This document shows, piece by piece, positions 1 to 64,000 of a DNA stretch of 64,000 nucleotides. The notes beneath the pieces were generated by a model. That model did no database searches. It worked only from the letters and a program-made list of their open reading frames with translations, and was not told where the DNA came from. This stretch comes from Lepraria neglecta (lineage: Eukaryota; Ascomycota; Lecanoromycetes; Lecanorales; Stereocaulaceae): positions 124,001-188,000 of the forward strand of contig CM065653.1 in the NCBI GenBank assembly GCA_033220425.1. The letters are read 5' to 3'. The position numbers and the translations under genes were made by a program. Position 1 is the stretch's first letter. Each line of letters opens with the position of its first letter.

Positions 1-424
1 CTCATCCTAATTTACCCTGAGTCCTAGGAGAGATCTCCTAAGCCCATTCTTCTAGGAGGTCCGACATTAAGGTAGAGGCTCGCTGGATCCAATACTGGCT
101 ACCCACATCTACTTCTGGCATATATTAAATATATCCAAAAGTAACTCTGGGGCTCAAGCTTAAAAACGTAGATAATTCGTAGTTATACGCCTAAATCTGC
201 GCTAGGAGAGAAGCTAGAAGTGGAGGAGCCAGAAGTGGGAGGCATCCAGAATTAGATTGGGGGGACCAGAATTGAAGCCCAGAGATTCAACAGGGAGATT
301 CAGAGATGCATTGATATCCTTTCTTCTTTCAACACCCCTCGCACTCGGCCCTACATAAGACAGCTTCATACGACCATTTGCATTTTGTCCCACTGCGAGT
401 CGGCTATGCCAAGCAACAGATAGC

Positions 425-887
425 ATGCCTTACGCAGCAAAAGCAAAAACCCAATAATTTACCAGAAGGAAGTCAAATCTAGTGAAAAAAGCAGATCAGC
501 TGGCGCGAATGTGTAATGCAGACCTTGCGTTGGTCATCCGCAAGAATGGAAGATATTACACTTATCGATCGACCGATCACGAACAATGGCCTCCTACGAT
601 GACAGATATTGTATGTATAGACCCAATAAACTGACATTGCGCTGACTCGAGCTTAGAACGCATCTTACCCTTTACCTGTCAATCTGCTATCTAGAGACTT
701 CGAGAACGTTATTCATAAGAGCGCTCAAAGGTCGGAGGCTGAGTCTTTGGAAACGAGGTGTGATTCTGCAGAGCAACCTTCGGAGGAGATATCCTCGTCC
801 AGGCGACGACCAGTCTTCTCAAAAAAGTGCATGTTTAACAGTAGCCACTCGGTGTCTAGGCTGCCGGCGGCTCGGACTTTGGGGTAG
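425..887 (+). pseudogene. MADS-box-like (SRF-type) small protein gene, two exons, early stop
   Basis: The first exon (425-610) reads as the core of an SRF/MADS-type DNA-binding domain: a basic stretch (RRKSNLVKKADQLARMCNAD), then a strand-forming part (LALVIRKNGRYYTYRSTD). A phase-0 intron (611-656) has a GTATGT donor, a CTGAC branch site and a TAG acceptor. The second exon (657-887) adds 76 residues and ends in TAG. The total is 138 codons, short for a full MADS factor, so it is a minimal domain plus a tail. Codon 11 (455-457) is TAA where CAA would fit, a CpA-to-TpA change as in RIP, so the gene looks inactivated unless translation starts further in. The second exon overlaps a minus-strand open frame (725-1033); only one of the two is likely real there. 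The MADS assignment is by motif recognition only. Confidence 0.55.
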
Positions 888-1033
888 CGGTCGAGGGTGC
901 ACCAAAGGAACGTCTTGAAATGGTGTGCGTGCGGCGGTGATTGCTGGACGTCGGGGTCCGACTCTGTCTCGTCGCAGGACCTGTTGGGTTTCGGATTAGA
1001 ACTGGCGTAAAACAGACCGCAGGTGTGACCGCC
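725..1033 (-). CDS. Unidentified open frame, minus strand
   Basis: A 102-codon open frame on the minus strand has protein-like composition, for example HHFKTFLWCTLDRYPKVRAA followed by LDTEWLLLNMHFFEKTGRRL, and an acidic, serine-rich tail before its TGA stop. It has no visible start: it opens just after an in-frame TGA at 1034-1036, so it could be a last exon. I do not recognise a family. It overlaps exon 2 of the MADS-like gene on the other strand. Confidence 0.3.
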   Translation of the reverse strand, partial: GGHTCGLFYASSNPKPNRSCDETESDPDVQQSPPHAHHFKTFLWCTLDRYPKVRAAGSLDTEWLLLNMHFFEKTGRRLDEDISSEGCSAESHLVSKDSASDL

Positions 1034-1036
1034 TCA

Positions 1037-1647
1037 TCTCCTCCATTTCTTCAGGAGCGATGCCAGATCATGTTTCGTTATAACGGCATGCGGTGAAGCC
1101 GGTCGACCTGCTGGTGCGAGCGTCTGGTTGAGCTTGATGTAGTAATGTGGGTGCCGCTTGCTAGCCTTGGTTCGTTCTCAGACTGTTCTTTTTGATATCG
1201 ACATATCCTTGGGCTGGAGGAGGTATTGAAGAGGGTGGTCACGATGAGAAAGGGAGCGGAGGAGAGGTTGAGTGGGTAAGACGGACCGCGTTCGAGCTCT
1301 TGAGTGAAGGGCAAGTAGTCCAAGGGAACATTTATATATCTCGACCGCGTAGGCTAGTGCTGAACACTGATCGATTGGAGATCCGGCGAGGCTCGTACGC
1401 GGCTACGACCCTGAATGTGCCCCAAGAACCTAGACGGAGAAATTCCGGCATGATAACCACTTCGTCTGTTCCACCTCTCACTCACATACTGCGCCCGGTC
1501 ATTCCCCCCAAAATAAGACCCTGTTCTATTGGCGAAAGTTGCCCTGCAATGATTTCAGGTCGATCAGGAGTCAAACTCTTCTACTATGCATTGCGTTGGC
1601 GCTTTCACTGCTTACTTTGACTACGCGGTGAGCGTGCGGAGAGCCGC
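1037..1647. other. Host sequence with no recognised gene
   Basis: Open frames exist on both strands (for example 1192-1620 plus and 1078-1323 minus) but none shows a recognisable domain. The last part, from 1553, is in an open frame that continues across the Fot1 insertion into 10885-11186. It may be the original promoter or 5' exon of the NLR gene. Confidence 0.4.
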
Positions 1648-1649
1648 TA

Positions 1650-1671
1650 ATCGTGGCCCCACTAGTCGCTT
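1650..1671 (+). repeat. Left TIR of Fot1-type element
   Basis: 22 bp, identical to the reverse complement of 10861-10882, preceded by TA at 1648-1649. Confidence 0.95.
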
Positions 1672-2616
1672 TAATAGGGGTAGGAGCGTAGAAGTTATCC
1701 CGGCCCGACGACACCTCCGGCTCAGCGACACCCTACACGAAAAAATCATCAAATTTTCAATCATAGATTGCTCAACCCACAACGCTCGTATTGATCTCGC
1801 AGTCGCTGATTTACATCAGCAAGAGAAGCCTAATTTCAAGGCTACCGCTAGAAAACATACCGTTAATAATACGACCTTGAAACGCCGATACCAAGGCCGA
1901 CAGCTGTCCAAGCAAGCTGCTTCTTCTGAATATCGCTAATACCTTACTTTCGCTCAAGAAGAGACCTTAATAGGCTTAATCAATAGCCTAACCGATCGTG
2001 GAATACCTCCTACCAGCCAAATTATACACAATTTAGCACAAGAGATAATTAGCCGGCCGGTAGGGAAGAACTGGACTGGCGATTTTGTTAAGCGCTATAA
2101 AACTAGGCTCAGAAGCCTCTATCTACGAAATATCGATAGCCAGCGAATAAAAGCAGAGTATACACCTTTATTTAAGTAATTCTATAACTTAGTAACTCTT
2201 CTAAAGCGTTGGTTAGTCAGATTACTAATATTTAATATAGCTAATCGCCGCTATCGAGAAATATAATATTACCGGCGATAATATCTACAACTAGGATGAA
2301 AAAGGATTCGTGATTGGCCAAGTAGGTGCTACACAGCGTATAATAAGTAGGGAAGCCCTTGAAAACGGCCGTATTATATATACAAGTCAAGATAGAAGCA
2401 GAGAATTCATTAGCTTGCTTATATATATCAACGCTACAGGGGCTACTCTCCCTCTATCACTCATCTATAAAGGTGAATCTATACTATAAGATACATAGCT
2501 AGAGGACTGGCTACCTAAAGATACAGCCTATTTCGCAGTCTTATTAAACGGATAGAGTTATAATACTTTAGGTCTTTATTGGCTAGAAGTAATATTTTAC
2601 TATTATATAAGTAAAA

Positions 2617-2745
2617 TGTTAAGAATTCAGCGCTTAGTAAGCGCTTGGCGCTTGGCAAGTAGCTTTTAGCTGAGCAAGCTTCTCTTGCTCAGAACAACCA
2701 ACCAATCAATTATTCAATTGTATAGAAAGCTCCTTGTCCATAACA
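2617..2745 (+). repeat. Left LTR of Gypsy-A
   Basis: 129 bp, TG...CA ends, a few C/T and G/A differences from the right copy, TSD TAAAA on its left. Confidence 0.95.
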
Positions 2746-2764
2746 AATGGTAGCAACGGGTCTC

Positions 2765-5700
2765 ATGTCTTGCCGAGCACCATTCCAATTGCTCGACAGA
2801 TATCCAAAGATCCAACCAGCTCGCCGCCGTTCCTAGGAACGCCGGAGCACCAGCTGCCCAGCAGCCACCAGTCCTCCCTATCCTCCCTATCCTTCCGCTA
2901 CGCCAGCAGCTCCTCTAAAGCCTTATCAAGCAGACCCTACACCAACACCTCAAGCTCGTCGAGCATTACAGGCACTTGCCGGGAAAAGAATCTACACTAC
3001 GTGTTCCTCCTCAAAAGGTCTTCCATATCCTCGATACCCGCTGTTATAAGAAGTCTTCACCGTGGCTTCCTCGAGCCATAACCCGGTCAGCCGTAACACT
3101 GTCGTTATCGCTTTCCAGCTTAATAAATTCATTAAGTCAGAACACTTCTACGCTAAGGCCGTCAGCAATCTTACTCGCCACATTATTTCTCATCTTATTA
3201 AGAATAATTTCAGACCTGCCCAGCAAGGCCGCATTCTAAGTACCCGAGACCACCGAACTCGATCACGGTCTATTGAAGCACCATCTTGGCCATCCGACTG
3301 GGCTCTAGATCGTTCCATTTTCAGAGCCGCTCTAACTAAATTCGAGAAAGACACCGAGCGTTCTAGACGACTTCTCCAGGAACCTCCATCTACAGGGAGT
3401 ACGCCTCCTAGGACGCCGGTATTAACAGCCTCGAATTTTACGGACAGCAGCACTGCTACTACAAGAGAAACTTCCGCCGAAGAGACCATCTATAACCGGC
3501 CTATAGGTCCTTCTAACACTAATATAGGTACCAACATTACGCCTGAAATGCAAGCTATTATCACTGCTACTATTGCTTAGTACGTCCGTGATAACCCACC
3601 TCAGCCTGGCGAGCATGGTCCACCTGGCCCTCCGGGAGATCTAGGTACTAACGGAGCGAATGCCGGCGGCGGCGGCAACCATCCTTTGAAGCCAGAAGAA
3701 ATCGGGTACTTTGACAATCTTTTCGTCTGTGATAGCCCACTCGGCACCGAGAGTAACCGAACTGTCTTCCGTGATATCTACGTATTCGTGGACAGGCTTA
3801 AGGATATCGCTGCTACTAAGGGTGACCAAAAGGTCGTTGAGGTATTACCACTTTACTTAAGAGGAGGTGCTCTCGCCTAGTATACAGACGAGCTTTCAGA
3901 GCTTAATAAGAGTCTGCTCAGGAGAGCTAATCTTCAGTCATGGGTCGAGACACTTGTCAAGCGTTTCAAGGAGTAACCTGCAGTAGCAGTACAGGCTTTA
4001 CAGACCGAGCATTATACTATGGCCGATACTAGGAATAGCAAGCATCCTTGTACTTACGTACAGAGTATTCGGCGACACGCCAGGGCGGCCGAGCTCCTTA
4101 CTGAATACAACCAGCTTATGGTTGCTTGGAATAATATACAGCTTGAATTTCGCCTTCATATCCCTGAACCGACGCCGTCGACAACGCTTGAGCAATTCCT
4201 CGGTCAGGTCGACTCCAAGGCCAATTTGTGGTTCGAGCTTGCTCGGCTAAATCAGCGAGAACAACGTTCTCAGAATCAGCAAGTCGACAGGCGGTCGACA
4301 AGACCTGGTCAGTATCAGTCTAGTAATCGTCAGCAAGGTGGATTTTCTAGGTCACCGTTTCCTTATTAGTACAAGCAGCGGCAATTCTACTAAGGATTTC
4401 CGCAGCTATCATATAATAATCCTTACGGTAATAGCTTTGCTAACAGATCTCCTTATTAGTCAAACACTACGCTAACAGCCCAGCAGCCAAATCCTGCTTT
4501 GCTATCCACTCGATAACCCCTGCAGATTACCGCAGGAAATCAAGGGTCGTCAGGTTTCATGAATCAGTCTTCGAGCCAACAGAATCCCCGAGCTGGCAAC
4601 AGCGCCGGATTCGGAAGACCCGCCAGACCAAGCGGGGGCTTCCAAAATCGAGACCGTCGATTTCCTCCTCGCTAGGGTACGGCTTACCAAGCGAACGAAG
4701 TTACAGAGAAATCTACTAATGACGCTGCCGAGTCTCAGCCGTCCCAGGAACAGTAAGACTCTAACTTCGACCCCGGATACGGCTACAGCGGCGACTACTA
4801 CGGCGACGAAGATCTTGATTACTACGAACCTCAGCAGGACGAAGACGCCGGAGGCTATTTCGGAAGTCCTGCCTTTCCAGATTCTGCTATACCGAAGAAT
4901 TCCAAGGCTTATTAATGCCGACGCTGTCTCCAGACTTTTCCGTCCAAGAACTCGCTCCATAAATACCTTGGCAGTTCTGGGAAGGGTCAGCGCGCCGTCT
5001 CGACGTCTTGTCCAGGTTTCCCGGCAAGTGCCAGCGTTAACGCCTTGACGAATTCGGTCGAAGCGAAGTCCGATACGCCTGGGAATTCCGCTGTCGAGAA
5101 GTCTACTGTCAAGGAGTCCAAAGTCTATCCAAGCATAGCTGCCGAGGCCTCCAAATCCACTAGCGCTGACGCCTCTACCTGCGAAGAATTCATCCAGTCT
5201 ACTGCGAGCTCTATTAAGGAAGTCGGCACTGGCCATACTTTCCGTAACTATCACTACGCCATGGCCGATGCCAAACTGTCCCCTGATAGAGAGATTTTCA
5301 AGCCCTGCCTAGATACTGGCTACGGTGTTACCTTACTTGATCGGGAGTACTCGCGTACTATACCCGATTTTCAGACTCGAAGAATAGCAAGCCCGATCAA
5401 AGTTCGCGGAGTAGGCTCTGACGTCTACGAAACGGATGAGTACGGTATTATACCTACTTACTTCCTCGGTAAGCGAGACAGCAAGGAATTTACCGCTGTT
5501 ACGGCTCCCAGGGAGGTATATATCATCGACAATCTTAAGGCCAAGATACTTATTGGTATAGATATCATGGTCCCAGAAAAGATTGACATTCTCGCATCCA
5601 AATCGACAGCCTCTATTGGCAGCTATAGTATCGAAATCCCAATTGAGGTTAGGACGCGAGGACGTCCTATAACCCATCCGGTACACGCAAAGAATACAGT

Positions 5701-8700
5701 CATTATTCTACCACGCTCCTAAGTCCAAATTCCCGTGTATCATGCCTTATTACCAGACCGCGATTTCCTCTTTGAGCCGGAGGAATACGAGCTATCTCTA
5801 TATACACACCTCGTCGACTTATCTCTTACTGCCGTAGTAGCGAAAAACGACTCAGATTATTCCGTCAAGATCCCGAGAAATCTTCGCCTTAGGACCGTCC
5901 AAGAAGCGAACTTCGATAACTGCTATTACATTACCTCAGGACAGTATAACGTCGCCGAGTTAGCTACGCGCCGCCCGAAGAAGGAATACCAGACAAGCTG
6001 GATAAAGCGAGTGTTTAACAAGGTTGCCACAGCGTCCGCCATCGCTATATTAGCAGTACTAGCTGCTACGCTAATACCAACAGCGTCGATTTCTACCGAA
6101 ATCTCTGTTACGCCAACACTCTACGATTGCGTTCTAGCGAATAGTATCACCGTCTACGGGGATAATCCGGCTATCAAGGCCGTTATCGACGAATTTCCAA
6201 CGCTATGGCAGGAAGGTGGCTTTACAGACGTTCCCTAGAATCAATAGATACGGATTCCGTTGAAGTCTGACTGGGAAGAACGTACACCCAAGACTGTACG
6301 TGTCTACCCATTAAGTAATAAGTCTAAGAAAGTGGTCGACAAGACCTTCGACAAGCTTCAAGAGCAGGGACGCCTTAGCTGGACTTCTGAGTTAACGCCG
6401 TTCAGCTTCCCAGTATTCGTTGTCTGGAAGACATTGCCGGATAGCACCAGGAAGGGGAGAGCTGTTGTTGATATTCGAGGCCTTAATGCGGTTACCTAGA
6501 CCGATATCTACCCTTTGCCTTTGCAGTCTGATATGATCTCTTCTATCAAGGACTGCCACTATATTAGTGTCGTCGACTGCGCTAGTTTCTTTTATTAATG
6601 GCGAGTATATCCTAACGACCATCACCGGCTTACAGTTATAAGCCACCGAGGTCAAGAAACATTCAATATCGCGGTAATGGGCTATAAGAACTCACCGGCC
6701 TATGTGCAGAGATAAATCGACAGGCTACTACAGAGCTCCCGAAACTTTGCCAAGGCATACGTTGACGATATCGTCATCTTCTCTCGAACCTTAGCAGATC
6801 ACGTTCAATATCTGCGTTCAGTCTTTAAGCTTTTTATAGACTCAGGAATCTCGGTAAACCCCTCTAAGGCATTCCTTACTTATCTATCAGTTTAATTACT
6901 AGGCCAAAAGGTCGATTCTTTAGGTCTTTGGACCGCCGAAGACAAGCTCCAGGCCATTTCTAAGCTTTCGTTTCCAACGACGTTGTCATAGCTAGAGACC
7001 TACTTAGGCATGACCGGCTGGCTCCGGAACTATATTACTTATTATGCTGCTATAGCGAAGCCTCTCCAAGATCGAAAAACTGCTATATTAGCGTCGTTAC
7101 CAAAAGCTGGAGATGAGAGACGGAATTTCGCTAAGAGGAACCAAATTGGTGAGCCGACTTCGGTCGAGATTACGGCTTTCCGATCTCTTCAGAAGGTACT
7201 TTCAATACTATCATTTCTTACCTACTTCGATGACAAGTAACCCTTATATATTAATCTTGATGCTAGCAAGGAATTTGGATTCGGCGCTATAGTTTACCAC
7301 GTCACTAGTAAAGTTAACGCCTATCCGACGCGCTCCCAGCTTCGGCCTGTCCTATTTCTAAGTCGTCTCCTTAAAGACGCCGAAACTAGATACTGGCCTA
7401 CCGAACTCGAACTTGCCGGAATCGTTTGGGTCCTCAGTAAGACTCGATATATGGTCGAGTCTGCACCGAAGACAATCATCTATACGGATCACGGTGCTAC
7501 CTTAGGGATTACCAGACAAACGACAATGTCCACCTCCAGTACTGCCAAGCTAAATCTTCGCCTCATCCGAGTATCAGAATATATCCAGCGTTTCCGAAGC
7601 CTAGAGTTCCGTCACAAGCCAGGAAAACAACATATAGTACCCGATACTTTGTCGCGTCTTTACGCTGCTACAACCGCCGATCGAGATACTATAGAAGGAC
7701 AGCTCGATACCTTCGCCTATACTACCTCTGTACTTGTCCAGCTCAGTCCAGAATTGCGCCAACAAATTATCGAAGGCTACAGGACAGACAAGTCTTGGAA
7801 GAAGATAATCGACACCCTCGATTCCAATAAGAATGCCGGCGAGGACGCCGCTCAGCTTCCTTTTGCCCGGGATCCCCAAGGCCTTATCTGGAAGATCGAC
7901 GCCGCCACGGGTGACCATGCCTTCTTACCAGATCGTCTCTGCGTTCCGAAACCTTGCGTCAAGACCTTCCTAGAAATCGCTCATTCCGGGAGTCACCTAG
8001 GCTTTGCCAAATACTACGAGAGCATCTCTCGACAATGGTACATACGTAAGCTCACCAATCATCTCCGAGACTTTCTTCAATACTGCCCTCAATACCAGCT
8101 ATTTCAGACACGAAGACATCTGCTGTATGGTTCGCTCCAACCGATTATGACACCTCCGGTGCCTTTCCATACCCTAACGATTGATTTCATCCTTGCCTTG
8201 CCGCTGTCGACGAAAGGTTATGACGTACTTATGTCAGTTACTGACAAGTTCTCGCGGAAGATCACATTGATTCCTGGCAAGACGAATTTCTCTGCAGAAG
8301 ATTAGGCACTACAGCTGCTCCGACGTCTTCGAAAGATTGACTAGGGCCTGCCCAAGGCCATTATTTCTGACCGTGATCGGAAATTTCTCAGCGAGCTTTA
8401 GAAAGCGCTGTTCACTAAGCTCGGTGTCAAGCTACTCTACTTAACAGCTTACTACCCACAGACAGACGGCGCGAGTGAACGCACTAATCAGACTGTTGAA
8501 ATTGCCATCAGATTCTGGATGTCTACTCTCGACGCCGTCGATGCCTGGCCTCTTACAATCCCCGCTATCCAAGCAAGCTATAATAACGCCGTCTCAGCTC
8601 CAACTGGAAGGACGCCGAATGAAATAGCGTATGGATTTTCGCTCAATCAGCCACTAGATCTGGGAGCCTACGATAGAGAAGTCTTCCCTAAGGAAATAAC

Positions 8701-9376
8701 TCGTCTTGAAGCTGCCGACGCCGTCGCTTTTGCCCAGATGAACTCGAAATTCCACTACGATAGAAAACACTAGCCACAGTTCTTCAGGGTAGGCGACTAT
8801 GCGCTGCTCCGCCTATATTATGGATATGATATCCCAGCGACTAAGGTCACCGGCAAAAAATACGGACAACAGTTCGTCGGCCCATTCAAGGTTCTCGAAA
8901 GAGTTAGGCGTTTGGCTTATCGGCTTGACGTTCCTTAGTACTAGAAGATTCATCCGGTTTTTACCGTGGCGCAGCTCGAGCCATATTCTGACCTACAGAC
9001 AGATCCTTTCCGCCGAAAGCGCCTAGAGGAGCCGCCTTCAGTATTCGTTAAGGGAGATACTAATAACTAGAAGTCGTACGAAATTGAAAAGCTCCTTAAT
9101 AAGAGGACGATAAAGAAGGGACGTGGTTTCGCTACAGAGTACTTGGTTAAGTAGAAGGGTTACGGAGCCCAGTGGGACGAATAGCTGAATATCAAGTAGC
9201 TAGGAGATGCTCAGAGGTTGGTCGACGAATATGAGAGGCATGCTAAGACGCTACTAGTACCGAATCGACGTCGTCGAAAAGACGATACGAAGGAATCCCA
9301 GGTAATACCTTCTCCGGCAGTGCCGAAGACGCGCGGGCGGCCCAAGAAGTCGTAACCAAGGAAATACATGGATTGA
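2765..9376 (+). pseudogene. Gypsy-A single-frame Gag-Pol polyprotein with many TAG/TAA stops
   Basis: One reading frame holds the whole polyprotein from ATG 2765 to TGA 9374-9376, about 2,200 codons with no frameshift seen. Order: Gag with a proline-rich N-terminus (about 2765-4900); a C2H2-like finger (CRRCLQTFPSKNSLHKYL, near 4920-4970) in place of a CCHC knuckle, its second His now Tyr; a protease with DTG (5312-5320); reverse transcriptase with YVDD in AYVDDIVIFS (near 6760); RNase H (about 7250-7650); integrase with a zinc-binding segment near 7980-8100 and a D,D,E core (TIDF, ISDRDRKF, TDGASERTNQ); and a chromodomain near 9070-9240. The internal stops examined are TAG or TAA at expected Gln or Trp positions, as RIP would make. 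Confidence 0.9.
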
Positions 9377-9509
9377 TGGCTTCGGAGGGCCCGAAGTTTC
9401 TTATTGGCTGGTTCCTTATCAGGTAATTCCTAACTAGTATTTACTTCTTAACGAGCGTATTTAGCTAGTTATCGACGAGGACGCCGATATCTTTTTTATT
9501 GCCGGCATT

Positions 9510-9638
9510 TGTTAAGAATTCAGCGCTTAGTAAGCGCTTAGCGCTTGGCAAGTAGCTTTTAGCTGAGCAAGCTTCTCTTACTCAGAACAACTAACCAATC
9601 AATTATTCAATTGCATAGAAAGCTCCTTGTCCATGACA
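9510..9638 (+). repeat. Right LTR of Gypsy-A
   Basis: 129 bp, TG...CA ends, followed by TSD TAAAA (9639-9643). Confidence 0.95.
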
Positions 9639-10860
9639 TAAAAGAGCCGGAAGAGGACATTATTTATTAATTATCGATAGATATAGTAGTTATATTAACC
9701 TGAAGTTCATTAATCTATATAATAAACTACGTATTCTCGTATTGGTTTTACCTCCACATTTAACGTATCATTTATAACCTCTTAATATATCTCTTTTTAT
9801 ACCTTTAGCGTCTTATTATACTAATAGTCTTAATAAATTAATAATAAATAGTCTAGCTATAGTCTCTATGTCGAAAAGAGTCTTTTAGAGTATCTTCTAG
9901 CCTGCTTGGCAGAAGGTATTTATACCTGTAAATATCGCTTCCGGCTTCGAAAAAACTGGCATTTAGCCCTATAATCCAGCGATAACTCTAGACAAAATCA
10001 CTAAGCTAACTCCGACCGAAGCCCCTTCAATAGTAAAGATACTAATAATATATTATACTATCCGCCGAGTCTAACGATAATACTATAATTAACCGAATTT
10101 ACCTTTACTTAAGAAGCTTTTTCGAGCGAATAAACGCCTTACTTCTTAGTACTCAGTAGACTAATATATTATTAAAGGCTTAATAGTATCCCTTAGGAAT
10201 GAAAAGAAGAAGAGATAATATAGTAAATACCTTAATCTGCTTGGTGAAGAAGATTCTAGGCCTTAATTCTTTAGCCTATAGCGAGTATAAGCTACCTGTT
10301 AATTTCAAGCTATAAAAGACGCTGAAGAAGTACTACAATAGTAGTAAGTCCTTAATAAAAAAGCTTTAGCAGCTACCAGAAAGGCTTAAAAAGAGGAGGA
10401 TAAGCTATATAGGGTAATACTCGCTACCAAAAGACGTTAACTCGCTGTAGAAGCGTTAGCCTAGAAAGCTACAGATAAACAAGCTCAAAAAGAGCTAAGA
10501 GAAGCAGCAAAATACTATAGCGCAGGGCAACTAAGCTTAAACAAGTAATCTACAGAGCTTCTAAAAGCTTAAAAGACTCTTAAGAAGTAAGTAAAAGGGT
10601 CTAGTTATACTATCGTCGTATTGCAAGTCGAGGAGGTGATTTCAGCTATATCTCGTAGAAGGAAGGTTCAACGCCTACGGCGCTTTGATATATAAGGATT
10701 CTGGGCTCAATCATTATATATACACCTTCTATCTACTACATATTTAATTCTAAACTCACTAATCGTTGTGGTTGTTGATTGGTGACGAATATGGTGTTTT
10801 AATGATTTCGGCAAAAAGGTGTCGCCGGGCCGGGGGTGTCGCCGAGCAGGGATTACGTCT

Positions 10861-10882
10861 AAGCGACTAGTGGGGCCACGAT
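10861..10882 (-). repeat. Right TIR of Fot1-type element
   Basis: 22 bp, perfect inverted match to 1650-1671, followed by TA at 10883-10884. Confidence 0.95.
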
Positions 10883-11064
10883 TAGCAGTTTCAGCCTCAC
10901 CGATGTGGCACTTCTACTACAACCAGACGATCCTTTGATCGCGCTCGTCCATAGTGGCTTCTGCATTTTGTATCTAGATGGAGGACGATCAGAGACCGCT
11001 TCGACTACTCTCGTTCGGCAAGTCGAAATCGCAACCCAACATTTTGTGACAGCACTAACGATAG

Positions 11065-14000
11065 ACAGATGGAGGCGGCATCCGGGGGCTTTCAAGCCTA
11101 TATATCCTGAAGAGCGTCATGAATGTCCTAGGAACGAAGGGTGGACAGCCGCCAAACCAGCCATTCCGTCCTTGCGACTACTTTGATCTGATCGCGGGCA
11201 CATCTACGGGCGGGTCAGTTGAGAGCTTCCGCTGCTTGTGCTTGCGCTCACATATACAGGCTTATCGCTGTGATGCTCGGGACCCTTCGAATGGACATAG
11301 AGACCTGCATCGACGAATATTTGGATATTGCGCCAGAGATCTTTCCGGTGGAGGACACAATAAGTGGAAGCGCGTTCGGAAAACTTCTCAAGGTCGTTAG
11401 GGGTCGACAACGATTCGACCCCAGACCGCTCGAATCGGCCATTAAGCGCTTGGTGACGAAACATTTAGGAGACCAGGCTACGGCAGGTGAAAACACGCTT
11501 TTCAGATTCCGAACCTCCAACACCAGCGAAAGCCATAAGTGCAACGTGTGAGCTGCTTCGTCCGGTCGCCTCGTGGCCCGTGCTCGTGATAACATTTTCC
11601 AGATTCGTATGTGTCACCACTGAAAAACTCGGGAAGCCTTTTCGTTTTCGAAGCTACGAAAGTCCTTGGGATGTCGTCGACGACTGTCCTATTTGGCAAG
11701 CCTGCCGTGCCACCTCCGCTGCGCCCATGTTCTTCCCTCCGATAGAAATTGGGAGGCCTCCCACGGCATACGTTGATGGAGGCCTGGGGTACAACAATCC
11801 GATCCGGGGATTGATGGAAGAGTCGTCTCACATCTGGCCGTCGGGGAGGAAAGTCGGCTGCGTTGTGACCATCGGGACGGGAGTATTGATGTCCAGAGAT
11901 ATTGGAAGAACCATCAAACCTCTCTTCGAGTGCTTAAAGGACATGGCTACTGATACGGAGAAGGTCGGAAGGGAATTCGAAGAGGAAATGAAATACAAGT
12001 ATGGCATCGAGCAGCAGGTATACTTCCGTTTCAACGTTCAACATGGGCTGGAGCATGTCGGACTGGAGGAATGGAAAGAGATGGATAGGACAAAAGTGGC
12101 AACCCAGGATTATCTCAGAACTCAGTGGAGCCAGGTGGAAAGGTGTGCGTCTCAGCTTTTCCAGCCGAGGGGTATGTGAAACGTCTTTTATCCACGATTG
12201 CTGAGCAGAGAATGACGTGAGACCAATTCATCTGGTATTTCGTCAGACGAGACTGATACTTCCATGTGAGCGCTAGTCCCGGTTCTTTTGCGTGCCGTGA
12301 ATGTTCCAGACACCTACTTCTTCAACATCACCATAAGGCAAGTAGGGACTTTCGTGGCGCGATCGGCTCTGCACAATGCGATCAAAATGGGGTTCAACGA
12401 TGATCTTCGGCAAACGCATCCAATCCAGCATATTGCTGTGGTGTACGGACTCGGCGGTGCCGGGAAGTCACAGCTGGTACTCGACTACGTGCTAGCAGTG
12501 AGGACCGGATATTCAGGAATTTTTTGGATCGATGCCAGAGACAAAGACTCTGTCGAACGTGATTTTGGACAGCTGTACCGTCTCCTGTTTAGGATCCAGA
12601 CGGTAAATAATCGAGATCTGCCAAAGAGTGAAGACGTGATCTTATTAGTACGAGATTGGTTCGTGCGACGAGCAGAAAGATTCCTTTTGGTGTTCGACGG
12701 TGCCGATAATATCGATAACGCTGGGGAACCCTCTTACGTGAACCTGAGCAAGTTCATCCCGCAATGTACGTCAGTGAATGTGATCATTACCACGCGTCTA
12801 TCGGCAGCTCAACGCTTTGGTTCGTTCTCAGTGGAAGTTCACGAAATGGAAGAGGATGAGGCGTTAAGACTACTCTTCAACAGCTCTGGATTAGTCCCGA
12901 AGCAAATGACACCGGCCCAACTAGGAGAAGCGCAACGCATTGTTAACGAACTTGGACGCTTGGCACTCGCGATCAGCTTGGCTGGATCATATATATCAAA
13001 CACCCCTCGCATCTCGATGGATATCTCACAGTATCTGCCGGAATATCACGATCGGCGCAAAAATCTGTTAGGTCAAAAGTCGAGCCACCTAAGAGATGAA
13101 TACGGAGAGAGTGTTCTGAGTACTTGGGAGGTATCATTTGCGGCCATAAGCCGCAAGTCTGCGACGGCTGCCAACCTCCTTGTTTTTCTCGCCTTCCTCG
13201 ATGCCACGGATATCTTTCCAGAGCTGTTCGGTGCTCTTGTTGAAGACACTGCGAACACTGGAGATGAAAAAACAATAGCTGATTCCTGGCAAGATGCAAT
13301 CACACATCAGAAGCCTTTAAAGCGTCATGACGTCGAAGAAGCATTTTCGACTCTGAGGTCTTTCTCGTTCGTTCGATGGATGCCCGACCAAGAAACGTAT
13401 TCTATGCACAAGCTTGTCCATGCTTGGGGCGGTGATCGATTGGATTTAGCCGAAAGAACTGCCACAATTTGGGCAACCGCACTGTTTTTGCAGGAAAGAA
13501 CACTGTGTGGTCCAGAGGCTCCTGAACAGAAATTGCGACTAGTTCCGCATTTGATGGCAAGCTTTAATGCTATCTCTCAATCATCAAATCGAACCAGATG
13601 TACTGAGTTGAGTAATATATCTCGACACGTGCTTCCGTCCTATTCACATTTTCTTGACGAGCTCGGTCACTGGTCCAATGAGGCCAAGATCCAACAATTT
13701 CTTTTGGAGCTCTCTCGCGATATCTTTGGTCTAGAACACCCTGACACCATCTCAGCGATGAACAATCTCGCCAGTACCCTCGGAGACCAAGGCAAGCTTA
13801 ATAAAGCAGCGGATATGAAGAAGGAGGTCTTAGAGAAGAGGACACGAATCCTCGGTATAGAGCATCCTGACACCATCTCAGCGATGAACAATCTCGCCAA
13901 TACCCTCGGAGACCAAGGCAAGCTTAATAAAGCAGCGGATATGAAGAAGAAGGTCTTAAAGAAGAGAACACAAACCCTCGGTATAGAGCATCCTGACACC

Positions 14001-15779
14001 ATCTCAGCGATGAATAATCTCGCTATTACCCTCAGAGACCAAGGCAAGCTCGACGAAGCAGCGGACATAATGAAGAAGGTCTTAGAGAAGAGGACACGAA
14101 TCCTCGGCGCCGAGCATCCTGATACTATCTCAGCGATGAACAATCTCGCCAGTACCCTCAGAGACCAAGGCAAGCTCGACGAAGCAGCGGACATGAGGAA
14201 GGAGGTCTTAGAGAAGATGATACGAATCCTCGGCGCCGAGCATCCTGACACCATCTCAGCGATGAACAATCTCGCTAATACCCTCGGAGACCAAGGCAAG
14301 CTCGACGAAGCAGCGGATATAAAGAAGGAGGTCTTAGAGAAGATGATACGAATCCTCGGCGCCGAGCATCCTGACACCATCTCAGCGATGAATAATCTCG
14401 CCAATACCCTCCGAGACCAAGGCAAGCTTAACGAAGCAGCGGATATGAGGAAGGAGGTCTTAGAGAAGAGGACACGAATCCTCGGTACAGAGCATCCTGA
14501 CACCATCTCAGCGATGAACAATCTCGCCAATACCCTCGGAGACCAAGGTAAGCTCGACGAAGCAGCGGATATAATGAAGGAGGTCTTAGAGAAGAGGACA
14601 CGAATCCTCAGCGCCGAGCATCCTTATACTATCTCAGCGATAAGTAATCTCGCTATTACCCTTAGAGACCAAGGTAAACTTGACGAAGCAGCGGATATAA
14701 TAAAGGAGGTCTTAGAGAAGAGGACACGAATCCTCGGTATAGAGCATCCTGACACTATCTCAGCGATGAACAATCTCGCTATTACCCTCGGAGACCAAGG
14801 TAAGCTCGATAAAGCAGCGGATATGAAGAAGGAGGTCTTAGAGAAGAGGATACGAATCCTCGGCGTCGAGCATCCTGACACTATCTCAGCGATAAGTAAT
14901 CTCGCTAGTACCCTCGGAGACCAAGGCAAGCTTGACAAAGCAGCGGATATAAAGAAGGAGGTCTTAGAGAAGAGGACACGAATCCTCGGTACAGAGCATC
15001 CTGACACTATCTCAGCGATGAACAATCTCGCCAATACCCTCGGAGACCAAGGCAAGCTCGACGAAGCAGCGGACATAATGAAGGAGGTCTTAGAGAAGAG
15101 GACACGAATCCTCGGTACAGAGCATCCTGGCACCATCTCAGCGATGAGCAATCTCGCCAGTACCCTCGGAGACCAAGGCAAGCTCGACGAAGCAGCGGAC
15201 ATGAAGAAGGAGGTCTTAGAGAAGAGGACACGAATCCTCGGCGCCGAGCATCCTAACACTATCTCAGCGATGAACAATCTCGCCAATACCCTCGGAGACC
15301 AAGGCAAGCTCGACGAAGCAGCGGACATGAGGAAGGAGGTCTTCGAGAAGAGGACACGAATCCTCGGCGCCGAGCATCCTGACACTATCTCAGCGATGAG
15401 CAATCTCGCTATTACCCTCAGAGACCAAGGCAAGCTCGACGAAGCAGCGGACATAATGAAGGAGGTCTTAGAGAAGAGGACACGAATCCTCGGCGCCGAG
15501 CATCCTGACACTATCTCAGCGATGAACAATCTCGCTAGTATCCTCGGAGACCAAGGCAAGCTCGACGAAGCAGCGGATATAATGAAGGAGGTCTTAGAGA
15601 AGAGGACACGAATCCTCGGTGCCGAGCATTATCATACGACTTCCGCGGCTAAAAACTTGAACGTGCTGTCTCAGCGTCAAGCCTCTTACCACGTTATGCC
15701 AACCCCTAAGCAGTTAAAACAAAGATCGTTTTTTCGAACACTGAAACGAAAATTTTATTCGCGAAGGTCTAGTGGATGA
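11065..15779 (+). CDS. Patatin - NB-ARC - TPR NOD-like receptor (fungal NLR)
   Basis: This gene fits the fungal STAND receptors linked to non-self recognition and heterokaryon incompatibility. The patatin phospholipase-like domain opens with DGGGIRG (11068), has the nucleophile motif GTSTGG (Ser at 11203-11205) and the dyad Asp in VDGGLG (11775-11777). In-phase introns are 11214-11259 and 11548-11602. A third starts with GTATGT at 12172 and ends at 12276 or 12309; both fit. The NB-ARC part has a P-loop (GLGGAGKSQ), a Walker B-like FLLVFDGAD, VIITTR and a GxP-like LGRLALAIS. From 13725 come 15 complete 42-residue TPR units plus a degenerate 16th and a basic tail. No stop interrupts the parts after 11065. 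The true start is not seen: an in-frame TAG lies at 11062-11064, so an upstream exon is needed, and the Fot1 insertion ends only 180 bp before. It may therefore be silenced despite an intact body. Confidence 0.85.
13725..15614 (+). repeat. 15 tandem 126-bp units encoding TPR repeats
   Basis: Exactly 15 x 126 bp with no indels. Each unit encodes the pattern LG.EHPDTISAMNNLA.TL then .DQGKL.EAAD..KEVLEKR. Units vary mainly at a few fixed positions: residue 3 of the unit (A, I, T or V), the residue after NLA (S, N or I), G or R after TL, and the residues after EAAD. Such high internal conservation is known for fungal NLR repeats and suggests unequal exchange or gene conversion. A degenerate unit follows from 15615. 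Confidence 0.95.
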
Positions 15780-16379
15780 TTAGAGCATCCGATTTATCTT
15801 TTATTCGTATTTTATAGTATTCCTTAAGACAGCAACATAGACCTAGTTCTTGAAAAGGTGCGACTTAGGGGCTTGTGTAATGAGCACCCTAACACAGTGA
15901 CTAGGATTTTCATTATCTTGCTCCAATAGATCACACCTATTGACAGATTCAGCTATGCCCTTTGTGCCGTGCTTCCTTGGTAATTGTTCAAAAGGCTTGA
16001 ATTAATCTCGATGCGGTGCAGCAGTAAGTCAACTATAAGCATTAGCGGTATCTTTCCACGCCAAACCACTCAGAGCTCGGTTGGTAGCGTGTGGACGATA
16101 TATCCGAATCTTTCTTTTCGTTCCAATGGCAAGTCAATTGGGAAACTAGGCTAACACAAACAGGGATTACCAGTCAGCTGCTTTGCAATCGCTTGTGCAA
16201 TTCACGAAGATGTTTTCTCTTTTTAACACGAAGGAGAGATCATCGATGAGAGGCACACGGAACAAGGCGGGGACGGCTCTGCAAGCAATGGCTCGCTCGG
16301 TAGAGTAAGGAATCAGGTATGGCGGACATAGTCCGTGATGGATACGCCGCGCATGGCCAGGCCTAAAGAAACACAACTC
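15780..16379. other. Region between the two convergent NLR loci, no gene seen
   Basis: Intergenic sequence after the NLR stop, presumably its 3' untranslated region and terminator, with T-rich stretches near 15800. No domain-bearing frame was found. The part from about 16160 is open on the minus strand (16167-16415) but unrecognised. Confidence 0.5.
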
Positions 16380-16960
16380 TCCGCTTCCCAAAGAATGACT
16401 CCAGCACAGCCCCATGTTTCAGCACAGGGTTTTCCAGCGCTGACTCCATACGAGCATGCGGAAACAACGCTTGACATGTGGTCCAGTTCTCATACTCGCC
16501 ATTGGGAAAGGCCTCCGACATGTTTAACACATACTTCTTCTTCTACCTTTCTAACTCCCCGTACGACTCTAGCCATCTTCTCGTCGACAGCTGTACGAGT
16601 TGATGCATTTCAAACAGTTTCCCAGCTTTGTCGGTCGTTTGAATCAGAAAATAGTTGCTCAAAATATATAGATCATCTTTAAACTCTATCTCACCATCAT
16701 TATTATCATCATTCTCATTATCACTATTATTCTTGACGTTTTTATTAATACTGTGATTCACACCAAGCTCGCTGCCGTCATCCTCGTAATTATGGTGAAG
16801 TAAAGACACCGGGATTCCTTGTCGATCAAAGAGACTCATGAGCGACAGTAGTTGAGCAGCCGAAGGTCTTTGTCCGCGTATATGATCAAAAGATATCTGC
16901 TATGTCATGAAAATAGAGTGCACCGCACTCCAATCCCTGCGAGTGTCTCCCGCATCTCTA
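16380..16960 (-). pseudogene. Fragment of a second NLR (post-NB-ARC region)
   Basis: On the minus strand the frame reads the segment that follows NB-ARC in fungal NLRs: MT*QISFDHIRG, then AAQLLSLMSLFDRQGIP, an acidic Asn/Asp-rich loop, LFEMHQLVQLSTRRWLES and ENWTTCQALFPHA. Two TAG codons stand where Trp is expected (before QISF and after GELER), as in RIP. No P-loop is found upstream and no TPR array downstream, so both ends are lost. It points tail to tail at the intact NLR, so the locus may once have held a pair or cluster of receptors. Confidence 0.75.
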
Positions 16961-18020
16961 CCTGCGCCAGTTGCAGTAACAGGTCTCGAGTATAACTCTG
17001 ATGGTCTGCTGTACCGAGGCTGGACCATGTACAATTGTTGGATCAGCAGCAACTAGCATAAGATATATGAATATCATTACTGCGAGGGTGCTGCTAAAGG
17101 TTCTGCGAGGCGTGCAGTAAAACAGGGATTCGCGACGACTCAGCTAGCTCAGCTCAAAGATCCAAGCCGCAGCAGCTAAGGATAATGGATGGACATGTCC
17201 GAGGGGCGTAGCGAAAACTCAGCCTACATGGGGCGTGAATCGGATACGAGGCTCCAGTGGCGGCGAGCCATGCGAGTGTGTGCCGCAGGGTGTGAGATAG
17301 ATGAACAGAGATTACGTACACTCGGTCTGGCAGTCAAACGGCGATGGCCAGAGATCGACGATTTGGCAGGAAGATGCCGGGACGAGGGAGACGCTATTCA
17401 GGTGGTCTTCAGCGGGTGCAGACACGGCAACACCGCTGTGGGCACAACTCAGAAGCGCATATAATCCTCGTCTCGCCCTATTCTGAGCACCTTGGTTTTC
17501 CAACTGCAAATTCTACTCACAGCTCCTTTATCTGCATTTGACACAATGACATTAATCGACTTGGATTCCACTCAACTCTACCAAGCCCCCCGCCAGAGCC
17601 GATTTAGCTGGCAAAAGACTATCGACGGCGTCGATTGGTGATGTTCCTGTTCTCTGTAGAGAGCCATGTACTCCTACATTTTCTAGACCCAGCGGCAGAT
17701 GGGGTGGACCATTCGCATTCTCGAAGAATCTTCTCGATCTATCTTTCAAGCCAGCACCGGATCTCAAAGGCACTGAATTATATACTGGAGGTAATCTTCA
17801 CTGTTTTTGGTTATTCTCGGCCTTGATTAACGGCTCTAAGTCTCTCAAACAGACTCGATCTCACAGGCGGCTACGGAGGCGGTGGAGAGGATTTTCTCCT
17901 GGGAAAAAATTCCTAAAAGTTGCTAAGAATTCTCGGGCCATCAATTCGCCGCTTAAAAATTTTCGGCTAGGAATAACCACCTACGAGGAAAGGAGGGAAG
18001 GTCGGCGGGAGGTCTAAAAT
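16961..18020. other. Gene-poor stretch, nothing recognised
   Basis: Several short open frames on both strands (for example 17189-17464 and 17635-17826) lack any motif I recognise and overlap one another. No TIR, LTR or RNA gene was found. Confidence 0.4.
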
Positions 18021-18024
18021 TCCG

Positions 18025-18295
18025 GGTGACTAGTCACTATCGGCACGTATGTGACTGATCATAATCGATTTTCCTCAGTAACTGTGGTGACTGGTCACAT
18101 CAATTTCTTGGTAATAGCGTAACTGGTCATCAGCCTAGCTAAGAAAAATTGTATGAGAGTGCGACTAGTCATACACTGGGATTGGATCATGCTTTTTAAA
18201 TTGGTTGGTATTTAATAGCCCAGATGAGGGGGAATAGAGATGTCTGCCAATGATGACTAGTTAGCCTGATGGAATTGATAGATGACTAGTCACAA
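18025..18295. promoter_or_regulatory. Cluster of TGACTAGTCA-type palindromes
   Basis: At least seven exact or near copies of a dyad of the form GTGACTAGTCAC lie in about 270 bp, near 18026, 18048, 18084, 18120, 18158, 18252 and 18282. The clustering of a 10-12 bp palindrome suggests a protein-binding array or a remnant of a repeat. No gene start is obvious next to it; the Tc1-like element begins at 18404. Confidence 0.5.
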
Positions 18296-18923
18296 TTTTG
18301 CAACAACTTGCAGAAGTAGTGTATAAAATTATGCACACGAAAATGCATTGGCACTGAATTGATCCTTGCGATGCTTTTATGATATGCAAGACTCTTGCCA
18401 ATGCTTGGCATTAGCACTCATTGCTCCCCCCACCACATTTTACATAGAAAAACCACCAAACATCAATACATCGACATATTTCGCTCCTACCATCCCAATT
18501 AGGTAAATATGAGGTCCAAGCTACTGTTTATAGACTAATCCTTGGTGTTGTAGGTCGTCCACCGCCGCCGCCGCCCCTCCCACCGCTTTGCGACACCTCC
18601 TTACTATATGATACCGTACAGCCCAATCGACTCAGTTACCAAATCGAAAGCCGTGGTTCTTCTACATAGTCATTGGCGACCTGATACTATTGCTGAGAGG
18701 TCACACTGCCATGAGTCGACGGTCTATAGATGGGAGCGAAGGATCCGGGCTTATGGCTCACCAAATTTGCCTGGAGTCCCTGGCAAAAGTGGTCCGCTGC
18801 GTCGAATATATACCACTATAAAAAGAAGTCTTCTCCAATAGGTAGATGAGAACCCGTAGGTCTATTAGGACGAGATAGCGGAGTTCCTCCTTAAGGAATG
18901 GGATATAAGGGTACACCAGAGTA

Positions 18924-18950
18924 CGGAGGATGACACCAAAAGTCTTGAAT
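18924..18950 (+). repeat. Left TIR of mariner-type element
   Basis: 27 bp identical to the reverse complement of 23401-23427. Confidence 0.95.
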
Positions 18951-19386
18951 CAGTGGCATACTAGTTAAGTCGTTTCTGTCCACTCCGCACTCAGTACCCT
19001 TAGTTTATTGTATTACGAACACAATACATAATATATTTTTTTGCAAGCTTTATAGCAACTCCAATAACTCCAACTTCTTCAACCAATAGTAACTATCTAT
19101 TCAGACACTAATACTAGTAATCCGGCTCCCATTATGACTGCTATCAGGACTATAGCCTTGCTTCCGACCCTTATACCGCTGCTGACGCTCCGCAGGGATG
19201 TATAGACGAATATCAGACCATTCGCCTTCCTCCCTCCCTTCCCTATACTCGTTCCCACCGCGCAATTCTATAACTTTAGTAATATGACGTAGGAGGCGTT
19301 CAATCCACGATTGGATACGCTTCTGGCTGAGTTCTTTTTCCCAACAGCGCGTCTAGACCTTAGTAAGAATCGCCCTGGTCCGCGGG

Positions 19387-19582
19387 TGTAATGGAAGGCT
19401 TAGCAAAGTCTTGGTTGGCTCGCGATTACCATACGCTTGGCGTGCGTTAGCGCTACGAGTCCCATGCGCCCATTGTTTAATAGGGGGTTCCGCCCCCCTC
19501 ACTCTTAGATTCCTTGAGAATTAGTCTTGGTATAAACCCTACTACTATACGTTATTTCATATTGCTACAGGTTCCTATTACA
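19387..19582 (+). repeat. Left LTR of the inner element
   Basis: 196 bp, TSD GCGGG on its left. Confidence 0.93.
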
Positions 19583-19684
19583 ATTCTAATTCTCCTTCCT
19601 TATAAAGGGTAGCGATCCGGAATAAGTATACCAAGGCAAACGCGTACAACTCGCAGCCGGAACGGAGGTAAAACGTCTGGCACC

Positions 19685-20345
19685 TTGGAAGGTAGTAGGG
19701 ATAGACAACGTCAACAGGCGGTTGGCAAAGGTAGTAGAAACCCCCCGCAACCGCCTAGGGACGATGGCCATGCCTCGGAAGTAATAGATTTAGTACCTAC
19801 TCTAGACGAGCGCCTGGCGCAGGCTCGACGCCGCCGAACCGAGCTCGTTAAGCAACACGAATTAGATGCTATTCTAGCCCAAATCGAGACCCTCGAGCGT
19901 ACCGCTCTAGATCCAGAGGTTACCGTACAGGCGAGACGCCGTCTAGAAGAACTACAGAAGCAGCAAGAGCTCCAGGAGACGCTGGCTCAGATCGAGGCCC
20001 TGGAAAGGGGAGAAGTCCCCCCCCGCCAGCTACAGTTCCTACCCTACCATCTAGTTCGGGCTCTATAAGCTGTACTCGTGGCTCGAAACGTACGCGAAGC
20101 GCATCCTCCGACGAGGAAGAAGATCGGGCCCTATCTATAAGACCGGCGAAGATATCCGAATATCAGGGGAAGACTATCCGGGAACACCGCGATTAGATAG
20201 AGGGATATAACACCGTCTCTTGACAGGCTCATCGCTATTTCAAGACGGATAAGAATCGTATCCTATACGCAATGTTAGCGCTACGCGGTAGCCCGCGGCA
20301 ACTGTGGGGAAGCTATAAGAAGGTACATCGGTTAGATACCGCAAA
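19685..20345 (+). pseudogene. Gag fragment of the inner LTR element
   Basis: An open stretch of 127 codons is rich in charged, helix-forming sequence (LDERLAQARRRRTELVKQHE, then RRRLEELQKQQELQETLAQI) and likely coiled coil. After a shift it continues with KISEYQGKTIREHRDQIEGY and RILYAMLALRGSPRQLW, typical of Gypsy Gag capsid regions. No zinc knuckle is found. Confidence 0.6.
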
Positions 20346-20907
20346 AGAGGTCAGAATTAGTGGATCTAGCCGATAGGTTGGAAGATGTGGACGCAGATAA
20401 GCCGATACGCCGTTGAGACGCCCTGATTACGCAGAAGCTGGCCAATATAGCGGGGATTCACACCCCTGTGTTTGAGGCAATCAGAGGGTATATGGGCTAG
20501 ACACTCCTGAGGGAGGTGATGCTCCAAAAGCAGGCGTAACGCACGCGGTATATGGTATACACGCAGTGCAGGCGCAACATCCAGCAGTAGAGGCAAAAGC
20601 TGAACTGCTAGGATCCATGCTTGCCGCGGTCAATAAGACCCGTTCAAGTCATGTAATGAGGCTTAGGAAATCTCCACCCCAAAGCCGGGGGAGCTCAGGC
20701 GAGATGCCGGCTTAAACCACTTGCAACGTAGCTGGTGTTCAGCTTAATCCTATTGCTGGAACTGTTAGTTGCAAACAACTCGTTCTACGTATAGTCGCCA
20801 GTGTGATGGCGTCTCACGAAACGGTATATACGCCTGAAAGCGATTCTTCGCATGGCAAACGCCAGGTCTTGGATATAGGATAAGCAAAGTCTTTGAGATA
20901 TGATAGC

Positions 20908-21053
20908 GCTGTATATGTGCCGAAGACGAAGCTATCCGCGATAAGCTATTAAAACGCCATTATAACGACCCCTTAGCGGGACATTTTAGGTCTAATAAGA
21001 CTACAGAGCTCCTCCGAAGGAAGTTCTTCTAGGGTACTTTTAGTACCTCCTGG
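20908..21053 (+). pseudogene. Integrase zinc-binding (H2C2) fragment
   Basis: The frame reads YVPEDEAIRDKLLKRHYNDP then LAGHFRSNKTTELLRRKFF, the start of a Gypsy integrase H2C2 domain. The rest of the integrase and all of the reverse transcriptase are absent. Confidence 0.7.
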
Positions 21054-21240
21054 TGAGTGGTGGTGCTATGCTGGCCACATAGGATCGGTTGATCCAGGAT
21101 AAGTCTATCCACCTGCTACAGCGTGCTCTTAGTGAGCGAACACCCAGGGGTCCTACCTGATACCGATAGTACTACGGACAAAACCTCATCTACCGGCTCG
21201 TGAGCTAGTCAGCGAGTCTAAATAAACGACGTAGAAACTA

Positions 21241-21340
21241 GTGAGCCTGCTCGAACGGCACCTACAGTGAGCCTGCTCGAACGGCACCTACTGTGAGCCT
21301 ACTTGAACGGCACCTATAGTGAGCCTGCTTGAACGGCACC
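21241..21340 (+). repeat. 26-bp minisatellite
   Basis: Four head-to-tail copies (the last partial) of a 26-bp unit starting GTGAGCCTGCTCGAACGGCA, inside the inner LTR element. Confidence 0.9.
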
Positions 21341-21642
21341 GCGATTCGACTAGGGAAGCGCACGACATGCTCAGCTAAATACCTGACTATTGGCACAACT
21401 ATGGTATATATCGCTATAATTCTCCCCTCTTAAATCATACGAGATGAGGGTGGTAAGGCTATAAGCCTTGTAAGTGGTGGAAGACTCTTTTCCTTGTTTC
21501 CCCACCGGGGTTTAAAGGTTTTTATCGAGTCTTCCCGCATGACGAAATCATACATGCCGCTCTGGAAACGCCTGCTATTGGCATACATGGTATACTTAAG
21601 GAAACAGGGCCCGAGGACGAGCCCTTGGGGGGAGGAGGCAAT

Positions 21643-21838
21643 TATAATGGAAGGCTTAGCAAAGTCTTGGTTGGCTCGCGATTACCATACGCTTGGCGTG
21701 CGTTAGCGCTACGAGTCCCATGCGCCCATTGTTTAATAGGGGGTTCCGCCCCCCTCACTCTTAGATTCCTTGAGAATTAGTCTTGGTATAAACCCTACTA
21801 CTATACGTTATTTCACATTGCTACAGGTTCCTATTACA
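21643..21838 (+). repeat. Right LTR of the inner element
   Basis: 196 bp, followed by TSD GCGGG (21839-21843). Confidence 0.93.
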
Positions 21839-23400
21839 GCGGGTAGCCTTTGCGAGTTATCCGCCTCTTCATCCACCACCAACACGGTTCTATAGTATTT
21901 AGATCCGGGGAATTACCGCACCACATAAGGCGGAGGACGTTAGCGTCCAGGAATATCTAATCTTAGTACTTAGACGCATGCGAAGGAGCCTTATCCTCTT
22001 GGATAAGAGCCTCAGGGCTATATATTTTTGTAAATGGGATAAGCAGTTTCAGCAGAATAACCGTTTAATAGCGGTACCAATCGATACCTCCCTTCTTTAC
22101 GTTTCGGACGATTTTGCCATACTTTTAGTCCTATTTCCAAGCAGGCTTAGTACCACCTATATTCTTCAGTCCCATTCTTTTTATTGCCGTCTCAAGTTCC
22201 CATTCAGCTTTAAGCTTTAGCTCCAAAATCTCATTTATAGCGTCTATATACGCCTTAGATTCTTTCTTTTCTGCTATAGTCTCGTCCTTCTAGATATAGA
22301 ACAGCCCTTTTCTATCGTATGTGAAACAGCCCCAAAATATAAACTCCATAAAGCCTCCCCATCGCCGCCGCGTACACGTTACGTCATATTTTTCCCGCGA
22401 AGTTCTCTATATTCTAACTTTGCCACAGCGTTGTCCTAAGTAAACAGACGTCTTATCAGTCTAGATCACTTTTTTCCAATCTTCTATTATCTAGTACTAG
22501 AAGTATAAAGCAAATTGATAGCGGGCTTCTATCATAGCAGGTATAAGGCCCGGTTTCTTTATGGTTTTAATATTATTGAAGCCATATCTACGCAGGGTTC
22601 GAAGCACTGAGGAAGAAGAGACTCTATTTTCGAATCCTAGTACTATAGATGGCTTCTCTCTACTATTACAGTCTTTCTTTACTAAATTTATTAGCAAAGA
22701 TACCTCTAGACGAGGAAAAGTATATACCAGCTGCTAGGATTTGAGCCTCTTTTATAGGCGTTGAAATACGCAGTCTACCAGAACATCCTGCATCCGCCAC
22801 ATATTCTTCTTTTAAAATCGACGAGTCTACAGGGTCAAATCCGCGTTCTCTAGCCTTCTTCCGTAGCCTTTTAACTGACGTTACATTATATAGTCCAGCC
22901 TGTATAGCTGCTATCTTCTCCTCTATACCGTATTCGGCTAGGGCGAGTGCTTGGAGTCGCTGCGCTATCGAATGATTAACTGAACGGCCATCTTTAGCGA
23001 GCGTCTTAAGGCTTAGGGTCTCTTCTAGGGCAGGGAGAGCTGCTATAGGAGGCGAATAACGTATACGGCGTGGGCTTTCAATGATTAATGGCGCAATCGA
23101 CTCATTCAGCTACGCGACTGGACCGTGCCTGCGAGGATTTCTTCTTGGTGGAGCAATTGGCTGAGATTCAGGCCCAGCTGCTACACCGCGGCGGCGAGGA
23201 GCCATTAGTACAGTAACATCTATAGCCTACGGAATTCCCTATCTATATAGTACCTGATACGTATCCCTCTAAGCCCCCTGGCCCCCATTCCTAACCCCAT
23301 TGGCGGTGTTATATCGATATTTAGCTGCAGATGCGGCAAAATTTTCGGTAGGGCTGAGGTCTGAGGCCTGCTTGGCGCCGTGGCATTCAGTACTAGCGCA

Positions 23401-23427
23401 ATTCAAGACTTTTGGTGTCATCCTCCG
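23401..23427 (-). repeat. Right TIR of mariner-type element
   Basis: 27 bp, perfect inverted match to 18924-18950, then TA. Confidence 0.95.
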
Positions 23428-23769
23428 TACTGTCTCCCGACTCTTCCTGGATAAGAGTCTCTTTAAGGCGCAAAGTTGCTGGAGATTTATGGCTTATACA
23501 CCAAATAGCGATCCAGCTCTATAGCAAGATAATATAAGACGAGGAGACACTTGGAGTTAGCGCTAGGGTTACTGGTCAGGGGCGGCGGCGGCGGCGGTGG
23601 GAGTAGAGGGCCTGGATCGAGAGGAATGGCATCCAGACATTGTAACACCACCGTATCCATATTTAGGAGGCTTTAAGGCTTCAAATTTGACTAATATGTC
23701 GATATATTGATGTTTGTTGGTTTTTTCATGTAAAATGTGGTGGGGGGCGCAAAGAGTGCTAATGCCAAG

Positions 23770-24315
23770 GAGACAGAAATCTGCCCCGGCCTCAACCCAG
23801 ATCAAAGATAGTGTGCATGCCCCGCGCCGTCCTACTGTCGCGCGACACGGCGGGTGACCGTCGCGCGGGTGAGGGTGATTGCGCCCCCTCGCGTGGCTGA
23901 GCTGCTGCCGCCTGATTCTCTCCCTCTCAGAAACTCTCACCACCAAAGGTCATCTTATCTGAGTCGAGAGTCGACTGATCATTCGCAGTCTTCTCCTCAA
24001 ACAAGCGACAGTGCGCAAAATCCACTCACCAGCCGACTCCTATTTTCGATTCTTTAAGCTCCACAGAATAACGTAAAATAAATAAACAGAGCGGTATAAT
24101 TTGTAAACAAGGTCGCTAGCGTATGGTACGAAACAAGTCCCCTCGATTCACTACTGCAATTGTTGCAACCTTTATTCCCACTAAGCTTTACCCACTCTTT
24201 CAAGTGAGAGTTGACACACTTTTTCGAAGCCCTGACCCGACACCGCCCGTTCTCATCGATCTTAATTCCTGCATCCTAAGCCGTTAACAATCATCACTCA
24301 TCAAACTCCCTCAAA
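23770..24315. other. Intergenic, promoter side of the alpha/beta-barrel gene
   Basis: The first part (23770-23950) is GC-rich and lacks the AT bias of the elements on its left; open frames on both strands there have no recognised motif. The rest up to ATG 24316 is likely the promoter and 5' untranslated region. The bases just before the ATG (CTCAAA) fit a fungal start context. Confidence 0.5.
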
Positions 24316-25151
24316 ATGATCACGGAAATCGTGACCTTCCAGCTGAAAGGCAGCGCTAGTCTGTCGGACCCAAGCTCACCAGCTAGCAAATCTATGCAAG
24401 AATTCCTCGCGTCAGAGCTCGCAGCCTATGGAGCACACAGTGCGTACTATGGGCAGTTCATCGAGAAGCCTGAGACGGCCATCATCTTCGTGAACTGGGA
24501 TTCCATTGACGATCATAAGGCCTTCATGAGCTCCCCGTAAGTCGGTGTTCAGCTTTACAGTTACAGCTCCTCGGCCGTCCATGTATTTCGGATTCTCTTT
24601 CACTTGCTACTACTTCCACGACTCTGCAATCAATGTCGTCCAACACACATCTGCAATCGCTGACAAGCCTGCCAACAAGAACTTACGAAGCCCACGTCAA
24701 CCGCATGCGCACCCTTCTCGAAGACGAAAAGACCGTCAAAGTGCTCCACGTCCCCTTCGGTCCCTCGGACAATCCAGCCTCCGCTCTCGGCGCCAACAGC
24801 AAAGTCGGCGCCACCGAAGTCGTCTTCTTCTACTTCCCCTCCACCCTCACCACTACCGACAAAGATGCTATCATGTCCTCAATAGACAAGATGCGTCCGG
24901 TCATAGAACGCTCTGAGTCGCTCAGTGTATATGACGGATGGGCTGTGGAGGAAGAAGTGCCGAATCCAGGACCGGATGCCGGCGAGGGGGAGAAGAATAA
25001 GGTATATGTCAATGTGGTGGGCTGGGTGGATGTGGAGGCACATATGCAGTTTCAGGGCAGCGAGGATTTCCAGCAGAATATCCATCACCTGTTGGGCATC
25101 AAGGAGTTGAAGCACACGGAGCTTTATCATGTCAAGTTGCACGCGGTGTAG
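24316..25151 (+). CDS. Dimeric alpha/beta-barrel (ABM/Dabb-like) protein
   Basis: Two exons: 24316-24536 and 24680-25151, joined by a 143-bp intron with donor GTAAGT, a GCTGAC branch site and an AAG acceptor, giving about 230 residues. An acceptor at 24667 would also stay in frame. The N-terminal half starts MITEIVTFQLKG and holds AIIFVNWDSIDDHKAFMSSP, the pattern of a stress-response or antibiotic-monooxygenase-like barrel. The C-terminal half has a second strand-helix pattern ending HTELYHVKLHAV. Such proteins are small cytosolic enzymes or binding proteins; the substrate cannot be told. It has no in-frame stops and normal codon use, so it looks functional. It faces the P450 gene tail to tail, 254 bp away. 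Confidence 0.8.
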
Positions 25152-25307
25152 GATGGCGGAAAGAGGGCAAGTTTGCGTGCTGCTTACTAGGTTCATACAC
25201 GTAGTAATACTAGTGCTCGTGTCTCATCAAGGATTCAGTAGGAAAGCATTTCAACCCATACCCGTCAGTTCCCCTGACTAGCCATCTCATCCCCCAAAGT
25301 TCGCGCG

Positions 25308-25363
25308 CGCACACACACACACACATACACACATTCATTCTCGTCCCCCCCCCCCCCCCCCCC
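25308..25363. repeat. (AC)n microsatellite and a 19-C run
   Basis: An AC-rich repeat (about 25310-25333) and a run of 19 C (25345-25363) lie in the 254 bp between the two convergent genes. The C run is likely length-variable or error-prone in assembly. Confidence 0.9.
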
Positions 25364-25405
25364 ACAGCGCACCCACCGCTTAAATTCCCGCCTCACTCCC
25401 TCAGC

Positions 25406-26743
25406 TCAAACATAAGCCTCAATCTTCCTCGGCTGTGCCGTAAGCTGATCCCTCATATCACGCAGCACCTCCTTCCCATCCTCGCCTGGTAGAAAGCGTA
25501 AGTGGAACTTCTTCACTAGAGACGCCACAACTAGTCGCAGCTGGGTTGTTGCGAGGCCTTGCCCTACGCAGCTTGCGCGCCCTATAGATTTGAAAATGTA
25601 CAGTCAGATCATCTTCCTCTCCGAAGTAACATGGGATTTCTCATGTCATGAGAAGCACTCACCCATTCCAAAGGGCGAGAATACATGCTTATTCTTGACC
25701 ATCTCAGGCCTGCTGTACCAGCGTTCGGGGATGAATTCCATTGCGCGTTCAAAGCAACTCTCAACTAAAAGTATGCAGCAAACCATGTCAGAAGTGTCCA
25801 TTTATGAGCAGAGTATATGCAGGAATACATGAGCCGGCTTACGTCTGAAGATAACCCAGCGAGGCGCCAGCACCTTCGTGTTTCCAGGGATGAAGGTATC
25901 GCCTATCATGATACCCTTTGGTAGAGTTTCTCTCGAGACAACGGTGGTTGCTACGGGGTAAAGACGCATAGCCTCATTGATGGTGCCGTTCAGTTGTGGC
26001 AGGACGGAGATGGCGTTGAGGTCGAGGGGATCTACAACAGCGAGCTCGGCATGGATTTTCTCAGCGTGTTCGGGATGCTTGGCGAGGAGGTAGGACAGGA
26101 ATGTAAGGCTTGGAGCTGTTGTGTCACTGTCGTTGCCTCCTATTAGCCATGCACATGTAATGGGCACCCTTTAGAAACAAGGAGATTGGGAAGACTGTGA
26201 AGCGAGCCGTGGAAATCGTACCTTCCTGCAACTATGACTGTCGCGGTGCCGCCTTTAAGCCAGTTCTGCATGGACTCGCTATGACCTTCCTTGTCGGCTT
26301 CATCAAGGAAAAATGAAGATGTGTCTTTCTCTTCAGGTCTCGTCTATTCATCTGGTCAGATGGTACGAGTAATAGGCAAACCTAGACACGATACTTGTTC
26401 AAACTCGACGAGCACGAACCTTCATTCTGCTAAGCATCTGTTGATTGCAAAAAGCCAGCATCTTGAACCAATCGCCGATCTTCCAGAACCAAGGCAGAAA
26501 GGTGAATCCAACCTTGATCAGCCAGATGGGTGGTGCAAAGGGACCGACGATTGAGAGTGCGCGTCGGAACAGCGTGACAGCAAAGTGCCACTCCTGGCGC
26601 CGCATCATGCCAAAGTCTTGATTGAAGGCAAACTCGCCCATTGAGTCGAAGGCGAACCAGTACATGACTTCATTGATCACAACCGGTCTTTTCATGGTAG
26701 CTAACTCAGATGTGTTCTTCATGAGAACTCCTGTCTCTATACG
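25406..26743 (-). pseudogene. Cytochrome P450, 5' truncated at a repeat boundary
   Basis: A heme monooxygenase, microsomal by family. Exons in transcription order: up to 26743-26420, 26343-26222, 26168-25843, 25764-25663 and 25581-25406, with introns of 76, 53, 78 and 81 bp, all GT-AG and all phase-consistent. Visible parts are VINEVMYWFAFDSMGEFAF, the I-helix region (GGNDSDTTAPSLTF), the ExxR motif (NEAMRLYP), the PERW region (FERAMEFIPERW) and the heme loop FSPFGMGRASCVGQG, which fits FxxGxxxCxG. About the first 150-200 residues, with the membrane anchor, are missing: homology stops where the 26744 repeat begins. Exon 3 as modelled inserts extra residues (VPITCAWLI) beside the I-helix, so the 26169-26221 intron is odd. 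The bases are not RIP-like. Confidence 0.8.
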
Positions 26744-27032
26744 ATTCGCTACAGTGGGACTGTGGGTTAGTGTGTCTCATGATCAGATGCGGTTTTAGCC
26801 ATACGCCATGACTATAGGCCATAGCGAGAGATCCGTGCTTCCTGAGAGCACTATTTATATAAGTATCCTACCAGTAGTTAGCTCTTCAGTCGAGTTTATC
26901 TCTTTCAGAGCTATAGTAGTTCTTTTCACAGTAATTAAGCCTATATATATATTAGTCCATCTATCCTTTCATCCTATCTATACTTATATTCTTCCCCCCT
27001 CTTTCTAAGTATAAACACCTTAGTATCACCTA
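26744..27032 (+). repeat. LTR-like or terminal repeat at the edge of the transposon nest
   Basis: The first ~200 bp match the reverse complement of about 50385-50578 with mostly transition differences (for example GATCAGATGCGG and GAGAGATCCGTGCTTCC are shared). The match starts abruptly at ATTCGCTACAGTGGGAC. About 27033 a CCTAGTTATAGCC stretch could be a decayed primer-binding site, which would make this a 5' LTR of the gag-like element that follows. I cannot fix the exact boundaries. Confidence 0.5.
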
Positions 27033-27049
27033 GTTATAGCCGTCGCTAT

Positions 27050-28989
27050 ATATAAATTAGCTACCTCTAAGAAAGCCTCTAAGAAAGCCTCTAAGATAGC
27101 CCCTAAGACCTCCTCCAAGAACTATAAACAAGCCAAAACAGCTACTCAGAGGGATACTATACCCCCCCTCGAATTACAGGTATCTACTACCTCTTCGGGA
27201 ACTGTTAGCCTAAGCCTTATCGACGAAACACCTCCTTCTAGTTATCGTGATTAAATTCGCGAGTTAGAATACCGCCTGGCGGCGCTAAAGGACTAGCGCG
27301 ATTACCAGGATCGCTATCGAGTCTATAAGTTATATAGTCGCCGTCGCCGTCATTATTATTACTACTTATCTATTTCTAGTATAGACTCGGAGGAGAGGGA
27401 TAGCCTAATAGTCTCTTTTAGGTATACTAAAGGTAAGAAACCCTTTCTTAATCTTTATAAGCGCTATTATACTATTAATATTAAGTATTTTAAGTAAATC
27501 TTCTTTAGAATATTTAAAACGGAATACCTTATAAAGCTGGCCTATAACTATACTAATCGTATAGATAGCGATATAACCTAGGAGACTAACGGGTTAGTAT
27601 ATCTCCTATAGTATTTCGAGGTATATAGCTAGGCCGTTTATTACTATACGTACTCTATAGTAAGTATATAGTTATAGGTAGCCCTTTCGGACTACCGCCT
27701 TCGCCTTACGGAGCTATATATATACTATAAATTTAACTCTATCCGCGTATACTATCACGCGTTTATCACTATACGTATCCTGTAAGGCAACGCCATACAT
27801 ATCCTAATAGAGTGTTGTGCGCAGCGCGCAACACCCCCGCTATCAAGTTCTTTTGCCGCCGTGGCGCAGTGGCAGGAGGGGCCTGACAATTGTGTTGCGC
27901 GCTAACCCTAGAGCCTTAGTGCAGGGACTCGGTGATTAGTCACGGGTACTGGCTATCCCTCAAGGGGCAACGCGGGGGTGACGTACAAGGTGCGGCACGA
28001 ATAGGGTCCGGGTTCGAATCGCGCCATGCGGCGATTGCGAGCGCCCGACGCCCAAATATTGCAGCGGGGTTGGGGTTCTATTATGACCGCCCAGCGCCCA
28101 TTCTGCAGTGGGGTCGGGGCTCGAATCGCGCCATACGGCGATTGCGAGCGCCCGGCGCCTAAGTACTCCTTATGGATTTTGGGGGACCAAAATTATAGGA
28201 GGGGGGATAATTGTAAGGCAACGCCATACATATTCTAATAGGGTGTTGTGCGCAGCGCGCAACACCCTCGCTATCAAGTTCTTTTGCCGCCGTGGCGCAG
28301 TGGCAGGAGGGGCCTGACATATCCTAAGTAGCCAGGATAATCTAGTAGCCTAGTCGATCGACAATAGACGCTACTTAGACCTCTTAGTCCGAAGGATATC
28401 CGTACAGGGCGATACTAGGTTATATACAGGTAGTAGTACCTTAAAATCCTCCTCTTCAGGCCTATTTACGTATAGATTATTTAATAGCGGCCACTATCTA
28501 CGCGACCGCTACAGATATCTTTATATCTATTCTATATATTAGTAGAATCACCTAGCGAATACGTGCTTAAGGGCTAACTCGGCCTTGAATAATACTAACT
28601 TGATACTACTAGTAAATTAAATTTCTAAGTCGGAATAACTTCTAGAGTACCCGCAGGTACCTATATCGCTACTATACGTAGTAGAAGGTTTTCTATACTT
28701 ACTTATCGATCTATCCGATCTAGATCTACCCTATCAGGGCCCGTTACGCGTTAATAGTTAGTATAAATAGTTAAAGAATCACCTCGATTAAACCTTCGCT
28801 AAGACCCTAGCGGCTATTCTTCGGAAGGGGGCAAAAATCGGGTATAGAGGTATAGATATCCAATACCTTAGTTAAAACCACCAATTAGTATATATAGTAC
28901 TAGATATATTAACTACGAACCTTTAAAAACAGCTTCAGTATAACCGGTTAACTTAAGTAGACTATTAGATGGAGCCCCGGTACGTCTAT
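27050..28989 (+). pseudogene. Degraded gag-like open frame, interrupted by a TRIM
   Basis: One frame gives a long protein-like reading with stops almost only at expected Gln codons: KKASKKASKIAPKTSSKN, RELEYRLAALKD, then YTKGKKPFLNLYKRYYTINI and NGLVYLL*YFEVYS. After the TRIM (27781-28319) it resumes as ILSSQDNLVA, RRYLDLLVRRISVQGDTRLY and SGLFTYRLFNSGHY. A lysine-rich start plus a helical core suggests a Gag, but no knuckle or enzyme domain is present before Gypsy-D1 breaks in at 28990. The rest would lie outside the window. Confidence 0.5.
27781..28319 (+). mobile_element. TRIM-like miniature LTR element with tRNA-like promoter boxes
   Basis: Two 108-bp LTRs (27781-27888 and 28212-28319), TG...CA, start TGTAAGGCAACGCC and end GGGGCCTGACA. 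The target duplication TATCC is at 27776-27780 and 28320-28324. A polypurine tract (AGGAGGGGGGATAAT, about 28197-28211) precedes the right LTR. There is no coding capacity. Near the end of each LTR is TGGCGCAGTGG, which fits a pol III box A. The interior holds GGTTCGAATCG (box B-like, near 28011) and a second copy near 28107 within a duplicated segment containing CGGCGATTGCGAGCGCCC. Confidence 0.9.
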
Positions 28990-29403
28990 TGTTAGAACCA
29001 AGGGGTTCTAACAGAACTGTCCTAAAGGACACGGTACTATAGGCAGGACTGGCAACTAAAGCGATGAGCGCAACGAGCGCCGTGCGCTCATGGCGCTCAA
29101 GAATGATGAGCGTAATAAGCGCCGTGCGCTCATAACGCTCATAAAGGCTTGGCATAGATTTCCTATTGCTATATATACGAGCACTTGCTTACCACTTGGA
29201 GTATCGTGCTTAACTTACTATTCAATTATTTACTATATACGATAGATCTCTTAGGCTAGGCACTAAATATATATTATCTAATTATATACCAGACCCGCTT
29301 AGTATTACTTGAAGCCTACTTCACCCTCTTACTCTATTACACCTCTATCCCCATTAAGAATTCATCTATAATACGACTACCGTACGTAACGTAGTTCGTA
29401 ATA
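28990..29403 (+). repeat. Left LTR of Gypsy-D1
   Basis: About 414 bp, starts TGTTAGAACC, ends GTAATA where D2 has GTAACA. It contains duplicated GAGCGCCGTGCGCTCAT-type inverted repeats (near 29066-29140). Confidence 0.85.
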
Positions 29404-32400
29404 CTTTGAGCACCCTTAAGGATAAGTGCTATACTAAGAGACCCTAGGGTACCGACCCTAAGCTCCTTAGGAGGAGGAAGCGGATAACAACGCCTAATAG
29501 TTAACGAAGGACTCAGCAGGTATATCAAGATAGCCTAGCCCGACTTATACTATAGAGAGAGGGACAAGCTTAAGGGATAGCTATCCTAGATATCATTGTA
29601 TCTAAAGTTCCAAGGGGACCTGATACCTATATAACAATATCCTACCTTTACTATCACTTACTTATATAGAAGAGCCTAAAAGTAGATTAATCTATTCCTA
29701 AAGAAGTATATAGAAGATAACGACAAAGACGGCGAAATCAAAATATAGATAGAGAGTATAGCTATATTTAGACTCGAAATCCGCTATATATTTAGTCCGT
29801 TAAATAAAATTAATATAGTAATAAGAACTATTTAGCACTTAACTTAGAAGAAGTCTATATTAGAATATTCAACTCAATTTCAGTAGTATATAGTAAAGAC
29901 TAACTAGGATAATAATATATTAATAACTATATACTAAAGAGGTCTTAAGGATAATATTAAAGATAAACTTATAAGATTAGGGATTATTATTAATACCCTA
30001 GACAAATTAATTGAAGAAGCAATCGAGATTAACGATAAACTATTTAAAAGGACTATAGAGAAAAGGTACGATAGAGGAGTCGGCGGGATAGGACACTTAA
30101 GCTTTTTTACTAAATCGAAGAGCTACTACCTAGGATATAAAGGAGACTATAACCCTTATAGATATATACTAATAGAACTAGACTTTATAGAAAGGAAGGG
30201 TAAGAGGCCTTATAAAGGGCTACCTAGGGGCAAGAAGCAGTAAGGGGGCAAGAAAATACTTACGTGTTATAGCTATAGTAAACCGGGCTACTTCGCTAGA
30301 GACTGCAAGTCGAAAAATATAGTATATCGACTATAGCTAAACGTACTGGAAAAAGTACGTACCTAGGACGATATAGATAGCACGCCTAAGGAAGAACTAC
30401 TAATATAGGACGAAGTTAAAGGAGATATCGAATCCTAGTATAATAGGATAATATAAAACGAACTCGATAAGGGATCTAGAGACGAGGACGAACTTATAGA
30501 GGACGTTAACTCGTAAACTAAGGAAGACTTAGATATTAGAGACGGTAGTAGTACTTAGGAAGAATCCGAGTAGGATTAGGAAGAAGAAGGAATAGATCCA
30601 GAGTAGGAAGAAGCCCTTAGTATATTAGAAGCTAAGTAGGAAGATATATAACTACTAAGAAGATTAATACCTAGATCTACTATATCTAAGGAAAAAGGAA
30701 ACTCTAAGGAACTACTAACTAAATCTAAACCAGGACTTATAGAGTCTAAGGGGAAAGGGGAGTAAGAAGTAAAAGAGTAAAGAATAAAGATACTATAGGC
30801 AAGTATAGAAATCGAAAAAGACTATCGATATAATATCTTCTATCTAGACTATTAGAGGATAGAATAGAAATACTATATGGACCGACTATACCTATTATAC
30901 GAACTAGGAAGATAATACGCAAGTAGAGAACTATCTAAAGGATACGGCTTTTAACGATGGATATATTGTATAGAAGATTTATATAAATAGCACCTAGCTT
31001 AGAAGCGAAGATATTAGTACTTCCTAGGGTATAGATAGATATAGATAAATAACTTACGGAGAGAATTGATCTATAACCTATATATAGAGGAATGTTATAT
31101 AATAGAATAGTATATATACCTCTATAAGAAATATCAAAAATATATACGATAAAAAGAACTTATAGGATTCCTTCCCGTTTAGGGAAAAGAGTAATCCCTT
31201 ATAGCAGAGGTAGCCACGAGGAGATCAATATATTAACCCCTAAATAATATCTATATTCCGCGCAATATGATATATATATAAAAATACTAGTAATCGTTAA
31301 TAGACAGCGGACCGTTGCGATAATAGATTCTAGAGCTACTAGAAATTTTATCTTACGAGATCTGGTATAGATAACTATAATACCAACTCGGAAGAAGTTA
31401 CACTAGTGTAATCTTTAGATGGCTAACAGGTTAATACTATCAATAGGAAAGGTAGACGAAGAGATACTTTCATTACCTATTATAATTTAGTACTACTATA
31501 AGGAGATTACCTTTAATATTATTAGGATAGCTATCTATTATATAATTTTAGGTATACCTTAGTTAAAGAAGTATAACCTAATAATCAATTAGGCTCGAGG
31601 AGTACTCAAGATAGATCGATCTAGCAATATTACCAGAATTATACCTACGTATTAATAGCGTCTAATAGTAGATAAGAAGTCGAACCGAAGACCGGTCGAG
31701 GTATATATTACCTTAGCTTTATATAAGGACGGTACTAAAGGGTAGTCCAACTCTATAGTTACTAGTAAAGGTTAGCGGGATAATAAAGTAAGAGTTAAGA
31801 GAGGAACTAATATACCCTCTATCCCTTAGGAATATAGTAAGTAGGTATACTTATTTAAGGAAGAGACGAATATAGAAGTATTACCTAAGTATTAGCTATA
31901 GGATTATAAGATCGAACTCGAACCTGGCAAGTAACTAATATTTAGACCTATCTACGTATTATTAGAAAAGGAACTTAAAGTACTTCGCGGGTATATTAAC
32001 GAGAACCTTAAAAAGGGATTTATTCGAGAATCTAAATTACTAGTAGATTACCTAATCCTCTTTATACTAAAGAAGGACGGAAGCTTAAGGCTATATATTA
32101 ACTATTAAAAGTTAAACGATATTACAATTAAAAACAGATATCTATTACTAAATATAGGAGAGCTATAGGATCAGTTTAGTAAAGCAAAGATATTTACTAA
32201 ACTAGATCTTAGAGGCGTATATAACCTAATTTAGATAAAAGAAGGCAAGGAATAGAAAACTACCTTCTAAACGAGATATAACCACTATAAATATCTAGTA
32301 ATACTATTTAGACTTACTAACGTACTAGTAACCTGCCAAGCATTTATTAATAATATTATACGAGTATACTTAGATCGAACAGCGATAGTATACCTCGATA

Positions 32401-32929
32401 ATATACTAATTTATTCTGAGAACAAGAAAGAATATATCGAGTATATATAGGATGTCCTTAGATACCTATCTTAAGCGAAACTTCTTCTTAAACTAGAAAA
32501 GTACAAATTTTATCGATAGTTAGTAGAATTTCTAGGATTTATAGTTAGTATAGAAGGTATTAGTATAAGCCTAGAGAAGATCAAGGCTATAGCGGAATAG
32601 CCTACACTACAGGACGTTAAAGTAGTACAAAGCTTTTTAGATTTTGCCAACTTCAATAGGAAGTTTATCGAAGGCTACTCTAAGAAAGTACTACTACTAA
32701 TAGATATTATAAAGAAAGATATCGGGTTTATATAGGGAAAAGACTAATAGAAATCATTCGATACATTAAAGAAAGTATATACGGATCTACTAGTACTCTA
32801 TATATTCTAGATAAACGAGCTAGCTCGTATCGAAATAGATGTATTAGATCTCGTAATTAGAGTATACCTATATTAAATTAAAGACCAAAAGTAGTATCCA
32901 GTTACCTACTATTCAAGGAAGATATTAGT
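29404..32929 (+). pseudogene. Gypsy-D1 Gag, protease and reverse transcriptase part
   Basis: Gag (about 29500-30330) ends in a CCHC knuckle reading CYSYSKPGYFARDC (near 30259-30305), with a Cys and the His replaced by Tyr through TpG-to-TpA change. An acidic region follows, then a protease with DSR where DSG is expected (near 31330) and reverse transcriptase (about 31960-32600) with YLDN in VYLDNILIYS (near 32390) where YLDD is usual. It ends in the RNase H region at the Gypsy-E insertion. Internal stops are TAG/TAA throughout. Confidence 0.85.
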
Positions 32930-33132
32930 TGTCAGGGGCCTGCCTAGAGCGAGTCGATAGGGGTGTAATATGACTAGGAGAATATATCTAAGGAGAGAAG
33001 ATAGATATATGAAGCCTGCGCGTCTTGGAGACGCGCCAAGCCGCTAGCCATGAGCGGTTATCGAACGTTCGATAACTATACTCTATACTACGCGTATCAG
33101 CACAACCAGTGAGCAAAGGCCAAGCTGTAACA
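32930..33132 (-). repeat. 3' LTR of Gypsy-E
   Basis: 203 bp. Plus-strand reading starts TGTCAGGGGCC and ends CTGTAACA. TSD TTAGT on its left. Confidence 0.93.
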
Positions 33133-33471
33133 CTACCCCCCTCTTAAGTAAGTATCGTCCCTAATACGTAAGGCTAGACGACTATAGCGGCTTTGAACTT
33201 CTAGGCTTGTTTGGATAGCGCGTATAGAAGTCGTCGACCATATCTTGAGCGTTACCAAATTTGTCGCCGTCCGCATAGTACTATTGGCGGTCCGGTTACT
33301 GCTCGTTCTTCTATCGGACCCTGAACTATAGACGTCGATTACGCCCGAATAGTCGAGTATCCAAGATGTCGTCGATCTCCTACTCCTCCTAGCTATCTAC
33401 TATAATAGGTCTTGGCGGCTCCGTTTACTAACTAGGTAGAGGGTCTATAGCCGCTTTTCGTAGTAGACTAG

Positions 33472-33883
33472 TATTAGAACCAGAGGGTTCTAACAGGACT
33501 GTCGCGAAGGACATATAACTTCGGGCAGGACAGGCAAGTAAAGCGATGATCGCAATGATCGCAGTGCGAGCAATGCTATCAGGGATGATGATCGCAATGA
33601 TCGTAGTGCGAGCAATACTATCAAAAGTGCTTGGCAGGATTTCTTATGTCTATATATACGAGGCTCTGCCTACTATTTGGAGTAGTGTATTCAACTTGGT
33701 TAATCTTCCTAGTACTCCTTACACTATACTTTACTAGTTATTAATATAGAACGTATTAGTTACCTACTCTCAACGAAGACTACTATTCTACCTAAGTAAC
33801 TCCTCTCCTATAGAAGTATAAGATATACGAACCCATACGTGGCTATCGTACTATTAGGTATATAACTACCGTAGGTCGTAACA
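33472..33883 (+). repeat. Left LTR of Gypsy-D2
   Basis: 412 bp. It contains two copies of a GATGATCGCAATGATCGCAG-type segment near 33545-33610. Confidence 0.93.
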
Positions 33884-33949
33884 CTTTAAACACCCTAAGG
33901 GATGAGTTCTTCAACAACTTCAGGCAGAAACCCTACCCTAAGCACCTTA

Positions 33950-36900
33950 ATAGTTACTAGCTAGAGATACTATACTATAGACGAAGGATCTGGAAAGAGG
34001 ATCAAGGTTATAGTACTAGACCTATACTACGGAGATAGGGACAAGCTTAAGCCGTGGCTTACATAAGTATAACTATACCTTCTATTCCAGGGAGATCTGC
34101 TCCTAGTAACTAGATATACTACCTTCGCCATATCATACCTACGAGGACAGGCCTAGAAGTAGGTCGAACCTTTCCTAAAGAAGTATATAGAAGACGACGA
34201 CGAAGACGGCGACGTTAAGTTATAGATAGAAAGTATGCCAAAGTTTATAGTTAAAATCCGCTATATATTCAGACCTTCTAATAAGGTAAACGTAGTAATA
34301 CGTATTATTTAGTATATAAAGTAGAAGAAGTCAGCGTTAGAGTTTTTAACTTAGTTTTAGATATATACTACTAAGATAGGCTGGGATAATAATACGCTAA
34401 TAATAATATATTATTATAGCCTTAAAGATAATATTAAAGACGAGCTTATAAGATTCGGAGGAGTAATTAATACTCTAGATAGACTTATTAAAAATACGAT
34501 CGAAATTAATAACAAGTTATTTAAATAATCTATAGAGAAGTAGTATAACGGAGGAGTTAGCGGAACCTAATACAAGGGATTCTTCTTAAAAACGAGGAAT
34601 TACTAATAAGACTACAGAGAATATAATACTTACTATAGTATAGTACTAATAGAGATTAACTTTATCTAGGTAGGAAAGAAGAAAGGAAACTTTAAAGGGA
34701 AAAAGCAGTACGGGGGAAAGAAAGTAATTACTTACTATAGCTATAGTAAACTAGGTTATATAGCTAGAGACTACAGGTCGAAGAATATAGTATACCGACT
34801 ACAGATTAACGTAATAGAAGGAGGACCTCTAGATAACGAGGAAGACTCCGAAGAAATATAGTAACCCTATAAAGGAGAAGAATTCAGTTAGGATTCGGAA
34901 GATAATACCTTTGAATCGGAATTTAATAAAGAAGTATAGAGGTATTACTATAGGGATAGTAATAGATCTTAATAGTATAAGACGGATTAGGAACAGCGGA
35001 AAGCTAGTCTAGAGAGACTAGCGTCGACACCCGAACCTAGATCTACTATATCCTAAGTAGAAGGAAAATTACTAGAAATTAAAGAACCTTAATTAGACGA
35101 AGATAAATATAAACTCTTTAATAAAATTGAAAGTAAGGTATAAGGTATACTAAATAAGTAATTATCTGCGAAACCCGGATAGGAAGAACCTATACGAGAC
35201 TATTAATACGATAGAGAATATTAGTAATATAGCGAAGTTCTATATACTAAATATATATTACCCGACTACTCTATATATAGGGAGGAAAGAGGCCGTCTAG
35301 CGAAAGAGTACACGGTACCTCTACTAAAGAGAACCCCTTATAGAGAGACCTAGTAGTATAAGTATAAGGAAGATAGGTACTAGTAGTATCTTGCGAGTAA
35401 AAGGAAGTATTACTACTTCCTATACTTTATAGATAAGTAGGAAAAAGAAAGAAATAACTTACTTAAAGTCTTTAAGAGAGGAGCTTACAACTAAGTACTA
35501 TAGTATAGCTACTTATATAATAAATATATTCCGTATAAAGGTATAAAGGAAGTATATAGATTCCTACTATTACAGGGAAAAGAGTAATCCCTTATACTAC
35601 AGGGAAGTATAAGGAGATTAATACGTTATTCCCTAAATAACAATTATGTTCCGCCTAGTATTACACTTATATTATTATACTAGTAAATATCGATAGATAG
35701 CGGACTATAGCGATAATAGATAGCGGAGCTACAGGAAATTTTATCTTAAGGAACTTAGTAGACTTAAGCGGCCTACCGACCCGAAAGAAGAAATTGTCCT
35801 ATAAGCTACGCCTAGCTAATAGGTTAGTATTTTTAACAGGAAAAGTAGAGGAGGAGATATACTCCCTACTAGTAATAATTTAGTAATACTACAAGGAAAT
35901 TATATTCGATATAGTTAGGATAGCTACTTATAATATTATTTTAGGAATATCTTGGTTAAATAAATATAACCTAGAAATTAACTAGAAGATAAAAGTACTT
36001 AAATTCGGATAATCTAGAGATATCGCTAGTATTAGACCTATTAGTCGATAGTAGACGATAATAGATAAGAGAAAGAACCGAAGACTAGTCGAAGTATATA
36101 TTACTTTATTCTTAAATAATAAGAGCGACTTCTAAGAGAGAAGGCTCGACTCCTTAGTTACTAGTAAAGGTTAGCGGGATACTAAAGAGAGAGCTATTAA
36201 AGGAAAAGACGAACCTTCTATAATCTCTCGGGAATATAAACGGTAGGTATACCTATTTAAGGAAGAGACGAGCGTAAAAGTATTACCTAAGTACTAACTA
36301 TAGGATTATAAGATCGAACTCGAACCTAGTAAGGCGCCAATATTTAGACCTATCTATATATTATCAGAAAAGGAACTTACTATACTTCGCGGGTATATCG
36401 ATAAGAACCTTAAGAAAGGATTTATTCAGGAATCCAAATTACTAGTAGGTTATCCAATCCTTTTCGCACCGAAGAAGGATAGAAGTCTAAGGCTATACGT
36501 CGACTATCGAAAGTTGAACGATATTACTATCAAGAATCGTTACCCTTTACCGAATATTAGTAAGCTATAGGATCGGCTCGATAAAGCAAAGATATTTACG
36601 AAACTAGACCTTAGGGGCGTATATAATCTAATCTAGATAAAAGAAGGTAAAGAATAGAAAACTACCTTCCGGACTAGATATAGCCACTACGAGTATTTAG
36701 TAATGCCGTTTAGACTTACTAACGTACCAGTAACCTACTAAGTATTTATTAATAACGTTATACGAGTACACTTAGATCGAATAGCGATAGCGTACCTCGA
36801 CGATATCTTAATCTACTCCGAAAACAAGAAAGAATATATTAAGTATATATAGGACGTTATCGAATACCTGTCGTAAGCAAGACTTCTCCTTAAACCGGAA

Positions 36901-39063
36901 AAGTGCGAGTTTTATAGGGACTCTATTAAGTTCCTAGGATTTATAGTTAGTATAAAAGGTATTAGTATAAGCCTAGAAAAGATTAAAGCTATAGCGGAAT
37001 AGCCTATACTATAGGACGTCAAAATAGTACAAAGTTTCTTAGGATTTGCTAACTTCAATAGGAAGTTTATTAAGGGCTACTCGAAGAAAGTACTTCTACT
37101 TATAGATATTACGAAGAAGGATATCGGATTTATATAGGGATATAAATAATAAAAGTCGTTCGATACATTAAAAAAAGCATATATAGATCCTCTAGTACTC
37201 TATACCTTTTAAGCCAACGAACCGGCTTATATTAAAATAGATACCTCGGATCTTGTAATAGGAGTATATCTTTATCAAATAAAGGACTAAAAGTAGTATC
37301 CAGTTGCCTACTTTTCACGGAAGATATTAGTAGTAGAATAAAACTATAATATATACGATAAAGAACTACTTGCTATAGTATATATACTTTAAAATTAGAG
37401 AGTATATATAGAAAGCTACTTAGACTTAACTATCTTTATAGATTATAAGAATCTTCTTAACTTTATAATAACGAAGGAGTTAAATAGGAGATAAGTTAGA
37501 TAGTTAGAACTACTTGGACAATATAAGTTCAAGATAACCTACACCCCAGGAAAGGATAATAGTCGAGTAGATACGCTTAGCAGGCGATCGGACTATATAG
37601 AAGAAAAGAATATTACGGAATAACTAATCCTAAAACAAGAAGCCGACGGATTATTAGTACTATACTAGGTATTAGCAATAACCCTTTGTATATTAGGACC
37701 CGATATAACTAACAAGATTATAAAGGCCTATAACAACGATATATTCGCAATAAAGCTACGACAGGATTAACTAGATTTAGTATTACTCAAATATTAGGAT
37801 AAAACTTACTTGCCTAATATATACGTTAAAGAAGTGATTAGAGATCACTACGATGACCCTTTATAAGGTTACCCTAGAGTATCTAAGACTATAGAACTCC
37901 TAGGACGAGGATACGCAGCGCTAAGACTTCGGACACGCGTTAAACAATATATCAAGGAATATATCCAATATTAGTAGAACAAGTCTATATAATATACAAA
38001 GTACGGGCAGATATAGTTTGCCCCGGTACCAGAGTTACTATAGGATGACGTTATAATAGACTTTATAGTCAAGCTACTACTATTAAAAGACCTAGCTATA
38101 TAGGATACTTTTAACTCAATTATAGTTATTATAGATAAACTTACAAAGTATACAATTATAATACCGTTCAAGGAGATATATAAAGTAGATTAGTTAGCCT
38201 TTATACTACTTGACAAGCTAGTAAGGGATTATAGTATACCTAAGTCGATAACGTCCGATAGAGATAAGTTATTCACTTCTAACTATTAGAGAATACTAAT
38301 CGCAGTAATTAGAACTAAACTCCGGATATTAACTATATACTATCTATAGACTAATAGATAAACGGAATATACAAATTAAATAATAGAAGTATACCTAAGA
38401 TATTACATAAACCAGAAACAAGATAACTAGATTTTACTACTTCTAATAGTATAACTAGTATATAACGACAAGAGGTTAGATATAATAGGCCTGATACTAT
38501 TCTTTGCCAATTACGGAAAGAATACGAATATATTTCTATAACCTAGGGAAGGATCTAATATAGAAAAAGCCTTAGTTAAGGTAGAGGAGCTGAAAAGCTT
38601 ATATAAGGATATATAAAAGATAATCGAAGGCTTAAATAATAAGTTAAAGGAGTACGTCGATAGTAAAAGGAAGAATATTCCTTAGCTTAAAAAGGGGGAT
38701 AAAGTATACCTCCTAATAAAAAATATAAAGATAAAGAGACTAAGTAAGAAACTAGATTATATTAAGGTCGGACTATTCTTGATTAAGAAGGTAAAGGGGG
38801 CCGTTAACTATAAACTCGAGCTTCTACCTGATACTAAAGTATATCCGGTATTCTATATCTCACTTCTAGAGCTAGCAGACTCTAATATATTACTCTAAGA
38901 AACGTTTAACTACGATATTAAGGAAGAAACAGAGTATAAGGTCGAGAGGATCCTAGATAGAAGAAATTAGTTCTATCTAGTTAAATAGAAAGGGTATAAC
39001 GAAACGGAAAGTACCTAGGAACCTCTTAGGAACCTTGCGGGGAACTACAGGGAATGCCTATAA
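33950..39063 (+). pseudogene. Gypsy-D2 gag-pol
   Basis: Gag with a decayed CCHC knuckle (YYSYSKLGYIARDY, near 34732-34775), a protease with DSGATGNFI (near 35716), reverse transcriptase (about 36340-36960) with an intact YLDD at 36793-36804, RNase H (about 37250-37560), integrase with an H2C2 region (VIRDHYDDPLQGYPR-like, near 37837) and a SDRDKLFTSNY core (near 38255), and a chromodomain (EEETEYKVERILDRRNQFYL, near 38920-38980). It is less decayed than D1, for example DSG and YLDD are kept, but still has many TAG/TAA codons. Confidence 0.88.
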
Positions 39064-39601
39064 GAGTTTCATCGGAGACAAGAGAAGACCAGTCGAAGCT
39101 CTCAGGGACTTCTATCCCGTCAGGGAGATCGAACTACTTAGACGAGATATTAAATATTAAGTCACCAGAAGGCTTAGGGGCGGTATATTAGTCCTCCTCT
39201 AATTCCTTTATATTCTATAGCTCTCGGTCTACTATATTCTTCTTCTCCTTCTTAACAGAATTTAACTGTGCCTAAAGGCGTACTAATTTTATAAGCGCAT
39301 CGGTAATTTCCTCGCGTAGTTTATTGCGCCGCTTTTTAATACGACGTATTTCAAGGGGCGACACTACAAGGTCATACTTCCGGCTACTAGTAATATAGCT
39401 CGAATATCTATCGGAATCAGCACCTATAAGATACTATTTACTATTGGCAACGTATCGGGAACAAGGTCGTATAACGAAGTCGGAAAGTTCACTGGCCAGC
39501 TCCTTCGAACGGATGGCTGGGTTGGATAATCGTTTAGTACAGATGGGTAGTATGAAGGATAGATGGTTTCTCGGGACGAGAAATCTGGAGGAGGGAGCTA
39601 A
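39026..39601 (-). pseudogene. Antisense Zn2Cys6-like ORF of Gypsy-D2
   Basis: The minus-strand frame between the 3' LTR and pol is 192 codons to TAA 39026-39028 and stays open into the LTR up to ATG 39745. Order: FLVPRNHLSFILPICTKR; a cluster starting with TGT at 39461-39463 in which the six cluster positions are Cys or Tyr with spacing x2, x6, x8, x2, x6 (last at 39374-39376); then a basic, heptad-like helix (RIKKRRNKLREEITDALIKL, LVRLQAQLNSVKKEKKNIVD) and an acidic end (NIKELEED), then FDLPDGIEVPESFDWSSLVS. Cys-to-Tyr is what TGC/TGT-to-TAC/TAT gives. This spacing is that of fungal Gal4-type binuclear clusters. D1 has the same frame and length with conservative replacements. The last ~40 codons overlap sense pol. 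Now dead (TAG/TAA inside). Confidence 0.65.
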
Positions 39602-40013
39602 TATTAGAACCAGAGGGTTCTGACAGGACTGTCGCGAAGGATATATAACTTCGGGCAGGATAGGCAAGTAAAGCGATGATCGCAATGATCGCAGTGCGAG
39701 TAATACTATCAGGGATGATGATCGCAATGATCGCAGTGCGAGCAATACTATTAAAAGTGCTTGGCAGGATTTCTTATATCTATATATACGAGGCTCTGCC
39801 TACTGTTTGGAGCAGCGTGTTCAACTTGGTTAATCTTCCTAGTACTCCTTGCACTATACTTTACTAGTTATCAATATAGAACGTATTAGTTACCTACTCT
39901 CAACGAAGACTGCTATTCTACCTGAGTAACTCCTCTCCTACAGAAGTATAAGACACACGAACCTATACGTGGCTATCGCACCATTAGGTATACAATCACC
40001 GTGGGTCGTAACA
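39602..40013 (+). repeat. Right LTR of Gypsy-D2
   Basis: 412 bp, same length as the left copy, followed by TSD ACTAG (40014-40018). Confidence 0.93.
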
Positions 40014-42017
40014 ACTAGGGTAGAAGATATTATATATTTGTATACTTGCTGGGAGTTCTAGGCGGTAGGATGATCTAACTTTATCTAATACCCTAAACGG
40101 TCCTAGTATCTTATTATCTAGTTTCTTACTCGGATATTCTATACTTATATTCCGACTAGATAGGAAGACTATATCTCCTTTGTTGTATATAATATTAGAT
40201 CTCTTCCTATTAGCTTAATCTATTATTCTCCTGCGGCTCCTAATAGATTATTTGGTTATAAAGTTAAGGACTCTCGTTATATAATTAGTAATATCGTTTG
40301 CCTTTATATACTAGATACGCTTATAAGCCGTAGATCTAGTGTCTATAGGTAGAGAGAAAGATATCCGGGGGTGGAAACCCTTATTAGTAAAGAATAGAGT
40401 TACTCCCGTAGTACTGGTAATAGAGTTATTATCCGCGAATTCGGCTATAGGAAGGAGTCAGACCCAATTATCTTATATATACGTATAGTACGTTCTCAGG
40501 TGACGCTCGACGTCTTGATTAGCCCGTTCTATCTAACCGTTAGTTTCCGGATAGAACGCTATAGATAGCTTGATATCAATCTTCAGCCGCTGATATAGTA
40601 CCTTCTATACTAATGATATAAACTATAGCCCTTGATCGGAAATGATTGACTCTAGAAGACTATAAGAGCGGAAGATATATCTTATAAGGATATTAGCCGT
40701 GGCTTCCGCTGACGTGCCTTAGTTAGTTATAATATATAGAGCGTAATGACGTTCTTTAGACAGCCGATCCACAATAGCGTATATAGTATTGAATCCTTCC
40801 GAGACGGGAAGACCGGTGATAAAGTCTATAGAAATATCTTGCTAGCGTTATTCCGGAATAGGCAAAGCCTATAGTAGCCCATTATATTGATCCCGAGGCG
40901 CTTTGCTTCGTTGGTAGATATAGTAATTATAGATATAGCGAGCAATCTTATCTTTTATACTATACTAGTAGAACTATCTCTTTACTAACTCAAGCGTCCT
41001 ATCTCTGCCGGGGTAGCTATATACGGGTTAGTCATGGCTTTCCTTGATTATATCTATGCGGAGCTCAGCTATTACTAGAACCCAAAGGCGATCCTTATAG
41101 AATAGTGTGTTATTATAACTAGAGTAATGATATAAATTGATCGTTTCGAATATACGGGACGGATCCTTCTCAAGGGTATTATAGATACGCCCGCAGTCGT
41201 CATCCTCCTTGTTTACTAGTGTAACCCTTACGTATAGAGGTAAATCCTAATCCGTCAGCGCGTTGATCTGTTCATCTGATGTGATATCGCTACCGCTACC
41301 CCCCTTTTAGATTCTCTATCCCTAGAGAACCGCGTGTTAGTCGATTTAGAGTTTAGCTCTCGTGAATCAATTGGCTATCGATTTCGCAGGCCTGCGCTAA
41401 AACGGGCCTGTGAAATCGAATTAGGTTTAGTGCCATACTTCTAAAAACACTCTAGAGATAGTAGAGCACGGTATTAATGCTTTTGATACTCATCCTGTCT
41501 ATTAGTAGGAACTAAGTTTGGTATACGCGTTAAGGCGTCCGCTTTGCCATTAGATTTGCTACTCCGGTATATAATTTTGAAGTTGAAGTTAGCTAATTTC
41601 TCTGCCTATCGAGCTTGACGGCGCGTTAGCTCTTTTATCTATATAAAATATTTAAGGCTCTTATAATCGGTGAATATTTGGATAGAGATGTCAGTTGATT
41701 CCAATTTAGGACGCTAGTATTCTAGGTAGCGGATGATTATAAGCAGCTCCTTATTATAGATCTTATAGTTATACTCCGTAGGTAGTAGGTTCTTACTATA
41801 GAATGCAACCGGATAGAGGACTCCGTTATCGTCAGCTTGGGATAAGACACTACTATTGACATAATCAGACGAATCTATCTCTAGCACTGCTGGTCGCGAT
41901 CTATCGTAATACCGAAGTACTAGGGCACTAGTAACCGTACTTTTGAGACGCTCGAAGGCTGCTTAGTATACTTTAGACTACTAGAATAGACAATCCTTCT
42001 TAGTAAGCGATACTAAG

Positions 42018-42215
42018 TGTCACGGTGCCACCTAGAGTCAAGTTATAGGGGTGGAATAGACTAGGATATCGAATCTAAGGAAGGAAGGCCATATGGGCGC
42101 GACGAAGGATCTATATAGGCGGGCGGCTGCGGTAGCCCCTGAGCTAGACCTAACAGAGCTAGCGGTGGAAGACCATGGAAGGTTAGCGCTCATGAGGCAG
42201 GCTAGGGCCGTAACA
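42018..42215. mobile_element. Solo LTR in Gypsy-E
   Basis: 198 bp, TGTCACGG...GCCGTAACA, target duplication CTAAG at 42013-42017 and 42216-42220. The ends resemble those of the Gypsy-E LTR, so it may be a related family. It is less AT-rich than its surroundings. Confidence 0.88.
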
Positions 42216-43077
42216 CTAAGGGTCTAACCATTTTCGAGAAGTCCTTAATAAACCGGCGGTAGAAGTTACAGAAACTAACGAATACTTATACCTCCTTTAG
42301 ACGAGTTAGGGGTTCCTAGTTAACAATAGCCTCTACTCTAGAAGGGTCTATACGTAGACCTTCTATTAATACGATTAGTCCGAGGAAAGTTATTTCTTGG
42401 ATATAGAATTCGTATTTCTTAATATCAACCTGTAATCCTACCTCCCGAAGCTTCAGTAAGACCTTTCGTACCTGCTACTTATACTCCTTTTCTATCTTAC
42501 TATAGATTAGGATATTATCTAGATAGACCTGGTAGAAGTCGTTTAGGTATTCGAAGAGGGTATCATTCATATAGTACTAGAAGGACGTAGGTCTATTAGT
42601 TAGGCCAAATAGTAGGATATAGTATTTAAACGCCCCGAAGGAGGTAGTGAACGTCGTGAGATCTTCGCTGTCTAGGTATATACGAAGCTTATTAAATACG
42701 GTAATGATATCGAGCTTCGTAAGATATTTATATCTAATGATATAAGCGAGCGTTTCCTCGATAAGCGGTATAGGATAGTAATTCTAGATTGTAATAGCAT
42801 TAAGTTTTCGATAGTTAATATAGAAATGGAGACTTCTATTATACTTTTAAATAAAGAGGACTAGTAATATATAGGGAGCTATACTAGGTGAGATGAAACC
42901 CTTCTTAAGATTATCGTCTAAGTATTCCTTTACCTTTTAGAGCTTGAATCTAGATATTAGGTATAAGTAACTCTAAAGTAGCTTCTTTCTAGCTTCCAGT
43001 TTAATCTTATAATTATATAACCAATACGGCAGGAGTTCCTTTACTTTACTCCGGTCAAAGATATTAATAAGATTACA

Positions 43078-44235
43078 AGTTAGTGCCCGTAATCTTCACA
43101 GAAGATTACCGTAAAACCGGCTATATCTCACTTATCTTATACTCGATTTAGAAAATTTAAGCGGAATTAGAAAGCCCTCTATTTATAGTATATTTTATGT
43201 ATAAAGCTAAGTCCTAACCCTAATATATCGAAAGTTATTAAGGATTTAGTATATTAGTGCTGCGGGGGTAGCTTTAGGGAAGTCCTCAGGCAAAAACATA
43301 TTTTTTGAGCTTTCCTCAGCCAAGTCTTAGCCAAATTTCAAAATTCGAACGGCGTTGGAAAGCCCATGCTTGGTTCCAAAACTCATGAAATCACCTCGAT
43401 ATTATATGACGTATATGGCGCGGGATATCGCTGCGAAGAAGTTGCGGTGCGTATTCAATGTTCTAGGTCCGGGGGCGCCAAGCTCAATGCTTGGCATTTG
43501 CCACCAAGCTTGCGCTGCCCGCAAACATAGCGAAACCGCTTCTTTTACTCATAAGTTTTGCGCAAACAGACCGATTTTGAAAATTTTGACGTTGTTGGAA
43601 AGCGCATGCTTGGTTCCAGAACTGATGAGATAATCTCGATATCATATGACGTATGTGGCGCGGGGTATCGCTGCGAAGAAGTTGCGGTACGTATTCAACT
43701 TTTTTAGCGAAACCGCTTCTTTTACTTATAAGTTTTGCGTAAATAGACCGATTTTGAAAATTCCGGCGTTGTTAGAAAGCGCATACTTGGTTCCAGAACT
43801 AATGAGATTATCTCGATATCATATAACGTATATGGCGCGGGGCATTACTGCGAAGAAGTTGCGGTGCGCATTCAACTTTTGATGTTCCAGGGTCCGGGGG
43901 CGCCAAGCTCAATGCTTGGCATTTGCCACTGAGCTCGCGCTGCCTGCAAAACATGGCGAAAACGCATCTTTTGCTCATAACTATTGCGTAAATGAGCCGA
44001 TTCTAAAAATTCTTGATGCGCAAGCAAGCTAATGACTGACTCCAAAACATATGAAATCATCTCGATATCATATGAAGTATATGGCGCGGGGAAGTAGTGC
44101 GAAGAAGTTGCGCAGCGAATTCAACTTTTGGTGGTTGAAGGCGCTAGCCGAGAGAGGGAATGCAGAATATAGGGCCAATCTCATTGGCTGCAAGTGCGGA
44201 ATTGCTCCGAATTTCGCCATAATCTGTTATTAGAA
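43078..44235. repeat. Tandem-repeat block of unknown type inserted in Gypsy-E pol
   Basis: Four imperfect direct repeats begin near 43337, 43576, 43755 and 44007. Each has AAAATT, a GTTGGAAAGCGCATGCTTGG-like part, CTCGATATCATATGA and GGCGCGGGG...GCGAAGAAGTTGCGG. Some units have an extra segment with GGGGGCGCCAAGCTCAATGC. The block separates the protease and reverse transcriptase parts of Gypsy-E and keeps many CpG and CpA sites that the flanks have lost. Open frames run across the units (43355-43633 and 43646-43882, plus) with the peptide MTYMARGIAAKKLR repeated; whether they are coding is unknown. No target duplication was found. Confidence 0.7.
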
Positions 44236-46580
44236 GAAAGATAGTATTCCTTGGGAAGCTTCTACTTGATTATCCCCTCGGTTGCTTCCAATACCTTATA
44301 GATCTAGTCTAGTATAGGTCTATCCTGGATAGCCTTCTCTATCTCAGCCATTATTATAGAGAAGCATTAGATATTACACTTCTTTTGGTTCCTTGTATAT
44401 ATATGGAATACGGGGGCGCTGATCTCAGCGATATTAAGTGCCTTACTTTCTTTAGATAGTAGTAGCGGTAGTAGTAGTTCCTTCGAAGCCTTCGTGCAAG
44501 CCTAAGGAGCTCCGGTATGATCATAGCGACCAGGCAAGAAAATGATACGGTTATACGCTATATCGAGTAGGACCTTATACTTGTTTATCTATAGCTTACT
44601 AAGGATAATATATTGATTGCCTAGATTGGTAATAAGTATAGGAACAGTTGACTCAAGATAGTTACTAGCCTTTATAGAAGGGTAAATAGTATAGGTAATA
44701 GGTTTCTTTCGTATCTTGCCGTTATAACTATAGAGGTAGTATAGTTTAGCGAGAGGTATAGGAACGATGTCGAGGTAATTAGATAGGAGTTACGCTTCTT
44801 TTTTATTAATAAATAAGTAGGTAGTAGTACTAGTATTAGTAAAGGCTTTAGATTAATATTCTTTTCCTTGAGTAAGTAATATAATAGGATATATAAATAA
44901 TCTTCTTCTATATAGATTATAGATATCTACTAATAACAAGAATATTAGGTCCTTAGGGGCGACTTCCCTAAGGATATCTAGTTTTCCGAAACCTCTAACC
45001 TATTCATCTTATTTCCGCTGGCTCTAAGATTATCCTTAGAGCTCGTCGAGTCTTTACTATTAGTAGTGATTTTCTAGATTCCCTCTTTCTTTGGAATAGG
45101 GTAGTCCTTAGCCTAGTAGCCTTCTTTACTATAGTTATAATAGTTACCGGAGAGTAGTTTCGGGGAGATAGTACGTCTAGAGGCGATGATAACGGCTGGT
45201 TCAACTAATAGACGCTTCATCGGGGGCGTGTACGTAGTAACTTAGGGTACTTTTGAAGAACTGGTAGGCGAGGCTATTACGCGTTTGACTAACTCCTTCT
45301 CACGCTTATAGGTAGAGTCTACATTATATAACTAATTATCTACCTATTAGTAGTAGTCTCTAAGTCCCTTAATTATATTAAACTCTATAGTATTAGTAGT
45401 AATGGCTCGTTAAAGGCGAGGCGTTACCTTTTTAGTTAACTCCTTAACTATAATTATATCGTTAAGTTTTAAGTAAGTAGTATACTTATAGAATTTTGGC
45501 AGGAATACGGCGAAGGTTTCGGTTACCTTTATTTTAAGTGCCTTAAACTCTTAATATATATCTAACCGCTTATTAGGGTTATCTATTATATCTTAGAGTA
45601 TACTTAGTACCTTATTAGGGGTAGCGAAGTAGTTAGGGTCTTTAGTATAGTAGGAGTATATCTACTTAGTAGTAATACCTCTAGTACGGGAGATAATATA
45701 GATAGTTCTAGTAGTATCATCCTTAAAGTGGTCTTTATTCACTATTAACTTATCCCGGATACATTACGTCTAGTCCTCTAAGGTAATATTACTATCTAGC
45801 TAGCAGAATAGTAGGGGGTCTAATATTTTGGCGGTATACTGCTTATTGCCACTAATAGTAGAGCTAGGGGTTATTTAGCGCGGAGGTATACCTTCTTCCA
45901 ATATAGCAACCTACTCCTCTAGGCGTCCGACTTCAGTTTCTAGTTAGGAGTTCCTTTGCCTAAGAGCTCGGTATTTATCTTAGGCAGTTCGCCTCTAAGC
46001 CTACGCTTCTCGCGCTACTTCTATAGCTTCGTTATTTCTGGTGGCTATTATGTCCCACTCTTTAATATAGGATAACGCTGCGTCTCGTTCCTAGCGGAGC
46101 TCAATTAGGATTGATATCACGGTAGCTGGCTCCTTAGATACCTAATACTATAACTGAGGTATATTTCGGATGTCTAATACGGTAGTAGCGTCCTAAGTAT
46201 CTACGGTATTATCTAGTAGGAGGAAGGAGGTACGTTAACGGACTTCTACTCGCCGGAGGATATCCTCGCGTTTTTCGTAGGAGGTTATATTAAGATCGCT
46301 ACTTCTTACTATAATAGGATATAGATTAGAGATAGAGTTAAGGTAGAGGGATAAAGACTAAGGTGCTTGTAAGGTATAGGAGAGGGTGAATATATTACAA
46401 ATATATTATCCTAGGATAGTATCGTTGGGGTTAGACGTTATAGATCGCGCTAGATCTCTTCAGAACGCGTTAACCTGATACTTCTAGCGTTCGGGGTTAC
46501 TCGCTAGGAAGTTTACTTATATAACAGAGCCTTCGTCGACGTATTAATAGTATACTATAGTACTAATCTAGATTGTATAC

Positions 46581-46790
46581 TACATCAGCAAGTCGGGAGC
46601 ACCGGCTCAGGGCCCAAGGGGCTAGCCCCGGGCGCGAGGGGCCGATCTGCCCAAGTGCCAGCTCACGGGAGCTAGGGGCTGGTCGAGCCCCTATGCAACC
46701 AGCTAGGGGCTTCCCGAGCTAGTCGAGCTGCTCGAGCTGCTCGAGCTGATCGAGCTGGAAATGCGGTTTCGTTAGAGATCCTTATCAGAG
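46581..46790 (+). repeat. Left terminal region of the Plavaka-type element
   Basis: It starts with the 20-bp TIR, then a GC-rich part and repeated CGAGCTGCT/CGAGCTGAT units. It is inverted relative to 61105-61237. Confidence 0.8.
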
Positions 46791-47799
46791 AGAATAAACT
46801 TTCTAGTGTAGAACCTGGGCCTAGCTTGGCCGGAGTCTTAGCCCAAGCAAAATTACTCTACTTACGTTTATTATATATAGTGATTATGATTATACTAGAG
46901 ATCGATGAATACTTAGTACTACTTATATTCGAGGTAACGGTAATTTAAAGTCATTATTATCGCCTATAGTGACATCTACTTGCTAATCTCGACGAGCAAC
47001 TTACTGTAGCCTTTTATATGTAGTCTTATCGAGTATAACCACTAGAGGCGTCTTTGGCGTCGCACGGTACTATACCCTGTGGCCCTTCTTTACCCCAAGT
47101 TTCTTGTACTACGTGGTATATATAATCCCTAACCTTATACGTTGTAGCTCGTCAGTACCCTTCACCTTTATTATATATTCGTCCGCTGGTATATCTAACT
47201 CTTGTATATTATCGTCCTTAGTAATCTCTTTATCGGGTACGTCGCCCTGTTGTAAACCTTTCGTAAGTACTAGTTTTATTATATATATCTATATCTACTA
47301 TACCTTATATTGGGCTTGCGATAGTATAATACCGCCGGAAGTTTCTCCCTTATCGATCGGATCCGATAGAGATAGGATTATTATATTATCGCCCTAGTAC
47401 CTTATATTTAGTAGGTACTTGCTTCTTCGATAATCGGGATGATAATTACCTTTATATTATTATACCATCCTCCGCTATCCTCGTCTCCTATATTAAATAC
47501 TATATCTAAGTTTAATAAGATACCCTAGTAAAGAGTAAACAATATATCTTGGTAAAGATAAATCGAATAATAAACTATTCGACTGTTCCGATCTATATCG
47601 CCCTTAGATCTATTAATTAGGTTATCTCTATTACCTAATTGCTAACTTTATATAGAAGGACGAGAATATAGGATAGAGTTATTAATATCGCTTAAACTAT
47701 CTATAAATAGGTCTACAAATTCGTTTTCCTTAGGATTAGCAGTCTCGTCTATAAGGGTATATACTATAATTTCTGCTCGTATAACCCGTTGGATTTTCT

Positions 47800-48370
47800 C
47801 CTGTCTACTCGGAGGGACGGTATTCCACCAGGAATTAAGTCTTTAGAACGTTTCTATATATTTGGGTACTATTAGTTTATATTTATTATATATCGTCAGG
47901 TATTGTCCTACTTACTATCTACTGCCGGTCCCTCGAACTTAATCATTCTCTTCTCCCTATATTCATATTCCCTAATACTATACCTAATCATCGTTATAAC
48001 CGTTATAATAGTCCTCCCAGTAATAGGGTTAAACATATATTTAGTTAACCTTATTCGACCGAAGCTATCCTTCTAATTCCCGAAGAAAATAGAGCTAATC
48101 GCCTTAACGATAATATCGGAACAGCCTTTGCCTTTGCCCTAGTATATATTCGTTAGTAGTAGACGCGTATCGGGGATAATATGAACCTGTATCTCGTCCT
48201 GACAGGCGAAATGATTATCTTTTAATAAGCCTGCTATAAACCTGTAGGGATCTCTCTACTTATTGAAGCTATAATAGTAGCGAACTGTCTCTCGCACCTT
48301 CTCTATTATATGTCCCCTAAAGTCGCCGATACAGTCGTAGAGCTATATCGTGTTAGTATAATTCTCGTAT
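47800..48370 (-). pseudogene. Cargo ORF of the Plavaka element, DUF6532-like (tentative)
   Basis: The minus-strand frame reads DCIGDFRGHIIEKVRETVRY, RDPYRFIAGLLKDNHFACQD, IIVKAISSIFFGN and RTIITVITMIRYSIREYEYR. The order (a helix before RDPYRF, a KAISSIFF segment, then a long helix) resembles the DUF6532 domain found in fungal repeat-rich genomes, but I recognise it only loosely. Function unknown. TAG/TAA at Gln/Trp positions. Confidence 0.35.
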
Positions 48371-49329
48371 CTATAGGAGTGGAAGTATATACGATTCGCG
48401 CCTCTTCTTGTTCTGGGGTCTTCTTTACGTCGGTATCTCTGTGACCTAGTACTTGACTAAGGTTAGTAGCCAGCTTTCTCTATATCCTGCCTATTAGTTC
48501 ACTAAGTAGCGTATTCTAGTAAATATTTGGCTATGGCGAGCAGCCTCCTATATCCAAACTACTTATAATAGTAGCCTTTATAAAGTGCTTGGCCTGATCT
48601 ATTACAGGTTCATATACCTTGGTCGACGTGTAGCTGGGCCTCCTATTTATTTTTCCCTAGAGAAGCTATATCTCTATATACTAGGGGGATAATGTGCGTA
48701 TTAAGGAAGAGGAGCTCGAGGATACTATAGAGCGAGAGTAGGAGGTCGAGGATATCTCAGAGTGAGAGTCGTAGGATAACTGGTTCCGAGAGGAAGGTAA
48801 GGGCGCTAGCGACGCAGAAGGCCTCTTATATATATTTAGTAAGGAGGATAACGACTATAACTAGTTAGCTAAGGTATTTCGCGCTGTATAAACTATTGAT
48901 AGGTATAGGTACTGTGCGTTGTATTTGCGGAGGCGCGTAGATATCCCTCTCTAGACTATTATATCCATTATTTGTTCGTCGTCGTTTGCTACTAGGTTGT
49001 CGAATATCGTCACTATCACTAGACGTATCGCCCTAGTCTCCGTAGTAGTCCTTGTTTACACTGTTAGTCTTGAAGTAATAGGGAAGGAAATATACGCTCG
49101 ACAGACTGTGTGCTTCTTCTCCTACTCTCTAGCCGTTATTCTCTTACTATAAGCTATACCAATTATATAGGGTAGACGGGAGCCGATATTAATAAACTTA
49201 GATACAAAATATAATTGGGATATAAAGGATGTATAGGTACAAGAAATAGCGAGAATAGTGGATTAAAATAAAGGGTTATTAGCGTGTCAATAGACTAGTA
49301 TTAGCCGACTCGGTCTAGCTTAATCCGGC

Positions 49330-50190
49330 TTGGCCCAAGCTCCGCCCCAGCTCCGTCCAAGTATACTTAGGCCCTTATTATTTCAGTTAATAGAATATAT
49401 AATAGTACTTCCATTAGTAAGTGTATATTCTATTACTATAACTCCTGTTATTAGTAGTATAATATTCAGCCGAGACTATTGCTTATATTTTGGCCCGTCG
49501 CGGTCACCGATATTATCGTCTAGATACTCCTAAAAGTAGTCCATTAGAGTAGTACATCATATTATTTCTATTGCCACGCGAAATAAGCCGGCCTTTAGAT
49601 ACTAGATACTCTCGATATACTATAGCCGTATTAGCAATCTATCTTTAATATAGAGAGATACTTTATTAAGAGGGAATAAGGGTGACGACGGCTAGAACGT
49701 AGAGTAGTAATATACTTTAGGAGTCGAATATGCTAGAGAGTATAGTTCCGCTACCACTAGAAAATTAGTTATATATATCAACTTCTCGGTACTGGTAAGA
49801 CGTCGCGTAAGAAGCTTCTCCAAGAATTTGACCTTACCGCTACGTTGGCAGAGCTTAGCGGCTCGCTTGTGCTATAGAAAGGTCTTATCGTCTAGATACC
49901 ACTTTAACTTCTACCCTTCGCTGATCGTACAGGCTAACCGCTGTTCTCTTACCAAGTCCACTATATCTGGCGAATCCGCCAGACCGCGCAGTCGATTTGC
50001 CATCCTGAGTACTATGCGATTACCCACGTGCGAAGCTGGTCTATTTGAGCCACCTTTAACCTAGTCCTTTTGGCCTTCTCTCGCTTTTGAGCAAGGTCCT
50101 TAATAACGCCGGTGCGGAGGTCCTGGATCTTTTCCTTCAGCGGTAAGGGGATAATATATTATACTAGTTAGATATGTAGGTCTGATAGCC
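49330..50190 (-). pseudogene. SNF2-helicase remnant, copy 1
   Basis: The minus-strand frames match copy 2 (51110-53960) in two parts: IIPLPLKEKIQDLRTGVIKD followed by LAQKREKAKRTRLK, and DDNIGDRDGPKYK then a segment aligned with the helicase motif V region. The RIGQ motif VI part is missing, so the copy is 3' truncated, close to a GC-rich CTTGGGCC array at 49335. Heavily decayed. Confidence 0.6.
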
Positions 50191-50384
50191 TAATTAGTGT
50201 TCTTACTCCTGAAGCTATACACACCGGCATAAGTGGATATGTAAATAGATGCTTGGGCGGTCTAACGCCAGGGCTAGCAGGCCTAGAAAGGCTACAACAG
50301 GTGCCCCAGCGCTAGAAAACTCCCATGCCTAGGCGGCATAGACCTGGAGTGTAGATAGGCTATATATAGGCTATGTATAAGGTG

Positions 50385-50578
50385 CGGGTAGGCGGGAAAG
50401 AACTGCTATAGCTCTGAAAGAGATGAACTCGACTGAAGAGCCAACTGCTGGTGGGATACTTATACAAATAGTGCTCTTAGGAAGCACGGATCTCTCGCTA
50501 TAGCCTATAGTTATGGCGTATAGCTAAAACCGCATCTGATTATAAGATATACTAACCTATAGTCCCACTGTAGCGAAT
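50385..50578 (-). repeat. Inverted copy of the 26744 repeat
   Basis: The reverse complement aligns with 26744-26940 over about 195 bp, with mainly G-to-A and C-to-T differences. It sits between the two helicase copies. It may be a solo LTR or an end fragment of the element at 26744. Confidence 0.75.
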
Positions 50579-50774
50579 AGTTAATAGTATAGGACCGATC
50601 TTCTACTTCCGGCTATAAGTATACGAGATCTTCAAATTCTAGAGAGAGTGTATAGTCAAGTCTAGCTAGAGCAGACTAGGTCTATTAACTATCTAAGCTT
50701 CTCAGCCAAAGTCGGCAGCATTAGCCATTAATTTAATGATCTTGAACAAGTTGATTAACTACTATATAGTATGG

Positions 50775-51080
50775 CTACTTGTAGAGACACTGATTACGAG
50801 AGGTAGAGGTAATATTGCTACCGCGTATTATGGGCGGAGCTGGGGCCAAGCTTGGGCCAAGCTGGGGCGCAGTTTGGGCCAAGTAGTAGCGGAGCTGGCG
50901 ACGACCTGGGGCGGAACCCTGGCTTGGGTCTTGGGCCAAGCTTATCTATAGCGACGACCTCATTCCTATAAATAATGATATAGCTTATAGATATTGGTTT
51001 CGATTCGATATCTATTCGTATTGGAACCGTATAGGCTACTTCTAATAGAGTCAACCCCTATTGATATACTAAATTATAGG
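50775..51080 (+). repeat. Direct repeat with GC-rich array, left copy
   Basis: About 300 bp with GGGCGGAGCTGGGGCCAAGC, TTGGGCCAAGCTTATCTA and GCGACGACCTCATTCCTATA. It matches 55365-55640 in direct orientation and flanks helicase copy 2. Confidence 0.75.
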
Positions 51081-51109
51081 GTTTAGCGCCGACAGTACCG
51101 AATCAGGCT

Positions 51110-54100
51110 AGTAACCTCTTATGTATCAATACCCGTATCTAGTATCTTAATATCTTCAGGCTTTAATTCGTATACCTTATTAATAAATATTAACTTCTTC
51201 TCTACCCTTACTATAACGGCCTTCTTATCCGGCGAATCTTCTTAGAGAAACTTCTATATAGTATATTCCCGCTTTTGGCCTATCCGATATATTCTCTTAT
51301 ATACCTGCCTATCTGTCCCTGAAGAGTAATAGATATTGAACTTAACAAGGTTATTGGCCATAGTAAGTGTGAATCCTACGGCTATAACTCCCGTCACCGC
51401 TATTAGAATATGTGGCCGGAAGTTCTACTTATATTTGGGCTCGGCGAGGTTATCGTTATTAGGGTCGAGATACTCCTAAAAGCCATCTACTAGGGCTTTA
51501 CGTATCCCTAGCTTGGTCCTGCTATAGAAAAAGCCGACTATAATATATAATACTCTCTCGATATACTATGGCTGTATTAGTAATCTATCTTTAATATAGA
51601 GAGATACTTTATTAAGAGGGAATAGGGGTAAAGATAGTAGAGATATAGAGTAGGAATATACTTTAGAAGAAGATAAATATACTAGAGAGAGCAGTTCCGC
51701 GATAATAGGAAAGTCGGTTATATATACTAACTTCTTATTAGAAGGGAGTATTCGCGTAAGGAGATTCTCTAGGAAAGTAACCTTACCACTCCCTTTATAG
51801 ACCTTAGTAACTCGCTTGCGCTATAGGGATTTCTTATTATTCAGCTACCATTTCATCTTCTGCGCTTCGTTAAATATATACGCTAAACGCTATGCCCTGA
51901 CCAAGTCTACTATACCTAGTAGATCTGCTAGTACGCGTAAGCGATATGTTAACATTAGGACTATTTTATTCGCTAAGAGCGGAGCTGTACCTAGGGAGCC
52001 ATTCTTCACCTAGTCCCTCCGTGCCTTCTCTTACTCCTTAGTAAGGTCGTTAATAATCTAGGTATAGATATCCTAGATCTTGGTCTTCAGCGGCGGCGGG
52101 GTAGTGTATTCTACTATTTTTATATATAGGTCCGGTAGCTTAAGTAGTTCCTTACTAAACAGTAGGGTTTTGTCGGTTTGTCTAATTAGAAATAATAGTA
52201 GCGTTTCAGGGAAATACTCTTCCGCCTCTAAAAGCTCGTTTCTCTTTTCAGCGATAGTCTTCTTCTACTACCCTTTATTATTTGCGTTTAGATAGCTTAT
52301 AAACGCCTTTCCCTATCTCTCTATAAATACTAATCTATAATTATAGTATTGGGATTCGTCCTTCTTTGACCAGCTCGGTTACTCGAGGCAAGATATAGAA
52401 CCTATAAAGTCGCCGGGGGAGGTATCAATAGGTATCCTCGAGAGGAACCATTTACGTAGTCGGTCGTCATTGTAGAAGCCCGGACGTTCGCCGAAGTTAG
52501 TATCTCTAAGATCCGCGAATTTGCCGTTAAGTCCCCTAATAAACGTTATAACGTTAGTAGTAGCGTTTTTCTATCTATAGGCTTTGTTAAAGATAATACG
52601 GCTGTGATATACCCTATATTAACTATTGAATTTTCTCCCCATTCGTTTTTTTCCTGTGATTTGGACCTATATCTTCGATAGGTTTTCATTTATAAGTTTC
52701 TTATAAGACTATAGAGTCATAATATAGAAGATACGAGTCTGTCCTGGTTTTAGCTTCTAGTTATCGCCTATAACGATATCATTATAGTCCCTTTTACGAT
52801 TAAATTAGTATTACTTCAGGGCGAGGGGGCCTGGTTCCAGATTAGGATAATCTTGACCTTGTATTTTCCCCCGCTTTTTCCAAACGTCTTATAGATTTCG
52901 TCAATCTATATACTAATATTTCCTAGAGGGATAATTAAAAGAATAGGCCCGCGCTTCGGCTTGAGCTGAGAGGTATATAAGGTTTCTATATATAGGCAGG
53001 GAAAGGGTAGATCAGGCTGGCCGGGACAGACGGTATCGCTTGGCTGTTTATAGCTCTCCCCCGAGGGTTGATAGTGCTTATAAGCTATTTCGCTATTCTT
53101 AACTCTCGATATATCGATTTCATACTATATAATATCTAGGAATATCTCGAAATAGCAGACGAAAAGCTTAGTGAATGTCTAGAGTAGGCCAAGTTAGCCT
53201 GAGCTCCGCCCCAGCTTGGCCCAAGCCCGGCACAAGCTTTTGTACCTAGGTACGCAGAAGGGTACGTACCTTGCCTAGTCCTATATTATTAGTAAGCCAA
53301 CCTCCCTTACATTCGCCCCTCTTGTAGAAAATTATCCAGAAACCCGCGATAAGTTGATATTTATACAGGGTGACCTCGAGGCTAATAATCTTGACTATAA
53401 CAGCTTGATCAGTCTTGTTCGGTAGATATCCGACGATTTCATAATCTCGAACCCAGTCATCCTCGTCCTACTACTCGCAAAGCAGGGAATTCTATATCGC
53501 TATAAATCTAGATAAAACGTTAGCCAATAGCCAAGTTTAGTAGATACGATATATACTTTTCCTGTAGAGCTTCAGGATTATTATTATCCTCCTCCTCGCT
53601 ATTATCTATAAAAATCGAGCTTTTATTATTACCTATAGCGTTATCCTCGTCAATAGTTACATTCTTTATACTAAACAGCGACTCTAGTAGCTTTAGTATT
53701 ACGATTAATAACCGCGGAGCGCTCTTATTTTCTTTTTTACTCCCCTCCTTACTACTTATATTATAGTCTAGATCGAAGGATAAGGAACGGCCTATACGAC
53801 GTATACGGCGTATACGGCGCGAGGGAGGATAGATAGTATCTTCGTTATCTTTACTAGAGGGATCCTTTCGCGGGGATAGAGTTCTCGGCTATTAACCTTA
53901 GTGCGATAGTAGCTTGGCTTTTCTAGACCCTAGAGACATTAATCGCGAAGTACTATACAGGTCTAGGATAATTATAATAACCTACTATCCTTTGCCTATA
54001 AGCCTTCTATATACCCTATTACCCGACTATCTCCCTTAGACGAAGGAGCTTTCTTCTTGGACGCCTGCGCCTTGGGCGAGACCAGCCCAGATTTCTCCTT

Positions 54101-55250
54101 ATTTAACTCATATAATTTCAAGAGGTAGTAGGAAGAGAGATACAGATCTAATCATAGTATTAGCTTGGCTACGATATTATATAGAAAAGAATTACATACC
54201 TAGGCTAATCCGGCCTTCCGCTACCGGTAAAAGGATCTAAAAGAGATTCTCGCAGCGTCGCTGGCCTTATATATACCGAATAGTATTATAGAGATATTAG
54301 TCGTTTATAATAGGCTTTAGGGTCTTAAGCAGCCTAGTAACCAAGCGCTCGTTACTATCTTTTATAAGATCATCGGCCTTAAGGAGTTTAAGTAATACTA
54401 TAAATAAGAGGTTACTGATCTCCAATTGGGACTCTAACTTCTGAACTCCGGGGCGTTTCAGTATAGCGGCACTATAGGTATACTAGTAGCTGCTATCGGG
54501 ACGACCATGGCGAATAACGATCCCTAGCTCGCTAATAGGTCGAACTGGCCCTTTATAGACAGCCGGTGAGGGTATAACGGACGCAGACGTTAATCTAGAA
54601 TGCTCCGATATAGCTATTCTCCTATACTCAGATTTTGCTTCGGGGTCAGGTTTAACCCTAAGTCGCTTCTCTAAGATCAGGTAGGAGACTAGGCTTTTCC
54701 CGGCCTGGAGTTTCTACTCGTCAGTAGCGTTCGGGTTAGTATTTAAGTTATTAGCGAATTATTGTACCTATTTTTTAGTAATCGCAGTCAACTTGGTTTA
54801 GTTGGTAGATCGGTAATCAGGAATAGTTCTATCTTCTAGCTCTAGTAAACCGGCTACTCTAATCGCTGGCTCTAGCCATACTATCCAGTTCCTCTATACT
54901 CTATTTTAGGTAGTATTATCTGCGAATTGCAGGCTACTTATAATATATATCTTAGTAAATTATCTTAGGGGCTATTGACTCTGGTCGAAGCCTTAGAAGC
55001 CTAATATAGTATACAGGGTAAGGGGCTAAGATATAAAAGGTGAGGGATAAGTAATTAGGCTTGTCTAAGCTTGGTAATAGTAGGTACTATATTATCTAGT
55101 AAATATTATTAAATTAGAATATAAGTAGCGTTAGTAGTAGATAAAGGTAGCTAGTATTATCTAAGATTAATAAGAAGAGATAGAATAGTGCGAAAGAAGA
55201 TAGTAGGTAACGACTTTGTTTATAAATTCACTGAAAATTCTACGCGCTAA
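51110..55250 (-). pseudogene. SNF2-type helicase, copy 2
   Basis: On the minus strand the C-terminal helicase lobe reads HILIAVTGVIAVGFTLTMAN, then FNIYYSSGTDRQVYKRIYRI and GQKREYTI (near 51271-51310), that is motifs V and VI of SNF2 ATPases. Further N-terminal: LLEAEEYFPETLLLFLIRQT, NKAYRQKNATTNVITFIRGL (the DEAH-like and following region, with the motif itself decayed) and DIVIGDNQKLKPGQTRIFYI. The P-loop is not clear. Coding-like sequence goes on to about 55250. Stops are TAG/TAA. SNF2 proteins are DNA translocases; here it may be cargo of the Plavaka element. Confidence 0.7.
53185..53245 (-). repeat. GC-rich CTTGGGCC array inside helicase copy 2
   Basis: AGCTCCGCCCCAGCTTGGCC and CAAGCCCGGCACAAGC in otherwise AT-rich sequence; same motif family as the array at 60160. 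Confidence 0.7.
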
Positions 55251-55364
55251 GACTACTATATTATTTACGAATTCATATAAGGAGCCTAGTATCCGATCCT
55301 CTAGACGAGAGTACTAAATAGTTACGAGTAGTTCACGAGCTTTAGGCTGATATAATATAGCGTA

Positions 55365-55640
55365 TTATAGAGACGTTAGTTGCAAGAGATAGAGGCAATA
55401 TCGCTATCGTGTATTCTGAATGGAGCTAGGGCGGAGCTTGGGCCAAGCTGGGGCCAAGCTGAGGCCTACCTAAGGCGAAACCCTGGCTTAGGTCTTAGGC
55501 CGAGCTTATCTAGAGCGACGACCTTATTCCTATAAATGATAGCATTCCTTATAAACATTGGATTCGATTCGATATAATATATATTCATACTGGAACTATC
55601 TAGGCTGCTTAAGCTAAGGACTAACGCCGACGTAAAATAT
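55365..55640 (+). repeat. Direct repeat with GC-rich array, right copy
   Basis: Matches 50775-51080 (for example GGGCGGAGCTTGGGCCAAGC and GCGACGACCTTATTCCTATA). Confidence 0.75.
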
Positions 55641-57340
55641 ACAATTATACTAGAAGTGTAAACAGTATAATAACACCCTAATCTAATATAACTACTTACA
55701 TTCTATATTACTTATAGTATCTTTAATATCTTCTAATAGCAGTAACTACTCTATTTACTATCCCTTCACGACCAACTTTATTTATTAATCGTCTATATAC
55801 GAAATACTAACATGAATCATACTATAGATAACTATATAGCCGTCCGGTATATACGTATTTAGCTAGATTAGCTATACTATCGAGTTCTGTAGTTTCTAGA
55901 GTCTTCTCTCTGTCTTAACTGCTATTATCTTTCCGTTTCTAGCCTCCTAGTATTATAAAGAGGCTTAAATCTAGGGCTTAAGCCTAGTACCGGTGGAGGA
56001 CTTAAATTGTACCTTCTCTTTTTCAAGGTTGACTGGAACTGCGGCAGTATTAAAGATAGTAGAGGAGTGCTGGGATATGGTAGGGAAGGGCTTATTAGTA
56101 TCGAAGGTAGTAGAGGAGGGCTAGATAGGAAGACTTCTAATAATGAAGCCGTTAATGACGATGTACTCTTGCAGTCTATCTCTGGCGAACCTATCCTGGT
56201 ACCGTTCGCGTAGAGAGATAGTTCTAACTCTTTAAAGAGATCGTCCTTAAGGCTTAAATCCTTTACACTTAGTTTAATATAAATCCTCCCGTATAAATAC
56301 TCTTCCCTTAGGCCTATATTCAGTCGATCCCAGTTATTACCGCTTAACCTAAACTGCAGGTCTATATGTAGCTACTCTACTAGAGGCTTTAGCTCTCCTC
56401 GCCACTCGGGTAGGAGGTAGTAAGTCTCAGGGACTATCGACAGTATCCCCAGAATAGTGTATATATGCTATTAGTGCCGTTGAAAAAATACTGTATCGAT
56501 ACAGTCGATATCTTTCTAATTAGAAGGGATCTCTAGATAGGGAGGCTAGAACCGGGCGGAGTTCTCGAAAGTAACGGCGGGGAATAGATTCGGAGGGGCG
56601 AAATCGTCTATAGTAGTAGCTATATATAGGTCTAGGGACGAAGAGAGGGTACAGGATATATATTATATATACTCCCTATACCAGGACGACCGAATCCGGG
56701 ATAGTAATAGAAGTACCAGTTATTAGACACCTAGGCCAAGAGCTTAGGCTAAGAACTTGGGCTAAGCACCTAGGCTAGGAACTTACGCTAGTACTTTAGG
56801 GCCCAAACCCTCCTAAAGGTATCGCGTACTAATTCTTTATTTACTTAGTACACTTTCCGCGTTCCTCTATAGGCGATAGGAAGAAAGACGGCTTTCTACA
56901 GCGACTTTCTATTACTGAAGACCCCTCTACTATAACTAGATAATACGAAGCCTGTAGGTTTATCTCCAAGTCCGGTAATAACTTAGTACTTACGCGTTAC
57001 GTTAATAAATACCTCGTAGTACGTAGTATAAAGAGAAGGCGAATAGTTCGCGACGAAGCTATTAGTATAAGAGAGGATTAAGTGCTCCTCTATCTAGGTA
57101 TAGATATTAATATCGATAACGACGAGACGAACGAAAATGGACTAATATTGGTCCCTGCGGTAGAAGAGGATAACCTGGTGACCCCCACTATTAGTAAAGG
57201 CTATTACTATTAGTAAGACGTACTGACGAAGATAGATACCTATCGAACCCGCGATAAACGCCTTCCCAATCGCGCTACAGATATCTGGTACTCGATTAAC
57301 GTCCTTATCGATTAGAATTATAATATATAAGGTAGCGACG
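55641..57340. other. Plavaka interior, no gene recognised
   Basis: AT-rich and decayed. One short plus frame (56007-56213) shows no known motif. A CTTGGGCTAAG/CCTAGGC-type array lies at 56725-56800. The region just before the transposase could hold its N-terminus. Confidence 0.4.
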
Positions 57341-60150
57341 GGCAAGCAGGCTAGGGAACTAATTGCTGATATCGAAAAGGTGGATATGTTTGTACGAGGC
57401 CCTGACCCTAATAATCTTTACTACCCCTTTAAGGGTGAAACCCAGTATATAATAGCCTAATGGCTCTTCCGAAACAAGTGCTCTAAAGGGGGCGTGAACG
57501 ACCTCGCCAAGAACCTAGACTTGTAAGCAATTCGGCTATACTGCGGGTTTAGTTCTATAGAAGAATAGCAAGGTAATATAGAAGCAGTCCTATAGGGGAT
57601 CGAAGATGATTATTAGCTCGAGGAATCCTTTACTATTCGCTCGGACATTGTTAGGGCTCGGTTACTAGAATATACTGTACGCTTTCGAAACGTAATCAAT
57701 GTAGTATAGTTCCTTCTAGGATACGGGCCCTTCCAAGACTATTTGGTGTATGTACCGGTTTAGCAATTCAATGCTAATGACGACTAGTTATAGAGCGAGA
57801 TATATACCGGCGACTAGTGGTAGGAGATATAAGAGAAACTACTAGATAGAGTAACGGCGGTACTACTCTTATTGTCTACCGACAAGATAGTACTTATATA
57901 GTATTATAGTGACCTATCTATATGGCCTGTTTATCTAACAGTCGGTAACCTGGATAAAGCGACGCGTATAAGCCAAACTCAGCCGGGGTTCGTGCTGCTG
58001 GGCATGATACTAGTAGTCAAGATAGGGACTGAGTACACCGAGTACCTAAAGTATAAGGTATACTACACTGTAATGGGACTTATGCTAAAACGTAAGTACT
58101 TAGGCCGAGTATAGAGGGATAGAACTCCAGCTAACAGTTGGCCTTATAGTATTAGAGTACCTATCGGAATTAGGCATACTAATTATATATGCGGATGGCT
58201 TCACTCGGTAATGCCACCCTCTTGTTTCAGGAATAATGGCTAACTACGAGGAATAAGTATTAATTACTGGGATTAAGAAGAACTAGTAGTACCTAATCTG
58301 CAAAGTCCTACCGAAAGAGCGCGAAAACCTTATAGAAATATAGAAACCCTGTATATACTAGGATATATAAGTATAAATCCAAAAATAGGTATAAAATAAA
58401 TAGTTCTAGAAGGGGGACAAGGACTAGGTACATCCTATACGGAACTTCGCATGGCAATATTATATAGTTAATATCTACGCCTATATAATGTCGGATATTC
58501 TATATTAGCTACTGAAGGGTATTATTATAATATTGATATATTGGATTCAAGCCCTTGTGAATATCTCTGTTACTAAGATAACTAAGAGAAGTAAATATAA
58601 AGGTAACCGGACTGTTAAAGAATCTAATACGATCTTCTAATTAGATAAACGATTTCGGCAGGTACCGGTCTATAGAGGCCTCAAGTAATTTACCTACTTT
58701 AGCGAGGTTTAGTAGTAGACCGGAAACGAATAGAAACAAATATTGCGACAGTTAATATCGGTTGTCGCGCTACTTCTAGTAGACTATACTCTAGCCGCCC
58801 TATACTACGCGCGGGTAGTCTTAGACTTCGTAATAATGGCCCAGTACAATTATTATAACGAAGATACTTTGAGCTATATAAGTTATATACTATATAGGAT
58901 CAATAAGCTTAAAAGGGTATTCAAGGAGTTACGCCCCCAGGCGAAGGATATAGAAGAGAGATACTTTAATATTCTAAAACTCTATGCGATAATATATTAT
59001 ATCGACTTTATTAAGAAGTACGGGAGCGTAACCGGCTTCGATATATACTATAGGGAGGTAGCTTATAAGTTCCTAGTAAAAGAATTCTTTCCCTGGACTA
59101 ACAAAGGTGAAACCTTCTAATAGTAGATTTTACTCTATAATATTCGTCGGTATAATATAGTTACTATAGCGGATATGATACTCTATCGAAAAACCATTGT
59201 CTAAAACCAAGCTGAAGCGGATATAGAACTAGAGCTAAGTAAACCCTCGCGAGACTACCTCGACCTGTTATAACTAGGAATAGAGTGTTCTCCGGTAGAT
59301 ATATATTACCTAGCAGGATTGGCTGTTTCTTCTATAACACATAGGTAGTGGCGGCGCGCGGGGCAAGTAGTATCCTACCTGACGCTCGACGGTCTTATAG
59401 AAGCCCTAGTAGTATTCGTCCGGGAGAATCGCAAGAAATGGGACGGGGTATTTTCAAGTAGCGACGAGCTAGATCAGCGGGAAGTAGATATAGGGTAGGC
59501 TTATAACCTGTTTATAGGGCTCTATTCCTCTATAGTATATTAGAGATTAGATAGGAAGGATAGAGCGAACCCCGAAAAGCGAACGGAGGAGTATATACGC
59601 TACTTACCGAATTGGCGTGGGAAGGCTAATAACTGGCGACGAGACTATATATAGGTATAAGAGTATACGGTAGCAGAGGTATAAGGACTAGGTTATCCGA
59701 ATAGGTAAGAAGGAAGGCTACTAGGTTAACTATAATTAATCCTGACTATTCTCGATAATAAGAGACGTAACTAGAAAGGACGTGCGAGGAGATACGTTAG
59801 AGCCTTTATCAAAGCCTTTCGCTAGTATAACGGCGGTAAATACAACGATATATATAGTATATTCGAAGTCGAGCGCTATCCGATAAATAATGCAAGAAAC
59901 CTACGTAAACTGGGACTAAGGCGTATATACGAGATGCCTATAATTATACGAAGTGTATATATGGTCCTATCGAACGAATAAGGGACTAGGATGTTCGTCA
60001 ATAATTGGATTGATCTGGAATCATATAATATACTATTTAATAAAGACTGGAAAGCTAAAGGAATTCAAGAGGCAGATCGTCTAGCGAGGAAGCTATAGTT
60101 AAATATAACAGCGGGTTATTTATCAGGAAATAGAATGAGTAGTACTATAA
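57340..60150 (+). pseudogene. Plavaka-type transposase (CACTA superfamily)
   Basis: The plus frame follows the Plavaka pattern: PFKGETQYIIAQWLF, then FLLGYGPFQDYLVYVPVQ-like, SEIYTGDQWQEIQEKLL and VTAVLLLLSTDKIVLIQYYS followed by DLSIWPVYLTVGNLDKATR (near 57840-57970), the block usually read as a TGD, an SDKT-type site and a WPVYLTIGN motif. Later come the ALYYARVVLDFVIMAQYNYY region and KDIEERYFNILKLYAIIYYI (58743-59120), corresponding to the KLH/H region near the Plavaka C-terminus. Stops are nearly all TAG/TAA at Gln/Trp positions, so it is inactive. I know the family by these motifs only. Confidence 0.75.
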
Positions 60151-60159
60151 CAGTCGGAT

Positions 60160-60235
60160 TAGAATTAAACTGGGCCCAAGTTCCGCCCAAGTTCCGCCCA
60201 AGTTCCGCCCAAGCTTGGCCCAAGCTGGCTGATTC
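60160..60235 (+). repeat. CCCAAGTTCCG array
   Basis: Three to four tandem GCCCAAGTTCC units followed by CGCCCAAGCTTGGCCCAAGC. The same kind of GC-rich array occurs at 49335, 50825-50945, 53195-53235, 55415-55505 and 56725-56800. Confidence 0.85.
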
Positions 60236-61104
60236 AACAAGTAGCTACTATAGATATAGGGTTACTGAGGGACACCGTTATATATAGCGGAATGAATTAA
60301 TTAAATATATAGCTCCGAAGCGTATTAGGCCTTAATAGACTAGTTAAAGTCGGTGTAGACCGTAAGGAGAATACCGGTAAAGGGCAACGCTATGATCACC
60401 GAGGAGGCTTGGTAATATTACAGGTGGCGCTTCCCTGTACGAGCGTGGATTACTCCTTATAATTACGACGTGATAGATAGCTAAACCGAGCCAGATATAT
60501 ATCCAGAGCGCGAATTACGAGCAAGATTGATAATACGACTGATAGTACTATAGAAAAGACAATAGCGATGAAAGATCTATCTGGCGGATAGTCTATCGAG
60601 TATCCAATAGGATCTACCAGGTAGCGTATAATGGATAGAGGTCTACGAAGCGCGACGGTGGTAATGAGTCCCAAAGTTAGGCCAGTTGAATAGTCCCCTT
60701 ACAGTAAGTCTCTCCACTGTTAGTCCATTAAAAGCTTTGTATAATAGTAGTAATTCTTCCATAACTGACGCCCACGTTCTTAACTATCCGTATATACTAA
60801 GCTCTTACCTAACTAAGGATAACCCCGCGGTCTTTAATAGCGAGGCCACTACTATTCCGCAAGCTACCGCTAGCTCTCCGGATAATGGTAACAATATCGT
60901 CGGATTACAGATGTCGATAGGAGGTAGGAAAGTTAATTAGAATATCTATAGTGTAGGTCTTATGTTAGTGAAAGCGCGATAGTAGAGCCGGCTTATAGGA
61001 TGGGCAATAACCGTATATAAATGAAATCTATTACTGTATCGATTATTATATCAAATAGGTATATTACTTGGAGCGATATTAGTAGAAGTACTCGAACCGT
61101 ATAT
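60236..61104. other. Plavaka 3' interior, nothing recognised
   Basis: AT-rich sequence between the transposase and the right terminal repeats. Open frames 60450-60674 (minus) and 60686-60940 (plus) lack motifs I recognise. Confidence 0.4.
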
Positions 61105-61237
61105 TTGACTAGCTCGACCAGCTCGAGCAGCTCGAGTAGCTCGAGCAGCCCGAGACCGTGCGGAATCAGCGCCTAGCGCCCGGGGCCGGCCTCTTGGACG
61201 CCCGATTTTGGGGAGCCGCTCCCGATTTGCTAATGTA
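61105..61237 (-). repeat. Right terminal region of the Plavaka-type element
   Basis: (AGCTCGAGC)n-like units, then CGCCCGGGGCCGGCC and the terminal GCTCCCGATTTGCTAATGTA (61218-61237). Confidence 0.8.
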
Positions 61238-61349
61238 AAAGGGGTTCCTTAATACTTATTTCAACTTGCTAACTAGCTACAAGCTTCGCCGTTTATTTCA
61301 CCTTACTAATAAACTTACGAGGGTAGAGGTAAGAAGAGATATATTCTAA

Positions 61350-61552
61350 TATCAGGGGCCTACCTAGAGCGAGTTAATAGGGGTATAATATAACTAGGAG
61401 AATATATCTAAGGAGAGAAGATAGATATATAAAGCCTGCGCGTCTTGGAGACGCGCCAAGCCGCTAGCCATGAGCGGTTATCGAACGTTCGATAACTATA
61501 CTCTATACTACGCGTATTAGCACAACTAGTAAGCAAAGGCCAAGCTATAATA
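61350..61552 (-). repeat. 5' LTR of Gypsy-E
   Basis: 203 bp, a C-to-T/G-to-A decayed copy of 32930-33132 (starts TATCAGGGGCC), followed by TSD TTAGT. Confidence 0.93.
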
Positions 61553-63254
61553 TTAGTAGTAGAATAGAACTATAATATACACGACAAGGAACTACTTGCC
61601 GTAGTATATATATTATAGAACTAGCGAGTATATATAGAAAGCTGCTCGGAATTAACTATCTTTATAGATTATAAGAATCTTCTTAACTTTATAATAATAA
61701 AAGAATTAAATAGAAGATAGGTTCGATAGTTAGAACTATTAGGTTAATATAAGTTTAAGATAACCTATACCCTAGGAAAAGATAATAGTTAAGTAGATAC
61801 CCTTAGTAGGCGGTCGGACTATATAGAAGAAAAGAATATTATAGAACGACTAATCCTAAAGAAAGAAGCGGATAGATTACTAGTACTATACTAGGCGCTA
61901 GCAGTAACCCTTTATATATTAGGACCTAATATAACTAATAGGATTGTAAAGGCTTATAATAACGATATATTCGCAATAAACCTATAAAAGGATTAGTAGG
62001 ATTTAGTATTACTTAAATACTAGGATAAGATCTACTTACCTAATATATACGTTAAGGAAGTAATCAGGGATTACTATAATAACCCTTTACAAGGTTACCC
62101 TAGAGTATCTAAGACTATAGAACTCCTAGGACGAGGATACACGGCGCTAAAGCTTCGAGCGCGTGTTAAATAATATATTAAAGAATATATTAAATACCAG
62201 CAGAATAAAGCGGCATAATATACTAAGTATAGATAAATATAATTTGCTTCTATACTAGAATTACTATAGGATAATATTATAATAGACTTTATAATTAAAC
62301 TACTACCTTTAAAGGATCCAGCTATATAGGATACCTTTGACTTAATTATAGTTATTATAGATAAACTAATAAAGTATATAATTATAATACCATTTAAAGA
62401 AACTTATAAAGTAGATTAGTTAGCCTTTATATTACTCGACAAACTAATAAGAGATTATAGTATACTAAAGTCGATAATATCTAATAGAGATAAGTTATTT
62501 ACTTCTAACTACTAGAGAATACTTATAGTAGCGATTAGAACTAAACTTCGGATATTAATAGTATATTACCTATAAACTAATAGATAAATAGAATATGTAA
62601 ATTAAATAATAGAAGTATACTTAAGATACTACGTGAACTAGAAGTAAGATAACTGGGTTTCACTACTTCTAATAGTATAACTAGTATATAATAACAAGAG
62701 GTTAGATATAATAGGCCTGACCCTATTCTTTACCAACTACGGAAAGAATATAAATATATTTCTATAACTAAGAGAAGGACCTAATATAGAAAAAGCCTTA
62801 GTTAAGGTAGAAGAGCTTAAGAATTTATATAAGGATATATAAAGGTCTATTAAGAGCTTAAATAGTAAGTTAAAGGAATAGGTTAATAAGAAAAGAAAGA
62901 ATATTCCTTAGCTAAAAGAGGGGGATAAAGTATATCTTCTAATAAAAAATATAAGGATAACGAGACTAAGTAAGAAACTAGATTATATTAAGGTTAGACT
63001 ATTCTTAATTAAACGGATAAAAGGACCGGTTAACTATAAACTCTAACTTCCACCTGACGCAAAGGTATATCCGGTATTCTATATCTTACTCCTGGAGCTA
63101 GCAGACTCTAGTATACCTCTCTAAGAAATATTTTACTATAATATTAAGGAAGAAATAGAGTATAAGGTCGAGAGGATCCTAGATAGAAGAAATTAGTTCT
63201 ATCTAGTTAAATAGAAAGGGTATAATGAAACGTAAAGTACCTAGAAACCTCTTA
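61553..63254 (+). pseudogene. Gypsy-D1 RNase H, integrase and chromodomain part
   Basis: It resumes in the RNase H domain (YNIHDKELLAVVYIL; FIDYKNLLNF), then integrase from about 62040 (VSKTIELLGRGYTALKLRAR; a core with SNRDKLFTSNY where SDRDKLF is usual; TNRQIEYVN-like) and a chromodomain (EYKVERILDRRN, near 63155-63200). It is joined to 32929 across Gypsy-E with one copy of TTAGT. Confidence 0.85.
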
Positions 63255-63827
63255 GGAACCTTACGGGGAACTATAGGGAATATCTATAAGAGTTCCATTA
63301 GAAACGAGAGAAGACTAGTCGAAACTCTCAGGGGTACCCAGGCCATCGGGGAAATCGAAACGCTCGGAGCCAACATTGAATATAAGGTTACTAGGAGTAT
63401 TTAGAGAAGTTCGTTAATCCTCCTCCAACTCCTTAATGTTTTATAGCTCGTAGTTAACTATCTTCTTCTTCTCGTCTTCTATAGAGTCTAACTATACCTA
63501 GATATATATAAGCTTCGCTAGTATATCTTTTAGCTCTAGTCGTAGTTCGTTACGGCGTTTCTTAACGCGATATATTTCAAGGGGCGACACTATAAGGTCA
63601 CATTTCCTACTACTATCGATATAGTTTGAATATTAGTCGGAATCAGTACCTATTAGGTACTACTTCCCGGCAGCGGTATATCGGGAACAGGGACGCATCA
63701 CAACTTCAGACAATCTACTAGCCAGTATCTTTTTTCGGATGGCTGGATTAGATAATAGTTTAGTACGGTAGGGAGGTATAAAGGATAGATGGTTTCTCGG
63801 GACGAGAAATCTAGAGGAGGGAGCTAA
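63252..63827 (-). pseudogene. Antisense Zn2Cys6-like ORF of Gypsy-D1
   Basis: The minus-strand frame from the LTR edge to TAA 63252-63254 is 192 codons, the same length as in D2 (39026-39601). It reads FLVPRNHLSFI, then a cluster whose first and last Cys survive (TGT at 63687-63689 and 63600-63602), with Tyr at the four positions between, giving C-x2-C-x6-C-x8-C-x2-C-x6-C spacing. A basic helix (RVKKRRNELRLELKDILAKL), an acidic end (NIKELEED) and FDFPDGLGTPESFD follow. Internal stops are TAG/TAA. It overlaps the end of the sense pol. See the D2 entry for the comparison. Confidence 0.6.
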
Positions 63828-64000
63828 TATTAGAACTAGTAGTTCTAACAGGACTATTATAAAGGATAAGAGACTTAGGATAGGATAAGTAGATTAAGCG
63901 ATAATTATAATAATCGCAGTGCGACCAATACGAACAAGAATGATGGTCACAATGATCGCAGTGTGATCGGTGCGATCCTAGAAGGCTTAGCGGGATTTCC
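63828..64000 (+). repeat. Right LTR of Gypsy-D1, cut by window end
   Basis: Starts TATTAGAACT after a purine-rich GGAGGGAGCTAA. Homologous to the start of the D2 LTRs. Confidence 0.85.

Follow-up and report, generated by a model that had tools for sequence, protein, structure and literature searches.

A past-selected antisense gene with a six-cysteine cluster in RIP-damaged chromodomain Gypsy elements of Lepraria neglecta

A Gypsy retrotransposon of Lepraria neglecta carries, on the strand opposite gag-pol, a long and heavily damaged reading frame, which raises the question of whether this element family encoded an antisense protein and what such a protein could have done. We analyzed the frame in a stretch of 64,000 nucleotides (contig CM065653.1, positions 124,001 to 188,000; hereafter the window, in whose coordinates all positions are given), which lies within a 42.0-Mb genome of 11 contigs. 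The element, D2 (33472-40013, + strand), is a complete but RIP-damaged Ty3/Gypsy chromodomain element with LTRs of 412 nt each (5' LTR at 33472-33883 and 3' LTR at 39602-40013, both +), flanked on both sides by the target site duplication ACTAG (33467-33471 and 40014-40018). The 26 differences between the 2 LTRs are all transitions (26/26), and D2 has a TpA/ApT ratio of 1.57 and a G+C content of 34.5%, versus 0.67 and 49% in a gene region; taken together, these features are the signature of RIP. A single sense frame contains reverse transcriptase, RNase H, and chromodomain, all of which score above the Pfam cut-off (RVT_1, 6.5e-29; Chromo, 2.5e-07). The integrase zinc domain reaches 24.7 bits, slightly below its cut-off of 25.5, and the Pfam scan did not find the integrase core in this damaged copy. 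With reverse transcriptase, RNase H, chromodomain, LTRs, and target duplication all present, D2 is a chromodomain Gypsy element (chromovirus). The end of pol, with its SH3-like domain and chromodomain, occupies 38701-39153 (+), with a stop at approximately 39151-39153.

The window contains a second, 5'-truncated copy, D1, which begins abruptly within pol right after a 204-bp sequence (61352-61555). A 94% identical version of this sequence is located at 32932-33135; it thus lies directly to the left of D1 and a few hundred bases to the left of D2. Elsewhere in the window there is a less damaged Gypsy-type fragment (7241-8305, +), with RNase H and integrase zinc domains above cut-off, and a set of 4 direct repeats of approximately 176 bp (43288-44129), 72% to 90% alike to the reference copy. 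An NLR-like gene lies in a stretch without RIP signature (12270-15779, +); its open frame of 1169 amino acids encodes a NACHT domain together with 15 TPR repeats, each exactly 42 residues (126 bp) long and most of them 86% to 90% alike.

The sequence-only reading had described in D2 a 192-codon antisense frame (39026-39601) ending at a TAA at 39026, and the same frame in D1 (63252-63827). Direct comparison confirmed the coordinates, the strand, the equal length, the shared TAA, and the absence of indels, as well as the divergence of the 2 copies, which are separated by 161 differences over 576 bases (112 are transitions and 49 transversions). The extent of the frame to the TAA stands, but the frame is not open: it is interrupted by 5 internal stops in D2 and 8 in D1, all attributable to RIP, since for every one of them Gln or Trp is present at the same column in at least one other copy. 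The beginning of the 192 codons does not hold either. The first 16 codons (39554-39601, -) are without coding signal, and their sense strand is a purine-rich tract that, read by eye, is probably the polypurine tract. At codon 17 (ATA in D2), 28 of the 88 copies compared have Met and the other 60 have Ile, which fits an ATG hit by RIP. Since the coding signal is absent from codons 1 to 16 and present from this Met/Ile codon on, the start of the gene is most likely at 39551-39553. The antisense gene of D2 is therefore probably 39026-39553 (-), starting at codon 17 of the longer frame and consisting of 175 codons plus TAA; its counterpart in D1 is at 63252-63779 (-). It is located between pol and the 3' LTR in the orientation opposite to gag-pol and, given the position of the pol stop, shares approximately 128 nt with the end of pol in a tail-to-tail overlap.

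A DNA search of the whole genome gave 41 matches, corresponding to 40 copies, one of them split by an insertion. A protein search in which stops were replaced by X gave at least 151 matches, and another, started from a distant copy, gave at least 150; taken together, the searches place the antisense frame at no fewer than 218 places in the same genome, some of them partial. For the comparisons we used 88 distinct frames from 109 loci; L001-L008 (repeated places), the insertion-split L041, and identical sequences were left out. Because some members of this set were selected by their protein match, it may under-represent frame loss. No such bias affects the 40 copies detected at the DNA level alone, of which 39 can be read without a change of frame between codons 17 and 191, the remaining one being the insertion-split copy. 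The frame is 576 nt long in 78 of the 88 copies; that all lengths are divisible by three is no evidence, because the extraction steps in whole codons. It ends in TAA, a codon embedded in conserved pol sequence, in 86 of 88 copies. Every one of the 88 copies is interrupted internally by one or more stops (a single one in 2 copies), and from codon 17 on 548 of 569 stops are in columns with Gln or Trp in at least one other copy, while 21 are not. A tblastn search of plasmids gave no match, and the viral contigs scanned yielded no confirmed relative.

Because RIP makes only transitions, we measured selection on transversions. On the tree of the 88 copies, transversions in codons 17 to 166 are distributed over the 3 codon positions as 169/114/373 (chi-square, p 1e-37), and on a tree made from purine/pyrimidine letters as 170/106/353. 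The transversions between D2 and D1 from codon 17 on show 12/9/28. Codons 1 to 16 lack this signal (14/14/13). The excess at position 3 vanishes over codons 167 to 191 (14/17/10), where the end of pol overlaps, so this test gives no coding support for the last stretch; pol, and not the antisense protein, may be what keeps these codons and the shared TAA. The transversion-only dN/dS, calculated on 41 pairs, is 0.325 in the antisense frame, the lowest of the 6 frames (1.20, 1.64, 1.21, 0.53, and 1.89 in the other 5). As controls, the adjoining LTR gave values of 0.94 to 1.23 across the 6 frames, and pol gave 0.107 in its own frame (gap-free pairs). The antisense gene has 0.74 gaps per kb, compared with 1.68 for pol and 15.7 for the LTR next to it; the gaps in the gene occur in 8 of the 41 pairs, and 6 of the 16 are not multiples of three in the nucleotide alignment. 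We are virtually certain that the antisense frame is a real protein-coding gene, and these data show purifying selection on it during the active life of the elements, the RIP damage having come later.

A conserved antisense frame could also be the shadow of constraint on the sense strand. The sense frame that shares its wobble position is the one with a dN/dS of 0.53, and its stops are slightly less dense than those of the antisense frame (0.030 vs 0.038 per codon), which speaks for this reading. However, this sense frame is not that of pol and reads serine-rich, and it contains stops within the region in L057 and L088, the 2 copies with the fewest antisense stops. Moreover, when changes are split by their effect in both frames, those silent in the antisense frame are frequent whatever they do in the sense frame (rates of 0.076 when silent and 0.097 when non-silent there), and those non-silent in the antisense frame are rarer (0.043 and 0.026, respectively). 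This two-way split places the constraint on the antisense strand, and we regard a shadow frame as extremely improbable. A role of the antisense strand purely as RNA (double-stranded RNA, silencing), with an incidental frame, is very improbable too: antisense non-coding transcripts of retroelements are known (described in the available text of PMC7264820), but codon-position and dN/dS signals that begin at a Met/Ile codon and single out one frame contradict it. The codon statistics, including the dN/dS comparison with account taken of the sense frame that had been proposed as a check, thus strongly support the earlier suggestion that this family encoded an antisense protein.

What kind of protein was it? 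From codon 17 the product consists of a basic stretch, a six-Cys cluster (39374-39463, -), a 55-residue helix region (codons 83-137; 39191-39355, -), and an acidic C-terminal tail (codons 138-191; 39029-39190, -), with mean charges of +3.7 in the N-part, +2.5 in the cluster, +3.4 at the helix start, and -3.8 in the C-part. The cluster, C-x2-C-x6-C-x8-C-x2-C-x6-C, reads C-Y-Y-Y-Y-Y in D2 and C-Y-Y-Y-Y-C in D1. The earlier observation of Cys or Tyr at 6 positions with the spacing x2, x6, x8, x2, x6 extends to all 88 copies (88/88), Tyr being the RIP product of Cys. Cys is found at the 6 sites in 39, 37, 33, 32, 49, and 53 copies, respectively, and 9 of the 88 copies have all 6 intact. Both number and spacing agree with the Gal4-type Zn(II)2Cys6 rule, C-x2-C-x6-C-x5..12-C-x2-C-x6..8-C. 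Hypothetical proteins with PCSRC-type six-Cys motifs occur in ascomycete genomes. The helix region is charged, contains few Pro and Gly, and shows heptad spacing (a/d contrast of 0.43 vs 0.18 in shuffled sequences, p 0.002), a signal that is weak in its second half (p 0.10 for codons 104-137 alone). A common 14-codon insertion is present in the helix of L095, L100, and L115; it is 2 heptads long and keeps the frame.

The search against the Pfam Zn_clus profile (PF00172), also proposed in the sequence-only reading, stayed below the curated cut-off, with a best E of 0.02, 8 of 19 members matching at E<=10, and L046 scoring 9 bits versus 21. Neither the window copies nor better-kept copies matched any family above cut-off in Pfam and PDB searches: the PDB profile search gave no match with E under 0.1, the Pfam scans detected no bZIP family in the antisense protein, and the bZIP coil of NRF2 was matched in PDB at chance level (E 5.7). 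In Gal4 the loop between Cys 2 and Cys 3 contacts DNA. This loop is mostly CRxRKxKC-like in 12 host clusters, whereas in the antisense protein it reads VANGKQ, TRLGRQ, AAGNKQ, and similar, so the basic first loop is missing; a single basic residue is kept (K or R in 87 of 88 copies). In a profile comparison with the 12 host clusters, only the first knuckle aligns, over 15 to 16 columns and to the second knuckle of the host clusters (probability 66% to 70%), with a score of 22.5 versus a maximum of 20.5 in 40 controls with fixed Cys columns; for the full-length profile the probability is only 30%. Because the score is below the Zn_clus cut-off, the alignment is partial, and the basic loop is absent, we filed the protein as Gal4-like in layout and not as a Zn_clus member. 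It resembles Gal4-type proteins in its Cys number and spacing, followed by a basic linker and a heptad-like helix, and differs from them also in having only 175 codons. The label 'transcription-factor-like' proposed earlier is therefore one of architecture, drawn from the six-Cys spacing, the basic region, the heptad helix, and the acidic tail, and is not supported by the profile score, the first loop, or the alignment beyond the first knuckle.

The U3 region of the LTR contains a pattern that could be a target of such a protein. In the 3' LTR of D2, 2 units of dyad half-sites spaced by 42 bp are located at 39675-39751 (+), and the same array is present in the 5' LTR (33545-33623, +). Each unit of approximately 42 bp has half-sites approximately 9 bp apart, 2 in one direction and 2 inverted, and the copies examined carry 1 to 3 units per LTR. 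Less damaged copies have half-sites GATCGCA with TGCG, GATCGCT with AGCG, and GGTCGCC with GGCG. In 17 of the 88 copies there are exact inverted half-site pairs, 22 in all and each with a one-base spacing, against a mean of 0.01 in 200 shuffles; the inner bases are complementary in 18 of the 22. The motif was picked by eye from these same, mutually related sequences. The array of D2 is a variant outside the exact pattern, with no exact pair. It lies between the antisense start (39553) and a sense TATA-like box, so called from its resemblance to the consensus (CTATATATAC, 39780-39789, +), which is where a shared operator of 2 divergent promoters would lie. Array type follows protein clade. The two are linked physically, however, and RIP damage adds noise to the assignment of types; a parsimony test of array type, which also counts an invariant ATCGCTT that follows the array, is noisy for that reason and carries no weight here. 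Beyond the TATA-like box, the LTR is of 2 different-looking types, which switch among relatives in the antisense-gene tree (L069, L056, L038, and L009), suggesting that U3 recombined with the rest of the LTR.

The sequence-only reading knew of no described case in fungi, which is wrong for the layout. The brtn gene of the Boty-like Gypsy elements of Botrytis cinerea, credited to Zhao et al. 2011, is antisense (PMC7264820, PMC8365987, PMC4227169) and placed between pol and the 3' LTR (PMC7264820), and Boty has a chromodomain (PMC4227169), so that, in the text available from these sources, a fungal chromodomain Gypsy element has an extra antisense gene in the same place. This likeness is one of layout. 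Additional antisense ORFs with the position and orientation of that in D2 are reported for plant elements, namely gene23 of Grande, whose product is nuclear (PMC7264820), RIRE2, TRP28 of Retand, with antisense proteins of predicted DNA binding (PMC11963269), and PvRetro13 (PMC7264820, PMC11963269). These differ in their domains, and the passages available from the 2 papers mention no six-Cys cluster. In HTLV-1, LTR activation is inhibited by HBZ, a bZIP regulator whose antisense gene is transcribed from the 3' LTR (PMC3185765). HBZ differs in belonging to a retrovirus, in being bZIP, with no zinc cluster named in the portion of that source available, and in having a demonstrated transcript, whereas the D2 gene is known from sequence. 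The word 'antisense' does not occur in the available text of PMC3248453 or PMC4427930, on fungal retrotransposons. Antisense genes in this position, including brtn, being known, the layout is not new. In the open-licence papers searched for an antisense or zinc-cluster ORF of fungal Gypsy elements, we found no report of the cluster; relative to that literature, the six-Cys cluster, the selection test, and the neighboring array are new.

Self-regulation is the likeliest, though unproven, role of the antisense product, and we give an even chance to the reading that this chromodomain Gypsy clade encodes a self-regulating zinc-cluster factor in antisense. Transcription would run leftward from U3 of the 3' LTR, and the product would be a small nuclear zinc-cluster protein dimerizing via its helix. 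Its target would be the dyad array, which separates the antisense start from the sense TATA-like box; from there it would tune gag-pol as well as its own promoter, in a manner much like that of HBZ in HTLV-1. Binding of the antisense protein to the U3 array is our inference, and the array could instead be used by a host factor, or work for the sense promoter alone. More tentative, and in our view doubtful, is the complete circuit, in which the antisense zinc-cluster factor reads the dyad operators in U3 as a divergent promoter of both strands, and half-site and cluster loop co-evolve among subfamilies, giving each private control as a convergent counterpart of HBZ.

The same coding evidence applies if the six-Cys knuckles of a real antisense protein bind RNA, protein, or chromatin instead of a DNA operator, for example in nuclear entry, integration, or particle assembly. 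The missing basic loop, the match of the first knuckle to the second half of the host motif, and the nuclear location of the Grande product (PMC7264820, as far as its text is available) speak for this role, which we consider possible but less likely than self-regulation; we judge the exact Gal4 spacing with its basic flanks, the dimer-like helix, and the acidic tail to be regulator-like more than nucleocapsid-like. Capture of a host Zn(II)2Cys6 gene by an ancestral element, in which it is now useful or rides along, is favored by the agreement in spacing and by the knuckle score above the control maximum, and in the host genome 92 of 105 Zn_clus matches (E<=0.1) are above cut-off. Nevertheless, none of the 105 is within 800 bases of any antisense copy listed, and the few aligned columns are in the other half of the motif; we consider capture improbable.

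Plants and one fungal family already provide examples of antisense accessory genes in LTR elements. For the family of D2, RIP-immune codon statistics, a metal-cluster-like architecture, and a candidate target in the LTR make the role of the antisense product directly testable. RIP-damaged genomes, moreover, are still readable for selection when transversions only are counted.
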